Assembly (NCBI RefSeq): GCF_030345795.1
Contig: NZ_JAUALB010000001.1
Span: 1,421,001-1,485,000, forward strand
DNA length: 64,000 nucleotides
Source: Micromonospora sp. WMMA1363
GTDB lineage: Bacteria > Actinomycetota > Actinomycetes > Mycobacteriales > Micromonosporaceae
Direction of reading: 5' to 3'
Shown: positions 1 through 64,000 of the stretch, piece after piece
How positions within the stretch are numbered: the first letter of the stretch is position 1
Layout of the letters: every line of letters begins with the position of its first letter
Notes under the pieces: generated by a model
The model's input: only the letters and a program-made list of their open reading frames with translations
Told to the model about the DNA's origin: nothing
Databases searched by the model: none
Translations under genes and position numbers: made by a program

Positions 1-184
1 GCGCCCAGAAGCCGAACCGACGCGCCTTGAGCTGGAGTTCCCGCAGCTCGCCGCGTTCCAGGCCAGGCCGGTGGGCCCGCTCGCGGCGCAGCAGCTCCTG
101 CTCCAGCGGCATCACCTCCCGCCGGATGAAGTCGCGGGCCGTGTCCCGGACGGCCCGCTGCTCGTCGGAGAGCGCGAAGTCCAT
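1..184 (-). CDS. Acyl-CoA dehydrogenase, N-terminal part (runs off left edge)
   Basis: Reading the minus strand from an ATG at 184 gives 61 codons with no stop before the window edge. The protein starts MDFALSDEQRAVRDTARDFI and continues with helices rich in Glu and Arg. This is the usual opening of acyl-CoA dehydrogenases (helical N-terminal domain; FAD-dependent alpha,beta-dehydrogenation of acyl-CoA). A good ribosome binding site, GGGAGGGG, lies 3 bases before the ATG. An SDR remnant ends 32 bases upstream on the same strand, which suggests a former lipid-catabolism operon. The active-site base and the FAD and substrate contacts lie outside the window, so the substrate class is unknown. 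Confidence 0.75.
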   Translation of the reverse strand, partial: MDFALSDEQRAVRDTARDFIRREVMPLEQELLRRERAHRPGLERGELRELQLKARRFGFWA

Positions 185-216
185 GTCCCCTCCCGGTGCT
201 CGTGGTGCGATGGGCG

Positions 217-400
217 TCAGCGGAAGCCGCCGTTCGACGTACGGGCCCGCTGACGTACGGCATGTCGTCACTGCCCAGGAAGGCGATCGCCGCGGCGATG
301 TCGGCCAGCTGGGCAACCCGGCGCAGCGGCGCCTGCTCGGCGGCCCGCCGCTGCGGCGAGCTGGCGGACCGCCGGCTGTTCGGCGAAGCGATGGAGGTCC
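217..400 (-). pseudogene. 3' remnant of a short-chain dehydrogenase/reductase gene
   Basis: Minus-strand translation around 250-330 gives AEQAPLRRVAQLADIAAAIA followed by FLGSDDMPYVSGP. This is the C-terminal helix and strand typical of classical SDR enzymes. The usual ending SNGGFR plus stop (TGA at 219-217) follows, but in another frame, so one frameshift lies near 232-238. No N-terminal Rossmann motif (TGxxxGxG) or YxxxK is present upstream, so the gene is truncated at its 5' end. It precedes the acyl-CoA dehydrogenase on the same strand. The family assignment rests on this short segment only. Confidence 0.45.
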
Positions 401-489
401 ATGCACAGTAAACTAGCGACGCAAGTTTTCGGCTGTCCAGACCTGAATCTGGCAGAGTTCGGGCGGACCACCCCGCAGAGGAGACCGAC

Positions 490-1176
490 ATGCCCCGCCC
501 GAGACAGGCGCTACTCAGCCGGCAGCGGATCGTCGAGGCCGCCGCCGCGCTGATCGATGCGGAAGGGCTGGCGGGATTCTCCACCCGCCGGCTGGCCGCC
601 GAGCTCGGCGTGCGCGGGCCGTCGCTGTACAACCACTTCGCCACCAAGGACGAGATCCTCGACGCCGTCGCCGACAGCATCACGGTGCGGGTGGACGTGT
701 CGTTCTTCGGTGACGTCGACTGGCGGCAGGCACTGCGCCGGTGGGGCCACTCCTACCGGGCGGCACTCGCGGCCCATCCGCGCATCGTGCCGTACCTGGC
801 CCAGGGGCCGGGTCGACGACCCGCCGCCCTGGCCATGGCGGACGCCGTCTACGGAGGCTTGGTCGACGCGGGCTGGCCGCCTGCCCGGGCGACCCACGTC
901 GGGGCGCTCATGCGCTACTTCGTGGCCGGCTCGGCGCTGGGCTCGTTCGCCCGTGGCTTCGTCGAGGACCCGTCGGTCTATGCCGACCAGTATCCGCACC
1001 TGGCCCAGGCCCACCGCCTCGCCGAACACCAGCAACAGGTCGACGAGGGCGCCTTCGCCCTGGGCCTGGACGCGCTGATCGCCGGCCTGTCCGGCACGTA
1101 CGAGGAGACCGTCGGGCCGCTGCCGCCCCTGGCGAAGGAGACCGAGGCGGACGAGAGTCACGACCTACACCGCTAG
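490..1176 (+). CDS. TetR-family transcriptional regulator
   Basis: A 228-residue DNA-binding repressor-type protein. Residues about 12-58 form the TetR helix-turn-helix: an RIVEAAAALIDAEG helix, then TRRLAAELGV and GPSLYNHFATKDEIL. The rest is the all-helical ligand and dimer domain. The ATG at 490 follows an AGAGGAGA ribosome binding site. It is transcribed away from the SDR remnant and acyl-CoA dehydrogenase, and toward the fatty-acyl ligase, so a link to acyl-CoA metabolism is plausible but inferred. The C-terminal part resembles the TetR_C_1 type by overall shape only. No ligand can be predicted. Confidence 0.9.
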   Translation: MPRPRQALLSRQRIVEAAAALIDAEGLAGFSTRRLAAELGVRGPSLYNHFATKDEILDAVADSITVRVDVSFFGDVDWRQALRRWGHSYRAALAAHPRIVPYLAQGPGRRPAALAMADAVYGGLVDAGWPPARATHVGALMRYFVAGSALGSFARGFVEDPSVYADQYPHLAQAHRLAEHQQQVDEGAFALGLDALIAGLSGTYEETVGPLPPLAKETEADESHDLHR

Positions 1177-1384
1177 TCTTGGCGACGTACACGGGGCATC
1201 CACGGATTGCCGGGGCCACGGCGTCCTCCGGCAGCCATCGAGGTGTACGACCCAATTGCCGAGGGGATGGCCGCTCCCGGCACGACTGCCGTCTGGTGGG
1301 TGGCGTCGACCGGCTGCTGCGGCCGCCCGCCCGGTGGACGTGCCGCCCGCGCCGGAGTGACGACGGATCCGGCGCACGAGCGGA

Positions 1385-3217
1385 TCAGTGGCCGCGGTAG
1401 AGGGATTCGATGTCCGCGCGGTAGCGCTGCTCGACGACATCGCGTTTGATCTTCAGGGTAGGGGTGAGTTCCCCGTCGGCCTCGGTGAAATCCCGGGGCA
1501 GAATGGCGAAGGTCTTGACCTGTTCCGCCCGCGACACCGTCCGGTTGGCCCGGTCGACGGCAGCCTGGATCTCGCCGCGCAGGGCGGGATCGTCGCGAGC
1601 CTGGTCGATCGAGCTGTCCGGCCGGCCGTGTGCGGACCGCCAGCGCTGCCAGACCTGCGGATCGATGGTGACCAGCGCGGTCACGTAGGGGCGGCCGTCG
1701 CCGACGAGCACGCACTGGCTGACCAGCGGGTGCGCCCGGATCGCCTCCTCAATCGGCCCGGGTGCGAGGTTCTGGCCGGCCGCGGTCACGATGATCTCTT
1801 TCGCGCGGCCGGTGATACGCAGGAAGCCGTCCGGGTCGAGGCGACCGAGGTCGCCGGTGCGCAGCCACCCGTCCGCGGTGAAGGCGGCCCGGGTGGCGTC
1901 CGGGTTGTTCCAGTAGCCCGGGAAGACGACGTCGCCGCGGGCGAGCACCTCGCCGTCGTCGGCGATGCGGATCTCCATCCCGGGCAGCGGCCGACCGACG
2001 GTGCCGATCCGCTGTGCCGACGGCAGGTTCGCCGTCAGGGCCGGTGATGTCTCGGTGAGGCCGTACCCCTCCAGCACCAGGATGCCCGCCCCCCGGAAGA
2101 AGTGCCCCAGCCGCTCGCCGAGGGGCGCGCCGCCGACGATCGCCGTCCGGCACCGTCCGCCCAGCGCCGCCCGTAGCTTCCGGTACGCCAACAGGTCACC
2201 GGCCCCGCGCGCCAGCCGCAACAGCGGACTCGGCCCGCGCGGGGTGTCGAGGGCGCGGCTGTAGCGCACCGCCATCCGGTCGAAAACGGCGAACAACCAG
2301 CCGCGGTGCGCGTCGTCGGCCCGCTGTCGGGCTCGGTTGTACATCTTCTCGAAGACCCGTGGCACCGCCAAGACGAACGTCGGACGATGTCGGCGCAGCT
2401 GCTCCAACACCCCGGCGATGTCGGCGCTGTGTACCAGGGTCGACCGGCTCTGCACCACCCCCACCTGGATCAACCGGGCGAACGCGTGCGCCAGTGGCAG
2501 GAACAGTACCGTCGACGCCCCGGGGTGCAGCAGCTGGGACAGTGCCGCGACCGCGCCGGTCACGTCGCACCGCAGGTTACGGTGAGTCAGCACGCAGCCC
2601 TTGGGACGGCCGGTCGTGCCGCTGGTGTAGACGATCGTGGCCACGTCGCCATCGGTCACCCGCTCACGGCGGGCGTCGATCCGCGCTTCTTCGACGGCGC
2701 GGCCCCGCCCGGCGAGGGCGATCAGGTCGCCCGCTTCGATCTGCCACACCTCGCGCAGCTCCGGCAGGTCCGACCGACGGCTTGTGGCCAGCTCGGCGTG
2801 TGCGGGCGTCTCCAGCACGCAGCCGACCGCGCCCGAGTCCGACAGGATCCAGCCGAGCTGGTCTGCGCTCGCCGTCTCGTAGACCGGCACGGTCACCGCC
2901 CCGATCGTCCACAGCGCGTAGTCGACCAGCGTCCACTCGTACCGGGTGCGGCTCATCAACGCGACGCGGTCACCGTGTCCCACTCCCGCCGCGAGAAACC
3001 CGCGGGCGAGGCTCAGCACGTCGTCGCGGAACTGCTCACACGTCACCGGCAGGTCGCCGCCGCGCAGCGACCGCCGCGCGGGCCACGCCCGCGACACGGG
3101 GGCCGGGCGGACGAACTGGACCGCGTGCGGAGCCTCCCGGGCATTGATCCACACCCGCTCCGCCAGCCCCGCCGACACCGCACCGACCTCCACCGGCGCG
3201 ACCGCAACGTCCCGCAC
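1385..3217 (-). CDS. Long-chain fatty-acyl-CoA ligase (AMP-dependent synthetase, FadD15-like)
   Basis: Predicted to activate long-chain fatty acids with ATP and CoA through an acyl-adenylate. The ATP/AMP signature YTSGTTGRPKG lies at about residue 195-205, the YGLTETSP motif at about 385, and the GYWNNPDATRAAFTADGWLRTGD hinge region (shown in part: DGWLRTGD) near 440. The frame is open to 3490, but I choose the GTG at 3217. It sits 5 bases after GGGGGAGG and gives 610 residues, normal for FadD15-type ligases; the upstream stretch is Pro/Arg-rich and unlike the family. The gene converges with the TetR gene. Some relatives serve lipid storage or respiratory-lipid synthesis rather than beta-oxidation. 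Confidence 0.88.
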   Translation of the reverse strand: MRDVAVAPVEVGAVSAGLAERVWINAREAPHAVQFVRPAPVSRAWPARRSLRGGDLPVTCEQFRDDVLSLARGFLAAGVGHGDRVALMSRTRYEWTLVDYALWTIGAVTVPVYETASADQLGWILSDSGAVGCVLETPAHAELATSRRSDLPELREVWQIEAGDLIALAGRGRAVEEARIDARRERVTDGDVATIVYTSGTTGRPKGCVLTHRNLRCDVTGAVAALSQLLHPGASTVLFLPLAHAFARLIQVGVVQSRSTLVHSADIAGVLEQLRRHRPTFVLAVPRVFEKMYNRARQRADDAHRGWLFAVFDRMAVRYSRALDTPRGPSPLLRLARGAGDLLAYRKLRAALGGRCRTAIVGGAPLGERLGHFFRGAGILVLEGYGLTETSPALTANLPSAQRIGTVGRPLPGMEIRIADDGEVLARGDVVFPGYWNNPDATRAAFTADGWLRTGDLGRLDPDGFLRITGRAKEIIVTAAGQNLAPGPIEEAIRAHPLVSQCVLVGDGRPYVTALVTIDPQVWQRWRSAHGRPDSSIDQARDDPALRGEIQAAVDRANRTVSRAEQVKTFAILPRDFTEADGELTPTLKIKRDVVEQRYRADIESLYRGH

Positions 3218-3523
3218 GTCGACCTCCCCCGTCACCCGCGACACCGGCACACCGGAGGCGGTAGCCGGCCGTACGTCACCATCCCGCCGCCAACGGCTCA
3301 GCGGCGGCGGTCGGCGAAACCGGCCCCCCGCCGGAGTGGCCGGCGGCGTACCACGATCGAGTTCATCCTTACCCGTCATCGAGCGCGACGAACTGCGGAG
3401 CTTCGTCGGTGCCACCGTCGAGGGTCTCCCGCGGGGGCGCCCGGCCGGCTCCTTCGTCCCCGGGCGGATACCCGGCACGGCACCGGCCATGCGCCGGACC
3501 GGCCAGGTCCGGCCCGGTGGGCC
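3218..3523. other. Gene-free stretch upstream of the acyl-CoA ligase
   Basis: About 300 bases between the chosen start of the ligase and the transposase remnant. It should hold the ligase promoter, but I see no convincing -10/-35 pair, RNA gene or repeat. Open frames here are Arg/Pro-rich and look non-coding. Confidence 0.4.
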
Positions 3524-3788
3524 TCAGCGGGTGTCGGTGACGATGCCGTCCGCGGTCCAGGCGGCGAAGTAGCCGTAGACGGTCTGCCGGGGCGGGACGT
3601 CGTGGGGCAGGTGGCGCCAGGCGATGCCGGTGCGGTTGACGTGGCGGATCGCGTTGACGATCTCCCGCAGGTCGTGAGTGGCGGTGCGTCCGCCGACGCC
3701 GGCGTCGGTGCGGGTCTGGCCAGGCGGTCAGGTGTGGTGCGACCAGCGCCCAGCGGGCGTCGGACAGGTCGGAGGGGTACGCGGTCAC
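3524..3788 (-). pseudogene. Frameshifted IS5-family transposase fragment
   Basis: From an ATG at 3788 the protein begins MTAYPSDLSDARWALVAPHL. This is the N-terminal DUF4096-type segment of IS5-family (IS4-like) transposases. After about 25 residues the matching sequence continues in another frame: THDLREIVNAIRHVNRTGIA, then WRHLPHDVPPRQTVYGYFAAW, ending at a stop at 3526-3524. So there is a frameshift around 3685-3725, and the whole catalytic DDE domain is missing. I could not find paired terminal inverted repeats around it. It is a dead remnant, unrelated in sequence to the intact element at 4984-5940. Confidence 0.75.
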
Positions 3789-4538
3789 TCATCAGTCAGG
3801 GTAAATGGTGTCGATAGTCGTAGCTCGTCCGCCCAACTGTTCCGCCACCTGAACGACCGACTTCAACCAAAGCGCGGAGACCACATAGAAGCGTCCAGTC
3901 AGGCCGCCTGACAGCATCGCAAAGTCTCACAGTCGCGCAACGGCCCACCCGACCCATGGAGCGGCGGATGCCGTGCGGTTGTCAAGCGTCGCCGACGTCA
4001 CCGCTACCGTCGGTGCCCTGTCCGGGTGGAAGATGACGCCGCCGATAGTCCTGACCTGCTCGGGGGCAGCCACTCGCGCGACACCCGGACCGACGACGCC
4101 GGCGCCCGCCGACACCGCGACGGGCACAATTGGCCCTATAGGATCCGGGGCACCTCGGGGCGAACCCTGACGAAGATCATGGTTATTCAATGATGACCCG
4201 AGCAATTTTCACGGCTAGCGTCGGTCGGACATGGACATCCGACACCTTTGGAGGGGAGGTCCCGTGGAAATTCACGCAGCGACAGCTCCGAGCCGATCCG
4301 AACCTGGCCACGTCCCGGGTGGGAGAGCGGCGCCGTTGACCGGCCAGCGACCGGGCCCACCGACCATCGGTCCCATCCTGCCAACTGCGGCCAGCGAATG
4401 CGGACTTCCTCGAAGGCTGCAGTGTACGGACGGCGCGTGGGCAGTGCCAACACGTGCGTCAATGCTCTCCGCCGACGGTGCGACCCTCGCCGCCGCTAGC
4501 CAACACAGCCTTGGGCTGTGTGGATCGAAGGAAACCCC
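3789..4538. other. Gene-free 750-base region before the lipase
   Basis: I recognise no gene here. One plus-strand frame beginning with GTG at 4263, preceded by GGAGGGGAGG, encodes 93 residues of Pro/Gly/Ala-rich sequence without family features. An AT-richer patch at 4175-4210 may belong to the lipase promoter. No tRNA-like or repeat structure was seen. Confidence 0.4.
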
Positions 4539-4980
4539 ATGAAACGCTTCATCCGTACCGCTGTCGTCGCCGCGCTGGTAGCGACGGCGTCACTGATTGC
4601 CCCGTCGTCCGCAGCCGCCGCCGCCCGGAACCCCGTCGTCTTCGTCCACGGAATGACCACCGATGCCAGCGATTGGAACGCCTGGATCGACATGTTCATG
4701 GCGGACGGCTACCGGAGCTCCGAGCTGCACACCTGGTCCTACGACTGGAAACAGTCCAACGCGACCATCGCAGCGGAACTCCAGACCAAGGTGCAGGACG
4801 TGCTCGCCGCGACCAGCGCCACCAAGGTTGACATCGTTGCCCACTCCATGGGCGCCCTCAGCTCCCGCTGGTACATAAAGAACTACGGCGGAACAGCCAC
4901 CGTAGACGACTTCGTTTCCGTGGCTGGCCCCAACCACGGAACCAATGTGGCCGTATTCGTTCCCGTGCCCGACGTAGACC

Positions 4981-4983
4981 AAG
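4981..4983 (+). repeat. Left copy of the IS target-site duplication (AAG)
   Basis: The AAG directly outside the left inverted repeat matches AAG at 5941-5943 outside the right repeat. It is short, but its reality is supported by exact restoration of the lipase frame when one copy and the IS are removed. Confidence 0.75.
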
Positions 4984-5940
4984 GAGGGTCATTCAAAACC
5001 CGGGTGCGGCGGTTCTGAAGATCTCCAGGGCGGTGGCGGTGCGTAACACGTCGGGGAAGTCGGTCATGATCCGGTGGTAGCCGGTCTTGAGGATCTTCCA
5101 GTTCTTCAGATGACTGATGGCGCGTTCGACGGCGGCGCGGAGCCGGTTGACGCTGTAGTTGTACGCCTTTTGCTGGGCGGTCAGTTCCCCACCGGGTGGT
5201 TTCTTGTGCGGGGTGATCGGGCCGGTGCCCTGGTAGCCGCCGTCGCCGATCATGCCTGGTCCGTCGGTGAGGTGGCTGGCCCAGCGTTCGGCGATGCCGG
5301 AGATGAAGAACGCCGCCGCGTCGTGGCGGGCGCCGTTGACGGGTTCGCCGACGTCGGCGACGCGGCCATCGAGGTTGGCGATGACCTGCACGTTCTGCCC
5401 TGACAGGTGTTTCTTGCCGGAGAACAGTCCGTGGTAGGACTCGCGTTCGCCGACCGGGGCGACGAACCCGTCAACCAGCACACCGTCACGGCGGGTCTGC
5501 TCCAGGCGCTGGTCGACCTCAGGACGGGTGACCCAGCGCAGGATCGGCTGCAGGATCTGGTGATAGCGGGTGATCGTGGCCTGCGAACAGCCGAACACCT
5601 CGCCGAGGACCTCGTCGGGCATGTTGTGCCGGAGTCCGAACAGCACCGCGATCACCGCCGTGGCCAGCGGCAACACGTGCGGACGCCCGACCGGCGGCTT
5701 CTCCCACTCATCGCCCACGATCTCGCGAACCCGGCCGATCAGGTCAGCGAGCCGGTCGGTCGGGAGTCCTGTCATACTTTCACAGCGCAGCGGCTGACCC
5801 TCGATCAACTTCCACACAAAGCTGATCTATCGGATCCCAGCCGCTGCGTCTACTCCGGACAGTCAACCCGGGTCACGGGCACCCTCGAACCTCACTCAAC
5901 GTGACATCCATGGGTGTCGACCGAGTTTTGAATGGCCCTC
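4984..5940 (-). mobile_element. Complete IS5-family insertion sequence (ISL2-like), 957 bp
   Basis: The ends carry inverted repeats GAGGGTCATTCAAAACCCGG (4984-5003) and GAGGGCCATTCAAAACTCGG (reverse complement of 5921-5940), matching at 18 of 20 positions. The flanks are a direct repeat AAG at 4981-4983 and 5941-5943, as expected for a 3-base target duplication. One transposase gene fills the element on the minus strand, and its stop codon lies within the left repeat. The intact ends, full-length frame and clean target duplication suggest recent insertion. Confidence 0.9.
4993..5775 (-). CDS. IS5-family transposase (DDE_Tnp_4 type)
   Basis: Catalyses cut-and-paste movement of the element that carries it. 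Residues about 1-90 hold a helix-turn-helix region with [17 protein letters not shown]. The DDE domain follows: first Asp in DGVLVDGF, second Asp in [14 protein letters not shown], and Glu in [15 protein letters not shown], the standard arrangement of the DDE_Tnp_4 group. I chose the ATG at 5775 ([14 protein letters not shown]..), a common opening for this group, giving 260 residues; the frame is open to a GTG at 5817, which would add 14 residues. No frameshift or internal stop is seen, so the enzyme looks functional. Confidence 0.9.
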
Positions 5941-6280
5941 AAGGAACCGACGTGCCCGTGTTCTGCCCTGTCTACAAGTCATGCCGGGAAATGTTTTGGG
6001 GCAGCAGCTTCCTCCGCTCCCTGAACTCGGGAGACGAAACCCCGGGAAGCGTGAGCTACGCCACCCTCTGGTCCACCTGCGATGCAGTAATCAAACCCGA
6101 CATTTCAGCAAAGCTCCGTGGTGCGGTGAATATCTCGGTGGGCTGCAGAGAGCATACTGACACGAACGAGGACTTCAGTAACTACACCAAGGTCCGGGAC
6201 TTCATCGCCTAACAGCGTCCGGCGGGCGACCACAGCTCGGCCGGCGCACGGCGACCCTCCAGCCCAAGAGCTACCTCCAC

Positions 6281-6326
6281 CAGCCAGGGGTGGGTTCTCG
6301 ATCATCTGAGAACCCACCCCTGGCTG
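6281..6326 (+). terminator. Perfect 19-bp hairpin after the lipase gene
   Basis: CAGCCAGGGGTGGGTTCTC (6281-6299) and its exact reverse complement (6308-6326) flank an 8-base loop. It lies about 70 bases past the lipase stop. Like many actinobacterial terminators it has no T-run. It may act in both directions. Confidence 0.75.
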
Positions 6327-6673
6327 CTACTCGTCCCCGCTGGCCCGGATTCAGCGCAGTTCGCCCCCCGGGGATCGCGTCTGGTTCACCTCCGCTCGAA
6401 GCTCGCCACACGTCTGAACAACCGGCGGTATGAGCCGTTTAATATAGATCATTTTCTGTTCATACAAGTTACGTTGTCGCTGGCCCGCCTGACCGGGCCG
6501 GCGCCGGGGCCGAGACGACGAGCGGCCACGGAACCGGCCCGTCCGGCAGGCCCGGTCGCCCCCGGCCGCGCCCCTGACCCCGCGGCGCGAGCAGGCCGGC
6601 ACCGGCGGCACTGTCCTGTCCGCGGCGTCACCCCCCATCTTGGGCGCCGCGGCCACTTGCGAGGAGGCTATGA
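6327..6673. other. Leader/promoter region of the S1 protease gene
   Basis: No gene is seen. A conspicuous AT-rich island at 6437-6475 (TTTAATATAGATCATTTT and onward) stands out against the GC-rich background and is the most likely promoter or operator zone for the protease. I cannot place a -10/-35 pair with confidence. Confidence 0.4.
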
Positions 6674-8152
6674 ATGAGACGAGCTTTCGCCGCGGTAGCA
6701 GCAGCGGTCCTGCTGCCCGTCGGTGCCCTCACCGTCGCGGCGTCACCCGCCGTCGCGGCGTCACCCACCACCGCGAGCGCCGTCCCCGCCCGGGACGCGG
6801 CGTCGTCGGAGATGCTCGCCGCGATGCAGCGCGACTTCGGCCTCACCATTGACGAGGCCCGCACCCGCATCGCCCGCGACGAGAAAGGCAGCCGGACGGA
6901 CGCGGGCCTGCGCCGGTCGCTGGGCGCGGCGTACGCCGGTGGCTGGCTGTCCGCCGACGGTCTCGTCGTCGCCGTCACCGGTAAGGCGGCTGCCAAGCAG
7001 GTCAAGGACGCCGGGGCACGGGCGACGATCGTCCGTCGAAGCAACGCCGAGCTCGACCGGATCAAGTCGACGCTCGACCGGCACGCCACGAAGGCGTCCG
7101 CCGAGGCGATCCCCGGCTGGTACGTCGACGTCACCACCAACACCGTCGTCGTGCTCGCCCGCGGCGACGCCCGCGCCGCCAAGGCGTTCGTCCGGGCCAG
7201 CCGGGTCGACGCGTCCGCGGTCCGGGTGGTCACCACCACCGAGACGCCGCGCACGCTCTACGACGTCCGAGGCGGCGACGCGTTCTACATCGGCGGACGC
7301 TGCTCCGTCGGCTTCTCGGTGACCGGCGGGTTCGTCACCGCCGGGCACTGCGGCACCGCCGGCACCCCCACCCAGGGCTACAACCAGGTCGCCCAGGGAA
7401 CCTTCCAGGGCTCGTCGTTTCCCGGCGACGACTACGCCTGGGTCGCGACGAACTCGAACTGGACCCCGCAGCCGTGGGTGAACGACTACTCCGGCGGCAC
7501 CGTGACCGTGGCCGGCTCCACCGAGGCCGCGATCGGCGCGGCGGTCTGCCGCTCCGGCTCGACCACCGGCTGGCACTGCGGCTCGATCCAGGCCAAGAAC
7601 CAGACGGTCGTCTACGAAGAGGGCACGGTCACCGGCCTGACCCGCACCAACGTCTGCGCCGAGCGCGGCGACTCGGGCGGGTCGTGGCTCTCCGGCCAGC
7701 AGGCGCAGGGCGTGACCTCCGGCGGTTCCGGCGACTGCACCTTCGGCGGGACCACGTACTTCCAGCCGGTCAACGAGATCCTGTCACGGTACGGCCTGAC
7801 CCTGCGCACCAACGGTGGTGGCGGTGAGCCGCCGGCCACCGGCTGCACCGGCTTCGATGCCACCTACACCGGCAGCGTCTCCTCCGGGCAGAGCGGGTAC
7901 CAGCCGAACGGCAGCTACTACTACTCGTCCGTCTCCGGCACCCACCGCGGCTGCCTCGACGGGCCGACCGGGGCCGACTTCGACCTCTACCTGCAGAAGT
8001 GGAGCGGCTCCAGCTGGGTCGACGTGGCCAGCTCGTACACCTCCGGGCCGGACGAGTCGCTGACCTACAACGGCACCGCCGGCTACTACCGCTTCGAGGT
8101 GCACGCGTACAGCGGTTCCGGCAGCTACACGATGGGCATCACCAAGCCCTGA
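6674..8152 (+). CDS. Secreted S1-family serine protease (alpha-lytic/streptogrisin type) with C-terminal beta domain
   Basis: A 492-residue secreted chymotrypsin-fold protease. A signal peptide (MRRAFAAVAAAVLLPVGALT) is followed by a long pro-region of about 165 residues typical of alpha-lytic-protease foldases. The mature enzyme probably starts near residue 195 (YDVRGGDAFYIGG). Its triad is His in FVTAGHCG (about 224), Asp in GDDYAWV (about 252) and Ser in GDSGGS (about 334). After a short GGGGEPP linker, residues about 385-492 form a Tyr/Ser-rich beta domain resembling pre-peptidase C-terminal domains, probably for substrate or wall binding. The start follows GAGGAGG. Substrate preference is not predictable. 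Confidence 0.92.
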   Translation: MRRAFAAVAAAVLLPVGALTVAASPAVAASPTTASAVPARDAASSEMLAAMQRDFGLTIDEARTRIARDEKGSRTDAGLRRSLGAAYAGGWLSADGLVVAVTGKAAAKQVKDAGARATIVRRSNAELDRIKSTLDRHATKASAEAIPGWYVDVTTNTVVVLARGDARAAKAFVRASRVDASAVRVVTTTETPRTLYDVRGGDAFYIGGRCSVGFSVTGGFVTAGHCGTAGTPTQGYNQVAQGTFQGSSFPGDDYAWVATNSNWTPQPWVNDYSGGTVTVAGSTEAAIGAAVCRSGSTTGWHCGSIQAKNQTVVYEEGTVTGLTRTNVCAERGDSGGSWLSGQQAQGVTSGGSGDCTFGGTTYFQPVNEILSRYGLTLRTNGGGGEPPATGCTGFDATYTGSVSSGQSGYQPNGSYYYSSVSGTHRGCLDGPTGADFDLYLQKWSGSSWVDVASSYTSGPDESLTYNGTAGYYRFEVHAYSGSGSYTMGITKP

Positions 8153-8165
8153 CAGCCCGCCACAC

Positions 8166-8211
8166 CGCTGCTGGCGGGTGCGGGGCTCGAGCCCCGCACC
8201 CGCCAGCAGCG
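8166..8211. terminator. Perfect 23-bp-arm palindrome after the protease gene
   Basis: The two 23-base arms are exact reverse complements meeting at 8188/8189 with no spacer; the centre reads GGGGCTCGAGCCCC. It begins 13 bases after the protease stop. It is most likely a strong intrinsic terminator without T-run. The complete symmetry also makes it a possible cruciform. Confidence 0.75.
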
Positions 8212-8370
8212 TCTATTACCGGGATAGTTCGGTGGTTTCCGGACACATGCCAGCTCTGTTGACTACCGTTTGTCCGACGTCAGCCGGCGACGCCCGTCCC
8301 CCACCGCTCGGGGCCGGGCAGCTCGACGGGGGCCGGACTGACGGAAGGCTCACAGCTGGAGGCGATGCCG

Positions 8371-10236
8371 GTGACCATGGAAGCAGAGCGGATGCTCCAC
8401 GCGGAGGAGGTCGGCGAGCTGGCCGACCAGCTGCGGGTGGACACCATCCGGTGCAGCACCCGCGCCGGCTCCGGGCACCCCACGTCGAGTCTGTCCGCCG
8501 CCGACCTGCTCGCCGTGCTGATCTCCCGGCACCTGAGGTACGACTGGACGAACCCGCGCAGCCGCGCCAACGACCACCTGATCTTCTCCAAGGGGCACGC
8601 CTCGCCCCTGCTCTACGCGGTCTTCAAAGCCGTCGGCGCGATCAGCGACGAGGAACTGGTCGACACGTACCGACAGTTCGGGTCACGCCTGCAGGGGCAC
8701 CCGACGCCGGCGCTGCCCTGGGTCGACGTCGCCACCGGCTCCCTCGGCCAGGGACTACCGGTCGCCGTCGGGATCGCGCTGGCCGGCCAGCACCTGGACC
8801 ACCTTCCGTTCCACGTCTGGGTGCTCTGCGGCGACAGCGAGACGGCCGAGGGCTCCATCTGGGAGGCCCTGGACAAGGCCGGGCACTACGGGCTGCGCAA
8901 CCTCACCGCGATTGTCGACGTAAACCGGCTCGGACAGCGCGGACCGACCGAGCTGGAGTGGGACCTGGACACCTACCGTCGGCGCATCGAGGCGTTCGGC
9001 TGCCAGGCGCTCGTCATCGACGGCCACGATCTGGCCGCCATCGACGACGCGCTGAGCCGGGCCCGGCAGGCGACCGGCCCGACCGTGGTGCTGGCCCGGA
9101 CCGTCAAGGGCAAGGGTGTCCCCGAGATCGAGAACCAGCCCGACTGGCACGGCAAGTCGCTCAAGCCCGACCAGGCCGAGCGCGCCGTCGCCGCGCTCGG
9201 CGGCGTCCGGCAGACGCGCGTCAGCGGACCACGGCCCGAACCGGTGCCGCCCGTTCCCACACCCACCGCCGCGCCACCCGCGCTGCCACGGTACGACCGG
9301 GGAACGAAGGTGGCGACCCGTAACGCGTACGGCGAGGCGCTGCGCGCGGTGGGCGCTCGGCCGGATGTGGTCGCCCTCGACGGAGAGGTCAGCGACTCCA
9401 CCCGGGCGGACCGGTTCGCCGAGGCGTACCCGGAGCGGTTCTTCGAGATGTTCATCTCCGAGCAGCAGTTGGTCGCCGCGGCCGTCGGGCTTCAGGTGCG
9501 TGGCTACCGCCCGTTCGCCTCCAGCTTCGCCGCGTTCCTGTCCCGCGCGTACGACTTCATCCGGATGGCCGGCATCTCACGGGCCGACATCGTCCTGTCC
9601 GGTTCGCACGCCGGGGTGGAGATCGGCGCGGACGGCCCCTCACAGATGGGGCTGGAGGACCTGGCCGCCCTACGCGCCGTCCACGGGTCCACCGTGCTCT
9701 ACCCCAGCGACGCCGTGTCCTGCGCCGCCCTCGTCGCGCGGATGGTCGACCACAGAGGCGTCACCTACCTGCGCACCACCCGCGGCGCGCACCCCGTCCT
9801 CTACGACAACGACGACAGCTTCCCGATCGGCGGCAGCAAGCTGCTGCGCACCGGCGGCGACGACCAGGTGGCGCTCGTCGGCGCCGGGGTGACCGCGCAC
9901 AACTGCCTAGCCGCCGCCGACCGGTTGGCCGGCGAGGGGATCGGCACCCGGGTGATCGACCTCTACTCGGTCAAGCCGGTGGACCGCGACCGGCTGCTCG
10001 ACGCCGTACGGGCCACCGGCGGCCGACTCGTCGTCGTCGAGGACCACTACCCGGAGGGTGGGCTCGGTTCCGCCGTACTCGAAGCCCTGGCCGATCTGGC
10101 CGAGGTGCGCGTAACCCACCTGGCGGTTCGCGGGCTGCCCACCTCCGGCACGCCCGCCGAGCTGATGGACCAGGCCGGAATCGGACCGGAGGCCATCACC
10201 AGGGCGGCCCGGGCGCTGGTTTCCGGAAGCCGCTGA
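8371..10236 (+). CDS. Transketolase (both halves in one chain)
   Basis: Transfers two-carbon ketol units between sugar phosphates using TPP and Mg. The N-terminal half has AGSGHPTSSLSAADLLAVL, SKGHASPLLY, and the TPP motif GDSETAEGSIWEAL...NLTAIVDVNRLGQ at about residues 150-185. The pyrimidine-binding half has MFISEQQLVAAAVGL with the catalytic Glu near 365. The C-terminal domain carries RVIDLYSVKPVD. At 621 residues it is somewhat shorter than bacterial TktA (about 660-700). Three starts are close together. GTG 8371 lies 8 bases after GGAGG (8358-8362) and is preferred over ATG 8365 (2 bases) and ATG 8377 (14 bases). It stands alone, not with pentose-phosphate genes. Confidence 0.9.
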   Translation: MTMEAERMLHAEEVGELADQLRVDTIRCSTRAGSGHPTSSLSAADLLAVLISRHLRYDWTNPRSRANDHLIFSKGHASPLLYAVFKAVGAISDEELVDTYRQFGSRLQGHPTPALPWVDVATGSLGQGLPVAVGIALAGQHLDHLPFHVWVLCGDSETAEGSIWEALDKAGHYGLRNLTAIVDVNRLGQRGPTELEWDLDTYRRRIEAFGCQALVIDGHDLAAIDDALSRARQATGPTVVLARTVKGKGVPEIENQPDWHGKSLKPDQAERAVAALGGVRQTRVSGPRPEPVPPVPTPTAAPPALPRYDRGTKVATRNAYGEALRAVGARPDVVALDGEVSDSTRADRFAEAYPERFFEMFISEQQLVAAAVGLQVRGYRPFASSFAAFLSRAYDFIRMAGISRADIVLSGSHAGVEIGADGPSQMGLEDLAALRAVHGSTVLYPSDAVSCAALVARMVDHRGVTYLRTTRGAHPVLYDNDDSFPIGGSKLLRTGGDDQVALVGAGVTAHNCLAAADRLAGEGIGTRVIDLYSVKPVDRDRLLDAVRATGGRLVVVEDHYPEGGLGSAVLEALADLAEVRVTHLAVRGLPTSGTPAELMDQAGIGPEAITRAARALVSGSR

Positions 10237-10276
10237 ACCAGGTGCGCAGCCCGTCGTTGGCACCGGTCGCGCTTGG

Positions 10277-10568
10277 TCGGCCGCCGTCAGCCGGGCCACC
10301 CTGACCACTCTGGCCGAGCGAATCGACGGCGGCGAGGCGCGCGACCTGGCCGAGCAGCTGCCCGCCGGGCTCCGGCCGTACGCCTTCGGTGCCAGCGAGG
10401 CCGCCGAGCGCTTCGGACTCGACGTGTTCGTCGAACGAGTCAGCGGACGCACGGACGTCGAGGTTGACACGGCGAGGGACGGGGTGACGACCGTCTTCGA
10501 CATCCTCCGGGAGGCTCTCGACCCGTCCGGTTACGAGCAGGTGGTCACCCAGCTGCCCGCGGAGTACG
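10277..10568 (+). pseudogene. DUF2267-domain remnant
   Basis: An open stretch just after transketolase reads RATLTTLAERIDGGEARDLA, EQLPAGLRPYAFGASEAAERFG, then AVFDILREAL-like sequence and VVTQLPAEYGD. This is the repeat pattern of DUF2267 proteins (compare GERLAGREADHLAAQLPQRL in the intact gene at 19790). It has no N-terminal start or ribosome binding site and no stop after QLPAEYGD; instead the frame runs into the antisense of the ABC ATPase gene. I read it as truncated at both ends. Confidence 0.55.
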
Positions 10569-10627
10569 GCGACGGCCGACCAGACCGCGCCGTATGTCCG
10601 GTGCCGGCCCTGAGGGCGGCGGCGAGC

Positions 10628-11626
10628 CTATCCGGGGACCTCCGCCCGCATCGCGCGAACGGCCTCCCCCGCGAACAGGCAGGCCGCTCGGTGGCCGGCA
10701 CCCACCTCGGTGAGCACCGGGTCGGTCCGGGCGCAGTCGGGCCGGGCCTGGGGGCATCGGGTACGGAACCGGCAGCCACCGGGCGGATCGATCGGGCTTG
10801 GGATGTCGCCGTCGAGGATGATCCTGCGGCGGCCCCGCTCCACCCTCGGATCGGCCACGGGGACCGCCGACAGCAGGGCCGCTGTGTACGGATGGGCGGT
10901 CTTTCGCCAGATCTGCGCCGGCGTGCCGCTCTCCACGATCCGACCCAGGTACATCACGGCCACCTGGTCGCTCATGTGTTCGACGGCGGCCAGGTCGTGG
11001 GCGATGAACAGGTAGGTCAGGCCCAGCTCCCGTTGCAGGCCACGGAGCAGGTTCATGATCTGCGCCTGCACGCTCAGGTCGAGGGAGGCGATGGGTTCGT
11101 CGAGGACCACGAGGTCCGGCTCGCCGGCCAGCGCCCGGGCGATGCCCACCCGCTGCCGTTGTCCGCCGGAGAGTTCGTGCGGGTGCCGGTCGGCGACATC
11201 GCGGCGCAGGCCCACCATGTCGAGCAGCTCCGCCACGCGGGCGCGGCGGGCGGCCGCGCCGCTGGTGAGGCGGTGCACGACCAGTGGTTCGGCGATGCTC
11301 GCCCCCACGGTGTGCCGCGGGTCGAGGGATGCCTGCGGGTCCTGGAAAACCATGGCGACCCGGCGGCGCAGCCCGCGCAGCCGGCGCCGGGACCATCGGG
11401 TCACGTCCTGCCCGGCCACCCGGACCCGTCCAGACGTGGGGTCGACCAGACGCAGCAGGGCCAAGCCGGCGGTGGACTTGCCGCTGCCGGACTCGCCCAC
11501 CAGACCGAGCGTCTCGCCACGCCGCACCCGCAACGACACCCCGTCCACCGCGCGCACCACACCGGCCGGTGTCGGAAACCACACCGTCAGGTCGTCCAGT
11601 TCGGCCACGACGCTGTCCGTCGTCAT
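10628..11626 (-). CDS. Oligopeptide/nickel-type ABC importer ATPase (OppF/DppF-like)
   Basis: The second ATPase of a peptide-family importer, 332 residues. Walker A is GESGSGKST (about 45), Q-loop FQDPQASLDPR, signature LSGGQRQRVGIARAL, Walker B LVVLDEPIASLD, and switch His in IAHDLAAVEH. The C-terminal oligo_HPY region contains GCRFRTRCPQARPDC, a four-Cys-type motif common in Opp/Dpp ATPases. Its start overlaps the stop of the OppD-like gene by 4 bases, giving translational coupling. It is the last gene of the operon. Cargo is set by the binding protein, not this subunit. Confidence 0.93.
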   Translation of the reverse strand: MTTDSVVAELDDLTVWFPTPAGVVRAVDGVSLRVRRGETLGLVGESGSGKSTAGLALLRLVDPTSGRVRVAGQDVTRWSRRRLRGLRRRVAMVFQDPQASLDPRHTVGASIAEPLVVHRLTSGAAARRARVAELLDMVGLRRDVADRHPHELSGGQRQRVGIARALAGEPDLVVLDEPIASLDLSVQAQIMNLLRGLQRELGLTYLFIAHDLAAVEHMSDQVAVMYLGRIVESGTPAQIWRKTAHPYTAALLSAVPVADPRVERGRRRIILDGDIPSPIDPPGGCRFRTRCPQARPDCARTDPVLTEVGAGHRAACLFAGEAVRAMRAEVPG

Positions 11627-12606
11627 TCGTCCTCCTGGTGGGGCCGGTAGAAGGTCCGGACGTGGTGATCGGTCGAGACGGGAACCAACGACGGCAGCTC
11701 GTGCTCGCAGCGGGCGTCGCCCCGCACCGGGCAGCGGGGCCAGAAGGCACAGCCGGGAGGCAGGTCCAGCGGGCTGGGCGGCGTCCCCGGGATCGTGACC
11801 AGCTCCGCGTCCCCGGCGCCCGGTTCGGGCCGCGCGGCGAGCAGTGCGGTCGTGTACGGGTGCGTCGGGGCGGCGAAGACAGCGTCGACCGGTCCCCGTT
11901 CGACGATGCGGCCGGCGTACATGACGGCCACGGTGTCCGCGGTGCCGGCGACGACGCCGAGGTCGTGGGTGATCCAGACGACGGCCGTGCCGAGGCGCCG
12001 TTGCAGGTCGGCGACCAGCTCGACGATCTGCGCCTGGGTGGTGACGTCGAGGGCGGTGGTGGGCTCGTCGGCGATCAGCAGATCCGGCTCGCAGGCCAGC
12101 GCCATCGCGATCACCACCCGCTGACGCATACCGCCGGAGAGCTGGTGTGGGTAGGCGTCCACCCGGTCGGCGGGCGACGGGATACCGACGAGTTCGAGCA
12201 GTTCGATGGCGCGGGCCCGGGCTGCGCGCCGGGTCAGGCCGAGGTGTTCCTCGCCGGCCTCGCCGATCTGGCGGCCCACGGTGAGCACCGGGTTGAGCGA
12301 CGTCATCGGGTCCTGGAAGACGAACCCGACGTGCCGGCCGCGGATCCGCCGCCGGCGCTGCTCCGGCAATCCGACCAGGTCCGTGCCGAGCAGGTGAACG
12401 CGCCCGGCGACGCGGGCCGAGCGGGGCGCGAGGCCGGTGGCGGCGAGCACGCTCATGCTCTTGCCGCTACCCGACTCGCCGACCAGCGCGAGGGTCTCCC
12501 CCGCCCGGACCGACCAGTCGACCCCGGCGACCGCCCGGGCCGGTCCCCGGCGGGTGCCGATCGTGACGGTGAGACCCTCGACGGCCAGTACGGGCCGCTC
12601 GCTCAT
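11623..12606 (-). CDS. Oligopeptide/nickel-type ABC importer ATPase (OppD/DppD-like)
   Basis: First ATPase of the importer, 327 residues from the ATG at 12606 ([14 protein letters not shown]). Walker [11 protein letters not shown]-loop [12 protein letters not shown], signature [15 protein letters not shown], Walker [13 protein letters not shown], switch WITHDLGVV. The C-terminal oligo_HPY segment [20 protein letters not shown] is present. The frame stays open far upstream, but the family starts here, and the ATG overlaps the stop of the upstream permease by 4 bases. It should dimerise with the adjacent ATPase to power both permeases. Confidence 0.93.
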
Positions 12607-13484
12607 CCGGCACTCCTCCTCGCCTCGCTGACGGTGAGCTGACGGGGGTCGAGCACGTCCCGCAGCGCGTCCCCGACCAGGTTGAACGCGAGGACGGTGA
12701 GAAAGATCGCGGCACCCGGGAACACCCCGAGCCACCACGCCTCGGTGACGAAACCCCGTCCGTCGTAGAGCATCCGGCCCCACGCCGGCGCGGGTGGCTG
12801 GACGCCGAGCCCGAGGAAGGACAGTGCCGCCTCGGACAGGATGGCGAAGGCCAGCGACAGCGACGTCTGCACGATCACCGGCGCCGCGATGTTGGGCAGC
12901 ACGTGCCGGCGCATGATGCGCAGGTCGGACGCGCCGACCGAGACCGCGGCCCGGACGAAGACCTGCTCCCGCACGGAGAGCACGCCGGCTCGGGTGACCC
13001 GGGCGAAGATCGGGGTGTACACCACCCCGATCGCGATCATCGCGGTGAGCAGGCCCGGACCCAGGACCGCGACGATCGCCACGGCCAGCAGCAGGACCGG
13101 AAACGCGAACAGCACGTCCATGCACCGCATGAGCGCGTTGTCGAGCCGGCCCCGGTAGTACCCGCCGAGCAGGCCGAGGGTCACGCCCACCGCCAGGGCG
13201 ATACCCACGCTGACCACTCCGACCTGCAGCGAGACCCGGGCCGCCAGCAGAACCCGGCTGAGCACGTCCCGGCCGAGTTCGTCGGTGCCGAAGGGGTGGG
13301 ACCAGCTGGGCGCCTGGAGCATCCGGTCGACGTCCACCTCGTTGACGCCGGAGGGCGCCAGCCACTGCCCGGCCACCCCCACCACGACCAGCAGCGCGAG
13401 CACCGCACCGCCGGTCACGGCCAGCGGGTCGCGGCGCAGCGCCGCGACCGCCCGGCGCCACGTCGGATCACCGGCGCCGCTCAT
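12603..13484 (-). CDS. ABC importer permease (OppC/DppC-like)
   Basis: A 293-residue inner-membrane permease. The N-terminal segment has the OppC-type first helix (PLAVTGGAVLALLVVVGVAG), then GTDELGRDVLSRVL, a landmark of this family. The BPD_transp_1 region follows with several transmembrane helices and the ATPase-contacting EAA-like loop VRAAVSVGASDLRIMRRHVL. The ATG at 13484 overlaps the stop of the OppB-like gene by 4 bases. Pairs with the neighbouring permease to form the channel. Confidence 0.92.
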   Translation of the reverse strand: MSGAGDPTWRRAVAALRRDPLAVTGGAVLALLVVVGVAGQWLAPSGVNEVDVDRMLQAPSWSHPFGTDELGRDVLSRVLLAARVSLQVGVVSVGIALAVGVTLGLLGGYYRGRLDNALMRCMDVLFAFPVLLLAVAIVAVLGPGLLTAMIAIGVVYTPIFARVTRAGVLSVREQVFVRAAVSVGASDLRIMRRHVLPNIAAPVIVQTSLSLAFAILSEAALSFLGLGVQPPAPAWGRMLYDGRGFVTEAWWLGVFPGAAIFLTVLAFNLVGDALRDVLDPRQLTVSEARRSAG

Positions 13485-14425
13485 CGGAACCGGATCCGTG
13501 GGTCGAGGCGGGCGTAGAGAACGTCCACCAGGAGGTTGACCACCAGGAACGACGCGGCCACGAGGAGAACCGCGCCCTGTAGCACGGGATAGTCCCGGGC
13601 CTGCACCGCGTCGTAGGTGAGTCGACCCACGCCGGGCCAGGCGAACAGCACCTCGATCACGATCACGCCGCCGAGTAGGCTCGCCAGCTGCACCGCCACG
13701 ACGGTGACAACCGGGATCAGCGCGTTGCGCAGGACGTGACGCAGCACCACCACCCTGGTCCGCAGGCCCTTCGCCTCGGCGGTGCGGACATAGTCCTCGG
13801 CGAGGACCTCGAGCACAGAGGAGCGGATGAACCGGGTGAGGATCGACGCCGTGACCAGGCCGATGGTGGCCGCCGGCAGGATCACGTGGGAGGCCCACCG
13901 GGCGGGGTCCTCGGTGAGGGCCACGTAGCCGGAGGGCGGCAGCCAGCCAAGCACGCCCGCGAAGAGCAGGATGCCCAGGATGCCCATCCAGAAATCCGGC
14001 ACCGAGACACCGAACTGGCTGAACACCCGCGCCGCGTGGTCGAACACCGAGCCGCTGCGCAACGCCGAGAGCAGCCCCAGCGGGAACGCGACCAACATCG
14101 CGAACACGAGCGCGGTGAAGGCCAGGGAGAGCGTAGCCGGCAGCCGTTCCAGCACGATCGACGTGACCGGGCGTCCGCTGCGGAAGCTGACCCCGAGGTC
14201 GCCGGTCAGGGCGTTTCCGACGTAGCTGAGGTACTGCACCGGCAACGGCCGGTCCAGCCCTGCCCGGGCCCGCAGCGCCTCGTACGTCTGCGGGTCGAAG
14301 CGGGTGCCCAGCGCCACCCGGACGGGGTCACCCGGGACGAGCTGCAGCAACAGGAACACGACCAGTGTCACGCCGAGCAACACGACGCCGGACTGGAGCA
14401 GCCGGCGGAGGACGAAACGGGTCAC
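13481..14425 (-). CDS. ABC importer permease (OppB/DppB-like)
   Basis: A 314-residue permease starting MTRFVLRRLLQSGVVLLGVT, the classic OppB first helix, followed by LVPGDPVRVALG and GLDRPLPVQYLSYV. The C-terminal half carries transmembrane helices and the EAA-type loop EDYVRTAEAKGLRTRVVVLRHVLRNAL (shown in part: YVRTAEAKGL). It ends with LDPRIRFR, also typical. It lies 18 bases after the binding-protein gene and is coupled to the OppC-like gene by a 4-base overlap. Confidence 0.93.
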   Translation of the reverse strand: MTRFVLRRLLQSGVVLLGVTLVVFLLLQLVPGDPVRVALGTRFDPQTYEALRARAGLDRPLPVQYLSYVGNALTGDLGVSFRSGRPVTSIVLERLPATLSLAFTALVFAMLVAFPLGLLSALRSGSVFDHAARVFSQFGVSVPDFWMGILGILLFAGVLGWLPPSGYVALTEDPARWASHVILPAATIGLVTASILTRFIRSSVLEVLAEDYVRTAEAKGLRTRVVVLRHVLRNALIPVVTVVAVQLASLLGGVIVIEVLFAWPGVGRLTYDAVQARDYPVLQGAVLLVAASFLVVNLLVDVLYARLDPRIRFR

Positions 14426-14443
14426 CGGACCTCCCCTGCCGGT

Positions 14444-15982
14444 TCACCGGGTGAGGGCGACGTCGCGGAACCGGATCGCCCGATCACTGCGAACCTCGTA
14501 GCCGGTGACCTGCTTCGACCAGCCCTGTACCACGTCCGGGTTGTAGAGGTAGATGTAGCTCGCGTCGTCGACGATCTGCTTGGCCACCTGTTCGTACTGC
14601 CGCTTGCGCGCTGCCTGGTCGGTCTCGGTCCGGGCTTGGTCGAGCAGCCTGTCCACGGCCGGGTTGCGGTACCCGTGGAAATTGAACGTCCCGCCACTGT
14701 GGTGCTGGGCGTAGTAGAATTCGTCGGGATCGATGTTGCCGAGCCAGCCCAGCATGAAGGCATCGAAGTTGCCCTTACCCTGCTCGTCCAGCCACTGCGC
14801 GAAGTCCAGCGTGCGGATCTTGACAGTGATGCCGACATCCTTGAGCTGCGCCGCGATGACCTGCGCCGCGGTGACGGTCTCCGGGTACTCACTGGTGACC
14901 ATCAGGTCCATGGTCAGGGCGTCGGCGCCGGCCTGACCAAGCAGTTGCTTCGCCTGCGCCGGGTCCCGCCGGTAGGGCGCATAGTCGTAGTAGAAGGCGC
15001 TGTTCTTCGGGATGGCGGTCTGGTTGACCGTCGCCAGCCCGAACTTGGCGGCCTTGGTGATCGCGCCCCGGTCGAGCGCGAAGGCGACCGCTCGACGTAC
15101 GTCGACGTCGTCGTACGGCTTACGGGCCTGGTTGAGCGCCAGATACCAGTAGTCGCTCGACGGCGCCGAGCGCACCACGGGGTCGTCACCGTCACGCAGC
15201 GTGGAGACCTGCTGGGGCGGTAGGTTGTCGGTCCACTGCACCTCGCCACCGCGTAGGTTCTGCAGGGCCACCGTGGGATCCTTGACGAAGGTGAAGGTCA
15301 CCCCGTCCAGCTTGGGCGGGGCGCCCCAGTACCGATCGTTGCGGGCCAGCTTGATGCTGTCGCCGGAGGTGTACGTGGTCACCGCGAACGGGCCGCTGCC
15401 GACCGGCTTCGTCGTGATCGTGCCCGACTCCACGTTGGACTGTTCGACGATTGCCACGCCCTTGAAGCCGCCGAGGTTGGCGAGCAGGTTCGGGGTGGGC
15501 GCGGTCAACGTGACGACGACGGTGGTGGAGTCGGGTGCGGTGACCGACCTGACGGTGGCGAACCGGTACGCCGCGTTCAACTTCTCGTTGATGATGCGGT
15601 TGTACGAGTAGACGACGTCCTCGGCGGTGAGCGGCGACCCATCGGCAAAGGTCACCCCCTCGCGCAGGGTGAAGGTCCAGGTCAGCTGGTCCTCGCTGGT
15701 CTTCCATCCGGTCGCCAGCGACGGTTTCATCGCCAGGTTCGCGTCCGGCTCGACGAGGGTGTCGTAGACGTTCTCCAACACTTGGAAGCTGTGGTAGGCG
15801 GAGGTCTTGTGCGGGTCGAGCTGGTCCGGCTCGCCGCCGATGGCGGCGGTGAGGACGCCCCCGGCGGGGGCGGAGGTCCCGCTTCCGTCGACGTCCACGC
15901 CCTCTCCCGCGCTGCAACCGCCGACAGCGACGAGCATCAGGGCAAGTGCGGCGCCAGCCGTCCGGAATCTGGTGCTGGACAT
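14444..15982 (-). CDS. Solute-binding lipoprotein of the ABC importer (SBP family 5)
   Basis: A 512-residue extracellular receptor, first gene of the operon. It has a lipoprotein signal with lipobox near AVGGC (MLVAVGGCSAG), then GGVLTAAIGGEPDQLDPH, a standard family 5 opening. Other landmarks are WTFTLREGVTFADGSPLTAED and VRRAVAFALDRG. The ATG at 15982 is preceded by a GGGGGG purine tract on the minus strand. Family 5 proteins bind peptides, nickel, or sometimes sugars; the ligand cannot be read from sequence. The gene order SBP-B-C-D-F with three 4-base overlaps indicates a single transcript. Confidence 0.92.
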   Translation of the reverse strand: MSSTRFRTAGAALALMLVAVGGCSAGEGVDVDGSGTSAPAGGVLTAAIGGEPDQLDPHKTSAYHSFQVLENVYDTLVEPDANLAMKPSLATGWKTSEDQLTWTFTLREGVTFADGSPLTAEDVVYSYNRIINEKLNAAYRFATVRSVTAPDSTTVVVTLTAPTPNLLANLGGFKGVAIVEQSNVESGTITTKPVGSGPFAVTTYTSGDSIKLARNDRYWGAPPKLDGVTFTFVKDPTVALQNLRGGEVQWTDNLPPQQVSTLRDGDDPVVRSAPSSDYWYLALNQARKPYDDVDVRRAVAFALDRGAITKAAKFGLATVNQTAIPKNSAFYYDYAPYRRDPAQAKQLLGQAGADALTMDLMVTSEYPETVTAAQVIAAQLKDVGITVKIRTLDFAQWLDEQGKGNFDAFMLGWLGNIDPDEFYYAQHHSGGTFNFHGYRNPAVDRLLDQARTETDQAARKRQYEQVAKQIVDDASYIYLYNPDVVQGWSKQVTGYEVRSDRAIRFRDVALTR

Positions 15983-16566
15983 GGTCCCCCCTGGACTCTT
16001 CCCGGCAAAGTGAACGACCGTGCGAGTCTCGTCTCTGAGCTGGAGGATGTCAAAAATGGCCGCACATTGCCGACGTCGCCGACCTTCCGCGCTTCCGGCT
16101 GGCCGCAACGACGCCGGCTGGCAGACCGGGAAGCGGCCGTGGCTTCCTCTGGAGACTCGAACGGCCAGGGCGCAGGCGGCCCGGCGGTACGACACCGGAC
16201 TGTCGTGTCGGGTCAGGTCGGATCGGATCGGAGCGGATCGGGTGCGGATCGACAAAGATCCCAACGGGCATCCCAACCACACACAAGGGATGCAGGTAAC
16301 GGCGTCTGTCCCGCACTCCCGCGGGTCAGACGCCTTCTGGTCTTGTGCGTCCGAAAGGGCTCGACTTCCAACCATCGAGCAACCAGCCCCAGGCCCTAGG
16401 CGAAACAAGGACGCTCGGGCGGCAAGACGGAACGCGTGGATCTTGATCAGATCGTCACAGAGTCGATCGTGGACCTACTGCCTGACATTCCCAGGAGCAG
16501 CCAGTGCGGATGAGATCTCCGGCACCCGCAGGTCAGTCGTCGGCTGCCTGTCTGGTCGAGCCACCG
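15983..16566. other. Upstream region of the peptide importer operon
   Basis: Between the importer operon and the convergent secreted-protein gene's stop. Long open frames exist but look like shadows (Arg-rich, no family features). It holds a run of five near-identical pentamers (RTCGG-type) at 16217-16241. No clear promoter was found, although the operon promoter must lie here. Confidence 0.4.
16217..16241. repeat. Five tandem pentamers (GTCGG/ATCGG/AGCGG)
   Basis: Reads GTCGG, ATCGG, ATCGG, AGCGG, ATCGG in line, about 235 bases upstream of the importer operon start. It could be a regulator site or just low complexity. Confidence 0.4.
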
Positions 16567-17160
16567 TTAACGTCGCCAGTCGGGACCACTCGCGTCCGCG
16601 AGGCGGATGGTGACCAGATCGGAGGGCGCGTCCTCGGACTCCTTCTCGACGACGATGGTGCCGGTCGCTCCGAGAAAGCACCCATCCCCGCCAGTGATGA
16701 CATTCACCCACCTCCTTGGACCCGGCGCGCCTGACTGGACAGTCAGGTGCTGACTCATCAACGTCCCGATTTCGTTGATCTCCCATGCCGCCTGGCTCAG
16801 GAGGGTCTCCTCTTCCCCGTCGGCCATGAGCCAGGTGCCCTGGTCGCCGAACCTGCCAACTCTGACGCCGCCCTTCAACAGGTATCCGGTCGACCCCCTT
16901 GTGTCACCGGCACGTGGGCCACTCGGTTGAACATCGCTGAATTCGTAGACGTTGTCGGTTGTGAGCTCGATACGCCTGGACTGTGGACAATGCTGCAAAC
17001 GTGCATGGTCGTCGTCGGCGCGTGGACGTTCGTGGCCGACGGTGGATTCGCCACGATCAGACCAGTGATTGGTGTGCGCATAAGACGGTGTTGCGGTGAG
17101 CGTCAGGGCGGAAGCGGCACAGGCGGTCACGCCTAGACCAAGAAGTCTACTCTTACGCAT
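16567..17160 (-). CDS. Secreted protein with allene-oxide-cyclase/dirigent-like barrel (tentative)
   Basis: A 197-residue exported protein. ATG 17160 (MRKSRLLGLGVTACAASALT) follows GAGAGG and gives a clean signal peptide ending near PSYAHT. The C-terminal part (about 110-197) alternates short beta strands: GVRVGRFGDQGTWLMA, then VNVITGGDGCFLGATGTIVV and DLVTIRLA. That order (modifier strand, GG-x-G-x-FxGAxGT strand, final FRL-type strand) resembles bacterial dirigent/AOC-barrel proteins. This assignment is from pattern memory only. Residues 35-75 are His/Arg/Asp-rich and appear unordered. Function unknown. Confidence 0.6.
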   Translation of the reverse strand: MRKSRLLGLGVTACAASALTLTATPSYAHTNHWSDRGESTVGHERPRADDDHARLQHCPQSRRIELTTDNVYEFSDVQPSGPRAGDTRGSTGYLLKGGVRVGRFGDQGTWLMADGEEETLLSQAAWEINEIGTLMSQHLTVQSGAPGPRRWVNVITGGDGCFLGATGTIVVEKESEDAPSDLVTIRLADASGPDWRR

Positions 17161-17690
17161 TGAGTTCCTCTCTCGCCAATCGGAGCAGTGGATCATCAGA
17201 GCACAATGGTGAACCTACTTCAGTTTTCAACTGGCGCGTCGCCTTCTCAGCCGACGGGCTGGCACTTCACCCACTGGGAGGACGGCCAGACCACCGAGCA
17301 GGTGGCCAGTCCCGCACAGGTCACCAGCGCACACCGACGGTCTGATGGAGCCGGGGCGGTGGTGTGGGCTGGGCGTCCCAGTCGGAGCTCCGCACTGCTC
17401 GCGGCACTCGTCGGCCTGACTGCCCATGCCGGCCAGTTCGGCATGAGCGGCGCGCAGCTCGGCGTCCAGGTCACAGCGCGCCCCCACGGAATCGACCGAG
17501 CCACCCAGGAACCCGACCCCACGGGGGGAGACAGACCGCTGGCCGGCACCCGAACCCCGGGTGTCGGCCAGCGGCGCGCACCCGAGGCTGGGCCTGACCG
17601 AAGAGTCCCGCCGCGGTGGAGACCTCAACGGTGCGCTGACTGGCGAGAAGACAGCCAACAGCCCCAGCCGATAACATCATCGTCTATCTA
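17161..17690. other. Gene-free region with one hairpin
   Basis: No recognised gene. A hairpin with 16-bp arms (15 matches) at 17537-17573 may be a processing or termination site. Frames on either strand look non-coding, although one minus-strand frame has a helical patch (DLDAELRAAHAELAGM) that may be a relic. Confidence 0.4.
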
Positions 17691-17735
17691 TTGACACATG
17701 TCGTTAACCGTTGGACGCTATGAGAGAGCGCTCTC
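17691..17735 (+). promoter_or_regulatory. Candidate promoter and LacI-type operator of the glucanase gene
   Basis: A consensus -35 TTGACA lies at 17691-17696. The -10 is poorer (around CTATGA, 17718-17723). Directly downstream is a perfect 12-base palindrome GAGAGCGCTCTC (17724-17735). GAGCGCTC-centred palindromes are the usual core of LacI-family (CebR-like) operators that control glycoside hydrolase genes in actinobacteria. It lies 32 bases before the GTG start, so a bound repressor would block initiation. The regulator gene is not in this window. Confidence 0.55.
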
Positions 17736-17767
17736 CTCATGCCCATCCGTCACCCGAGGAGTTAGCC

Positions 17768-19351
17768 GTGGGCATCCGAAGAAGACTCCTGGCCGTCGTC
17801 TGCGCCCTGGTCACCGCCGCACCCGTGACCGCCACCGCCTCCCCCGCCCAGGCCGTCGGCCCGGCCCTGCTCCCCGTCACCGTCACCAACAGCACCGGCC
17901 GCGCCGAGGCCGTCCACCTCTACGTGATCGGCGCCCAACTCGCCACCGGCCGCCTCGGCTACGTCAACCAGGCCGGCACCTTCATCCCCTGGTCCGGCGG
18001 CCAGGTCCCACCGACACCCGCACCGGACGCGTCGATCCCCGGTCCCGGCACCGGCGGCAGCACCACCGTCCGGTTCCCGCGCGGATTCTCCGGCCGCGTC
18101 TACTTTTCCTTCGGGGAGAAGCTTCGGTTCTTCCTCACCCCCCACGGCCTGGTGCAGCCCGCCCCGTGGACATCCGGCGACGCCAACCAGAACATCCTGT
18201 TCGACTGGAGCGAGTTCACCTACAACGACGCCGGACTATGGCTCAACAGCTCGCAGGTCGACATGTTCGCGGTGCCGCACGCGGTCACCGTCACCGGCGC
18301 CGACGGCGTCACGAAACGCACCGGCGACGTGGTCGGCAACGGTCGCAACGCCATCATCGACGACGTCCGCTCGCAGCCCGGCTGGACGAACACGATCCGC
18401 ACCCGGGCCGACGGCACGGTGCTGCGCGTCCTGGCGCCCGGCAAGGCCGCCGGGGCAGGCCTGCTCGGCGCCACCTACCTGGACTCGTACATCGCCTGGG
18501 CGTGGAACGCCTACACCACCCGGACGCTGACCGTGATCCCGTTCGCCAACCAGCCGAACGTCCGGTACGTCGGCCGGACCTCCGGTACCGTCATGACCTT
18601 CACCAACAGCGCGGGCCAGGTGGTCGCCTCCTTCAACCGTCCCTCGTCGGCCAGCGTGTGGGGTTGCGACGGCGATCTGCCCGCACCCAACGACCAGGTG
18701 GTCGGCCCGATCTCCCGTACGCTCTGCGCCGCGCTGAACCGCGGCACCCTCGGCACCATCGACACCCAGCCCAGCGCCAACCCCACCGAGTTCTACCGCA
18801 ACAGCCCGACCAACCACTACGCCCGCGCCATCCACGCCAATATGGCCGACGGCAAGGCGTATGCCTTCGCCTTCGACGACGTCGGCGCCTTCGAGTCGCT
18901 CGTCAATGCCGGCGACCCCCGCTCGGCCGGTCTGATTCTCAGCCCGTTCGGTGCGGACAGCCCGATCGGCGGCGGGCCGCTGGTGAGCGACTGGAACAAC
19001 AAGTGCATCGACGTGCCGGGGTCCAACTTCGTCGACCGGGCACGGCTGCAGATGTGGGGCTGCAACGGCACGGATGCCCAGCAGTGGACGTTCAGCGGTA
19101 CCGCGGTAGAAAGCCAGAACGGCAAGTGCATGGACGTCGACGGCGGAGCGACCGGAAACGGCGCGGTCGTCCAGCTCTACACCTGCAACGGCACCGGGGC
19201 GCAGCAGTTCACCCTCACCGCCGCCGGTGACCTGGTCAACCTGCAAGCCGGCAGGTGCGTCGACATCAAGGACTGGGACGGCGGCGACGGCGCCCGGCTC
19301 CAGCTCTGGGACTGCGCCGGAACCGCCAACCAGAAGTGGCGGACCGGTTGA
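17768..19351 (+). CDS. Secreted GH64 beta-1,3-glucanase with ricin-B-type lectin domain
   Basis: Predicted to cleave fungal or algal beta-1,3-glucan to oligosaccharides outside the cell. GTG 17768 lies 6 bases after GAGGAG and gives a 527-residue protein with a signal peptide (VGIRRRLLAVVCALVTAAPV). Residues about 35-400 match GH64 (thaumatin-like fold): LLPVTVTNSTGRAEAVHLYV, RFPRGFSGRVYFSFGEKLRF, and the acidic DWSEFTYNDAG and TEFYRN parts. Residues about 405-527 are a ricin-type beta-trefoil (CBM13) with three repeats: CIDVPG..QMWGCNGTDAQQW, CMDVDG..QLYTCNGTGAQQF, CVDIKD..QLWDCAGTANQKW (each shown in part). A sugar-responsive operator lies upstream. Confidence 0.9.
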   Translation: MGIRRRLLAVVCALVTAAPVTATASPAQAVGPALLPVTVTNSTGRAEAVHLYVIGAQLATGRLGYVNQAGTFIPWSGGQVPPTPAPDASIPGPGTGGSTTVRFPRGFSGRVYFSFGEKLRFFLTPHGLVQPAPWTSGDANQNILFDWSEFTYNDAGLWLNSSQVDMFAVPHAVTVTGADGVTKRTGDVVGNGRNAIIDDVRSQPGWTNTIRTRADGTVLRVLAPGKAAGAGLLGATYLDSYIAWAWNAYTTRTLTVIPFANQPNVRYVGRTSGTVMTFTNSAGQVVASFNRPSSASVWGCDGDLPAPNDQVVGPISRTLCAALNRGTLGTIDTQPSANPTEFYRNSPTNHYARAIHANMADGKAYAFAFDDVGAFESLVNAGDPRSAGLILSPFGADSPIGGGPLVSDWNNKCIDVPGSNFVDRARLQMWGCNGTDAQQWTFSGTAVESQNGKCMDVDGGATGNGAVVQLYTCNGTGAQQFTLTAAGDLVNLQAGRCVDIKDWDGGDGARLQLWDCAGTANQKWRTG

Positions 19352-19789
19352 CCGACCCGGCGACCAGGACAGCCGTCGTCAGGGCCGCCCGCAGCCGCGG
19401 AACCGGTGGCGCCTGTCGGTGCCCCAACCGGGCGGGAGCACAGCGTCGGACGCAACGTACATCGTGTCCCGCCCACGGTTCGGCAGGTGGCGGGCCGGCC
19501 GGGTCCGGCACGATCAGGACAACCAGGTCGTGCACCGACCGACCGGGTGCCTTCGGCGGCACCCGGGACGATCCGTCCCGACGTCCACTCCGGCCGAGGA
19601 CAACTGCCGGGGTGAACCCCGGTCGCACCATGGATCGCCGAGTCCGTGGCAACCGATCACCGGGCAAGGGCTTCCCCTCCGGCGGACCGGGTAGTCCCTG
19701 CCAGCGGCGTCGCCGCCCCCACCGCGACGACGCCGCCATGGGCGCCGGAGTCCCGACCAGCAACGCCGGGATGCGGGGAAGGAGCAGGC
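19352..19789. other. Gene-free 440-base region between the glucanase and DUF2267 genes
   Basis: No convincing gene, RNA or promoter seen. Frames are Arg/Pro-rich on both strands. Confidence 0.4.
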
Positions 19790-20176
19790 ATGGAGTACGA
19801 CCAACTGATCGCGACGGTACGTCAGCGCGCCGGTCTCGGCGACGAGGAGGCGGTGCGGTCCGTCCACGCCGTTCTGTCGGTGCTCGGCGAACGGCTCGCC
19901 GGTCGGGAGGCTGACCATCTCGCGGCGCAGCTACCCCAACGACTGGACCTGTACGTCACCCGCAACCCCGAGGGACGCGGGTGGGACGTCGGCGACTTTC
20001 TCCGGATCGTCGGCGAACGGGAGCGGTGCGCCGACGCGGATCTGGTGCGCCAGCACGCCCAGGCGGTGCTGCGCACCCTCGCCGAGGCACTCGACGACGA
20101 CGAGCGCGCCGACCTGCTCGCCCAGCTTCCCGCCGGGATCGTCGACCTCTTCGGCGTCCCTACCCCCCGCAGCTGA
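19790..20176 (+). CDS. DUF2267 protein
   Basis: A 128-residue, all-helical cytoplasmic protein of unknown role. It has two DUF2267-type repeats: AVLSVLGERLAGREADHLAA with QLPQRLDLY, then AVLRTLAEALDDDERADLLA with QLPAGIVDLFG. ATG 19790 follows AAGGAG with good spacing. In actinobacteria, DUF2267 proteins often sit near stress or dormancy genes; here it is alone, 0.2 kb from katG on the opposite strand. It is related to the remnant at 10277-10568, so two copies of this family existed within 10 kb. Confidence 0.8.
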   Translation: MEYDQLIATVRQRAGLGDEEAVRSVHAVLSVLGERLAGREADHLAAQLPQRLDLYVTRNPEGRGWDVGDFLRIVGERERCADADLVRQHAQAVLRTLAEALDDDERADLLAQLPAGIVDLFGVPTPRS

Positions 20177-20307
20177 CCACCGCGAGGCCGACCACGACGG
20201 CGTACGGCCCGCCGCCTCCACCGGCGGTGTGGCACGTACACCGGCATCGTCAAACGTGACCGGCTCGTGGCACGCGCACCGAGGCGAACTCGGCGCCGGG
20301 TTGTCGC

Positions 20308-20345
20308 CGTTGTCCGGCCGGCCCGCGAGGGCCGGCCGGACAACG
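20308..20345. terminator. Perfect 17-bp GC-rich hairpin between DUF2267 and katG
   Basis: Arms 20308-20324 and 20329-20345 are exact reverse complements with a GCGA tetraloop (a stable GNRA type). It lies 8 bases past the katG stop and can also serve the convergent DUF2267 gene. Confidence 0.8.
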
Positions 20346-20353
20346 GGGGTTGG

Positions 20354-22612
<2,259 letters not shown>

Positions 22613-23047
22613 CTAACTGGGTGTGGTGGAACAGTCGAGGCACAGACCCCAGTAGATGACCTCGGCCTCGTCGATCGAGAAGCCGCTGTCACCGGACGCG
22701 GTCAGGCAGGGCGCCTCGCCGACGGCGCAGTCGACGTCGGCGATTGCTCCACACGACCGGCACACCACGTGGTGGTGGTTGTCCCCGACCCGTGACTCGT
22801 AGCGAGCCACGGAACCGGATGGCTCGATGCGCCGCACCAGACCTGCCGCCGTCAGCGCCCGCAGCACGTCGTACACGGCCTGGTGGGACACCTCAGGAAG
22901 CTCCCTACGCACGACACTGATGATCGACTCCGTGTCGGCGTGCGGATGCGCGCGCACCGCGCCCAGCACCGCGACCCGGGGGCGGGTCACGCGCAGCGCG
23001 GCCCCACGCAACATTCGTTGGAGGTCCGGGATCGCTGCCACGTCCAC
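22613..23047 (-). CDS. furA: FurA-type peroxide/metal-responsive repressor
   Basis: A 144-residue Fur-family repressor upstream of katG. The winged helix spans about residues 10-80 (LRVTRPRVAVLGAVRAHPHAD, SHQAVYDVLRALTAAG). The metal-binding region has NHHHVVCRSCGAIADVDC and a C-terminal CLDCS, giving the two CxxC pairs of a structural zinc site. In mycobacteria and streptomycetes FurA (CatR) represses itself and katG and is relieved by peroxide oxidation. The start is GTG 23047; a second GTG at 23041 is possible. A matching operator lies just upstream. Confidence 0.93.
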   Translation of the reverse strand: MDVAAIPDLQRMLRGAALRVTRPRVAVLGAVRAHPHADTESIISVVRRELPEVSHQAVYDVLRALTAAGLVRRIEPSGSVARYESRVGDNHHHVVCRSCGAIADVDCAVGEAPCLTASGDSGFSIDEAEVIYWGLCLDCSTTPS

Positions 23048-23058
23048 AGTCTGGCCTG

Positions 23059-23078
23059 TTTTCTGGAATCAGTCAAGA
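23059..23078 (-). promoter_or_regulatory. FurA autoregulatory box overlapping the furA promoter
   Basis: On the minus strand the bases read TCTTGACTGATTCCAGAAAA, ending 11 bases before the GTG. This is very close to the AT-rich conserved element described upstream of furA in mycobacteria and streptomycetes, as I recall it (TTGACT..ATTCC..AAAA). The TTGACT can double as -35. It stands out in GC-rich surroundings. Predicts autorepression of the furA-katG operon. Confidence 0.75.
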
Positions 23079-23207
23079 AAATAGGCCGCACGTCACCGGG
23101 CGTCGGCACCCACGGGACGAGGCAGCGCCGCGCGCCGCCCTGAGCTCGTCGAGGTCAGCTCCCGCCCGGCCACACCTCCGCGACGGAAGCTCGGCGGACC
23201 GGCGGGA

Positions 23208-24221
23208 TCAGTGCCGCCGCCAGGCCAGGACGCCCAGCCCCGCGCACACCAGCCCAGCGGTGGCGACCAGCCGGTGCCGGGACAGCCACGCCTGGGGGCT
23301 GCGCCCGTGGGAGCGGTCGGAGAAGTCACCGCGGGCGCCGTAGTCGTGTCCGCCCGGTCCGTCCAACGGACGCCAGAGGTTGCCCGGACGGTCGCCGGCG
23401 ATGGGCGGTCCGGTCTGCTGCGACGAATAGCCGGTCCGGGCGAGGTACCGGTCCAGCAACCCGGGAACGACCCGGTTGCCGAGAATGGTCAGGACGGTCG
23501 GCATGCCGACCCAGTACGCACGGCGTTCCGGCCGTTTGGCGGCGGCGACGATCGCCCGGGCGGCGACGATCGGCTCGTAGATCGGCGGCACCGGCTGTGC
23601 GTGTCGGGGCAGCCTGGACACCAGCCAGTCGAACTGCGGGGTGTTGAGCGCCGGCATGTGAACCATGGTCACCCGCACCTTGCTGCCCTCGTGCAGCAGT
23701 TCGCAACGCACCGCCTCGGTGAAACCGACGATGGCGTGTTTCGCCCCGCAGTAGGCGGACTGCAGCGGGATGCCGCGATAGGCCAGCGCCGATCCGACCT
23801 GCACGATGGTGCCGTGGTTCCGCGGTGTCATGTGGTCCAGGGCCACCCGGGTGCCGTGCACGCAGCCGAGATAGGTAACCTCCGTCGCCCGCCGGAACTC
23901 CTCCGGCCGCGTCTCCTGGAACGTCGCGAACACGGAGCTGAACGCGTCATTGACCCATAGGTCGATCGGCCCGAGCTCCGCCTCGATCCGCTTGCCGGCG
24001 GCGGCCACCTGCTCGTAGTCGGCCACGTCGACCTCGATCGGCAGCGGCCGGCTGCCGGCGGCCCGCACCTCCTCGGCTGCGGCGTCGAGCCCGGCCCGTC
24101 CCCGCGCCAGCAGGGCGATGGCGATCCCCTGCTCGGCGAGCAGGCGCACCGTCGCCCGTCCCACACCCGCACTGGCTCCGGTGACCACCGCCACCCGGAC
24201 GTCCTGCCGGTTACGCCGCAT
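23208..24221 (-). CDS. SDR-family oxidoreductase with C-terminal membrane segment
   Basis: A 337-residue NAD(P)-dependent reductase. Cofactor motif VVTGASAGVGRAT (about 13-25), the conserved Asn-bearing VNDAFSS, and active site Ser in VQVGSALAYRG with SAYCGAKHA (YxxxK). This is the classical SDR fold for about 250 residues. The extension ends in a hydrophobic helix (VATAGLVCAGLGVLAWRRH) that probably anchors it to the membrane. ATG 24221 follows AGGAGGGG, and the sequence before it is not family-like. The substrate is unknown; long extended SDRs of this type are frequent in actinobacteria and are usually annotated only generically. Confidence 0.88.
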   Translation of the reverse strand: MRRNRQDVRVAVVTGASAGVGRATVRLLAEQGIAIALLARGRAGLDAAAEEVRAAGSRPLPIEVDVADYEQVAAAGKRIEAELGPIDLWVNDAFSSVFATFQETRPEEFRRATEVTYLGCVHGTRVALDHMTPRNHGTIVQVGSALAYRGIPLQSAYCGAKHAIVGFTEAVRCELLHEGSKVRVTMVHMPALNTPQFDWLVSRLPRHAQPVPPIYEPIVAARAIVAAAKRPERRAYWVGMPTVLTILGNRVVPGLLDRYLARTGYSSQQTGPPIAGDRPGNLWRPLDGPGGHDYGARGDFSDRSHGRSPQAWLSRHRLVATAGLVCAGLGVLAWRRH

Positions 24222-24446
24222 GTCGCCCCTCCTGTCGCCACGATCCCACCTGGCTGTACCCGCCCAGACGGCCACTAGTCCGGTTCGGCGGTGGTGACGC
24301 CGTGCTGGATCACCGGCCACGTGTGGCAGAGGCATGGCCGGGTATCCGACGACATGCCTACCGGCGTCCGAGAAACGGAGAAGCGAGATGTCCGAAAGTC
24401 ACCGGTCGACCAGCGCCACCGCCTCGGCTGATCGGAACCGGCCGAG

Positions 24447-26234
24447 ATGAACGCTGGTGCGGAAGAGAAAACTGGTAAGGAAGAGTGGACCGCCGAGACA
24501 CCGCCGGCCGTTCTGCGGGAGTACGCGCTGCTGGCCGACGGGTACCGGGGAGCGTTGATCGGCCCGCACGGGGACGTCGGTTGGCTCTGCGCGCCGGGCT
24601 GGTCCGACCCGGCGGTGTTCAACGCGCTGCTCGGCGGTGCGGGGCGCTACTCGGTGGGCCCGGCTACGACCCGCTTCTCCTGGGGCGGATACTACGAGCC
24701 GGGTTCCCTGGTCTGGCGCAGCCGATGGGTCACCGGGGACGGCATCATCGAGTCGCGGGAGGCGCTGGTCTTCCCCGGCGACGCGGACCGGCTGGTGCTG
24801 CTGCGCCGGGTCCACTCGCTGGGCCGACCGGCCCGGGTCCACGTGGAGTTGGACCCGCGCGCCGAGTTCGGCCGGGAGCGGGTCCGCAACGTGGTCCGGC
24901 ACGGCACCCAGGTGCTGGCCCAAACCGGCGGGCTGCACCTGCGCTTTCACGGGGGCACGGACCTGCGCGACGATCCGGACGGCTTCCTCATCGGCGAGCT
25001 GGACCTGCCCGCTGGCGCTCGGCACGACCTGGTACTGGAGCTGTCCGCCACCCCGCTGCAGGCGCCCTGCGAGGCACCGGACGAACTGTGGCGGATCACC
25101 GAGCAGAGCTGGAGCACGACGATCCCGTCCCTGGCCGGCCCCGCGGAGCGGGACGCGACGCTGGCGTACGCGGTGCTGCGCGGGATGACCCAGTCGGGCT
25201 GTGGCATGGTGGCCGCGGTGACCACCGCGCTGCCCGAGCGAGCTCTGGCCGGGCGCAACTACGACTACCGGTACGCCTGGATCCGGGACCAGTCCTTCGC
25301 CGGCCAGGCCGCCGCCCTGGTCGGTCGCTACGACCTGCTCGACGACGCCGTCACGTTCCTGACCGAGCGGGTGCTGGCCGACGGCGACCGGCTGGCGCCG
25401 GCGTACACCGTCCACGGTGCGCCGGTGCCGCGTGAACAGCCGTTGCGGTACCCGCCGGGGTATCCCGGAGCGCACGTGCGGACCGGCAACTGGGTACGGG
25501 AGCAGTTCCAGTTGGACGCGTACGGCGAGGTGCTTCTGCTGCTCGCCGCGGCGCAGCGGCACAGCCGCCTCTCCCGCGACTCCCACCACGCGATGGAGGT
25601 GGCCGTGACGGCCATCGAGCGACGCTGGTCGGAGCCGGACTCCGGCATCTGGGAGCTGCCGCCGCAGCAGTGGACCCACTCGAAGCTCACCTGTGTGGCG
25701 GGGCTGCGAGCGGCGGCTCGCGGGGTCACAGCGGGACTGGCCGGCCGCTGGTCCGCCCTGGCCGACCGGATCCTCGCCGACGCCGCCGCGCACGGGTTGC
25801 ATCCGGCCGGGCACTGGCAGCGGGCGTACGACGACGGGCGGGTCGACTCCGCGCTGCTGCTGCCCGGCATCCGGGGCGCGCTGCCGCCGCATGATCCGCG
25901 CACCGAGCGCACTCGGCAGGCGGTCATGGCCGGCCTGGCGGCGGACGGCTACCTGTACCGGTTCCGGCCCGACCGGCGACCCCTCGGCGACGCCGAGGGC
26001 GCCTTCCTGCTCTGCGGGTTCGCCGCGGCGCTGGCCGCCTGGCAGGCCGGGGACACCGTCGGGGCCAACCGCTGGTTCGAACGCAACCGGGCGGCGTGCG
26101 GCCCACCGGGTCTGTACACCGAGGAGTACGACGTGCAGCAGCGGCAGCTACGCGGGAACCTCCCGCAGGGGTTCGTGCACGCGCTGATGCTGGAGACCGC
26201 GGTGACGCTCGGTCAGGTCACCCCCTGCGGGTGA
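24447..26234 (+). CDS. GH15 glucoamylase/trehalase-like glycoside hydrolase
   Basis: A 595-residue, apparently cytoplasmic enzyme (no signal peptide). The N-terminal beta-sandwich domain starts LREYALLADGYRGALIGPHG..GWLCAPGWSDPAVF. The C-terminal (alpha/alpha)6 barrel has NYDYRYAWIRDQSFAGQAAAL, a GH15 hallmark. Candidate catalytic acids are Glu in GIWELPPQQWTHSKL (about residue 400) and Glu in LYTEEYDVQQ (about 560). GH15 proteins of this architecture in actinobacteria include glucoamylases and acid trehalases, so alpha-glucan or trehalose are the likely substrates. The ATG at 24447 has only a weak GGAACC upstream. The next gene is convergent and overlaps its 3' end. Confidence 0.88.
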   Translation: MNAGAEEKTGKEEWTAETPPAVLREYALLADGYRGALIGPHGDVGWLCAPGWSDPAVFNALLGGAGRYSVGPATTRFSWGGYYEPGSLVWRSRWVTGDGIIESREALVFPGDADRLVLLRRVHSLGRPARVHVELDPRAEFGRERVRNVVRHGTQVLAQTGGLHLRFHGGTDLRDDPDGFLIGELDLPAGARHDLVLELSATPLQAPCEAPDELWRITEQSWSTTIPSLAGPAERDATLAYAVLRGMTQSGCGMVAAVTTALPERALAGRNYDYRYAWIRDQSFAGQAAALVGRYDLLDDAVTFLTERVLADGDRLAPAYTVHGAPVPREQPLRYPPGYPGAHVRTGNWVREQFQLDAYGEVLLLLAAAQRHSRLSRDSHHAMEVAVTAIERRWSEPDSGIWELPPQQWTHSKLTCVAGLRAAARGVTAGLAGRWSALADRILADAAAHGLHPAGHWQRAYDDGRVDSALLLPGIRGALPPHDPRTERTRQAVMAGLAADGYLYRFRPDRRPLGDAEGAFLLCGFAAALAAWQAGDTVGANRWFERNRAACGPPGLYTEEYDVQQRQLRGNLPQGFVHALMLETAVTLGQVTPCG

Positions 26235-26622
26235 CCGGCCGATGCCAGCCACACCCGTCCTCCCGTCGCGCGGCCCAGCGGCTCAGGACGGCCCACCCGG
26301 TGGCGATCACGGCGTCGGTCAGGGCGGCGGACCGCTGCCGCCGGTCGACGGCGGCGAGGGCGACGGCGGTGCCGGCGTGCAGCACGTCGACCACCGCGCC
26401 GAGCGTGAACACGACTGGCGTCGGCCGGTACGCCGTGACGGCCGCCTGCGCCACCTGCCGGGCACCGAGCACGCGCAGCGTCCGCTCGGCCGCCGTGGTG
26501 ACCGGACCGACCGGCCGCAGCAGTTGGCCGGGCATGAGCAGCAGCGCCGTCCCCCAGGCCAGCCGGACAGCCGTGACCGCGCCGCGCACCGGGAAGCGAT
26601 CGTCCTGGTGTCGGGGAGGCAT
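26218..26622 (-). CDS. Small predicted membrane protein
   Basis: 134 residues with about three hydrophobic segments: AVRLAWGTALLLMPGQLL, ARQVAQAAVTAY..VVFTLGAVVDVLHAGTAVALA (shown in part) and ALTDAVIATGWAVLS. It resembles small DUF4267-like membrane proteins in spacing, but I do not recognise a specific family. It is the last gene of the minus-strand operon after the enolase-superfamily gene, 1 base past that gene's stop, and its end overlaps the GH15 gene's 3' end by 17 bases. Confidence 0.6.
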   Translation of the reverse strand: MPPRHQDDRFPVRGAVTAVRLAWGTALLLMPGQLLRPVGPVTTAAERTLRVLGARQVAQAAVTAYRPTPVVFTLGAVVDVLHAGTAVALAAVDRRQRSAALTDAVIATGWAVLSRWAARREDGCGWHRPVTRRG

Positions 26623-26623
26623 C

Positions 26624-27712
26624 TCAGGCCACCCGGTACTGTTGCGCCCGGTCCGGCCGGAACTCGACACCGTTGCCGGGCCGGTCCAGTGGCGCCGGGG
26701 CGCTACCACCGGTGGCGCGCACCGCGCCGTCGAAGAGCATCGACTCGATCCGCACGTGGTCGTGGAACCACTCCAGGTGCCGCACGTTCGGTGTGGCCGC
26801 CAGGACCGGCAGGTGCTGGTGCGGGGCGCAGTGTGCGGAGACCTGGAGCCCGGCGGCCTCGGCGACCGCGGCGGCGCGGACGAACTCGCTGATCCCGCCG
26901 CAGCGGGTGACGTCGACCTGGAGGCAGTCGACGTACGGGGCCATCCGGTGGAAGTAGACCAGGTCGAAGCCGTACTCACCGGCCGCCACGTCGGGCGAGA
27001 CGTGGTCGCGGACCAGGCCCAGCCCGGCCAGGTCGTCGGAGCTGACCGGCTCCTCGTACCACCGCACGTCCAGGTCGGCCGCGGCCCGAGCCACCCGGAT
27101 CGCCTGCTTGCGCTGGTAGGCGCCGTTGGCGTCGACGTACAACTCGGCGTCGTCGCCGATGGTCCGCCGGGCCGCCGTCATGCGGGCCAGATCCCGCCCC
27201 ACCTCCGTGCCGCACGACTCCCCAATCTTGATCTTCACCCGGGGAATGCCCTGCTCATGCACCCAGTCGGCGAGCTGCCGGTGTTGGCGCTGCCCGTCAT
27301 AGGTGGTGAAGCCGCCGCTGCCGTAGACCGGAACCTCCCGGCGGGCGGTTCCGAGCAGCCGGGCCAGCGGCAGGTCGTGCCGGCGGGCCTTGAGATCCCA
27401 CAGTGCGCAGTCGGCGGCCGACAGGGCGAGCCCGGCGACCCCGGGCCGACCCGCGTTCCGCAGCGCGCGCTGCATGCTCGTCCAGGCCGCCGGCACGTCG
27501 TCCGGGTCCAGGTCGGCGACCACCGGCGCCAGTAGCTCCGCCACCACCGCGGCGGCGGCTGCCGGCCCGTACGTCCAGCCCACCCCGGTGTGCTCGTCGG
27601 CGTGCGCCCGGACCAGTACCAGGGTGGTGCTGGTCCAGGCCAGCGTGCCGTCCCCCTCCGGCTCGTCGGTGGGTACCTGGTACGCCTCGGCCGCCAGCCG
27701 AATCCGGGTCAC
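26624..27712 (-). CDS. Enolase-superfamily enzyme (mandelate racemase/muconate lactonising type)
   Basis: A 362-residue (alpha/beta)7-barrel enzyme that abstracts a proton next to a carboxylate. Catalytic Lys pair in PRVKIKIG (KxK), metal ligands Asp in LYVDANGAY, Glu in RWYEEPVSSDD and Glu in AAGEYGFD, and a late general-acid/base His in QVSAHCAPHQHL. This KxK plus Asp/Glu/Glu plus His pattern fits MR-subgroup sugar-acid dehydratases or racemases. GTG 27712 follows GGAGG by 5 bases and overlaps the stop of the upstream FAD-oxidase gene (GTGA), so it is co-translated with it. A sugar-acid catabolic role is inferred from family and from the linked TPP and FAD enzymes. Confidence 0.85.
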   Translation of the reverse strand: MTRIRLAAEAYQVPTDEPEGDGTLAWTSTTLVLVRAHADEHTGVGWTYGPAAAAAVVAELLAPVVADLDPDDVPAAWTSMQRALRNAGRPGVAGLALSAADCALWDLKARRHDLPLARLLGTARREVPVYGSGGFTTYDGQRQHRQLADWVHEQGIPRVKIKIGESCGTEVGRDLARMTAARRTIGDDAELYVDANGAYQRKQAIRVARAAADLDVRWYEEPVSSDDLAGLGLVRDHVSPDVAAGEYGFDLVYFHRMAPYVDCLQVDVTRCGGISEFVRAAAVAEAAGLQVSAHCAPHQHLPVLAATPNVRHLEWFHDHVRIESMLFDGAVRATGGSAPAPLDRPGNGVEFRPDRAQQYRVA

Positions 27713-29376
27713 CGTGTCCTCCCTCGGATCAACGCAGCCAGCGAAGCGAGCGTGGCCGTCCCGACCAGACCCGCCGCCGCCCAGCGGGAGATCACCGACG
27801 GCGGCCCCGGCCGGTCGCCCCAGCTCCGTTCTGGCCGCTGCGGCACGGCGTCGCTGTGCAGGCCGGCGCGCAGCAGCTCGGCCAGGTGGATCGCGGACCG
27901 GCCGCCGGAGGCACTCTGCTCGAGCTGGGTCCGGCAACTGAACCCGTCGGCGAGGATCACGTCCGTCTCCGCGGCGTCCCGGACGGCGGGCAGCAGCACC
28001 CGTTCCGCGCACGCCTCGGAAACCTCGTAGTGCCCCTGCTCGAACCCGAAGTTCCCGGCCAACCCGCAGCAGCCCGAGTCGAGGAACTCCGCGTCCACCC
28101 CGGCCGCGGACAGGACGGCCTGGTCGGCGGCGGTGCCGAGGATCGCGTGCTGGTGACAGTGCGTCTGGATCAGCGCGTGCGCCGGAATCCGTGGCGGCTG
28201 CCAGTCCGGGCTGTGGTCGTGCAGCACCTCGGCCGTGGAGCGCCAGCCGTCACCGATCGTGCCGCCCCGGGCGGCGCCGTCGAGCATCTCGAACAGCAGC
28301 CGGGACCGGCCCCGGGTGGAGTGCTCCTCCTCCCGGGTGACCATGTAGGAGGGACACATCACGCCGCCGGAGTGCCGGCGGCACTGGCCGACCCCGACGC
28401 AGCGCAACACCGCCTCGCCGAAGCTGCCACCGTCGTCCGGATATCCGAAGACGGTCTTCACCGCCCCGTGGTCGTAGTCGGCACCCAACCGCAGGTGACT
28501 GTCCAGTGGGTAGGGCGGCACGACCTTGCCGGGGTTCATCCGGTCGTCCGGGTCGAAGACCGCCTTGAACTGGCCGAAGGCGCGGGCGATGCGCGCGCCG
28601 TACATCTTCGGCAGCAGTTCGCCCCGGGCCTGTCCGTCGCCGTGTTCACCGGAGAACGAGCCGCCGTAGGAGACGACGAGGTCGGCGGCGCGCTCGACAA
28701 AGGAACGGAACTGCCGGACGCCGTGGGCGGTGCGCAGCCGGAACGGGATTCGGGGTGTGCACACAGCCCTGGCCGAAGTGACCGTAGACGGAGGCCTGCT
28801 GGTAGCCGTACTCGCGGTAGAGCCGCTCCAGGTCCCGACGATGTTGTCGACCACCTTTCCGGTGCGCTGGGCGGTGGCACCGCAGGAGTTGTTGCCGATC
28901 ATGCCGCCGAGGGTGCAGTGGTCGTGGGTGGCGGGACGGGGTCCGTACTCCAGCCCGGTCGACGTGAGCTGGGCGTTGAGCTGGTCGAGCACGATGCCCG
29001 GCTCGACCAGGCAGGTACCCGCCTCGGCGTCGACCTCCAGCAGCCGGTGGCAGTATTTCGACCAGTCGAGCACCACCGCGGTGTTGGTGCACTCGCCGGC
29101 CAGGCTGGTGCCGCCGCCTCGGGAGACCAGCGGCGCCCGGTGCCGGCGGCACACCGCCACCGCGGCCACCGCCGCGGCCACCGACCGGGGAATCACCACC
29201 CCGAGCGGCACCTGCCGGTAGTTGGAGGAGTCGGTGGAGTACGTGGCGCGGGAGCCGGCGTCGAAGCGCACCTCCCCGTCGACCTCGGCCCGCAGGTCCG
29301 CGGCGAGGTCGACGAGGTCGACGTCGGGTACCGGGTCGGGTGGCCGCCGGACCGGGTCGGGCAGCACCGCGGTCAT
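27709..29376 (-). pseudogene. FAD/Fe-S oxidoreductase (D-lactate/glycolate-oxidase type) with two internal deletions
   Basis: The frame is open for 555 residues, but family members of this FAD-linked oxidase plus iron-sulphur fusion usually have about 950-1000. The FAD domain is normal to residue 180 (GGGTSLAGE, GGMIGNNSCGATAQRTGKVV), then about 330 residues are missing. Sequence resumes as LERLYREYGYQQASVYGHFG in another frame, and an extra C in CCCC at 28752-28755 returns to the first frame (RIPFRLRTAHGVRQF). A second gap joins GWRST directly to EVLHDHSPDWQPPR (28228-28238), removing the CxxCxxCxxxCP cluster region. The C-terminal CCG part (DSGCCGLAGNFGFE) remains. A membrane helix ends the chain. 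Probably inactive. Confidence 0.75.
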
Positions 29377-31139
29377 GACCGCAGCTCGTTGATCTTGTCC
29401 CGGGCGACCGTGGCAAGGGTGGCGACCCTGTGCGGCTGCCCGCGCAGGAACGCCTCGGTGAAGTATTTCGCCTGGTCGTACTTGACCTTGCCGGGCATCG
29501 GCGGTTCGTTCGGGTTGACGTCGCAGTCCACCAGGGCCGGTCCGGGGTGCGCGAGGGCCTCACGGATCGCTGCCGGCACCGCCTTCGCGTCGGTGACCTT
29601 GACCCCGAAGGCGCCACACCCACGGGCCCACGCCGAGAAGTCCGCCTCGGGTTGGCCGTGCCGCACCGCATACTCGGGGTAGCCGAGGACGATCTGCTCC
29701 CAGAGGATCTGTCCGAGGGCGTTGTTGTTGTTGATCACGACCTTGATCGGCAGCTGGTGGCGGACGGCGGTGAGGAACTCGGCCATCAGCATGGCGAAGC
29801 CACCGTCGCCCACGAAGGCGATCACCTGCCGGCCCGGGTGCGCGTGCTGGATGGCGATCGCGTACGGCAGCCCCGGAGCCATCGTGGCCAGGTTGCCGGA
29901 GAGGTAGAACTCGCGGTCGTCGCGGATCGTCCAGTGTCGGGCGGCCCACGTGGCGATGGTGCCGGAGTCGCAGGCGAGGATGGCGTCGTCGGCGGCGGCC
30001 TCGTCGATGCAGCTGACCAGGTACTGCGGCGCCACCGGGTCCCGCCGCGGGTCCTCCAGGCCCGCCATCTCGGAACGCCAGGCATCCATCCTGCGCTGGT
30101 ACTTCTCCAGGAACGACCGGTCCGAGCGGTGACCGAGTAGCGGGAGCAGCTGACGCAGCGCCAGTGTGGCGTCGGCACATACGGGTGCCTCGACCGGCAA
30201 CCGCATGCCGATCAGGCTCGGGTCGATGTCGATCTGCACCACCCGGGCCTGCCCGGGTGCGGGCAGGTACTTCGCGTACGGATAGGACGTGCCGACCATC
30301 AGCAGGGTGTCACACTCCTCCATCAGGTCCTCGCTCGGCGCGGTGCCGAGCAGGCCCAGCCCGCCGGTGGTCAGCGGATGGTCGTCGGGCACCACGAGCT
30401 TGCCGGACAGGGTCTTGACGATCGGGCTGGCCAGCGCCTCGGCCACCGCCAGCACCTCCGCGCGGGCGCGCCGGGCGCCGACGCCGACCAGCATGGCAAC
30501 CTTGCGGCCTTGCTTGAGCACCTCGGCGGCCCGGGCCAGCTCGGTGGGGTCCGGGGGCAGCTGCGGATACGACACCACGGTCGCGCTCATCGGCGGCTTG
30601 CCCGGGCTGACGTGCCGGTAGGGATCCGCGGAGACGGGGGCGACCTGGACATCGTTGGGGAAGCTCAGGTGCGCCACGGTCCGCTTGCTGACCGCGTCGC
30701 GGATTGCCAGGTCGACCACGGCCGGCAGCTGCTGCGGGTTGGTGACCATCAGGTTGTACGAGGCGACGTCGTGGTAGAGCTGCGTGGTGTGCACCTCCTG
30801 CTGGTAGTAGGAGCCGAGCACCGAGGTCTCCTGCATGCCGGTGATCGCCAGCACGGGAATGTGGTCGAGCTTGGCGTCGTAGAGCCCGTTGAGCAGGTGG
30901 ACGGCGCCGGGGCCGGAGGTGGCCGCGCACACCCCCAGCCGCCCGGTCGACTTGGCGTACCCGGTGGCCATGAAGGCGGCAGCCTCCTCATGGTGTACCA
31001 GGAAGAAGTTCAGCTTCTCGCGCTGCCGGCGGAAGCCCTCCATCAACCCGTTGATGCCGTCACCGGGCAGGCCGAACACGGTGTCGACGCCCCAATCCAC
31101 CAACCGGCGGGCCAGGCTTTCGCCCACGATCTCCAGCAT
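29373..31139 (-). CDS. TPP-dependent pyruvate oxidase/dehydrogenase-like enzyme (PoxB type)
   Basis: A 588-residue TPP enzyme. The Pyr domain has VFGLPGDGINGLMEGFRR and the catalytic Glu in LVHHEEAAAFMATGYAK. The central domain (about 190-330) has VGVGARRARAEVLAVAEAL. The PP domain has the TPP motif FVGDGGFAMLMAEFLTAV...VVINNNNALGQI. The overall layout fits pyruvate:quinone oxidoreductase/acetolactate-synthase-like enzymes; I prefer PoxB-like because no ALS small subunit is nearby. The start follows GAGGAGG by 5 bases. Its stop overlaps the start of the FAD-oxidase pseudogene (ATGA), heading a four-gene operon. Confidence 0.85.
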   Translation of the reverse strand: MLEIVGESLARRLVDWGVDTVFGLPGDGINGLMEGFRRQREKLNFFLVHHEEAAAFMATGYAKSTGRLGVCAATSGPGAVHLLNGLYDAKLDHIPVLAITGMQETSVLGSYYQQEVHTTQLYHDVASYNLMVTNPQQLPAVVDLAIRDAVSKRTVAHLSFPNDVQVAPVSADPYRHVSPGKPPMSATVVSYPQLPPDPTELARAAEVLKQGRKVAMLVGVGARRARAEVLAVAEALASPIVKTLSGKLVVPDDHPLTTGGLGLLGTAPSEDLMEECDTLLMVGTSYPYAKYLPAPGQARVVQIDIDPSLIGMRLPVEAPVCADATLALRQLLPLLGHRSDRSFLEKYQRRMDAWRSEMAGLEDPRRDPVAPQYLVSCIDEAAADDAILACDSGTIATWAARHWTIRDDREFYLSGNLATMAPGLPYAIAIQHAHPGRQVIAFVGDGGFAMLMAEFLTAVRHQLPIKVVINNNNALGQILWEQIVLGYPEYAVRHGQPEADFSAWARGCGAFGVKVTDAKAVPAAIREALAHPGPALVDCDVNPNEPPMPGKVKYDQAKYFTEAFLRGQPHRVATLATVARDKINELRS

Positions 31140-31380
31140 GTCGTCCTCCTCGTGCCCGGGCGCCCACCGACCGGTCTCGTCCTGCCACAGCGGCCCGCCG
31201 GTTGATCAGTTCGTAGTACCGCAACGCGGAACCCGCGGACGGACCAGCGGATACCCGGCATCCGGGCCCGCAAACCGACACGTCCGGGAGGAATTCGGAC
31301 GGGCCTGCGGGGCGGTCCAGGCCGACGTCCCGGTCACCGACCAGCCACTGAACGGTTTCGCCGCACCGACCTGCCGTCGC

Positions 31381-31563
31381 TCACCCGCGCCAGCGGGAGC
31401 GGGCCGCCAGGTAGCCGAGGAGCAGACCTGCCGTCAGGGTGAGCATCCCGCTGGCCGACGCCGCCGCGCGGAGCCGGCCGAGGCCCGCCCGCGGGTCGAC
31501 GACCGTGCCGGCGACGTCTCCGGCAGCACCTACCAGCACGTCACTGAGCCGACCCATGTTCAT
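31381..31563 (-). CDS. Small single-pass membrane protein (60 aa)
   Basis: Starts MNMGRLSDVLVGAAGDVAGT and ends with a hydrophobic helix GMLTLTAGLLLGYLAARSRW plus a basic tail. GGAGGGAG lies upstream of the ATG. The protein looks coding (amphipathic N-terminal helix, single membrane anchor), but I recognise no family. It lies 240 bases upstream of the TPP enzyme on the same strand. Confidence 0.55.
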   Translation of the reverse strand: MNMGRLSDVLVGAAGDVAGTVVDPRAGLGRLRAAASASGMLTLTAGLLLGYLAARSRWRG

Positions 31564-31873
31564 GACGCCACCACTCCCTCCGCGAGTACACAGACAGCTC
31601 CCGCCGCGAGTACACCCAGCCTCTACCCACACCGGCGGTGTCGAAACGGCGTTGATCTGCCGCGCCGGCTACCACCTTCGTCGCCCCCGGTCGCCGGACC
31701 GTGGTTCACGCACGTCGACCGGGAAGCGGCCCGGCCGGCGGACAGCCGCACCCCAGGCGACCTCGCCGCGTCCGACATCGCCCGGCTCCGCGTTGACTCC
31801 GGTTGCCAGAGTGGGTACGGGCATCAGGTGATGTCCGGTGCGGGCGGCACGGACAGCACAAAGGAGCGCGGCC
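31564..31873. other. Divergent intergenic region with an 18-base direct repeat
   Basis: Between the small membrane protein (leftward) and the triple-repeat secreted protein (rightward). It contains CTCCCTCCGCGAGTACAC at 31574-31591 and CTCCCGCCGCGAGTACAC at 31598-31615, identical in 17 of 18 bases and 24 bases apart. No gene seen. Confidence 0.5.
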
Positions 31874-33004
31874 ATGGCAGCAGCAGGAAGAGCCCGCGGC
31901 AGGCGTACGGCTACGGCCACGTTGCTCGCGCTGGTCGTCGGCGCGACGCAGACCGGCCCGGCACCCGCCGCGGCGGCGCCGGCAGGTGTCACCGCCACCG
32001 TCTACTCCTACCTGCCGACCAAGTCCGAGTACCGGGTCGACAGCAGGTACGCGACGGTCTCCACCGGCGGAGGCGTCGTCGTGCGCCGCACCGGCACCGG
32101 GGCGTACACGGTGATCCTGGAGGAGGCGGCGTCGGACGGCGGGGTGGCACACGTGACGGCCTACGGTGACGCTCCGGTGCACTGCACCCTCGCCAGCTGT
32201 CACCGAGCCCCGTTCGGCGGTGCCGACGAGCACCTTCAGGTACGCTGCTTCTCCGCTGGCGGCACCCCGACCGACAGCCGGTTCGTCGCGACCTTCAGCG
32301 ACAGGCGACGCGCCAGCCAGGGCCGGCTGGCGTGGTTCGCCACCGACCAGGCGGCCCCCGCCGGTCCGCGGATTCTGGACAGCGTGCACAGCTACGACTC
32401 CACCGGCGGGTCGATCACGTACGAGCGTTTCGGCACCGGCCACTACACGTTCCAGATGAACGCGAACCCGGCCGGCGAGGACGCCTGGGCGTTCCCGATG
32501 GTGCATGTGACCGCGGTCGCTGGCAGCGCGGTGAACTGCCAGATTGCCTGGCCCGACCGATGGGAGGTGTGGTGCGTCGACGTCAGTGGCACTCCGATCG
32601 ACGCTCGTTTCGCGCTCAGCTACGGTAAGCGGGTCGACCTGCTCGGCCACGCCACCGGCGTGCGCTTCGCCACCGGCACCCTCTACGGCGAGGAGGCTAC
32701 CGGTGGAGAACTACACGGCGACAGCTACAACTCGACCCGGTCCGGCTCCGGCGCACGACGGATTCTGCTCGACACCGGTCGTTACGAGATCCAGTTCGTC
32801 GATGTCGGAACCACGTACGGCACCCCCTTCGGCAACGCCCACGTCGGGAACAAGTGGGGCAGTGTCCCGCGTGGCCACTGTGTGGTGCGCCACTGGCGGT
32901 CGACCGGGTTGGACGCGGTGGTCCAGCTCAACTGCTACGCCTGGGGTGGGAAACCGGCCGACCTCAACGCTCGGGTGTCGTACACCACCTGGCCGGCGGG
33001 CTGA
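31874..33004 (+). CDS. Secreted protein of three tandem beta-rich repeats
   Basis: 376 residues; ATG 31874 follows GGAG by 7 bases. A signal peptide (about residues 1-38, ending PAAAAPAG) precedes three units of about 110 residues. Each has a strand around SYxST..GxGxxxxRRxxTGxYxxxxE, a central HV-type strand followed by a Cys-containing strand (PVHCTLASC, AVNCQIAWP, GHCVVRHWR), a second Cys (VRCFSAGGTPTDSRF, VWCVDVSGTPIDARF, LNCYAWGGKPADLNA) and a final xxARVSY-type strand. The paired Cys in each unit probably form a disulphide. I do not recognise a named family; a surface or matrix-binding role is a guess. Confidence 0.75.
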   Translation: MAAAGRARGRRTATATLLALVVGATQTGPAPAAAAPAGVTATVYSYLPTKSEYRVDSRYATVSTGGGVVVRRTGTGAYTVILEEAASDGGVAHVTAYGDAPVHCTLASCHRAPFGGADEHLQVRCFSAGGTPTDSRFVATFSDRRRASQGRLAWFATDQAAPAGPRILDSVHSYDSTGGSITYERFGTGHYTFQMNANPAGEDAWAFPMVHVTAVAGSAVNCQIAWPDRWEVWCVDVSGTPIDARFALSYGKRVDLLGHATGVRFATGTLYGEEATGGELHGDSYNSTRSGSGARRILLDTGRYEIQFVDVGTTYGTPFGNAHVGNKWGSVPRGHCVVRHWRSTGLDAVVQLNCYAWGGKPADLNARVSYTTWPAG

Positions 33005-33209
33005 ACCGGAAGCCCGCCGACCCCGGTCGAGGGGCGCCCCGCAGGACGGCGCGTCCACCCGTGGTGCGACGTTCCCGGGCGTGGGTCCCGGTGGGCACAG
33101 GCTGAAGGTCCCGGGTCGGGCGGGGGATTCGGCCCTGCTGCGGGTGCCGGTGAACGGCGACGATGAAACGGTCATCGGGCAGTTCTCCGCACTCCTACAG
33201 GAGCGATCA

Positions 33210-33848
33210 ATGAAGCGCCGGACGTTGGATCTGCTGTTCAGCCTCGGCGGGCTGGGCCTCGCGGTCCTCTTGCTCGTCGTGGGTATCGTCCTTACGTCGA
33301 ACGCCAACTTCGCCAACACCTACGTGCACGACCAGCTCGCCGCACAGCACATCAGTTTCAAGCCGGCCGACAAGCTGAGCGACGAGGAGAAGAAGTCGGA
33401 GTGCCTGCGCGAGTACGCCGGCGTGCCGTTGACCACCGGTAAGCAGGCCGAATGTTACGCCAACGACTTCATCGGGCTGCACCTGAAGTCGATCGGTGAC
33501 GGCAAGACGTACGCCGACCTCGGCGAGCCGCAGAGCCAGCTGAGGGCCCAGGTGGCTGAGGCCGAGAAGAACGACGCGGCCAACCTGGCCGACCTACAGC
33601 AGCAACTCGCCGAGGTCAGCGGCCAGCGGGACACCGTGTTCAAGGGTGAGACGCTGCGCGGTGTGCTGCTCACCTCGTACGGCTTCAGCGAGTTCGGCCG
33701 CAAGGCGGAGCAGGCAGCCCTGGCCATGTACATCGGCGCGGCGCTGCTGTTCCTGCTGTCGGTCGCTGGTCTGGTCCACGCGTTCCGCACCCCGAGCAGC
33801 GAGGCGTTCGCCACGCCGGAGCCGGCCAGGAAGCCCGTCACCACCTGA
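33210..33848 (+). CDS. Two-helix membrane protein of unknown function
   Basis: 212 residues with ATG 33210 after CAGGAG. Transmembrane helices at about 8-30 (LLFSLGGLGLAVLLLVVGIV) and 170-190 (AALAMYIGAALLFLLSVAGL) flank a charged extracytoplasmic region of about 135 residues with a coiled-coil-like stretch (RAQVAEAEKNDAANLADLQQ) and two Cys. A similar layout occurs in conserved actinobacterial membrane proteins without assigned function. A hairpin follows the stop. Confidence 0.75.
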   Translation: MKRRTLDLLFSLGGLGLAVLLLVVGIVLTSNANFANTYVHDQLAAQHISFKPADKLSDEEKKSECLREYAGVPLTTGKQAECYANDFIGLHLKSIGDGKTYADLGEPQSQLRAQVAEAEKNDAANLADLQQQLAEVSGQRDTVFKGETLRGVLLTSYGFSEFGRKAEQAALAMYIGAALLFLLSVAGLVHAFRTPSSEAFATPEPARKPVTT

Positions 33849-33869
33849 GTCCGCCCTGCTCTGTCCGTT

Positions 33870-33913
33870 CGCGCCCCCGGTCTTCCCCTCAGGAGACCGG
33901 GGGCGAACGCTGT
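33870..33913 (+). terminator. Hairpin after the two-helix membrane protein gene
   Basis: GCCCCCGGTCT and AGACCGGGGGC form an 11-bp perfect stem with a 10-base loop, extended by a further GTTCGC/GAAC pairing that skips two bases. It starts about 20 bases after the stop. No T-run. Confidence 0.65.
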
Positions 33914-34313
33914 TGACGGCCCAGCGGCACCAACCGCCCGGAGCCTCGGCGACCTGGAACGACGGTGGACGATGCGGCCCGCTCGCCGTGGTCGAGCGTC
34001 GCCGTCTGCTTTCGGCGCCGCGAATGCGACGATCCGGTTCTCGGGCGGCATCGGTCGCAACCTCGACCCAGTTCGGGCCGAACTAGCAAAATAGGCCCGA
34101 AAGGCTACTTTTCCTCGCGTTTGCGGCCACGTGTCCGGCTGCGGCGGCACGCTGGTCACGGCAGCCGCCGAACCCGCGCCGGCCGGGTGGGTGGCTGTGG
34201 CCGTGGCTGAACGCCACCCACGCCGAGGTCGCTCCCGGTAGGTCGCACGACGGCCAGGGCGACCTCGCTGCCACGACAACAAACCCGATTACCAAGACTG
34301 GAGACTGCACGTC
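33914..34313. other. Leader region of the ferritin-like protein gene
   Basis: No gene seen. An AT-richer patch near 34080-34115 (AACTAGCAAAATAGGC and onward) is the best candidate promoter area, about 200 bases before the ATG; I cannot assign boxes. Confidence 0.4.
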
Positions 34314-35762
34314 ATGTACACCCGACACGCTCTATGGGGAAGATCCGCCCTGGTGGGGGTGGCCGCTCTCGCCGCCCTCGGCCTGTCCGCTCCGGCCGCT
34401 CTCGCCGGACTACCGACGGCCGCTCAGCCGTACCCGGCCGCGTCCGAACTGTGCCCGGTGGGCATCGCCCAATGCTCGCCGTACCCCGCCCTGTTCGACA
34501 CCAGCGCGAACGGGGCGTACAACGCCGGGTCGGTGGACGACCTGTTGAACGGCGCGGCCGTCACCCAGGCCAACGCCCACTGGCAGTACAACCTGTACGC
34601 CGAGGCGGCGGACTTCAAGGGCCTCACCAACCTGGCCAACGTCTGGCGGTCTGTCGCCGACGTCGAGTACTGGGACCACTACAAGTCCGAGATCATGATG
34701 TCGGAGATCTACAGCAACCAGGACAACCTGTACAACCTGCGGGTGGCGATCACCCAGGCCGTGCAGGCCAAGCAGGCGTACCTGGCCTGGGCGGCCGAGG
34801 CGCCGGACCGCAAGTCGTACGAGACGCTGCGTGGCCTCGCCAAGTGGCAGGCCGAGGCCGCTGCCCTGCTCACGCAGGCGGAGCGCAGCCTGGCGGAGGG
34901 CATGGGCAAGGTGCCCTACGCCCCGCCCGTCAAGGACGTCCCGCTCAAGGTCACGCCGGGGCCGAACTACAGCGAGCCGTTCTACACCACGCTGACGGGC
35001 GCCTCCGACTCGGCGCTGGGCGTGGCGGCCTGGCAGTGGGGGCAGTACGAGACCATCGCCGAGGTCGCCGTCTCCACGGGTGAGGCGAAACTGGGCGCGC
35101 TGCTGGCCGGACTCGGAAATCAGGAGGTGCAGAACTACCGCAAGGTCTCCAACCTCGCCGGATTCGTCAACGGTCCCAAGATGAACCTTGAGTTCTCGAT
35201 CGTGTCGGAGCAGGGTGCGATCGACTACTACACGGCCGCGATCACCAGGGCAACCCAGCTGGGTGACCCGGCAGCGGCCAGCCTCTTCCTCGACATCAAG
35301 ACGGACGAGCAAGGGCACAAGATGACCTTCGAGATCGAACTCGCGCGCCTGATGGGCAAGGACCACAAGGGCAAGGACCACAAGCGCGACAAGCACGAGG
35401 ACCACAAGGGCGACAAGCACGAGGACCACAAGCGCGTGTACGGCGGCCTACGCGAGGATGCCGGCCTGCGCGCGGACGGCATCCTGCGCGAGGACAGCGG
35501 CCTGCGCGCGGACGCCTTGGACGGCCTTGGTTTCGACAACTTCGTCGGGACCGGGACCGCACGCACTGACGGCTTCTCCAGCGGTGCGGACGGCCTCCTC
35601 GGGCGACTTCTTCCTCACTTGTTCGACAAGCGCGAGGACCACAAGGTCCAAGACCCCGCCGTCCACGAACTCATCGAGGACTTCACGGCCAAGGGTGGCA
35701 AGCACGAGGGCCACAAGGTCGAGGAGTACAGCGGCAAGAAGGCCTGGTCCCCGGTCGAGTGA
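34314..35762 (+). CDS. Secreted ferritin-like (rubrerythrin-type) protein with Lys/His/Asp-rich tail
   Basis: 482 residues with a signal peptide (MYTRHALWGRSALVGVAALA). The body holds two helix pairs with di-iron-like spacing: first LYAEAADF and, about 25 residues on, VEYWDHYKSE (about 97-125); second VSEQGAIDYYTAA and DEQGHKMTFEIE (about 296-340). The E..E-x-x-H pattern in each half is the ferritin-like signature. The last 130 residues are unusual: a KDHKGKDHKRDKHEDHKGDK run (about 350-372), then alternating LRED/LRAD units, a hydrophobic linker, and further EDHK and KHEGHK motifs. The tail may bind metal or polyanions. ATG 34314 has no strong ribosome binding site (GGAGACTGCACGTC). Confidence 0.7.
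   Translation: MYTRHALWGRSALVGVAALAALGLSAPAALAGLPTAAQPYPAASELCPVGIAQCSPYPALFDTSANGAYNAGSVDDLLNGAAVTQANAHWQYNLYAEAADFKGLTNLANVWRSVADVEYWDHYKSEIMMSEIYSNQDNLYNLRVAITQAVQAKQAYLAWAAEAPDRKSYETLRGLAKWQAEAAALLTQAERSLAEGMGKVPYAPPVKDVPLKVTPGPNYSEPFYTTLTGASDSALGVAAWQWGQYETIAEVAVSTGEAKLGALLAGLGNQEVQNYRKVSNLAGFVNGPKMNLEFSIVSEQGAIDYYTAAITRATQLGDPAAASLFLDIKTDEQGHKMTFEIELARLMGKDHKGKDHKRDKHEDHKGDKHEDHKRVYGGLREDAGLRADGILREDSGLRADALDGLGFDNFVGTGTARTDGFSSGADGLLGRLLPHLFDKREDHKVQDPAVHELIEDFTAKGGKHEGHKVEEYSGKKAWSPVE
35353..35433 (+). repeat. Tandem KDHK/KHEDHK codon repeats in the ferritin-like gene
   Basis: Degenerate repeats of AAGGACCACAAG and GACAAGCACGAGGACCACAA encode Lys-Asp-His-Lys and Lys-His-Glu-Asp-His-Lys. 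The two longest copies (starting 35389 and 35413) are identical for 20 bases at a 24-base period. This indicates growth by repeat duplication. Confidence 0.7.
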
Positions 35763-35792
35763 CGCACCGGGAGGGCGCATGCCCTGACTAGA

Positions 35793-35834
35793 CGGGTGGC
35801 GAAGAGGTGCCGCAACTGGCCTCCTCGCCACCCG
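35793..35834 (+). terminator. Hairpin after the ferritin-like gene
   Basis: CGGGTGGCGAAGAGG (35793-35807) pairs with CCTCCTCGCCACCCG (35820-35834), 14 of 15 positions, loop 12. It lies 30 bases beyond the stop. Confidence 0.7.
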
Positions 35835-35991
35835 CGTGTTCCCGGTGTGCGAGGAACCGGACGGCACCGCGTTCGCCTGGACCGGTCGCCGTTTGGGGCC
35901 GCCGGTTCTCACCACCAGGTTCGACCTACTCCAGCTCGCCCGGCCCCCGTCTGTGCGAATGGAGTCGCGTGGCGGCCACGTTCGGTCGTGA

Positions 35992-36873
35992 TCAGCGGTT
36001 GGTCGTGAGGTCGGCACAGTTCGTCTCGTCGGGTAGCAGCGGCCGAAGGGTGACGGTCCACCGTCGACCACCCGAGGTCCACGGAGTCGCCGAGTTCGCC
36101 TCCGCGGCGACCGTGAGCAGCGTCCGCGCCGCGCCGCCGGTCACCGTCACGCAGCCAAGCCCGAGATCCGCGCCGAGTTCGCCACCGGGCAGTTCCGGCC
36201 CCGGCCAGGGCACCTCGCGCTGGCCGCCGAGTTCACCGTCGCCGACCCACGGCTCGGCAACGCCGGCGACGGCGGTCGGCACATACGGCTGGGAGGCACT
36301 GCCCTGTACTGCCGCTAGCGGACCCGATGCGCTGGTCAGCGACGCGACGAACTTTCGCAGCCTGTCCCGAGCCGCCCGCTGGTCGGCGGTCAGACCCGGC
36401 TCGCTGCCACCCGCCTCGGCGAAGGCGTAGACCTCCAGTTGCTCGCTCCCGTTCACGCCGAACACGGTGAACCGGGTCGAGGTTGCGTCGGCGACCGACG
36501 GCGTGCCGAGATCCGCGTCGTCACCCACGCCCCCGGCGCGGGCCAGCGTGATCAGGTTATCCACCTCCGCGGCGCTGATCGTGCCCAGCCGCAGGTTGGG
36601 CAGCGCCGGGCCTGGATAGAGCAAAGGGACCGGTCCATCGATGATCACCCGGCCGTCACCGTAGACACTGATGGCGGGCAGACGGGTGACTGCCACGGCC
36701 GGCGTCACGAACCCGCCGACGGCCTCCATCCGAAACATCACGGCCTCGGCGGGACGGGACACCGCGGGCAGGTCGGAGTCCCCCGCGCCGGCGGCACCAC
36801 GCTGTTGGCCGCACGCCGTTGCCAGCAGCAGCACCGGAACGACCACCAACCGGCCGCTTCGACGAATACTCAT
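35992..36873 (-). CDS. Putative lipoprotein of unknown function
   Basis: 293 residues from ATG 36873 (MSIRRSGRLVVVPVLLLATACGQQ). The Cys at about 21 follows a hydrophobic stretch and fits a lipobox loosely. The body is beta-rich (FRMEAVGGFVTPAVAVTRLP, ISVYGDGRVIIDGPVPLLYPGPALPNL in part) and ends with two Cys (GLGCVTVTGG, ETNCADL) likely to be disulphide-bonded. Similar actinobacterial lipoproteins exist without a known role. The frame is open further upstream, but the signal sequence fixes the start. Confidence 0.7.
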   Translation of the reverse strand: MSIRRSGRLVVVPVLLLATACGQQRGAAGAGDSDLPAVSRPAEAVMFRMEAVGGFVTPAVAVTRLPAISVYGDGRVIIDGPVPLLYPGPALPNLRLGTISAAEVDNLITLARAGGVGDDADLGTPSVADATSTRFTVFGVNGSEQLEVYAFAEAGGSEPGLTADQRAARDRLRKFVASLTSASGPLAAVQGSASQPYVPTAVAGVAEPWVGDGELGGQREVPWPGPELPGGELGADLGLGCVTVTGGAARTLLTVAAEANSATPWTSGGRRWTVTLRPLLPDETNCADLTTNR

Positions 36874-36899
36874 GCCGATCAGACGCCACCGGACGTCGA

Positions 36900-37438
36900 G
36901 CGGTTCCCACGCCACTGACGGATGTTCCCGTGGGCGGACCACCGGCGGCTGGCCCGGGTGCCGCACCGGGTCGCCGAGCAGGTTGCAGCGACAGGTGAGC
37001 TCGCGTCCCGCGGAGACGCGTCTCGACTCCCGGCGCACCCCGGTAGTAGTGGTGTCCCGCCCCCGGGGCGAAGACCGCGTCGAGGACGCTGACGGCGGCG
37101 GCGACGTCGACGTGCGTGTCGAGCGGGCGGACATCGACGCCCGCACACGCCGCCGCCACGACCGGTCCCGCCGGCTCCGGTGCCGGCGCCGGGTAGGCGA
37201 GGGCCGCGACCGGATCGGCCAGTGGGTCGGGAGCGAACACCTGCCGGGTCGCTGCCTCAACCAACTCGGTGATGGCGACGACCGCCTCCGCCGGATCGTC
37301 GGTGAGAACACGCGGGCCCTCGGTGGGCAGCAGTTCGGCGATGACCTCGCCGATGACGGCCTCCGGCACGTCGGCGGGCAGGACATCGGCGACGATCTCG
37401 GCGAGCGGGCCGACAACAGGGTCAACGGGCTCGGACAC
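36900..37438 (-). CDS. Hypothetical acidic protein, 3' end uncertain or broken
   Basis: From GTG 37438 (VSEPVDPVVGPLAEIVADVL) about 120 residues have normal composition and predicted helices (EAVIGEVIAELLPTE, AVVAITELVEAATRQVFAPD). After about YYRGAPGVETRLRG the frame turns Arg/Gly-rich and runs antiparallel-free into the lipoprotein gene region, stopping only at 36656. A neighbouring frame then looks more protein-like (LTCRCNLLGDPVRHPGQPPV), so a frameshift near 37030 is likely. I do not recognise the family, and the 3' boundary given is approximate. Confidence 0.35.
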
Positions 37439-37520
37439 GGCGGCCTGCCTTCGGGCGTGCGAGAGAAGATGCAGCGACGCTGGTGTCCGGAGGCCGGGCG
37501 TCTGTCCGGAGGCCGGGCGT

Positions 37521-37567
37521 CGGCCGGTCACTGTCCCGGCGCCGCGCACCGGGACAGTGACCGGCCG
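37521..37567 (-). terminator. Perfect 17-bp hairpin after the MDR reductase gene
   Basis: CGGCCGGTCACTGTCCC (37521-37537) and its exact reverse complement (37551-37567), loop 13. It lies about 80 bases beyond the stop of the minus-strand reductase gene. An 18-base direct repeat, GTCCGGAGGCCGGGCGTC, occurs twice just beside it (about 37484-37521). Confidence 0.7.
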
Positions 37568-37649
37568 ATGACGTGTCGATGAACAGCCGACGACCGGAGG
37601 TTGGCGTATGTCAACGCCACCTCCGGGCGCAAGGCTGGTCACCCGGGCA

Positions 37650-38603
37650 TCAGCCCGGCACCCGAATAATGATCTTTCCCCTCGACCGTCCCGACGCGCT
37701 CAGGTCATAGGCCCGGTTGATCTCGTCGAGCGAGAACGTGTCTCCGATGTACGTCGATACCTTCTGCTGCTCCATCAGGGCACTGATCTGCTTCAGCTGC
37801 TTCAGTCCTCGGGTTGGTACGAGGACGAAGGTGGCGCGCCTACCACCGGTGGAGACATAGCCCTTGAGCTTTCCGGTCAGGTTCCGGAGAGAAGGCACGG
37901 TCGATACGAACAGCCCTCGTTCGGTGAGGATGGAGAAATAGGCCTTGTAGTCCTCATTCCCCACCGTGTCGAGGATCAGGTCGAACGGACCGTGGCTGGC
38001 GGGGGCGATGACCCGCTCCTTGGTGTAATCGATGACGTGGTCCGCGCCCAGGCTCTTCACCAGTTCGACGTTGCGCGTGCTGCACACGCCGACGACCTCC
38101 GCGCCGAGCGCCTTGGCCATCTGCACGGCGAAGGTTCCGATTCCCCCAGAAGCCCCTACGACAAGGACCTTCTGCCCGGGTGTCAGCTTCCCGTAGGTGG
38201 TGAGTCCGTGCCAAGCGGTGATCCCGGCGGTGGGCACACCCGCCGCCTGCTCGTGTGAGACGTCGTCCGGCTTCTTGATGACCTGGCCAGCGGGAACTGC
38301 GAGGTACTCACTCGCGCATCCCTTGCCAGGGCCCCTCAGGGCGAAGACCGGATCTCCCACCTGACAGCTGGTGACCTTCGCCCCTACCGCTTCCACCACG
38401 CCGCTGAAATCCGCCCCCGGCTTGTACTGAAGGCCGAGCCGTGACATCGTCCTCAGCCATTTCCAGTCTGACGGATTGACACACGTGGCGTGCACCTTGA
38501 TCAGCAACTCGTTGGCCTTCGGTCGGGGCCTCGGCCGCTCCCCGACTATCAGCCCTCGGCCCTTTTCCAGGAAAGCCGCTCTCATCGTGTTCATGTACGT
38601 CAC
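37650..38603 (-). CDS. MDR-family NAD(P)-dependent reductase (quinone oxidoreductase-like)
   Basis: A 317-residue zinc-free medium-chain reductase. The GroES-like domain has KVHATCVNPSDWKWLRT and GADFSGVVEAVG. The Rossmann motif is KVLVVGASGGIGTFAVQMAKALGA (in part VVGASGGIGTFAVQ) at about 150-165, followed by GADHVIDYTKE and the C-terminal RAYDLSASGRSRGKIII. It lacks the structural and catalytic zinc Cys of alcohol dehydrogenases, so NADPH:quinone or enone reductase activity is likely. The start is unclear: GTG 38603 follows AAGG by 4 bases; ATG 38594 is the alternative. Confidence 0.87.
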   Translation of the reverse strand: MTYMNTMRAAFLEKGRGLIVGERPRPRPKANELLIKVHATCVNPSDWKWLRTMSRLGLQYKPGADFSGVVEAVGAKVTSCQVGDPVFALRGPGKGCASEYLAVPAGQVIKKPDDVSHEQAAGVPTAGITAWHGLTTYGKLTPGQKVLVVGASGGIGTFAVQMAKALGAEVVGVCSTRNVELVKSLGADHVIDYTKERVIAPASHGPFDLILDTVGNEDYKAYFSILTERGLFVSTVPSLRNLTGKLKGYVSTGGRRATFVLVPTRGLKQLKQISALMEQQKVSTYIGDTFSLDEINRAYDLSASGRSRGKIIIRVPG

Positions 38604-38779
38604 GCAACCTTGGTAATCTCTCGTTGCCGATGATGTCGCCCATCACCCGGCGACAACCGCAACGGCCCGGAGCGGCGCGGGCGTCGCCTGTCGCGGACCG
38701 GCCCGCACCGCTCCGAAAGGCTTGCGGTCGTCCACGGCGAGCGTACTCGCACAGCACCGCGTTGGTTGCGAGATGCCCC

Positions 38780-39040
38780 TCACCCCCGCGCGGAGGCGCC
38801 GACCTTCGCCGGTAGCCCATCGCGGTACTCTGTGGCGGGCGCGACGACCTCAAGGCTTCCGCCATGCTCCAGCACGGCAGCGGCGAACAGCTGATCCGCA
38901 CCATCGGCCAGGCAGGAGAGCCCGATGAGGTCCGAGCCGGCGGGCGCGACTCGGTCGAGCTGCGCCTCGATTCCAGCGGCAACCAGCACGGAAACATCAG
39001 ACGACAGTCCTCGGTGTCCACTTACCGCTACCCGCGTCAA
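38780..39040 (-). pseudogene. Truncated SLOG/Rossmann-like hypothetical protein
   Basis: From TTG 39040 (4 bases after GGGAGG) the protein reads LTRVAVSGHRGLSSDVSVLV, LIGLSCLADGADQLFAAAVLEHGG, EVVAPATEYRDGLP, matching conserved actinobacterial proteins I recall as about 150-160 residues. It stops after 86 residues. A sequence like their C-terminus (NAVLCEYARRGRPQAF) appears downstream in another frame near 38720, so about 50 residues were lost and the frame shifted. Its TTG overlaps the stop of the regulator remnant (TTGA), a coupling normally seen in the intact pair. Confidence 0.55.
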
Positions 39041-39240
39041 CGTTCCTCCCGATAGGTGGCGTACAAGCGTTCATCCAGCTCGGTGACCGCGCGGCTTGAC
39101 CGTGCGCCAATAGTGTTACGGAACGTGGCGACAGCGCGGGTGACTCGCTCTGAATCATAGGTCTGCCCCACGTCGAACGCCTCGGCGGCGAGCTTGCACG
39201 CCTCGTCCACCCTGCCGGACCTGTGGTCACCACGCTGCCC
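39037..39240 (-). pseudogene. C-terminal remnant of an XRE-type regulator
   Basis: The minus strand encodes [58 protein letters not shown] and a stop. This matches the helical C-terminal end of actinobacterial XRE-family regulators with TPR-like repeats. There is no HTH domain: the sequence before residue RVDEA joins unrelated DNA and then meets the divergent aminotransferase gene. It is the 5'-truncated partner of the SLOG-like gene. Confidence 0.5.
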
Positions 39241-39359
39241 GACGTGGCACGGCTGGACATCGACCGCCACGACCGCCCGGTGCGGTGGCGCGTACACCCA
39301 GTCGGCTCGTGGACATACCACGACATCCTCCCGTCCGGATTCGATCTAAGGTGGGCGGC

Positions 39360-40607
39360 ATGGCAAGCCCCGTACCATCCGCCAACGGTTCCGGAGCACA
39401 GAATCCGCTCACCCGCCTGAGGCTGGACGAGCTTCGGCAGCGCACCAGCGTGAAGTGGCGCAAGCACCCGCCGGACGTGCTTCCCCTCTGGGTGGCGGAG
39501 ATGGACGTACCGCTCGCTCCCCCGGTGGCCGACGCGCTCCGTCGCGCCGTCGACGTCGGTGACACCGGGTACCCGCACGGGACGGCGTACGCCGAGGCGG
39601 TCGGTGACTTCGCCGCCCAGCGCTGGGCCTGGAACGACTTCCGGGTCGAACGCACCACGATCGTGCCCGACGTGATGATGGGCATCGTCGAGGTGCTCCG
39701 GCTGGTGACCGACCCCGGCGACGGGGTCGTGATCTGCTCCCCCGTGTACCCGCCCTTCTACGCGTTCGTCGGCCACGCCGACCGGCAGGTGATCGAGGCC
39801 CCGCTCGGGCCCGACCTGCGCATGGACCTCGCCGCGCTCGACGAGGCCTTCCGCCGGGCCCGAGCCCACGGCCGCCGGCCGGCGTTCCTGCTGTGCAACC
39901 CGCACAACCCGACCGGCGTCGTCCATCGTCGGGACGAACTCGAGGCCGTCGCCGAACTGGCATGCCGGCACGGCGTGCGGGTGGTCTCGGACGAGATCCA
40001 CGCCCCCCTGGTGCTCCCCGGGACGGACCTCACCCCCTACCTCACGGTGGCCGGCGCCGAGGACGCGTTCGCCCTGATCTCCGCCTCGAAGGCGTGGAAC
40101 CTCGCCGGCCTGAAGGCGGCGCTCGCGGTCGCCGGTCCACGGGCCGCCGCCGACCTGGTCCGCATGCCGGAGGAGGTCAGCCACGGCCCCAGCCACCTGG
40201 GCGTCGTCGCGCACACCGCCGCGTTCCGCGCTGGTGGGCAGTGGCTCGACCTGCTTCTCGACGGCCTCGACGCCAACCGCGCGCTGTTGGCGACGCTGCT
40301 GGCGGAGCACGTCCCGTCCGTCACCTACCACCGCCCCGAGGGCACGTATCTCGCCTGGCTGGACTGCACCAGGCTGGGCTCCGGCTCGGGGCAGGCGGCC
40401 GGCGGACCTGGCGTGGTCAGCGATGTCGCCGGGCCCGCGAAGATGTTTCTCGACCGGGCGCGGGTCGCGCTCAGCTCCGGGCACGTCTTCGGCACCGGCG
40501 GGGCGGGCTTCGTGCGCCTCAACTTCGCCACCTCACCCGCGATCCTCACCGACGCCGTCACCCGGATGGGTCACGCGGTGCGGGCGCAGCACGCACCGCC
40601 GCGCTGA
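39360..40607 (+). CDS. PLP-dependent C-S lyase/aminotransferase (MalY/PatB family)
   Basis: A 415-residue fold-type I enzyme, probably cystathionine beta-lyase. Starts at ATG 39360 after AAGGTGGG. Family landmarks are [50 protein letters not shown] and the PLP Lys in [13 protein letters not shown] (about residue 240). The C-terminal domain has [20 protein letters not shown]. MalY/PatB enzymes cleave cystathionine to homocysteine; some also act in regulation or volatile-thiol release. Not linked to other sulphur genes here. Confidence 0.9.
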
Positions 40608-40667
40608 GCCGTGACCGGCACCGGTGGTCGCCGCCTCGGGGCGGCGACCACCGGTGCCGGTCACGGC
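40608..40667. terminator. Perfect 28-bp bidirectional hairpin
   Basis: Arms 40608-40635 and 40640-40667 are exact reverse complements with a TCGG loop. It begins right after the lyase stop and covers the stop codon of the convergent gene, so it can terminate both transcripts. It is the longest perfect stem in the window. Confidence 0.85.
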
Positions 40668-41437
40668 CGACGCGGGCGGCGGGTGAGCCCGAAGCCGACG
40701 ACGCCGGCCGCGGCCGCCAGGACGCCGCCCACCGTGCTCCAGATCCACCGCGAGCCGAGGTCGGGCAACCAGTCGACGTATCCGCCGTCGTGTTGCGCGG
40801 TCGGTTGTGCCGTCGGTTCGGCGCTGGCCACCGTGCCGGCCTTGGTGGGCGGCACCAGCGGCGCCTTCAGCTCGCCGTCGTCGCGGGAGTCCTGCCCGTC
40901 CGCGCTGACCAACAGCTGCACGTCCATCGGAAGGCCGAGGTCCGCCTCCGGCAGATCGGCCACCGACAGCCGGACGTAGTACGTCCCGGGCAGCGGGTCG
41001 GCCGACCAGGGCTCGGCCCAGGACCGTACCTGCCGCAGCGTGCAGCCGAGCGACACGCTGCCGGCGGCGGCGTCGACGGTGGGGGTCTGGGCACCGGACG
41101 TGCAGGCCTGGCGGCGCCGTAGCCCGTCGAAGACCTCCACCGTCCAGGTCGACGCGCCGCCGCGCGACTTCGGGAACGACACGGTAGCGGTGATCTCGTG
41201 CCGTTCACCGACGGCTGCGGGGTACGACCAGTACAGGTAGTCGCCGATGGCGGCGTCGACCTGGGCCGGCTGCCCGGCGGCGATGCCGGCGGCGGTCAGG
41301 AAGGAGGTCCCGGCCCGGGTGACCGGGGTGGCACCCGGAGAAGGTGTGGGCGTGGCCAGCACCGGGGCCGGCGTGGCCAGCAGGGCCAGACCGGCGGCGG
41401 CCAGCGCGGCACCGCCACGGATCGTCGGGGTGTTCAT
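40661..41437 (-). CDS. Membrane-anchored secreted partner of the VWA protein
   Basis: 258 residues with a signal peptide (MNTPTIRGGAALAAAGLALL) and a C-terminal membrane helix followed by RRPRRP (IWSTVGGVLAAAAGVVGFGL). The middle is a beta-sandwich-like region (ITATVSFPKSRGGASTWTVE, GTYYVRLSVADLPEADLGLP) with two Cys. ATG 41437 follows GGAGGGAG and overlaps the stop of the VWA gene (ATGA). The shared topology (exported, C-terminal anchor) and coupling suggest the two act together on the outer membrane face. Function unknown. Confidence 0.75.
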   Translation of the reverse strand: MNTPTIRGGAALAAAGLALLATPAPVLATPTPSPGATPVTRAGTSFLTAAGIAAGQPAQVDAAIGDYLYWSYPAAVGERHEITATVSFPKSRGGASTWTVEVFDGLRRRQACTSGAQTPTVDAAAGSVSLGCTLRQVRSWAEPWSADPLPGTYYVRLSVADLPEADLGLPMDVQLLVSADGQDSRDDGELKAPLVPPTKAGTVASAEPTAQPTAQHDGGYVDWLPDLGSRWIWSTVGGVLAAAAGVVGFGLTRRPRRP

Positions 41438-41718
41438 CGGTTCTCCCTCCAGGTCGCCACCCACCAGCGGGTGAGCAGGCCGGCGACCAGTCCGGTGAGC
41501 AGGCCGGCCACGGTCAGCAGCACCAGCAGTACCCAGCCCCGGCCAAAATCCGGAGCGGTCGGGGCGGGGGACGCCGCGACCACGTCCACGGTCAACTCGA
41601 CCGGCATGCCGGGCGTCGCCTCGGTGCCCGGCCGGGGCGCGAACGCGTTGCTCACGACCAGGCAGACGATGGTGGCCGGGACAACCGAGGTGGCGTCCGG
41701 CGGTGGCGTACCGTCCGC
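41434..41718 (-). pseudogene. 3' part of the VWA gene after the amber codon
   Basis: In the same frame as the VWA protein the sequence continues ADGTPPPDATSVVPATIVCL, then a Pro-rich stretch and the membrane helix GWVLLVLLTVAGLLTGLVAG, ending WWVATWRENR and a stop coupled to the next gene. The natural protein-like continuation shows that TAG 41719-41721 is a nonsense change (CAG or GAG to TAG are one step away), a sequencing error, or read through. GTG 41655 could restart translation. Confidence 0.7.
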
Positions 41719-42717
41719 CTACTCCTCCCCTGCCGACCAGCGCAGACCGGCGGAGACCACGTCGGTACGGCCGCTGCCGGCGTCAACGCCACGCACCAGT
41801 TCCCGACCGTCGGCGGCGGTCGCCCGCAGCAGCACCCCGTAGTCGGGGTTGACCGGACGGTCCAGCGACACGCTGACCGAGGCGCGCAGTTCCTGCCCGG
41901 GCCGGACCGGCACCCGGTACCACCGATGCTCCGAGAATGTCTCCCGGTCGCTGTACACGCCTGCGCCGAGCAGGGGCGCGTCGTCGCACGCCGAACGGCC
42001 GGCGATCACGGCCGGGGCGGCAGTGTGGGTGTCCTTCGCCCGTTCGACGAGTTGCTTGATCCGACCGGTCAGCTCGTCGGCGCTCTGCGCGGCGGTGTAC
42101 GTGCCTCCCGTGGCCGTGGCGATGCAGAGCAACTGACGGCGCACCTTCTCGTCCGGGGCCAGGCCGAGCGTGTCGACCACCAACTTCGTACCCTGCGCTG
42201 CCAGTTCCCGGGCCACCTGGCAGGGGTCCGGCGGGGAGCAGGTGTCCTCGCCGTCGGTGATCAGCACGATCCGCCGGGCGGTCGTGCCGGTGCCGAGATC
42301 CTGGGCCGCCGAGCGCAGCGCCAGCCCGACCGGGGTGAACCCGGTCGGGCGCAGGGTCGCCACCGCGGCCTTGGCCTGTACCCGATCGACCTGGCCGACC
42401 GGCACGATCTGCTGGGTGTCCAGGCAGCCCTGCTTCTTGTCCTTGCCCTGGTAGGTGGCGCCCAGGACGCGGATGCCGAGCTGGGTCTCTTCGGGCAGTG
42501 CGTCGACCACTTCGTTGAATGCCTGCTGGGCAACGGAGATCCGGCTACGTCCGTCGATATCCCGGGCCCGCATCGAGCCGCTGACGTCGAGTACCAACTC
42601 GACCCTTGGCGGCTCGGCCGGGGTTTCCTCGTTTGCGCGGGCCGGCGTCGGACCGGGCATCAGGGTCGCCGCCAGCAACCCGATGAGGACGGCCGCCGAT
42701 CGCTTTTTCTGGATCAC
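41719..42717 (-). CDS. Exported VWA-domain protein, cut short by an amber codon
   Basis: Begins near GTG 42717 (VIQKKRSAAVLIGLLAATLM, signal peptide). A von Willebrand A domain follows with the metal site DVSGS (about 43-47) and ITDGEDTCSPPDPC; the family is typically calcium- or magnesium-dependent adhesion or assembly. The frame ends at TAG 41719-41721 after 332 residues. The same frame continues beyond that codon with a beta segment and a membrane helix (next entry), so the intact gene would encode about 426 residues. The truncated product would be secreted without its anchor. No strong ribosome binding site is visible. Confidence 0.75.
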   Translation of the reverse strand: MIQKKRSAAVLIGLLAATLMPGPTPARANEETPAEPPRVELVLDVSGSMRARDIDGRSRISVAQQAFNEVVDALPEETQLGIRVLGATYQGKDKKQGCLDTQQIVPVGQVDRVQAKAAVATLRPTGFTPVGLALRSAAQDLGTGTTARRIVLITDGEDTCSPPDPCQVARELAAQGTKLVVDTLGLAPDEKVRRQLLCIATATGGTYTAAQSADELTGRIKQLVERAKDTHTAAPAVIAGRSACDDAPLLGAGVYSDRETFSEHRWYRVPVRPGQELRASVSVSLDRPVNPDYGVLLRATAADGRELVRGVDAGSGRTDVVSAGLRWSAGEE

Positions 42718-43137
42718 CGGGCGGAGTGTAGGTGCTGTCCACTTCGGAGGATCATCCGGGTCGGCGTCCGCGCGACGGCGCGGACATCCGGGGAAACATG
42801 TAATATTTTCACGGGTTGCGGTGAAGGACCTATCGGTCATTTCCACCGTGCTGGCGAGGCGGCGACGGGCGTCCGACCTCCCCGCCCTGTCGTACGGTAT
42901 GACCTCAATGAAATATGCCCAGGACATTGATTTGCATTAATATTGCAAAGGTCGTCGACACGGTGCGAACCCCCTCTCCCAAGCGCCCGTAGCCTCGGGT
43001 GCGCGGTCCCGACTGGACTTCCGAAACCCCTCACCACCCCCCTTTCGACCGAAAGATGTCCGGCTTTCCCGGGGTGCCGGACAGTCCACCTCCAGTCGGT
43101 GCCGCCGATGGCACACCGAGGCACAGGAAGGGCCCCC
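42718..43137. promoter_or_regulatory. Divergent intergenic region with an AT-rich palindrome
   Basis: Separates the VWA gene (leftward) from the DUF4360 gene (rightward). At 42931-42949 TTTGCA and TGCAAA flank TTAATAT-type bases, an AT island in GC-rich DNA that contains a TAATAT -10-like hexamer (42938-42943). It may be a promoter with an operator. No other gene seen. Confidence 0.45.
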
Positions 43138-43782
43138 ATGTTCAGTTGGCTTGCGACCGGAGGTCTGATCCTCTCCCTGCTCACGCCCACGAACCCGGTG
43201 GTGGAGTTCCCCGAGCCCGTAACTCCTCCCCCCAACCACATCGTCATCGACCTGGTCACCGTCAACGGCTCCGGCTGCCCGGCCGGCACCGCCGCCGTCG
43301 CCATGTCGCTCGACAACACCGCCTTCACCGTCACCTACAGCCAGTTCCTCGCCCAGGTCGGGGTCGGCGCGGGGCCGACCGACTGGCGCCGTAACTGCCA
43401 GCTCAACCTTCGGGTGCACGTGCCGCAGGGCTTCACCTACGCGGTCGCCCAGGCCGACTATCGCGGCTTCGCCGCCCTGGCCGACGGGGCAACCGGGGTA
43501 GAGCGAGCAAACTACTACTTCCAGGGCATGTCACCCACGGCCTACTCGACCCACACCTTCGCCGGCCCAATGATCGACAACTGGCAGGCCACCGACGTCA
43601 CCGACGTCGCCGCTCTGGTCTGGCACCCCTGCGGCGAGCAACGAAACTTCAACATCAACACGGAGCTCTGGACCCTCGCCGGCACGTCGGACACCAGCAC
43701 GACGACGAGTTTCATGACGATGGACTCGACCGACGGAGCCATCTCCACCATCTACAACCTCGCCTGGAAGACCTGCCCGTAA
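43138..43782 (+). CDS. Secreted DUF4360 protein
   Basis: 214 residues; ATG 43138 follows GGAAGG. The N-terminus MFSWLATGGLILSLLTPTNP is a signal peptide. The body matches DUF4360 by order: IDLVTVNGSGCPAGTAAVAM, the NCQLNLRVHVPQGFTYAV strand, the YRGFAALADGATGVERANYYF region and the final LAWKTCP. Conserved Cys pair across the barrel. Role unknown; the family is common in fungi, streptomycetes and myxobacteria as exported proteins. Confidence 0.85.
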   Translation: MFSWLATGGLILSLLTPTNPVVEFPEPVTPPPNHIVIDLVTVNGSGCPAGTAAVAMSLDNTAFTVTYSQFLAQVGVGAGPTDWRRNCQLNLRVHVPQGFTYAVAQADYRGFAALADGATGVERANYYFQGMSPTAYSTHTFAGPMIDNWQATDVTDVAALVWHPCGEQRNFNINTELWTLAGTSDTSTTTSFMTMDSTDGAISTIYNLAWKTCP

Positions 43783-43792
43783 CGACACCTGA

Positions 43793-43833
43793 CACGCGCC
43801 GGCCGGGTGCCCACGGCGACCGGCCGGCGCGTG
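43793..43833 (+). terminator. 12-bp hairpin after the DUF4360 gene
   Basis: CACGCGCCGGCC (43793-43804) pairs perfectly with GGCCGGCGCGTG (43822-43833), starting 11 bases after the stop. Confidence 0.7.
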
Positions 43834-44006
43834 CCGCGCCCACCGTTCCCGCATCCCTTCCGCACTGTCACCACCCGCCGCGTCGCCGGCTCGCTGGCCC
43901 GCGGTCCCACACCACCACCTCGACGCCCGGCACGGGGCGGGACCTGCGGTGACCGTCCGTCCGGGCGTCGTCCACACCGATTCGACATCAGCTATGGAGG
44001 ATGACG

Positions 44007-44648
44007 ATGTCTCCGACGTCCCGACGACTGCGTGTGCTGGTGGCTGCTGCCGCCGCCGTTGCGATCAGCATGGTCAGCGCGTCTCCCGTATCGGCTGACG
44101 ACACCGCTGTCGACTTCGCCTGCCAGGCCCGGCCGCCCATCGTCCCGGCCCAGACCTTCGGCCTGTCAGCCGGCGTCGACGCGACCGCACCCGCCACGGT
44201 CGCCTCCGGCAGCTCCTTCACCGTCGCGCTCGCCCCCGCACCGCTTACCGTGCCCGGCTCGGTGGGCGGCTACACCGTGCGGGAGATCCGTGATCTCAAG
44301 CTTTCCATTCCCGTCCCCGCCAACGCGACCCTGACCGGGCAGCACCTCTCCGGCGGTTCGGGGCTGGGCAGCGCACCGCCCACCGTCGGCGTGGCCAACG
44401 GCAGGGTCGTCGTGACGGTGCCCGGCCCGATCAGTGGAGGAAGCACGTTCACGCCGCCCACGCTGACGCTGGCCATGACCGCCGGTGCGTCCGGCACGAC
44501 CGTCGAGACGAGGGTCGCGGGCGACAGCTACGGCAACCCTGGTCTCACCTTCACCGCCCGGGTGCCGATCCTCTTCTTCACGGCCAACGTCCCGACGTCG
44601 TGCTACCCCTCGCCCAGTCCGGTGCTCAGCTCGACGACGGTCGTCTGA
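44007..44648 (+). CDS. Secreted beta-sandwich protein of unknown function
   Basis: 213 residues. Two ATGs are possible; 44007 lies 6 bases after GGAGG (43996-44000), whereas 44001 directly abuts it. A signal peptide is followed by VDFACQARPPIVPAQTFGLS and strands such as VNATLTGQHLSGGSGLGSAP-type and FTARVPILFFTANVPTSCYP. The layout (short N-terminal Cys, repeated beta strands, C-terminal TSCYP) recalls streptomycete cyclase-like or DUF6801-type secreted proteins; I am not sure of the family. Its stop overlaps the next gene's ATG (TGATG), so the two are coupled. Confidence 0.65.
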   Translation: MSPTSRRLRVLVAAAAAVAISMVSASPVSADDTAVDFACQARPPIVPAQTFGLSAGVDATAPATVASGSSFTVALAPAPLTVPGSVGGYTVREIRDLKLSIPVPANATLTGQHLSGGSGLGSAPPTVGVANGRVVVTVPGPISGGSTFTPPTLTLAMTAGASGTTVETRVAGDSYGNPGLTFTARVPILFFTANVPTSCYPSPSPVLSSTTVV

Positions 44649-46777
44649 TGAGGAGCAGAGCGTTCCGGCGTCCGGGCAATCCGCTGGCTCGCTCCCCGCG
44701 AGTACCCGGCGTGCTCTCCACTCGGCCCCCACGTCGTGGCCGTCGGAGTTTCGTGACGTGGGCTGTGGTGATCACCGCGGCCACCCTGCTGCTGGGTACG
44801 TCGGCACCCGGTTCAGCGGACGAGTCCGGCTGGTGGGTCCCGACCGCCCGGCCGGCGCCCGACTCCTCGATCGACGTCATTGGCGCCCCGTTCACCGGCA
44901 CCGACGCGGAGGGGCAGGTGAGGGGCTTCGTCGACGCGCACAACCACCTGATGTCCAACGAAGCCTTCGGTGGGCGGCTGCTCTGCGGCAAACCGTTCTC
45001 CGAGCACGGCATCGCCGACGCGCTCAAGGACTGTCCGGAGCACTACCCGGACGGCTCGCTCGCCCTCTTCGACTTCCTCACCAACGGCGGCGACGGCCGG
45101 CACGACCCCGATGGCTGGCCGACATTCAAGGACTGGCCGGCCCACGACTCGAAGACCCACCAGCAGAACTACTACGCCTGGATCGAGCGGGCCTGGCGCG
45201 GTGGCCAGCGGGTCCTCGTCAACCACCTCGTCACCAATCAGGTGATCTGCTCGCTCTACTTCTTCAAGGACCGCAGCTGCGACGAGATGACCTCCCTGCG
45301 GCTACAGGCCCGCAAGACGTACGAGATGCAGGACTACATCGACCAGATGTACGGTGGCCCGGGCAGGGGATGGTTCCGCATCGTCACCGACAGCGGGCAG
45401 GCCCGCGAGGTCATCCGCCAGGGAAAGCTGGCCGTCGTCCTGGGGGTCGAGACCTCCGAGCCGTTCGGCTGTAAGCAGATCCTGGACATTCCCCAGTGCA
45501 CCAAGGACGACATCGACCGCGGACTCGACGAACTGTACGGCCTCGGGGTACGCAGCATGTTCCTGTGCCACAAGTTCGACAACGCCCTGTGCGGGGTCCG
45601 GTTCGACTCCGGCACCACCGGCACCGCGGTCAACGCCGGTCAGTTCCTGTCGACCGGAACCTTCTGGATGACAGAGAAGTGCACGGGTCCGCAACAGGAC
45701 AACCCGATCACCATCGGTGCCATACCCGGACTGGAGAAGCTGCTTCCGCCCGGCGTGCGGCTTCCGTCGTACCCGGCGGAGGCACGGTGCAACATCCGCG
45801 GGCTCACCGCGCTCGGCGAGTACGCCCTGCGCGGCATGATGGAGCGCAAAATGCTGGTCGAGATCGACCACATGAGTGTCAAGGCCACCGGCCGGACCCT
45901 GGACATCCTCGAGTCCGTCTCGTACCCCGGGGCGATCTCGTCGCACAGCTGGATGGACCTGAACTGGACCGAACGGGTGTACGGCCTCGGCGGGTTCATC
46001 GCCCAGTACATGCACGGTGCCGGGCGGTTCATCGCGGACGCATACCGCACGAAGGCGCTGCGGGACGCTTACGGGGTCGGCTACGGCTTCGGCACCGACA
46101 TGAACGGTTTCGGAAACTGGCCGGGCCCCCGTGGCGCGGACACCCCGAACCCGGTCCGGTACCCGTACCGTTCCGCCGACGGCGGTGCCGTCCTCGATCG
46201 GCAAACGACCGGCGAACGCACCTGGGACATCAACATCGACGGTGCCGCGCACTACGGTCTGGTACCCGACTGGGTGGAGGAGATCCGGGTCCTGGGGGGC
46301 CAGGGGGTCGTGGATGACCTCCTGCGCGGCGCCGAGTCGTACCTCGGCACCTGGGCAGCGTCGGAGGGCCACGCGCCCGGGGCGAACCTCGCTGCGGGCT
46401 CGTCCGCCTCGGCCAGTTCCACGTTGTGGAGCCCGTTCACCACCTTCGCCGCCCGTCGAGCCGTGGACGGCAACCCAACGACACGCTGGGCGAGCTGGTG
46501 GAGCGACGACCAGTGGCTGCGGCTGGACCTCGGGTCTCCACACCTGATCCGGCGGGTCACCCTGAACTGGGGGCCCTCCTACGCCAAGGCGTACCGCGTC
46601 GAGGTGTCAACCGACGGCAACGTCTGGCGGACCGTGTCGTCCACGTCGGCCGGTGACGGCGGTCTGGACACGGTGACGTTCGCCGCCACGTCGGCCCGCC
46701 ACGTCCGCGTCCACTGCCAGAAACGCGGGACCCTGTTGGGCTACTCGCTGAACGAGGTCGGCGTCTACGGTACGTGA
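44648..46777 (+). CDS. Secreted metal-dependent hydrolase (dipeptidase-like) with C-terminal discoidin domain
   Basis: 709 residues. The N-terminal basic region and helix (FVTWAVVITAATLLLGTSAP) form a long signal peptide. A TIM-barrel hydrolase follows with VDAHNHLMSNEAFGG (metal His pair), VEIDHMSVKATG, ISSHSWMDLNW and GFGTDMNGFG: His, His, His, Asp in the order of the amidohydrolase/membrane-dipeptidase superfamily. The last about 140 residues are an F5/8 type C (discoidin) carbohydrate-binding domain: SSASASSTLWSPFTTFAARR, AVDGNPTTRWASWWSDDQWL, RVEVSTDGNVW. Substrate unknown; linkage to the preceding secreted protein suggests a joint extracellular role. Confidence 0.75.
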   Translation: MRSRAFRRPGNPLARSPRVPGVLSTRPPRRGRRSFVTWAVVITAATLLLGTSAPGSADESGWWVPTARPAPDSSIDVIGAPFTGTDAEGQVRGFVDAHNHLMSNEAFGGRLLCGKPFSEHGIADALKDCPEHYPDGSLALFDFLTNGGDGRHDPDGWPTFKDWPAHDSKTHQQNYYAWIERAWRGGQRVLVNHLVTNQVICSLYFFKDRSCDEMTSLRLQARKTYEMQDYIDQMYGGPGRGWFRIVTDSGQAREVIRQGKLAVVLGVETSEPFGCKQILDIPQCTKDDIDRGLDELYGLGVRSMFLCHKFDNALCGVRFDSGTTGTAVNAGQFLSTGTFWMTEKCTGPQQDNPITIGAIPGLEKLLPPGVRLPSYPAEARCNIRGLTALGEYALRGMMERKMLVEIDHMSVKATGRTLDILESVSYPGAISSHSWMDLNWTERVYGLGGFIAQYMHGAGRFIADAYRTKALRDAYGVGYGFGTDMNGFGNWPGPRGADTPNPVRYPYRSADGGAVLDRQTTGERTWDINIDGAAHYGLVPDWVEEIRVLGGQGVVDDLLRGAESYLGTWAASEGHAPGANLAAGSSASASSTLWSPFTTFAARRAVDGNPTTRWASWWSDDQWLRLDLGSPHLIRRVTLNWGPSYAKAYRVEVSTDGNVWRTVSSTSAGDGGLDTVTFAATSARHVRVHCQKRGTLLGYSLNEVGVYGT

Positions 46778-46907
46778 GGAAGCGCAACGGACCAGGTGGG
46801 CGTGCATCACCCTGTCCGGCCCTGGGCCGGAGGCGATCGCGGCGGGCAGCGGGTACGGCTGCTCGACGGATGGCAGGTGGTGCACGCCCGCCACCGCGGT
46901 GGGGCCA

Positions 46908-48323
46908 TCAGCTGCCACTGCGGCCACCAGTTCGGCCGCCGGACGGGGTGTCGGGGTTGATCAGGTTCAGCGGAGCGGTCGGCGGGCCGTCGGCGGTTCC
47001 GGTGACGAGCCCCGTACCGGCCGGCCGGGCCGTCGGGGCGGGACCACAGCAGCTGTCGGTGCCGGTCGAGTCGGCGGGGCTGCTGTTGCAGACCCCGGTC
47101 TCGGGCAGGTCGAGCTGGACGTCGCGGGCGGCGGCCCAGTCGCCGGCGAGCGCGGCGACCACGGACCGGACCTGCTCGTAGCCGGTGGCCATGAGGAAGG
47201 TAGGCGCGCGGCCGTAGCTCTTCATGCCGACGGCGTAGTAGCCGGGCTCGGGGTGGGAGAGCTCGTCGACGCCGTGCGGCGGGACGGTGCCGCAGGAGTG
47301 CTCGTTGGGATCGATCAGTGGGGCGAGGGCTCGGGTGGCGCCCATGATCGGATCGAGGTCCAGGCGCAGTTCGGCGGCGATGGTGTGGTCGGGTCGGAAG
47401 CCGGTGGCGGCGACGACGCGGTCCACGGTGATGGACTCGGCGGAGCCGTCGGCGTGCCGGACGACGACGGCAACCCGCCCGGCGCTCGGGTTGATCGCGT
47501 GAACGGAGAAGCCGGCGAGCAGGCGGATGCGACCGGCGGCGACGTAGTCGCGCAGCCGGGAGCCGAGCGCCCCGCGGGCGGGGAGGGCGTCTGCGTCCCC
47601 GCCGCCGTAGCTGCGGGTCGGAGATGCCGAGCGGATGGCCCAGGTAACCTCCGTGCCCGGTTCCCGCACGGCGAGGTCGGCGAGACAGAGCAGAGTGTTG
47701 GCGGCGGAGTGGCCGGCACCGACGACCAGGGTGTGGCGGCCGGTGAACCGGGCGCGGTCGGCACCGAGCACGTCCGGCAGGGCGTGTTCCAGGAAGGCGG
47801 TGGCGGTCTGCTCACCGCGGGCAGGCAGGCCGGAGGCGCCCAGAACGTTGGGGGTGCCCCACGTGCCGGAGGCGTCGATGACAGCCCGGGCGAGGATTTC
47901 CTCACCGGTGGCGAGGCGGATCAGGAAAGGAGCGCGCTCGCGGCCGGCGGTGCGGAGCCGGTCGTAGCCGAGGCGGCTGATCGCCTCGACCCGGGCCCGG
48001 TAACGCACCCGCGGCTTGAGCTGGGACAGGTCGGCAAGGGGTTGCAGATAGTCGGCGACGATCTCCGCACCGGTGGGCAGGGCTTCGAGGTCGGGGGCGA
48101 CCCAGCCCGCGTCGTCCAGGAGCCGCCGGGCGACCGGATCCAGGGCGTACCGCCATGGGGAGAACACGCGGACGTGGCCCCACTGGCGGACGGCGGCACC
48201 GGCGCTGTCGCCGGCTTCGAGGACGGTGTGGGGCAGGCCGCGTTCGTACAGGTGGCCGGCGGCCGCGAGGCCGACCGGGCCGGCGCCGACGACCGCGACG
48301 GGTAGCTGGTCCAGGGCGCTCAT
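46908..48323 (-). CDS. Flavin-dependent oxidoreductase of arsenic islands (ArsO-like)
   Basis: 471 residues from ATG 48323 after AAGGAG. FAD motif VAVVGAGPVGLAAAGHLYERG at the N-terminus (about 7-27; shown in part: VVGAGPVGLAAAGH), NADP-type GRHTLVVGAGHSAANTLL in the middle (about 205), and VVAATGFRPDHTIAAEL near 315. A Cys-rich tail CNSSPADSTGTDSCCG follows, a possible metal or arsenic ligand. Such enzymes (called ArsO or ars monooxygenase) recur beside arsenic genes; the exact reaction is not settled to my knowledge. An operator-like palindrome lies upstream. Confidence 0.75.
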   Translation of the reverse strand: MSALDQLPVAVVGAGPVGLAAAGHLYERGLPHTVLEAGDSAGAAVRQWGHVRVFSPWRYALDPVARRLLDDAGWVAPDLEALPTGAEIVADYLQPLADLSQLKPRVRYRARVEAISRLGYDRLRTAGRERAPFLIRLATGEEILARAVIDASGTWGTPNVLGASGLPARGEQTATAFLEHALPDVLGADRARFTGRHTLVVGAGHSAANTLLCLADLAVREPGTEVTWAIRSASPTRSYGGGDADALPARGALGSRLRDYVAAGRIRLLAGFSVHAINPSAGRVAVVVRHADGSAESITVDRVVAATGFRPDHTIAAELRLDLDPIMGATRALAPLIDPNEHSCGTVPPHGVDELSHPEPGYYAVGMKSYGRAPTFLMATGYEQVRSVVAALAGDWAAARDVQLDLPETGVCNSSPADSTGTDSCCGPAPTARPAGTGLVTGTADGPPTAPLNLINPDTPSGGRTGGRSGS

Positions 48324-48343
48324 CAGGCAACTCCTTGGCTTGA

Positions 48344-48356
48344 GATTCATCGAATC
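48344..48356. promoter_or_regulatory. ArsR-type operator candidate before the flavoprotein gene
   Basis: GATTCATCGAATC, a perfect inverted repeat GATTC-N3-GAATC, 21 bases upstream of the flavoprotein start, between it and the GNAT gene. Its CATCGAA core recurs in the divergent arsR promoter at 48949-48955. Confidence 0.5.
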
Positions 48357-48398
48357 AGCAGGGTGCGGTGACCCGCCGGCTACCGGGGAGGGCGGGTG

Positions 48399-48896
48399 TC
48401 AGGTGACGACGGGGCTGCGACGTTCGAGGAGGACCACGTCACGCCACCGGCCGTGGTGGCGGCCGACGCGTTCGCGGGTGCCGATTGTCCGGAACCCGGC
48501 GCCCTGATGCAGGGCCAGGCTCGCGGTGTTCTCGGGGAAGATGCCGGCCTGGATGGTCCAGATCCCGGCGGAGTCGGCGGAGGCGATCAGGGCATCCAGA
48601 AGGATCCGGCCGGCGCCGGTGCCCCGCGCGACGGGGTCGATGTAGACGGAGTGCTCGACCACCCCGGCGTAGACCGCGCGGGTCGAGGTGGGTGAGACGG
48701 CGATCCAGCCGATGACGTGGTCGCCCGGGTCGACGGCGACGAAGCGGTGCCCCGGCAGCCGGCCGGCGTCGAACGCCGTCCAGGTCGGCGCGTTGGTTTC
48801 GAAGCTGGCGTCGCCACTGTCCAGGCCGGCCTGGTATACGGCGAGGACCCGCTCGGCGTCGTCCGCGGTCATGGGGCGGACGGTGATGTCGGCCAT
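48399..48896 (-). CDS. arsN: GNAT N-acetyltransferase (ArsN-like)
   Basis: 165 residues, ATG 48896 after GGAG. GNAT landmarks: VRPMTADDAERVLAVYQAGL, SVYIDPVARGTGAGRILLDA (acetyl-CoA loop R/GxGxG/A), SLALHQGAGFRTIGTRERVG and WRDVVLLERR. The sequence style matches phosphinothricin-acetyltransferase-like ArsN proteins found in arsenic islands; ArsN1 is known to acetylate the antibiotic arsinothricin. It is the first gene of the leftward arm, transcribed from the region shared with arsR. Confidence 0.8.
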   Translation of the reverse strand: MADITVRPMTADDAERVLAVYQAGLDSGDASFETNAPTWTAFDAGRLPGHRFVAVDPGDHVIGWIAVSPTSTRAVYAGVVEHSVYIDPVARGTGAGRILLDALIASADSAGIWTIQAGIFPENTASLALHQGAGFRTIGTRERVGRHHGRWRDVVLLERRSPVVT

Positions 48897-48940
48897 CTGC
48901 AGGCTCCGTTCGGGTGAGGGCCACCTCGGGGCACCTTGTC

Positions 48941-48989
48941 TTGACGTCCATCGAACCAGAGGTTTGCACATTGATTAGAGAGATGTCAA
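48941..48989. promoter_or_regulatory. Divergent arsR/arsN promoter-operator region
   Basis: On the plus strand a -35-like TTGACG (48941-48946) and a weaker -10 TTGCAC (48964-48969) are 17 bases apart, upstream of arsR. On the minus strand TTGACA (48989-48984) points toward arsN. The intervening ATTGATTAGAGAGATGTCAA and CATCGAACCA stretches are AT-rich and contain half-sites like those in ArsR operators. The layout predicts arsenite-relieved repression of both arms by ArsR. Confidence 0.55.
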
Positions 48990-48998
48990 CCTAGAGGC

Positions 48999-49379
48999 AT
49001 GTCGAAACAGCAGGGGTCGCCACCCGTCGACCTCACCACCGACACACCGTGCTGCCCACCGCTCGCGCAGCGCCGGGTTCCCGCCGAGACAGCCGCGATG
49101 CTCGCGCCCGCGTTCAAGGCACTCGGCGAACCGGTACGGCTGCAGCTGTTGTCGATGATCGCCTCCGCCGAGGACGGCGAGGCGTGCGTGTGCGACCTGA
49201 CTCCAGCGTTCGACCTGACCGGCCCGACGATCTCCCATCACCTCAGGACGCTGCGCGAGGCGGGCCTGGTCGATGCCGAGCGGCGGGGCACCTGGGTCTA
49301 CTACCGCGCCCGGCCGCAGATCCTGGGCCAGCTCGCCGCCCTGCTGTCGATGGAGTCGACCCCCGCGTCCGGTCAGTAG
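48999..49379 (+). CDS. arsR: ArsR-family arsenite-responsive repressor
   Basis: 126 residues with an ArsR/SmtB winged helix: AFKALGEPVRLQLLSMIAS, then LTGPTISHHLRTLREAGLVD and WVYYRARPQIL. The Cys pair in GEACVCDL is the classic As(III)/Sb(III) sensing motif (CVCDL). Further Cys occur at the N-terminus (TPCCPP). It is expected to repress the divergent arsenic genes and release on metalloid binding. The ribosome binding site is weak (AGAGG, very close). Confidence 0.93.
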   Translation: MSKQQGSPPVDLTTDTPCCPPLAQRRVPAETAAMLAPAFKALGEPVRLQLLSMIASAEDGEACVCDLTPAFDLTGPTISHHLRTLREAGLVDAERRGTWVYYRARPQILGQLAALLSMESTPASGQ

Positions 49380-49428
49380 GCGCACGGCACCGACACCCGC
49401 GGCGAGGTCAGCTTGACTCCACCATCTT

Positions 49429-49453
49429 GCTCAGTAATAATTGAGTCAATGAA
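49429..49453 (+). promoter_or_regulatory. ArsR-type operator before the fusion gene
   Basis: TTGCTCA-N8-TGAGTCAA, an imperfect inverted repeat around an AT-rich centre (GTAATAAT), ends at the fusion gene's ATG (49449). Its position suggests autoregulation of that gene by its own HTH domain. Confidence 0.5.
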
Positions 49454-50135
49454 CGCTGATCCGTCCACCCTCGCGAAGCGAGCCCGGACCCACGCCGCCC
49501 TCGGCGACCCGGCGCGCCTGGCGATCGTGGACGCGCTCACTCTGGGCGACGCCTCCCCCGGAGAGATCGCCCAGACCCTCGGCATGCCGACGAACCTGGT
49601 CGCCCACCATATCAAGGTCCTCACCGACGCCGGCCTGGTCACCAAGAGTCGTTCCACGGGAGACCGACGCCGCATCTACCTGCGACTCCACCCGGAGGCT
49701 CTCGCCGCCCTCGCCGCCCCACGCCTGACCGGCGTCGGCCGGGTGGTGTTCGTGTGCACCCACAACTCGGCCCGCTCCCAGCTGGCCGCAGCCCTGTGGA
49801 AGCAGCGCACCCGCCGCGCTGTCGCGTCCGCGGGCACGAAGCCTGCCGAGCGGGTCCACCCCCGCGCGGTCGCCGTGGCCCATCGCCACCACCTCGACCT
49901 CGACCCGACCGGCACCGCGCACGTCGCAGACACCGTTCGTCGGGACGACCTGGTGATCGCCGTGTGCGACAACGCGCACGAGGAACTGACCGGCCCGATC
50001 CGGCCCCGCCTGCACTGGTCCGTGCCCGACCCGGTGCGCGTGGACACCGACGAGGCGTTCGAAGCGGCGTACGCCGACCTCGCCGACCGCGTCGACCGGC
50101 TCGCTCCCGCCGTTCTGCCCGGAGGTCGCCGGTGA
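49449..50135 (+). CDS. ArsR-domain/arsenate-reductase-like fusion protein
   Basis: 228 residues. The N-terminal winged helix (about 1-90: ALGDPARLAIVDALTLGDAS, PTNLVAHHIKVLTDAGLVTK) lacks the CVC metal motif. The rest is a low-molecular-weight phosphatase/arsenate reductase domain: VVFVCTHNSARSQLAAALWK contains the CX5R loop (CTHNSARS), with SAGTKPAERVHPRAV downstream. The paired Cys found in thioredoxin- or mycothiol-coupled ArsC (GCGDACP) is not seen here, so it may act as a sensor or phosphatase rather than a reductase. Stop overlaps the next start (GTGA). Confidence 0.88.
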   Translation: MNADPSTLAKRARTHAALGDPARLAIVDALTLGDASPGEIAQTLGMPTNLVAHHIKVLTDAGLVTKSRSTGDRRRIYLRLHPEALAALAAPRLTGVGRVVFVCTHNSARSQLAAALWKQRTRRAVASAGTKPAERVHPRAVAVAHRHHLDLDPTGTAHVADTVRRDDLVIAVCDNAHEELTGPIRPRLHWSVPDPVRVDTDEAFEAAYADLADRVDRLAPAVLPGGRR

Positions 50136-50788
50136 CCGACACCACCGCCCGCCGGCACCAGGAGATCACCCTCGACCAACAGGTCGCCCTGCGCACCGCC
50201 GCAACCCGGCTGGCCGAGGAGTTCGCCGGCAGCTACGGCACCGAGACCGTCGAGCGGTTCCTGCGCAGCAGCTACGACCAGTTCGCCGCCGCCACCATCC
50301 CCAACTACCTTCCGCTGCTAGCCGAACGTTTCGCCCGGCAGCGGCTGCACGCGCTGGCCCGGGTGGAGGGACGTCACCGCGACGCGCGTCCGGTCGTGCT
50401 GTTCCTGTGCACCCACAACGCCGGCCGCTCCCAGATGGCCCTGGGCTTCGTCACCCACTTGGCCGGCGCCCACGCGGTCGCGTGGTCCGGCGGCAGCGAG
50501 CCCGGCATCGAGGTCAACCCCGCCGCGGTCGCGGCGATGGCCGAACGTGGGATCGACATCTCCGAGGAGTTCCCCAAGCCGTGGACCGAGGAGGTTGTCC
50601 GCGCCGCCGACGTGGTGGTCACCATGGGCTGCGGCGACGCCTGCCCCATCTTCCCCGGCACCCGCTACGAGAACTGGAACGTCGACGACCCCGCCGGTCT
50701 GGACGTGGCCGACGTGCGGCCGATCCGGGACGAGATCGAACGCCGGGTCCGCCGGCTGCTCGGCGATCTGGACATCACCACCAGGTAA
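50132..50788 (+). CDS. arsC: Arsenate reductase with N-terminal three-helix domain
   Basis: 218 residues from GTG 50132, 6 bases after GGAGG. Residues about 1-85 form a helical bundle (ATRLAEEFAGSYGTETVERF, TIPNYLPLLAERFARQRLHA), as in mycobacterial Rv2643-type ArsC fusions. The catalytic domain has VLFLCTHNAGRSQMALGFV (CX5R), SGGSEPGIEVNPAAVAAM and TMGCGDACPIFPGTRYENW with the resolving Cys pair. It reduces arsenate to arsenite; in actinobacteria the reductant is usually mycothiol/mycoredoxin or thioredoxin. Confidence 0.9.
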   Translation: MTDTTARRHQEITLDQQVALRTAATRLAEEFAGSYGTETVERFLRSSYDQFAAATIPNYLPLLAERFARQRLHALARVEGRHRDARPVVLFLCTHNAGRSQMALGFVTHLAGAHAVAWSGGSEPGIEVNPAAVAAMAERGIDISEEFPKPWTEEVVRAADVVVTMGCGDACPIFPGTRYENWNVDDPAGLDVADVRPIRDEIERRVRRLLGDLDITTR

Positions 50789-50842
50789 CCGGCACCTCGG
50801 CGCGCTGAGGTGCCCGCACAGATCATGGGAGAGATCAAACTG

Positions 50843-51586
50843 ATGACCATCGCACTCTGGCGGCGCCTGCTGGCCGAGTTCACCGGCACCGCCCTGCTGG
50901 TCACCGCCGTGGTCGGCTCCGGAATCATGGCCGCCGCCCTCTCCCCCGGCGACGTCGGCCTCCAACTGCTGGAAAACTCGATCGCCACCGCCTTCGCGCT
51001 CGGAACGTTGATCCTGATCTTCGGCCCGATCTCCGGGGCGCACTTCAACCCGGTCGTGTCCGCCGCCGACTGGCTCCTCGGACGCCGCGCCGGCACCGGC
51101 CTGACCGCCCGCGATCTCGGCGCCTACGTAGCGGCCCAGATCCTCGGCGGGATCACCGGATCCGTGCTGGCGAACCTGATGTTCGGCCTCGCCGCAATCG
51201 ACTTCTCCGGCAAGGACCGGGCCGCCGGGCACCTCTGGCTGGGCGAGGTCGTCGCCACCGCCGGGCTGGTCCTACTGATCTTCGCTCTCGCCCGCTCCGG
51301 CCGCGCGCCGATCGCCCCCGCCGCCGTCGGTGCCTACATCGGGGCGGCGTACTGGTTCACCTCGTCGACCTCGTTCGCCAATCCGGCCGTCACCATCGGC
51401 CGGGCGTTCACCGACACCTTCGCCGGCATCGCCCCCGCCTCGGTGCCCGGGTTCGTACTGGCGCAGTTGGCCGGACTCGCCGTCGGCGTCGGTCTACTCG
51501 CCGCCCTCTACCCCGACGCCGGCGACGCCGCCGACCAGGTGGTCGTCCCCGCCGAGCCGGCAGCGACCGTCAGCCGACGGTCATGA
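50843..51586 (+). CDS. Aquaglyceroporin of the arsenic island (AqpS-like)
   Basis: 247 residues with six predicted helices. ATG 50843 (MTIALWRRLLAEFTGTALLV) follows GGGAGAG by about 9 bases. The two half-helix motifs are HFNPVVS (NPV, not NPA) and FANPAVT. In Sinorhizobium an aquaglyceroporin in the ars operon (AqpS) replaces the efflux pump, letting arsenite leave after arsenate reduction. No ArsB or Acr3 is nearby, so this protein is the likely arsenite exit. The substituted first motif may change selectivity. Confidence 0.88.
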   Translation: MTIALWRRLLAEFTGTALLVTAVVGSGIMAAALSPGDVGLQLLENSIATAFALGTLILIFGPISGAHFNPVVSAADWLLGRRAGTGLTARDLGAYVAAQILGGITGSVLANLMFGLAAIDFSGKDRAAGHLWLGEVVATAGLVLLIFALARSGRAPIAPAAVGAYIGAAYWFTSSTSFANPAVTIGRAFTDTFAGIAPASVPGFVLAQLAGLAVGVGLLAALYPDAGDAADQVVVPAEPAATVSRRS

Positions 51587-51765
51587 CACGTCGACCGGAC
51601 CAGCGCCGGTCCCTTCCCTCGGTGACCGAGCGGCGACACCGTCCCGGCCGCAACCCGCTGATCGACCACGACAGCACTCTCGGCCACGTCCCGTCCGGCA
51701 ACGCCGACGATGCGCCGGTCGTCCGGACCCACAACCCGCACCGCATCAGGAGAGGCACCTCATGA
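51583..51765 (+). other. Possible 60-codon linker ORF between aquaporin and arsC
   Basis: ATG 51583 overlaps the aquaporin stop and its own stop overlaps the next ATG (ATGA at each end). The product (MTRRPDQRRSLPSVTERRHR..) is Arg/Pro/His-rich with no predicted structure, and no ribosome binding site was sought beyond coupling. Probably non-coding, or only a ribosome bridge. Confidence 0.2.
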
Positions 51766-52169
51766 GCGACAAGCCCAGCGTCCTGTTCGTCTGCGTCCAC
51801 AACGCCGGACGCTCCCAGATGGCCGCCGGCTGGCTCCGCCACCTCGCCGGCGACACCGTCGAGGTCCGCTCCGCCGGCTCCGCCCCCGCCGACCAGGTCA
51901 ACCCCGCCGCCGTCGCGGCCATGCGGGAGGTCGGCATCGACATCACCGGCCAGGCCCCCAAGCTCCTGCAGTACGAGACCGCGGCGTCCTCCGACGTCAT
52001 CGTCACCATGGGCTGCGGCGACGCCTGCCCCGTCTTCCCGGGCAAGCGCTACGAGGACTGGAAACTCGAGGACCCCGCCGGCAAGGGCGTCGAGGCGGTC
52101 CGCCCGATCCGCGACGAGATCCGCGACCGGGTGCAGAAACTGCTCGCCGAGCTGCGTCCCCCTGCGTGA
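51762..52169 (+). CDS. arsC: Arsenate reductase (LMW phosphatase type), second copy
   Basis: 135 residues, ATG 51762 after GGAGAGG. VLFVCVHNAGRSQMAAGWL gives the CX5R loop, then VRSAGSAPADQVNPAAVAAM and VTMGCGDACPVFPGKRYEDW with the resolving Cys pair, ending IRDRVQKLLAEL. A compact single-domain enzyme, distinct from the two longer relatives in the cluster, so this island encodes one clear and two modified arsenate-reductase-type proteins. A hairpin follows. Confidence 0.92.
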   Translation: MSDKPSVLFVCVHNAGRSQMAAGWLRHLAGDTVEVRSAGSAPADQVNPAAVAAMREVGIDITGQAPKLLQYETAASSDVIVTMGCGDACPVFPGKRYEDWKLEDPAGKGVEAVRPIRDEIRDRVQKLLAELRPPA

Positions 52170-52182
52170 CACCCTCCCCACG

Positions 52183-52212
52183 CCCGCCCACCGGCTTCTG
52201 CCGGCGGGCGGG
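52183..52212 (+). terminator. Hairpin after the arsenic operon
   Basis: CCCGCCCACCGGC (52183-52195) pairs with GCCGGCGGGCGGG (52200-52212) with one mismatch, loop TTCT. It lies 14 bases after arsC and closes the rightward arm. Confidence 0.75.
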
Positions 52213-52279
52213 TCGCCGCGGCGGTGGCCGCCCCGGGCCATCGGGGCGGATGGCGTCGGGGACCTGTCTGCCGGCGCCG

Positions 52280-52843
52280 TCAGTGCGGCAGCGGCGCCCG
52301 GGCGCGTAGCAGCGCGGCGACCTGCTCGCACCACTCGCGGTTCTCCTGTTCGAACCGGCGGCCGCGCAGGCACGTCAGGTACGGCCCGATCCGGTCGCCT
52401 TCGCGCAGGAACGTCTCCTCGTCCAGCTCACCGCGCAGCCGCTGCAGCATTCGATCGCAGATGTCCACCTTCGCCGCCGCCACGACCGCGCGGTCCTCGA
52501 GCTGGGCGATGACCGGCGTCGGGTCGAGGCGGTCGACGGCCTGGACCATGACCAACAGGTCCTCCCGGACCGACGACGGTTTCGACGGCGTGGCCGCGAA
52601 CGCGGCCAGCTCCGCCAGGCCGGCGTCGGTGATCGTGAAGAGTCGCTTGTTGGGCCGGTCCCGCTGGATGACCTGCCGGCCGGCGACCAGTCCCTCGCGC
52701 TCCAGCTTGGCCAGCTCGACGTAGAGCTGCTGGGGCACCGCGTACCAGAAGTTCGCCAGCGACACGTCGAAGACCTTGGCCAGTTGGTACCCGCTGTACT
52801 CGCCGTCGAGCAGTGCCGCCAGCACGGCGTGGCGCAGCGCCAT
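52280..52843 (-). CDS. PadR-family transcriptional regulator
   Basis: 187 residues from ATG 52843 after GGGAGG. The PadR winged helix is at the N-terminus (ALRHAVLAALLDGEYSGYQL, WYAVPQQLYVELAKLEREGL, FTITDAGLAELAAFA), followed by a helical C-terminal dimer domain (Vir_C-type). Divergent from the SnoaL/LLM operon; a likely operator lies between them. Confidence 0.9.
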   Translation of the reverse strand: MALRHAVLAALLDGEYSGYQLAKVFDVSLANFWYAVPQQLYVELAKLEREGLVAGRQVIQRDRPNKRLFTITDAGLAELAAFAATPSKPSSVREDLLVMVQAVDRLDPTPVIAQLEDRAVVAAAKVDICDRMLQRLRGELDEETFLREGDRIGPYLTCLRGRRFEQENREWCEQVAALLRARAPLPH

Positions 52844-52872
52844 CGGCCCGACCTCCCGCTTCCCTCATCCCA

Positions 52873-52906
52873 TAGTCAGTGATATGACTACTCCTACAGT
52901 TGACTA
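52873..52906. promoter_or_regulatory. Operator candidate between PadR and SnoaL-like genes
   Basis: TAGTCA-GTGATA-TGACTA (52873-52890) is a perfect 6-bp-arm inverted repeat in an AT-rich island, with a third TGACTA half-site at 52901-52906. Placed 30 bases from the PadR start and about 33 bases from the other start; it fits autoregulation and control of the divergent pair by PadR. Confidence 0.65.
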
Positions 52907-52938
52907 TAGAACGCAGCAGGGGACCAGAGGAGGCAGCG

Positions 52939-53355
52939 GTGAACACCGTCGAGCGATTCCGTGCCGCCGTTGAGGATCGAGACCTGACCGCGTTCGACGG
53001 GTTGTTCGACCCGGACGTGCGCTTCTTCAGCCCGGTGAAGTTCACGCCGTTCGAGGGGGCGCAGGCCGTACACGGGCTCCTCAACGTGCTCCTGCGCACG
53101 TTCGAGGAGTTCCGGTACGTCGGGCAGTTGGCCGGCGAGGCCGAGATCGGCGCGGCGGGCCGGCCGGTCGAGTCGCACATCCTCATCTTCCGCGCGGCCG
53201 CGGGTGGCAGGCAGATCCACGGCCTCGACCTGCTCCAGCTCGGCGACAACGGCCTGATCGTGGAGTTCACGGTCATGGTCCGCCCGCTGTCCGCCGTCAA
53301 TGCCCTGAGTGAAGCGGTCCTCGCCGGCCTCGCCGCCGACGGGATCGCCCTGTGA
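52939..53355 (+). CDS. SnoaL-like/NTF2-fold protein
   Basis: 138 residues from GTG 52939, 5 bases after GGAGG. N-terminal helix VNTVERFRAAVEDRDLTAFD, then FDPDVRFFSPVKFTPFEG, and strands ending GLIVEFTVMVRPLSAVNALS: the cone-shaped NTF2 fold used by SnoaL-type isomerases and ligand-binding proteins. Its stop is 16 bases before the LLM oxidoreductase; they form a PadR-controlled pair. Confidence 0.85.
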   Translation: MNTVERFRAAVEDRDLTAFDGLFDPDVRFFSPVKFTPFEGAQAVHGLLNVLLRTFEEFRYVGQLAGEAEIGAAGRPVESHILIFRAAAGGRQIHGLDLLQLGDNGLIVEFTVMVRPLSAVNALSEAVLAGLAADGIAL

Positions 53356-53371
53356 TCCGGAAGGACGCGCG

Positions 53372-54397
53372 ATGAAACTCGGCTACACCACCGGCTACTG
53401 GTCCGCCGGCCCACCCGCCGGTGTCACGGACGCAATCGCGGAGGCCGACCGCCTCGGCTTCGATTCGATCTGGGCCGCCGAGGCGTACGGGTCCGACTGT
53501 CTCACCCCGCTCGCCTGGTGGGGCGCCGGCACCTCCCGGGTGCGGCTGGGGACCAACATCATGCAGATGTCGGCGCGGACGCCGACCGCCGCGGCGATGG
53601 CGGCGCTCACCCTCGACCACCTGTCCGGCGGCCGGTTCATCCTCGGGCTCGGCGCCTCCGGTCCGCAGGTCGTGGAGGGATGGTACGGCCAGCCGTACCC
53701 ACGGCCGTTGGCCCGCACCCGGGAGTACATCGAGATCGTCCGCGCTGTCCTCGCCCGTACCGGCCCGGTCGAGTACGACGGCGCGTTCTACCAGCTACCG
53801 CACCGCGGCGGCACCGGCCTGGGCAAGCCGCTGAAGTCCACCGTCCATCCGCTCCGCGGCGACATCCCGATCTTCCTCGCCGCCGAGGGGCCGAAGAACG
53901 TGGCGCTGGCCGCCGAGATCGCCGACGGCTGGCTACCGTTGTTCTTCTCCCCCAAGGCGGACGGCTTCTACCGCGCCGCACTGGCGGAGGGCTTCGCCCG
54001 ACCAGACGCCCGCCGCGACCCCGACACGTTCGAGGTCGCCGCGACGGTGCCGATCGTCGTCGACGACGACGTGGAGCGGGCGGCAGACCAGATCCGACCG
54101 TTCGTCGCGCTGTACGTCGGCGGCATGGGCGCCAAGTCGGCCAACTTCCACCGTGACGTCATCGCCCGCCTCGGATACGAGCGGGAGTGCGAGGTCATCA
54201 CCGAGGCTTACCTGGCGGGCAACAAGCGGGAAGCCGTCGCCGCCGTGCCGACCACACTGGTGGAAGACATCGCGCTGATCGGGCCGGCCGCGAAGATCAA
54301 GGACGAGCTGCCACGGTGGCGCGAGACGGTGATCACCACCCTGTTGGTCCAGGGCGGCCCGCGGCAGCTACGCCAGATCGTCGAGTTGGTCGACTGA
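53372..54397 (+). CDS. LLM-class (F420-dependent) oxidoreductase
   Basis: 341 residues of the luciferase-like (alpha/beta)8 fold. The motifs [79 protein letters not shown] and [20 protein letters not shown] identify the F420-dependent N5,N10-methylene-THMPT reductase-like group common in actinobacteria. ATG 53372 follows AAGGACG. A tandem repeat lies directly downstream in the same frame. Confidence 0.9.
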
Positions 54398-54400
54398 CGC

Positions 54401-54472
54401 CACGTCGACCCGGACGGCCACGTCGACCCGGACGGCCACGTCGACCCGGACGGCCACGTCGACCCGGACGGC
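54401..54472 (+). repeat. Four exact 18-bp tandem repeats after the LLM gene
   Basis: CACGTCGACCCGGACGGC occurs four times in a row with no mismatch (54401-54472). It starts 3 bases past the stop TGA (54395-54397) and in the same frame would encode (HVDPDG)4. Either a recently expanded minisatellite or a tail that was cut off by the stop. Confidence 0.85.
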
Positions 54473-54536
54473 GGTGCGGGCCAGCCGTGGCAGAGCAAGC
54501 CTCGCGATCGCGGCGTTGACCAGTGACCGTCGCTGG

Positions 54537-55847
54537 TCAACGCTGCTGCGGCACCACGGCCGGGGCCTGCTCCAGCACGGCGGTCGGCAGCTGCGGCCCG
54601 GCGGGCAGCGCCACCGGTTCCTTGGCCCGGGTGACCAGCTCGACCACCGTACGGCTGAGCCGCTGCGAGGACTCCGACATGGACTGGTTGGCGGTCACGA
54701 TGGCGCCCATCACGTCCGCACGCTTCTGCTGACCGTAGCGGACCGCCTCCTCGATGCCGCGGGCCTGCGCGTCGATCGACTCGGCGACCTCCAGAATGGT
54801 CTCCGGGCGGACGGTCGGGGTCTGGATCACCCGGGCGATCTGCGGGACCGCTGTCTTCGACGCGGACGCGTACGCCGACAGCACGTCGTTGGCCCCGTCG
54901 GCGACCGCCTGCTGCATGTCCGCGGCCTGGTTGGCCTGCAACAGCAACGCCCACTGGGCGATGGTCAGCTTCATCGTCGGGATGGTCAGGTTGATCAGCA
55001 ACGCCAGCCGCTGCCCGAGGCCGTAGTTGAGGGTGCGGATGTTGCGCACCTGCGGCGAGGTGGACCAGGCCACGAAGAGCCGCTGCTGGAACTCGTTGAT
55101 CCGCACCTCGAGCACCTGGATGAACTCGGTGACCACGGAGAGCCGCTCACGCCGGTCCCGCTCGTCCGGTGCGCCCGGGGTCACGACGATCGTGTTCGCG
55201 TCCGCGAGTGCCTCGTCGCGTACCAGCTCCATCACCGCGATGGCGCCGACGAGCTGCCCGATGGCCGCCTCGTTGGCCTTGTAGAGCTCGTCGCAGAGCA
55301 CCACATTGCGGCGCAGCTGCAACTGTTTGTCGCTGAGCTGCCCGGCCACCCGGTCGAGCTGCTGTTCGACGGTGCGCGCCTCCTCGAAGAGCATCTCCAG
55401 CAGGTCGCGGCCCTTGCGGAACAGGCCGCGGATGGCGTCGGAGAACTTGGTGAAGGTCTCCCGCACCTTCGGGTCGCTCGGGTCGTACGTGCGGCGGAAG
55501 CTGCGCATCCGGTCGTTGATCTGGTGCATGATGCTGGTCAGCTCCGGGATGTCGACCCGACCCACCTCCCGGAAGATCCGGCCCACCTGGGTGTTGACCT
55601 GGTCGAGCGCCTGGTTGCCGAAGCCGGCCAGGGCCTCGGTGTTGACGACCATGGTCGGGTAGAGCTGCCGGGCCGCCGACCGGGCCTGCTCGAGCTGTGC
55701 CGGGTTCAGCAGGTCCGTGCAGGCGAAGGTGGCTGGCTCCGCACTGGCTGACAGGGCGGTGGTGATGGCGGAGTCGGCGGCACCGGCCGGCGGATCGGCC
55801 CGGCCGCCGACGATGCTACCGAAGTCGATCTGCAGTTCCTCGGTCAT
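54537..55847 (-). CDS. telA: TelA/YaaN-family toxic-anion-resistance protein
   Basis: 436 residues, mostly long helices and coiled-coil: FREVGRVDIPELTSIMHQIN, RKGRDLLEMLFEEARTVEQQ, QRLALLINLTIPTMKLTIAQ, ILEVAESIDAQARGIEEAVR. This is the TelA (KlaA) fold named for plasmid tellurite resistance; its biochemistry is not established, and it is thought to act in stress responses tied to the Ter network. ATG 55847 follows AAGG by about 7 bases and sits 10 bases after the binding-protein gene. Last gene of the four-gene operon. Confidence 0.88.
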   Translation of the reverse strand: MTEELQIDFGSIVGGRADPPAGAADSAITTALSASAEPATFACTDLLNPAQLEQARSAARQLYPTMVVNTEALAGFGNQALDQVNTQVGRIFREVGRVDIPELTSIMHQINDRMRSFRRTYDPSDPKVRETFTKFSDAIRGLFRKGRDLLEMLFEEARTVEQQLDRVAGQLSDKQLQLRRNVVLCDELYKANEAAIGQLVGAIAVMELVRDEALADANTIVVTPGAPDERDRRERLSVVTEFIQVLEVRINEFQQRLFVAWSTSPQVRNIRTLNYGLGQRLALLINLTIPTMKLTIAQWALLLQANQAADMQQAVADGANDVLSAYASASKTAVPQIARVIQTPTVRPETILEVAESIDAQARGIEEAVRYGQQKRADVMGAIVTANQSMSESSQRLSRTVVELVTRAKEPVALPAGPQLPTAVLEQAPAVVPQQR

Positions 55848-55857
55848 GATTATCCCT

Positions 55858-57000
55858 TCACGCGCAGGTGTTGGCGTCCTTCATGCAGCTGAGCAGTGCG
55901 AGCGTCACGTCAGCGGCGGGCGCGGGAGCGGCGCGGATCTGGTCGGCCAGGCCGATGCCCGGGAAGTCGCCGACGTCGTTGGCGCCGACCCGCACGGCCG
56001 AGCGGAATCCGTACCGCTTCCAGGCGATGTCCTGGATCTTCGGGTCCTTCATCGCGTCGATGAACCGATTCGCGTCCGGGTCGAGGGCCAGCACCGGGTG
56101 GTCGCTGTAGATGGTCGGGTCCGGGTAGAGCACCCGGACGTTCTTGAGCAACGTGGACGCACCGTCGCCGCTCTGCACCACCTGCTGGATGAGCTGGTTC
56201 TCGTAGCCGGCGTAGAGCGGCGCCTTGAACTCGCCGCCCTGGGTGAGCCACTCCCGGAACCCGGAGTCGGAGCTGCGCGCCTGCAGGCCCTGCGCGTCGT
56301 GTAGGGCACGCAGGGTGGGCAGCGCCTTCCGGGCCTGGGCCAGGCTGGGCGCGGAGAAACCGTCGGCGGTGGCGATGACGCCGAGCTCGAGCTGGGCCAG
56401 TGTGAATCCGCTGTTGGACTTGGCCGGGTCGGTACTGGCCACGGTGATCGGGCCACGCAGGTCGGCCGCGCCGATCGCCTCCCAGGTGCCCCGCTTGATC
56501 ACGTGGTCGAGCAGCAGGCGTTTCATGTCGACGACGTAGTACCGCTCGCCGCGGCGCTGGACGATGCCCGCACGCACCAGCGCCGCCGTGCCGCGCGGCC
56601 CGGCGTAGATCACCTCCGGCGACTGGAGCAGGTTCTCCGCCCGGTAGCCGGAGAACGCGCCGGGGTGCTGGGCCTCGAACACCCCCTGTGCGCTGGCGCT
56701 GGACGGCCAGAGGCAGTCCAGCTTGCGAGCCTTGATCTCGTCGGTGCTCAACTGCACCTGGTCGTACGAGCCGAGCGGCGCGAAGGCGACCTCCAGCCGG
56801 TAGTCGTCCCGCAGGATCCGCTTCACCTCCGGGTCGGCCATCAGTTCGGACTTCTCCGAGCCGCCGACGCAGGTGACAGTGACGGGCGCGGCGGCGGCTG
56901 ACGGGGTGCGGGTCGACCGTTGCCAGAGCGCCGCCGCGCCGACGCAGACGGCGATCACCGCAACCAGTCCGACCAGGAACCGGGGGCTCGGCAATCTCAA
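55858..57000 (-). CDS. Membrane-anchored extracellular solute-binding protein
   Basis: 380 residues from TTG 57000, 5 bases after AAGGAG. The N-terminal helix (LVGLVAVIAVCVGAAALWQ) anchors a type II-like periplasmic-binding fold: VTVTCVGGSEKSELMADPEV, DCLWPSSASAQGVFEAQHPG, TVASTDPAKSNSGFTLAQLE and a C-terminal Cys pair. Part of its sequence (DPAKSNSGF) mirrors NPTQSNSGAT in the VWA lipoprotein two genes upstream, so the two share a binding fold. Ligand unknown; the TelA link suggests a toxic oxyanion or a stress signal, but this is inference. Confidence 0.8.
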   Translation of the reverse strand: MRLPSPRFLVGLVAVIAVCVGAAALWQRSTRTPSAAAAPVTVTCVGGSEKSELMADPEVKRILRDDYRLEVAFAPLGSYDQVQLSTDEIKARKLDCLWPSSASAQGVFEAQHPGAFSGYRAENLLQSPEVIYAGPRGTAALVRAGIVQRRGERYYVVDMKRLLLDHVIKRGTWEAIGAADLRGPITVASTDPAKSNSGFTLAQLELGVIATADGFSAPSLAQARKALPTLRALHDAQGLQARSSDSGFREWLTQGGEFKAPLYAGYENQLIQQVVQSGDGASTLLKNVRVLYPDPTIYSDHPVLALDPDANRFIDAMKDPKIQDIAWKRYGFRSAVRVGANDVGDFPGIGLADQIRAAPAPAADVTLALLSCMKDANTCA

Positions 57001-57010
57001 CGTAACTCCT

Positions 57011-57610
57011 TCATCGGCCCAGGTCGGGCAGGCTCGGCGGGGCGACGGTGTCCAGGTTCGCGGCGTACCTCGCGATCTCGCCCTGGTTGACCAGGCGGAC
57101 GCTGTCCAGGGCGAAGTCGGCGAAGCGACGGAAGGCCGCCTCGCCGTCGCTTCGCAGCCGCTCGGGATCGTGGTACAGGACCGGCTGGCGCTGGATGTCG
57201 AGGTACTGCCGGACGGCTCCGTCCAGGCTGCGCAGGTGTCCGCCGACCTGGGCGGCGGTGGAGTAGAGGTTGTCCGGCGAACGTTCCCGCACCCGCTCGA
57301 ACAGCTCCGGTACGTACCTGCAGGCGTCCTCCAGGGCGCGGCGGGCCTCGGCGCGGCGGACCTCGCCGCTGAGCCGCTCGATGCCGCGGATCACCCCCAA
57401 CGCCTCCTCGACCCTGACCCGGGCCTCGTCGGCGTAGCTGTCCCGGTCGACCCGGGCGGCGGTGCGGTCGTCGAGCATCAGATAGAGCCCGAGCGCGGTG
57501 CCCGCGGCCAGCAGCGGTGACCACAGCAGGCTGTCGGTGATCGCCAGCGTCGCCACGAACGCCACCACCGCGGCGACCAACGCCACCGGGGCGGCGAGCC
57601 GATGCCTCAC
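57011..57610 (-). CDS. XpaC-like membrane protein
   Basis: 199 residues. GTG 57610 overlaps the VWA stop by 4 bases (GTGA). Two N-terminal membrane helices (VALVAAVVAFVATLAITDSL, SPLLAAGTALGLYLML) precede a helical cytoplasmic region: VEEALGVIRGIERLSGEVRR, YVPELFERVRERSPDNLYST. This matches XpaC-type proteins (5-bromo-4-chloroindolyl phosphate hydrolysis family), which pair with TelA/YaaN in many bacteria. Probably a scaffold or signal transmitter at the membrane. Confidence 0.75.
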   Translation of the reverse strand: MRHRLAAPVALVAAVVAFVATLAITDSLLWSPLLAAGTALGLYLMLDDRTAARVDRDSYADEARVRVEEALGVIRGIERLSGEVRRAEARRALEDACRYVPELFERVRERSPDNLYSTAAQVGGHLRSLDGAVRQYLDIQRQPVLYHDPERLRSDGEAAFRRFADFALDSVRLVNQGEIARYAANLDTVAPPSLPDLGR

Positions 57611-59241
57611 CGGTATCCCGCCGCCTGCCGCAGAGCCGCCACCAGGTCGTCCTGTCGGACGGCGGTGCCGTTGGTGGCGGTGGCGACCTCCTCGAGCTGG
57701 CGGGGGTCGGCGTCCCGGCCGAAGGCGATGGCGACCACCGGCGCCCCGGTGGACCTCAGCGCGTCCAGCGCCGGCCGCCGGTCCTTCGTGCTGGACTGCC
57801 CGTCGGTCATCAGCACGACCAGCCGCTTACGGTCGCCAACCGGTGTCCCGGCGAGCGCCCGTGCGGCCTCGTCCAGGCAGGCGTACATGTTGGTACCGCC
57901 GGCGGGCCGGTAGTTGGTCACCTTGCCGGCCAGGTCGCGCAGCGCGGCGACGTCGTTGCCCTGCACCTGCCAGGGGCTGCCGCCGGTGACCCTGCTGTTG
58001 AAGATCGTCACGGTGGTGCGGTCATCGGGGTGGGTCTGCAGGAAGTTCCGCGCCGCCTGCTCCGGATCGAAGATCTGCCCGGCGGCGGCCTGAATGCCGG
58101 TCCAGCCGTCGTTCTCGCCCATCGAGCCGCTACCGTCCAGGCAGTACCAGACGTCGACCGGCCGACGGTAGCGGGTCTGGTAGCGGTCCAGCGCGGCCTG
58201 GATGACCGGTGCCGACGGAAACTGGATGCCCTGCTCGTTGATGGTGCCCTGGATACCCCACTCCGGGTTGAACACGGCGGGATCGGGCTTGTCCAGGGTG
58301 AGCCCCACGCCGGCCGCCGGTCGGCGACCGAGTTTGAGCAGCGCCGCCTGGGCGTCGGCGTCCCGCAACAGGTGTTCCTGCAGCTCGGTGAAAATCTGGT
58401 GGGCAGTGTCGTTCCCGGCCTGGGGAAGAAAGCCCAGCGGCGCGTCGCTGACCGCCAGCGAGCCCCGGGGGTACGCCACCAGCAGCGGCTCCCTGCCCTC
58501 CTTCGCCAGCTCGATGTTCTTCTCGATGACCAGGTCCTCGTAGGTGAACATGGCCCGGCACTGGTCGGGGTGAGCGAGGCACTCGGTCATCAGCGTTCCG
58601 GTCGACGGCGGGGTCTGGTCCATCGCCTTGACGAACCGGGTGACGCCCTGCTCGACTGCGGGCGAGTCGAGCTGCTGCTGGGTGAGCGAGGTGCCGGGGC
58701 CGTTGCCGGCGAAGTGGTTCAGAAAGCCGAACAGGACGGTGGCGCCGGAGTTCGACTGCGTGGGATTGGTGATCCAGACCCGGGTCTTCCCGGACTCGAC
58801 GGCACGCAGGATGTCACCGATCGGGACGTCGGTGCGACCGGCGAAGCCGAGCTTGGTCATCTCAGAACGCCAGGCGGCGAAGACGACCGGGGTGAGGAAC
58901 ATCGGCCGGACGTCGCGCAGGGTATTGGCCTGGTCGCCGAGCTGGAGAAAAACGCTGGAGGCGAACCAGTACGCGTCGTGGTCCCGGCTGCCGCCGGCCA
59001 GCAGCCGAGCCTGGTCCACCGAGCCCTTGTAGGTGACGTCGCACGCGTACTGGCGGGCGGCGCACCACGGCTTGACGATGGTGTCCACCACACTCTGCTG
59101 TTCGCTGCCGGCGACGATCCGCAGTGCACCGTTGGTCGACGCACCGCTCCGCTCGGCGGAGCGCGTCCCGATCGTGCAGCCGGCGACCAGCACCAGCATC
59201 ACCGCGGCCAGCGCCATGAACCTCGTGGCCCGCACCTGCAC
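57607..59241 (-). CDS. Lipoprotein with solute-binding and VWA domains
   Basis: 544 residues, first gene of the operon. GTG 59241 follows GGGAGAG by 5 bases. The lipobox is LVLVAGC (Cys about 22). Residues about 40-330 form a periplasmic-binding-like domain (ALRIVAGSEQQSVVDTIVKP, NPTQSNSGATVLFGFLNHF). Residues about 365-544 are a VWA domain with its metal site in LDGSGSMGENDGW (DGSGS), TIFNSRVTGG, AGGTNMYACLD and VLMTDGQSS. The combination is frequent in actinobacterial TelA-XpaC operons. It should face the outside, and VWA metal-dependent contacts may gate or assemble the complex. Confidence 0.85.
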   Translation of the reverse strand: MQVRATRFMALAAVMLVLVAGCTIGTRSAERSGASTNGALRIVAGSEQQSVVDTIVKPWCAARQYACDVTYKGSVDQARLLAGGSRDHDAYWFASSVFLQLGDQANTLRDVRPMFLTPVVFAAWRSEMTKLGFAGRTDVPIGDILRAVESGKTRVWITNPTQSNSGATVLFGFLNHFAGNGPGTSLTQQQLDSPAVEQGVTRFVKAMDQTPPSTGTLMTECLAHPDQCRAMFTYEDLVIEKNIELAKEGREPLLVAYPRGSLAVSDAPLGFLPQAGNDTAHQIFTELQEHLLRDADAQAALLKLGRRPAAGVGLTLDKPDPAVFNPEWGIQGTINEQGIQFPSAPVIQAALDRYQTRYRRPVDVWYCLDGSGSMGENDGWTGIQAAAGQIFDPEQAARNFLQTHPDDRTTVTIFNSRVTGGSPWQVQGNDVAALRDLAGKVTNYRPAGGTNMYACLDEAARALAGTPVGDRKRLVVLMTDGQSSTKDRRPALDALRSTGAPVVAIAFGRDADPRQLEEVATATNGTAVRQDDLVAALRQAAGYR

Positions 59242-59466
59242 CCCATCTCTCCCTGATCGTCATCCACCACCTTCGGGTGGACCGGGCTCGTTGATAGCAC
59301 CGGCATACCAACGCCAGAGCCAACATCTGGTGAACTCGTGACCCGGGTTCCGACGTGACCGGGTTCCATCGGTGGCGGATCACCCTCCGGTCGACGGTCG
59401 ACGGATCGCGCTCCGCGGTCCAACCCGGGGTGCCCTCGGGCGGATTGTCATGGGAGGCTTGCCGGC

Positions 59467-59706
59467 GTGATTCAGCAATCCGTCGACGGGTGTCCCTGCT
59501 GCGGCTACCGGACCGGCTGCACGACCTGCCCGGTCTGTTTCTGGACCGATGACGGGCAGCGGGACGCGGACGCCGACGTGGTCTCCGACGGCCCCAACGG
59601 GGAGATCAGCCTGAGCGACGCCCGGCTCAACTTCGCCATCTACGGGGCGAGCCACCGACGGTACCTCGACGTGGTTCGCCCGCCCCGCAGCGACGAGCTG
59701 CCGTAG
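59467..59706 (+). CDS. CPCC-family cysteine-rich protein
   Basis: 79 residues from GTG 59467 after GGGAGG (spacing 9). CPCCGYRTGCTTCPVCFWTDDG carries six Cys in a zinc-ribbon-like array (C-P-C-C, C-x2-C-x2-C; shown in part: CTTCPVCFWTDDG), then SLSDARLNFAIYGASHRR. These are small, probably zinc-binding cytoplasmic proteins of unknown function. Convergent with the next gene. Confidence 0.8.
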   Translation: MIQQSVDGCPCCGYRTGCTTCPVCFWTDDGQRDADADVVSDGPNGEISLSDARLNFAIYGASHRRYLDVVRPPRSDELP

Positions 59707-59742
59707 CGATGCCGACGAGCGACCGCTCCGCCGACCTCCACC

Positions 59743-60219
59743 TCACGAGGGATTCGGCACCAGGCGCAGGAAGGGTAGCCGACGACCCACCTCGCGGAAG
59801 TCGTCGGCACTGCCGTCGACGGCAAAACCCAGCACGGCGCAGAGTTTCCTGGCCAGGACCGGATTCCGCTCGCCGTACCGGGCCATGGCGAACTCCCCTT
59901 CCCCGGGGCGAAGCGGGACGGCGACGGCGCGGGTCCGCCGCCGTCCCACCTGGATGGTGACGCCCGGGTTCGCGAGGACATTCCGGTACCACTGGGCCCG
60001 GACGCCGAACCCGGAGCAGACGAGATAGCTGTCCCCGTCCCGGCCGACGACCTCGATGACGACGTCGCGCCGGCGCCCGGAGACCCGCCCGGTGTGTACG
60101 AGGTACAGAAAGCGCCCACCCAGCCTCGCGCCGAGGCCGACACGGTAGAGGTACACCGGGAGACGGAACATCAGCCGCCGCATCCCGGTGGGTGCTTTGG
60201 GTTTCCCGATGCTCTCCAT
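59743..60219 (-). CDS. Deazaflavin (F420)-dependent nitroreductase-family protein
   Basis: 158 residues. ATG 60219 lies 6 bases after GGGAGG; the frame extends two codons further to a GTG. FLYLVHTGRVSGRRRDVVIEVVG, YLVCSGFGVRAQWYRNVLAN and FREVGRRLPFLRLV are typical of the DDN/F420H2-dependent split-barrel reductases of mycobacteria and relatives. Likely reduces quinones or nitro compounds; the substrate is unknown. Confidence 0.85.
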   Translation of the reverse strand: MESIGKPKAPTGMRRLMFRLPVYLYRVGLGARLGGRFLYLVHTGRVSGRRRDVVIEVVGRDGDSYLVCSGFGVRAQWYRNVLANPGVTIQVGRRRTRAVAVPLRPGEGEFAMARYGERNPVLARKLCAVLGFAVDGSADDFREVGRRLPFLRLVPNPS

Positions 60220-60465
60220 GGCCACCCTCCCGGTGCTGTCGTCACCTCTCGCCGCGCCCCCGCCGATCGGGCGGCGCCCTACCTACCTCGGCCTGGATCA
60301 GATCAGCAGGCCTACGGACGTCCCGCGACCGGTGCGATTCCGCCGCTGCCCGCGGTCGGTCATCCATGGTGGCACGAATCCGGCCGCACTCCTGGGCGCC
60401 GCCCGCGTCGCCGCCCTCCGGGTCGGCGAGGTATCGGTCGCCGCGGGCCAGGAGTGCGACGGCGG

Positions 60466-61278
60466 CTACGGCTTTCTGCCGAGGCCGGCATAGATCGAGG
60501 CGTCCGCGTCGGCGGCCGTCGGGTCGTCAGAGTCTGGCCGCCAGCGGGGCGCGGCGACCACGCCGGGCTCCACCGGCTCGAGACCGGCGAAGAACCCGTC
60601 GACCTGAGCATACGGGCGCAGGTTCATGTCCACGCCGTTCTGCCGCAGCAGGGCGGCGGAACGATTCATCTTGTCTGGACTGAAATCCGCCGTGAGGTGG
60701 GTCAGTGCGAGGTAGCTGCCGGACGGAAGGGCTTCGAGCAGCTCCGCCAGTATCCGGTCTGGTCGGTCGTCGTCCGGGATGAGATGCAGCAGCGCGATCA
60801 GCAGGAGCGCCACCGGCTGGTCGAGGTCGAGGGTGGACCGCAGCCGTGGCGACGACAGGATCCGGCCGACGTCGCGAACGTCGGCGTCGATGTAGTCGGT
60901 GCGCCCCTCCGGACTGCTGGCCAGGAGCGCCCGGGCGTGGCTCAGCACGATCGGGTCGTTGTCGACGTAGACGACCCGGGCGTCGGGTGCGCTCGCCTGG
61001 GCTACCTGGTGGACGTTCGGTGCCGTTGGCAGGCCGGTGCCGATGTCCAGGAACTGCCGGATGCCGACCTCGGCCGCCAGGTGCCGGACGACGCGGGTCA
61101 TGAAGGCTCGGTTCTCCCGGGCTGTGGTCCGGATCTGCGGGTTGATCCTGAGGCCCTGTTCGGCCAGCACGCGGTCGGCGGCGAAGTTGTCCTTACCGCC
61201 CAGCACGTAGTCGTACACCCGCGCCGGGTGTGGAATGTCGGTTCGGAGATCGACCGGATGCTGCCGCAGCTCACTCAT
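60466..61278 (-). CDS. SAM-dependent methyltransferase (PF04672/DUF574 type)
   Basis: 270 residues. Starts MSELRQHPVDLRTDIPHPAR, then the family hallmark VYDYVLGGKDNFAADRVLAE. SAM binding is via FLDIGTGLPTAPNVHQVAQA and VVYVDNDPIVLSHARALL. Later LTHLTADFSPDKMNRSAALL and FFAGLEPVEPGVVAAPRW complete the pattern. This family is greatly expanded in streptomycetes and relatives; targets are unknown. Divergent from the TetR gene at 61392. Confidence 0.92.
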   Translation of the reverse strand: MSELRQHPVDLRTDIPHPARVYDYVLGGKDNFAADRVLAEQGLRINPQIRTTARENRAFMTRVVRHLAAEVGIRQFLDIGTGLPTAPNVHQVAQASAPDARVVYVDNDPIVLSHARALLASSPEGRTDYIDADVRDVGRILSSPRLRSTLDLDQPVALLLIALLHLIPDDDRPDRILAELLEALPSGSYLALTHLTADFSPDKMNRSAALLRQNGVDMNLRPYAQVDGFFAGLEPVEPGVVAAPRWRPDSDDPTAADADASIYAGLGRKP

Positions 61279-61330
61279 CGCACCATTGTGGCACTGACCA
61301 TAGTGGAGCGGTACGGGTCCGGTGACGGAC

Positions 61331-61371
61331 TTGACGGTCCTCCCGTCGGGAACTTAGTTAGCCGACTAACT
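61331..61371 (+). promoter_or_regulatory. Promoter and TetR operator upstream of the TetR gene
   Basis: -35 TTGACG (61331-61336), a 17-base spacer and -10 TTAGTT (61354-61359). Overlapping the -10 is AGTTAG-CCGA-CTAACT (61356-61371), a perfect 6-bp-arm inverted repeat. It ends 20 bases before the TetR ATG, an arrangement suited to autorepression. Confidence 0.7.
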
Positions 61372-61391
61372 GGTTGATCGGAGGCTCTCAG

Positions 61392-61952
61392 ATGCCCAAC
61401 CGGCAGGCCAACAAACGTTCCCGGTTGACCGAGGCCACGGTCAGGCTCGTGCACCAACAGGGATTCGGACGCACCACGCTCGCCGACATCGCCAGCGAGG
61501 AAGAGGTCCCGCTGGGCAATGTGTACTACTACTTCAAGACCAAGGAGGCCATCGGCGAGGCCATCGTCGCGCAACACGCCGAGCACTACACCGCGCTGCG
61601 CACGCAGTGGGAAGAGAGCGGCGACGCACGGTCACGGTTGGTGGCCTTCGTGCGAATGACAGCCAACAACCGCGTACAGCTCGCCCAGAGCGGTTGCCCG
61701 GTCGGCACGCTCTGCGCCGAGCTCCACAAGACCGGCGGCCCACTCGCCGAACGGGCCGGCGCCATCTTCGAAGAGCTGTTGACCTGGCTGACAGCGCAGT
61801 TCCGCCTGCTCGGTCACGACGACGCAGCCGGTTCGGCCCTGCACCTGCTGTCCGCGCTGCAGGGCGTCTCGTTGGTCGCACACAGCGTCCGGGATCCCTC
61901 CCATGTCGACCGGGAAACCGACCGACTCATCCGTTGGATCCAGAGTTTGTGA
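61392..61952 (+). CDS. TetR-family transcriptional regulator
   Basis: 186 residues from ATG 61392, 7 bases after GGAGG. HTH: RLTEATVRLVHQQGFGRTTL, ADIASEEEVPLGNVYYYFKT, KEAIGEAIV. The C-terminal domain (GCPVGTLCAELHKTGGPLAE, LLSALQGVSLVAHSVRDPS) is of the TetR_C_Group-like sort with a conserved GCP motif. It sits upstream of the NAD-epimerase gene, its probable target besides itself. Confidence 0.9.
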   Translation: MPNRQANKRSRLTEATVRLVHQQGFGRTTLADIASEEEVPLGNVYYYFKTKEAIGEAIVAQHAEHYTALRTQWEESGDARSRLVAFVRMTANNRVQLAQSGCPVGTLCAELHKTGGPLAERAGAIFEELLTWLTAQFRLLGHDDAAGSALHLLSALQGVSLVAHSVRDPSHVDRETDRLIRWIQSL

Positions 61953-62052
61953 GCCACCAGCCGCGAGGAGTATCCGTGCAACACACGACCGACCGTCACC
62001 GGTCCGCCCCCGGGCGCCGCTTACCGCGCTCTCCGGTCCCGTCGCCGCCCTC

Positions 62053-62106
62053 GCCCGTCCCCTGGCCGCCGCCCGTCCCCTGGCCGCCGCCCGTCCCCTG
62101 GCCGCC
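62053..62106 (+). repeat. Three 18-bp tandem repeats between TetR and the epimerase
   Basis: GCCCGTCCCCTGGCCGCC occurs three times exactly (62053-62106), with a partial fourth copy. The frames here read Pro/Trp- or Leu/Ala-rich repeats; I regard it as a non-coding or leader minisatellite. Confidence 0.75.
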
Positions 62107-62132
62107 GCCCGTCGCCCGGTCGGAGCGGAGTC

Positions 62133-63166
62133 GTGACCACGGCGCCACGCCGAACGCGCGTCCTGGTCACCGGCGCTACCGGCTTCCTCGGTCACAACAT
62201 TCTCACCGCGCTGACCAACCACGCCGACGTCACCGTCGTCGCCGCGTGCCGCACACCCGACCGGCTACCCGCCGCCTTCGTCGGCGAGGTCCGCCTGGGT
62301 GACCTGCGCGATCCCGGCTACCGCAGGACCGTCGTGGACGACGTCGACGTGGTCTGCCACGCCGGCACCTGGGGGGCCTTCTGGGGGCACGCCACACTGG
62401 AACGCCGTCAGTTCTTCGCACCCAACCGGGACCTCATCGACCAGGCGGTGCACCGGGGTGTACGCCGCTTCATCCAGACCAGCACCGTCGCGATCGCCGC
62501 CCGGCCCGACCGCGGGCAGCCGGTGGACGACTTCTCGCCGACCCGCCGCACGGGCTTCTGGCCACACCTGGACCGCCTCATCGACATCGACGACCACATG
62601 CGCCGGCACAGCAACCAGGGGACCCAGATGGTCACCATGCGCCTCGGGCACTTCGCCGGCGCCGGCAACAGCCTCGGCATGGTGCCCGCCCTCGTGCCCC
62701 GGTTGCGGACCGGACTGGTGCCCTGGCTCGCCGGTGGCCGCGCCCGCCTCGCCCTCGTGGCCGGCACCGATCTGGGCGAGGCATTCGCGTTGGCCGCCAC
62801 CGCCGACCGTCTCGACGACTACGAGTCGTTCAACGTCTGCGGACCCACCTTCCCCACCGCCCGCGAGGTCATCGAGTTCATCGCCGACGAGACCGGCTCA
62901 CCGCGCCCCTGGTTCAGTGTCCCTACGCCGCCGGCTACGCGTTCGCCTGGCTGATGGAGCGGCTGCACCCGATCCTGCCCGGGTCGTCCCCGTTCCTGAC
63001 CCGCTCGCTGGTGTACGTCTCGGAGGACTGGTCCTGCAACACCGAGTACGCCGAACGAAAGCTCGGATACACCCCACACAAGGACTGGCGCGTCGCCGTG
63101 CGTGAATCAATCGCCGACGCCAGGGCCAGGGGCTTCCCATGGCCCGCGTTGGCCGTCCGATCGTAG
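62133..63166 (+). pseudogene. NAD-dependent epimerase/dehydratase, frameshifted
   Basis: From GTG 62133 the sequence reads MTTAPRRTRVLVTGATGFLG (Rossmann motif TGxxGxxG), HAGTWGAFWGHATLERRQFF, RRFIQTSTVAIAARPDRGQP, FNVCGPTFPTAREVIEFIAD. The frame stops at 62954, but from about 62925 a different frame continues the protein naturally (PYAAGYAFAWLMERLHPILP, EYAERKLGYTPHKDWRVAVR, ending at 63166). The break is at a run of three C (GTCCCTAC), where one more C would restore the frame; a deletion or sequencing error is the cause. Restored length is about 344 residues, normal for extended SDRs. The upstream TetR may regulate it. Confidence 0.8.
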
Positions 63167-63250
63167 TCGGTATGCCACCCGGTGGCATCCATCCCGGCTG
63201 ACCGCGGGCGCGATGCCGACAGCCACCGGTTTGTTGGGGTGGGGTTCGCG

Positions 63251-64000
63251 TCAGCGGCCGGGGCGGCGGGGATTCAGGGTGACGAAGTCGGCAATGGCGA
63301 CGCCGAGTTGCTTCCCCGCGTCCTCCTGCAGGAAGTGGCCGCCGCCGGGGATGGTGACGGACTCGGCGCCGGGCACCGTGCGGTGCAGGATCGGCCCCAT
63401 CGCGGCGGTGACCGGGTCGTGGTCACTGAACGCCACCAGGAACGGCTTGTCCCAGGTGGACAGGCGCTGCCAGGCTGCCCGATTGGCTGCGGAGGCCGGG
63501 TTGTCGGGCGTGGTTGGGACGAGATCCGGCATGGCCCGGGGCGCGGCCTTGTAGGTCTCGTCCGGAAAAGGTGCGTCGTACGCGGCGAGGACCTCGGGCG
63601 GGAGTGTGGTGTGACAGCCGGACTGGACCAGACGCGCCACGTCCAGGGCCGGCGCGGCGCGCACCGCACTGCGGAAGCGCAGCCACACGTCGGGCATCTG
63701 CTGGTCCCCCGTCGGCAAGCCCGTGTTGGTGGCGACGAACCGCGCCATTCGGTCGGGGTTCTCGGTGGCCAGCCGCAAGCCGATCAGGCCGCCCCAATCG
63801 TGCCCGACGACGGTCACACCGTGCAGGTCCAGCACGTCGAACGCGAGCGAACGCACCCACTCCACGTGCCGCGCGTAGCTGTGCTCGGCGACATCGCCCG
63901 GCTTGTCGGAGCGGCCGAAGCCGATCAGATCCGGCGCGATCACGCGCAGCCCGGCGTCGGCCAGGATCGGGATCACGGCGCGGTACAGGAACGACCAGGT
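63251..64000 (-). CDS. Haloalkane-dehalogenase-like alpha/beta hydrolase (runs off right edge)
   Basis: The coding frame is open to the window edge (TWSFLYRAVIPILADAGLRV at the right end), so the true start lies outside. Nucleophile elbow VTVVGHDWGGLIGLRL with Asp as nucleophile and the adjacent Trp, as in haloalkane dehalogenases (halide-stabilising Trp); catalytic His in PGGGHFLQEDAG. DLIGFGRSDKPGD and a cap region with TYKAAPRAMPDLVPTTPDNP follow the DhlA/DhmA-like plan. Could be a dehalogenase or an epoxide hydrolase; the HDW motif favours the former. Confidence 0.8.
   Translation of the reverse strand, partial: TWSFLYRAVIPILADAGLRVIAPDLIGFGRSDKPGDVAEHSYARHVEWVRSLAFDVLDLHGVTVVGHDWGGLIGLRLATENPDRMARFVATNTGLPTGDQQMPDVWLRFRSAVRAAPALDVARLVQSGCHTTLPPEVLAAYDAPFPDETYKAAPRAMPDLVPTTPDNPASAANRAAWQRLSTWDKPFLVAFSDHDPVTAAMGPILHRTVPGAESVTIPGGGHFLQEDAGKQLGVAIADFVTLNPRRPGR

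Follow-up and report, generated by a model that had tools for sequence, protein, structure and literature searches.

An open reading frame in the genome of Micromonospora sp. WMMA1363 raises the question of what a probably exported protein with a ferritin-like core would do with a long, repeat-built tail of charged residues. The frame lies in a 64,000-nucleotide stretch of contig NZ_JAUALB010000001.1 (positions 1,421,001 to 1,485,000), hereafter called the window. An earlier note, made from the letters of the window, had read its product as an exported protein with a di-iron core in a single bundle.

The gene, its product and its relatives

The gene and its putative export signal were placed as follows:

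34314..35762, + strand: whole open reading frame, 482 aa, ATG start, PF02915 match
34314..34406, + strand: signal-peptide-like N-terminus, residues 1-31, ending in AALA (by inspection; low pLDDT)

The frame is intact, with no internal stop, and its GC3 is 0.91 overall, 0.94 in the core and 0.90 in the tail. The long helices of the core span residues 74-352, and the tail comprises residues 348-482 (135 aa). The ferritin-like fold suggested in the earlier note was supported as a rubrerythrin fold: the protein scored 28.6 bits against PF02915 (Rubrerythrin, Pfam), above the cut-off of 22.8 bits, and its predicted model superposes on rubrerythrins. The best Pfam stretch was the last helix pair, residues 291-360. 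All 37 sequences of family alignment A6 matched both PF02915 and the NCBIfam rubrerythrin model at E 0.001 or better, and the window protein itself scored far under the curated NCBIfam cut-offs (25.3 of 340 bits for nigerythrin, 19.2 of 200 bits for rubrerythrin).

Based on the hydrophobic, signal-like N-terminal segment, which was read by inspection, and on Cys47 and Cys54, which are common to all five tailed sequences, the protein is probably exported, in agreement with the earlier note. These are its only cysteines and both lie ahead of the bundle; the C-terminal rubredoxin FeS4 domain of classical two-domain rubrerythrins is absent, with no cysteine after the bundle.

A protein profile search returned 19 relatives, which together with the genome copies gave 23 aligned rows. 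Close relatives are counted out of 23 in this alignment and out of 22 in A6, where P0004 (a shorter form of the L008 protein) was left out and the genomic form L010 stands in for P0002. A6 also holds 15 distant tandem rows (L004, L005, L011-L013, L041, L043, L045, L047-L053). A tail was present in five of the 23 rows, namely the window protein, a paralog in the same genome, G251, G549 and P0001, and the remaining 18 chains stop no more than about 10 residues past the last helix. In a tree read without support values, the five tailed sequences group together as a single clade with a long stem. The paralog has 541 aa, with a core 94-95% identical to that of the window copy.

Close cores were found in four of 354 genomes searched: the window genome (two copies), G549, G251 (P0002 is its protein, here complete at the start) and G646, whose close core lacks a tail. 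Distant matches occurred in 16 further genomes of this set. Wider profile searches covered the order, family, phylum and class; the best 5 candidates per genome were scored, and distant relatives may be undercounted. Order-wide, matches at E up to 0.001 were present in at least 29 of 397 genomes and were mostly short, to the last helix pair. Phylum-wide, the close profile at E up to 1e-15 matched only the window's own genome among 396. Class-wide, the two-site profile matched at least 51 of 394 genomes, most matches covering one repeat only, and full-length tandem matches were obtained in at least seven genomes besides the window's own, one with an internal stop. Of the seven full-length loci, L069-L075, four were read (L069, L070, L072, L075); L071 was set aside, and L073 and L074 were removed by a filter.

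The 15 distant A6 rows and the four loci read class-wide share with the window protein a signal-like N-terminus (by inspection) and two fused repeats. They differ from it in that most of the 15 rows keep the ligands of both metal sites, and neither group has a His/Lys repeat tail. The exceptions among the 15 were L051, in which Lys replaces the D2 Glu and Asp the B1 Glu, and L041 and L045, with a shifted C2 motif.

Fold of the core

An AlphaFold2 model of the window protein, built with 37 aligned sequences, contains eight long helices with pLDDT values of 94-99 in 10-residue blocks. Alignment and model together divide the core as follows:

34533..34703, + strand: repeat 1 helices A1 (74-101) and B1 (105-130), residues 74-130, with Q85, H89, E118, D121 and H122; front half of the surviving metal site
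34725..34895, + strand: repeat 1 helices C1 (138-161) and D1 (166-194), residues 138-194, metal ligands lost
35013..35159, + strand: repeat 2 helices A2 (234-254) and B2 (258-282), residues 234-282, without the helix-A Glu and the helix-B His; E271 retained
35175..35369, + strand: repeat 2 helices C2 (288-315) and D2 (319-352), residues 288-352, with E299, E332 and H335; back half of the surviving metal site

The rubrerythrin four-helix bundle is present in the predicted core. The single bundle of the earlier note was ruled out by the eight long helices, two repeats per chain, of the model, and it gives way to two fused repeats with probably swapped packing.

Structural comparisons, for which alignment ranges denote the first and last residue only, bear on this packing. 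Rubrerythrin and nigerythrin structures (1ryt, 1b71, 1yuz) superposed over both repeats with 127-131 residues at 1.1-2.0 Å; for example, 1b71 aligned 127 residues at 1.1 Å spanning model residues 72-349, and nigerythrin 1yuz aligned 130 residues at 1.2 Å spanning 64-347. About 130 residues were hence aligned within a span of about 280, and a contiguous bundle would stop near residue 194. The rubrerythrin chains 1ryt and 1b71 are unswapped. Their unswapped state is implied by PMC3317640. Sulerythrin chains, described as subunits of a swapped dimer in PMC3317640 and PMC12833474, matched about one repeat of the window model over 125-130 columns, gaps included; chain 7o8a_A gave 130 columns at 1.5 Å and the other listed chains 2.8-3.2 Å. 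The Foldseek E-values were weak, the best being 0.08 for the window model and 0.0011 for a second model, that of the distant tandem relative L004 (333 aa, mean pLDDT 89.8). In one search with the L004 model, a contiguous alignment of 1ryt gave 140 columns at 14.2 Å versus 132 columns at 1.8 Å for sulerythrin 1j30_B. In another comparison, across both repeats, 1ryt aligned 133 residues at 1.3 Å.

From the ends, lengths and rmsd of these alignments we infer that A1 and B1 pack with C2 and D2, as in domain-swapped sulerythrin dimers; the predicted model of L004 suggests the same swapped packing. Shorter B-C loops go with domain swapping, according to PMC3317640, and the B-C loops of the window model, with 7 and 5 residues, fit this rule.

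As described in PMC3317640 and PMC12833474, sulerythrin and ferriperoxin share with the window protein a four-helix rubrerythrin-like repeat, a short B-C loop, the lack of a rubredoxin domain and the packing of A and B with the partner's C and D, which for the window protein is a reading of predicted models. Both are dimers built from chains of one domain each and have two di-metal sites (PMC12833474). The window protein departs from this one-repeat-per-chain type: its model has eight long helices, both repeats sit in a single, probably exported chain, one of the two sites is gone and the other altered, and a repeat tail has been added. With rubrerythrin and nigerythrin it shares PF02915 and the superposition over both repeats, and it differs from them by the missing rubredoxin domain, the altered ligands and the two repeats per chain.

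A profile joining A1B1 to C2D2 (8 sequences) matched solved rubrerythrins in one stretch, positions 4-123 of 129, with E 2.6e-9 and 40.5 bits. The profile in natural order (23 sequences) gave 36.5 bits to the same best match, as two half-bundle stretches, and matched P. furiosus rubrerythrin with repeat 1 alone, in one stretch, 41-163, at E about 3e-6. The joined probe was better by just 4 bits on the best match; it indicates which parts best keep the ancestral sequence, and the topology itself rests on the structural comparison.

Metal-site ligands

Six residues, E118, D121 and H122 in B1, E299 in C2, and E332 and H335 in D2, were invariant in 23 of 23 close relatives. At the aligned C1 position, 148, all 22 close rows of A6 have Gln or Leu; the D1 His is gone in all 22, the A2 Glu position is always taken by Ala238, and the B2 His has given way to other residues. 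Kept and lost ligands sort into A1B1C2D2 and C1D1A2B2, that is, into the two bundles of a swapped dimer, a pattern that independently fits the packing suggested by the models. The site of the C1D1A2B2 bundle is lost in all 22 close relatives. Two residues do not sort so neatly: all 23 rows keep E271 in B2 although the site of its bundle is lost, and 15 of 22 retain E179 in D1.

The earlier note had derived its di-iron core from two E-x(~25)-ExxH helix pairs. One ExxH is present, E332-H335 (EQGH), and the other is E118-x3-H122 (EYWDH); the ligand spacing is 33 residues in both pairs (85 to 118 and 299 to 332), residue 85 is Gln, and the two pairs lie in different rubrerythrin repeats. The di-metal sites of sulerythrin and ferriperoxin have four Glu and two His with a fifth Glu nearby, according to PMC12833474. 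In the window protein E299, E332 and H335 of this set are present, helix A carries Gln85 at the Glu position, and helix B reads E118-x2-D121-H122 instead of the usual E-x2-H, so that the standard di-iron core of the earlier note was not supported. Position 85 is Glu in 17 of the 22 close rows and Gln in the five tailed ones, and position 89 is His in the five tailed rows and Tyr in the other 18 of 23. The helix-B pattern E-x2-[D/E]-H was also found in the two-site tandem relatives.

The register of helix B depends on the reference. The 33-residue spacing equals that between the ligands of rubrerythrin and, in rubrerythrin numbering, puts D121 in the register of His56 and H122 one later; an alignment to bacterioferritin, with gaps around helix B, differs and puts residue 119 on the His. 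The extra Glu of rubrerythrins presumably sits three residues past the helix-C Glu, which here is Ala302, and this position is Ala in 22 of 22 close rows, leaving no fifth Glu over the di-iron centre. With one site lost and the other altered, a canonical di-iron site in the tailed clade is doubtful.

The repeat-built tail

The tail and its repeats were placed as follows:

35355..35759, + strand: tail, residues 348-482, 135 aa, rich in Lys, His, Asp and Glu; pLDDT below 50 from residue 366 on
35354..35436, + strand: tandem repeats of 15 and 24 bp, coding for GKDHK / KHEDHK units (tandem DNA repeat analysis)
35432..35516, + strand: 18/36-bp tandem repeats encoding alternating LRED/LRAD units (tandem DNA repeat analysis)

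The motifs KDHK, KHEDHK and KHEGHK and the alternating LRED/LRAD units named in the earlier note are present, and its proposal that the tail grew by duplication was borne out by the tandem DNA repeats of 15 bp (2.1 copies, 100%), 24 bp (2.6 copies, 94%) and 18/36 bp (4.7/2.3 copies). Each of these lengths is a multiple of three, and growth through in-frame duplication is supported. The repeat pattern KxEDxxKxED, with up to 3 mismatches, had 25 matches in the genome, all 25 inside the two gene copies.

The combined count of His and Lys reached 18 in the richest 100 tail residues; the maximum among 35 other likely genes of the window (out of 41 listed, short ones omitted) was 12. His alone reached 8 in the richest 100-residue stretch, which is not above two of the 35 compared genes; by this measure the excess in the window tail is one of Lys. 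Residues 374-436 hold the LRED/LRAD units followed by GLLGRLLPHLF and have a Leu/Ala/Gly character unlike the His/Lys units. This stretch is not His-rich and has no counterpart in the paralog tail; the hydrophobic fraction is 0.26 here versus 0.02 in the paralog.

The earlier note had expected a conserved core with variable tails, and this is what the family displays. The paralog tail has 192 aa of GKEHKGEDGHK, KYDGHKYEDGK and KHEDGK units with 25 His and rests on DNA repeats of 15, 33 and 45 bp. The tails in related genomes are shorter, with 50 aa and 7 His in G251 and 31 aa and 2 His in G549, and farther relatives have none. Tail units differ among copies; the long tails nevertheless keep their H/K/D/E make-up. 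An E-[YFL]-S-G motif near the tail end in four of the five tailed sequences (G251 being the exception) suggests that the tail expanded between the core and the C-terminal end.

Dps proteins with charged tails combine a ferritin-like core with a charged disordered tail, and DNA-binding Dps tails are net positive, Lys/Arg-rich and cytoplasmic. The window protein resembles them in having such a core and tail. It differs in net tail charge: -5 for the window protein and -14 for its paralog, with +3 and +1 for the short tails of 50 and 31 aa. For the long tails, the nucleic-acid or polyphosphate binding raised in the earlier note was dropped on these values, and their net negative charge favours binding of cations rather than phosphate. 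The best reading of the tail is a putative metal-binding segment. Unstructured segments with His and acidic residues do occur in exported metal proteins: ZepA, a cyanobacterial exoprotein in zinc uptake, has such an N-terminus (PMC10957091). Against the metal-tail reading stand the Leu/Ala/Gly stretch of the window tail, the 31-aa tail with just 2 His and the net positive charge of both short tails.

Flanking regions, mobility and selection

Two flanking features were conserved among tailed loci:

34096..34123, + strand: upstream element CCCGAAAGG..ACTTTTCCTCGCGTTTG, about 190-220 bp ahead of the start codon, conserved in 4 tailed loci
35791..35838, + strand: downstream hairpin, terminator-like, conserved, predicted

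The upstream element (CCCGAAAGG..CTTTYCTTCGCGTTT; CCCGAAAGG(C/T)T(A)CTTT..TTCG.GTTT) is common to the window, L002, L039 and L010, four loci that share no neighbouring DNA. It holds a partial CGAAAG/CTTTCG inverted repeat and is a possible promoter or operator. The downstream hairpin was predicted in 4 of 4 loci at -23.4 to -34.7 kcal/mol.

By blastn, DNA similarity between loci reaches no farther than about 285 bp ahead of the gene and about 80 bp beyond it, and none of the 10 locus pairs displayed similarity beyond the gene and its immediate flanks within 8 kb. A transposase gene pair directly adjoins the paralog (L055, 5793-7213, - strand; rve domain and a sub-threshold HTH_Tnp_1 match) and is, we presume, of IS3 type. 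Flank-limited similarity and the transposase pair together point to a gene that is mobile as a unit. A plasmid gene was rejected, as the core was unmatched in 72,556 plasmid records. A phage gene was likewise rejected: viral contigs, searched with two peptide patterns that could reach close relatives only, gave 58 fitting stretches, none encoding a relative.

In four of four loci read (L004, L005, L006, L013), the two-site tandem gene lies between a small GTPase gene and a uroporphyrinogen-III synthase-like gene, a stable location unlike those of the tailed copies. We take the GTPase neighbour (MDFA.YDP..) to be of conservon type and the other to resemble uroporphyrinogen-III synthase. Around the tailed gene, no metal-transport genes were recognised among the selected neighbours scanned, which counts against a metal-binding role, and selected neighbours (10 window proteins; 9 from other loci plus 1 from the window) revealed no functional link. 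A haem peroxidase (PF00141, 751 aa), presumably KatG-like by its size, is encoded at 20354-22609 on the - strand of the window. Two upstream frames on the + strand, 31838-33004 and 33126-33848, had no Pfam family at E 0.001; the product of the former looks exported and that of the latter has hydrophobic segments at both ends.

In the core, G251 gave a dN/dS of 0.24-0.28 against the other tailed copies; the ratio was 0.53-0.57 for G549 versus the two window-genome copies, 0.44-0.86 in comparisons with G646, and 0.76 between the window copy and its paralog (9.7 synonymous and 23.3 non-synonymous changes). Purifying selection is clear only from the G251 comparisons, and the value of 0.76 also fits relaxed selection.

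Proposed role and alternatives

The architecture of fused repeats and tail is well supported by computation, which also shows the DNA repeats, the ligand pattern and the tail family; export, the identity of the metal and a buffering role we infer only. By a narrow preference we read the whole as a fused domain-swapped rubrerythrin turned into an exported metal-binding protein, with one lost site, one altered site and a metal-binding tail. The probably secreted single chain would be a pseudo-dimer version of the domain-swapped rubrerythrin dimer. The A1B1 and C2D2 bundle would keep most metal ligands, and the bundle of C1, D1, A2 and B2, its site lost, would serve as scaffold. The surviving altered site probably binds metal in a modified way and not as a standard di-iron peroxidase. 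Along the flexible tail, His, Lys, Asp and Glu would be exposed at short, even intervals, and this rapidly lengthening disordered segment would most likely bind divalent or ferric metal ions outside the cell with high capacity and lower affinity, buffering them or holding them at the surface. A more far-reaching version, which we find possible and rather doubtful, is a repurposed ferritin-like protein. It would first have lost one site and later altered the other as a fast-evolving tail was gained, metal handling thereby passing from the buried di-iron centre to an exposed brush with an extracellular buffering or mineral-nucleating role. Among the literature matches listed, there was no description of exported fused rubrerythrins or of such an extracellular metal-buffering kind.

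The protein could instead still function outside the cell as a rubrerythrin-type peroxidase or ferroxidase, its tail being a neutral, slippage-grown extension or a wall anchor, which we consider unlikely. Such an enzyme would account for the six site residues invariant in 23 of 23 relatives, the score above the PF02915 cut-off, Glu85 in 17 of 22 close relatives and a core dN/dS of 0.24-0.28 in the G251 comparisons, where purifying selection acts. It sits poorly with Gln85 in all five tailed sequences, the E-x2-D-H of helix B and Ala302 in place of the extra Glu in 22 of 22, and a neutral tail sits poorly with the H/K/D/E make-up that the long tails hold despite differing units. The same six residues would be unneeded by a pure scaffold and so count against a structural or surface protein, in which the bundle would be a scaffold and the charged disordered tail would tether it to cell-wall polymers or a spore coat, perhaps via bridging cations. 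This we judge quite improbable, even with one site lost and one altered, a long polyampholyte tail of low predicted order, and a tail length that changes fast (31, 50, 135 and 192 aa).

Decay of the window copy into a duplicate of little function appears very improbable. The dN/dS of 0.76 against the paralog, the more irregular tail of the window copy and the transposase gene pair adjoining the paralog point that way, but the frame is intact without a stop, the six conserved site residues and both cysteines are kept, and so are the upstream element and the downstream hairpin.

On the favoured reading of an exported metal-binding protein, the family would offer a series of forms: the swapped dimer of single chains, the fused protein with two sites, the fused protein with one site, and the fused protein with an altered site and a tail of metal-binding type. 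With such a series, the loss of a catalytic metal site and its replacement by a disordered binding tail becomes testable, and the rubrerythrin fold would be placed outside the cell in actinomycetes.
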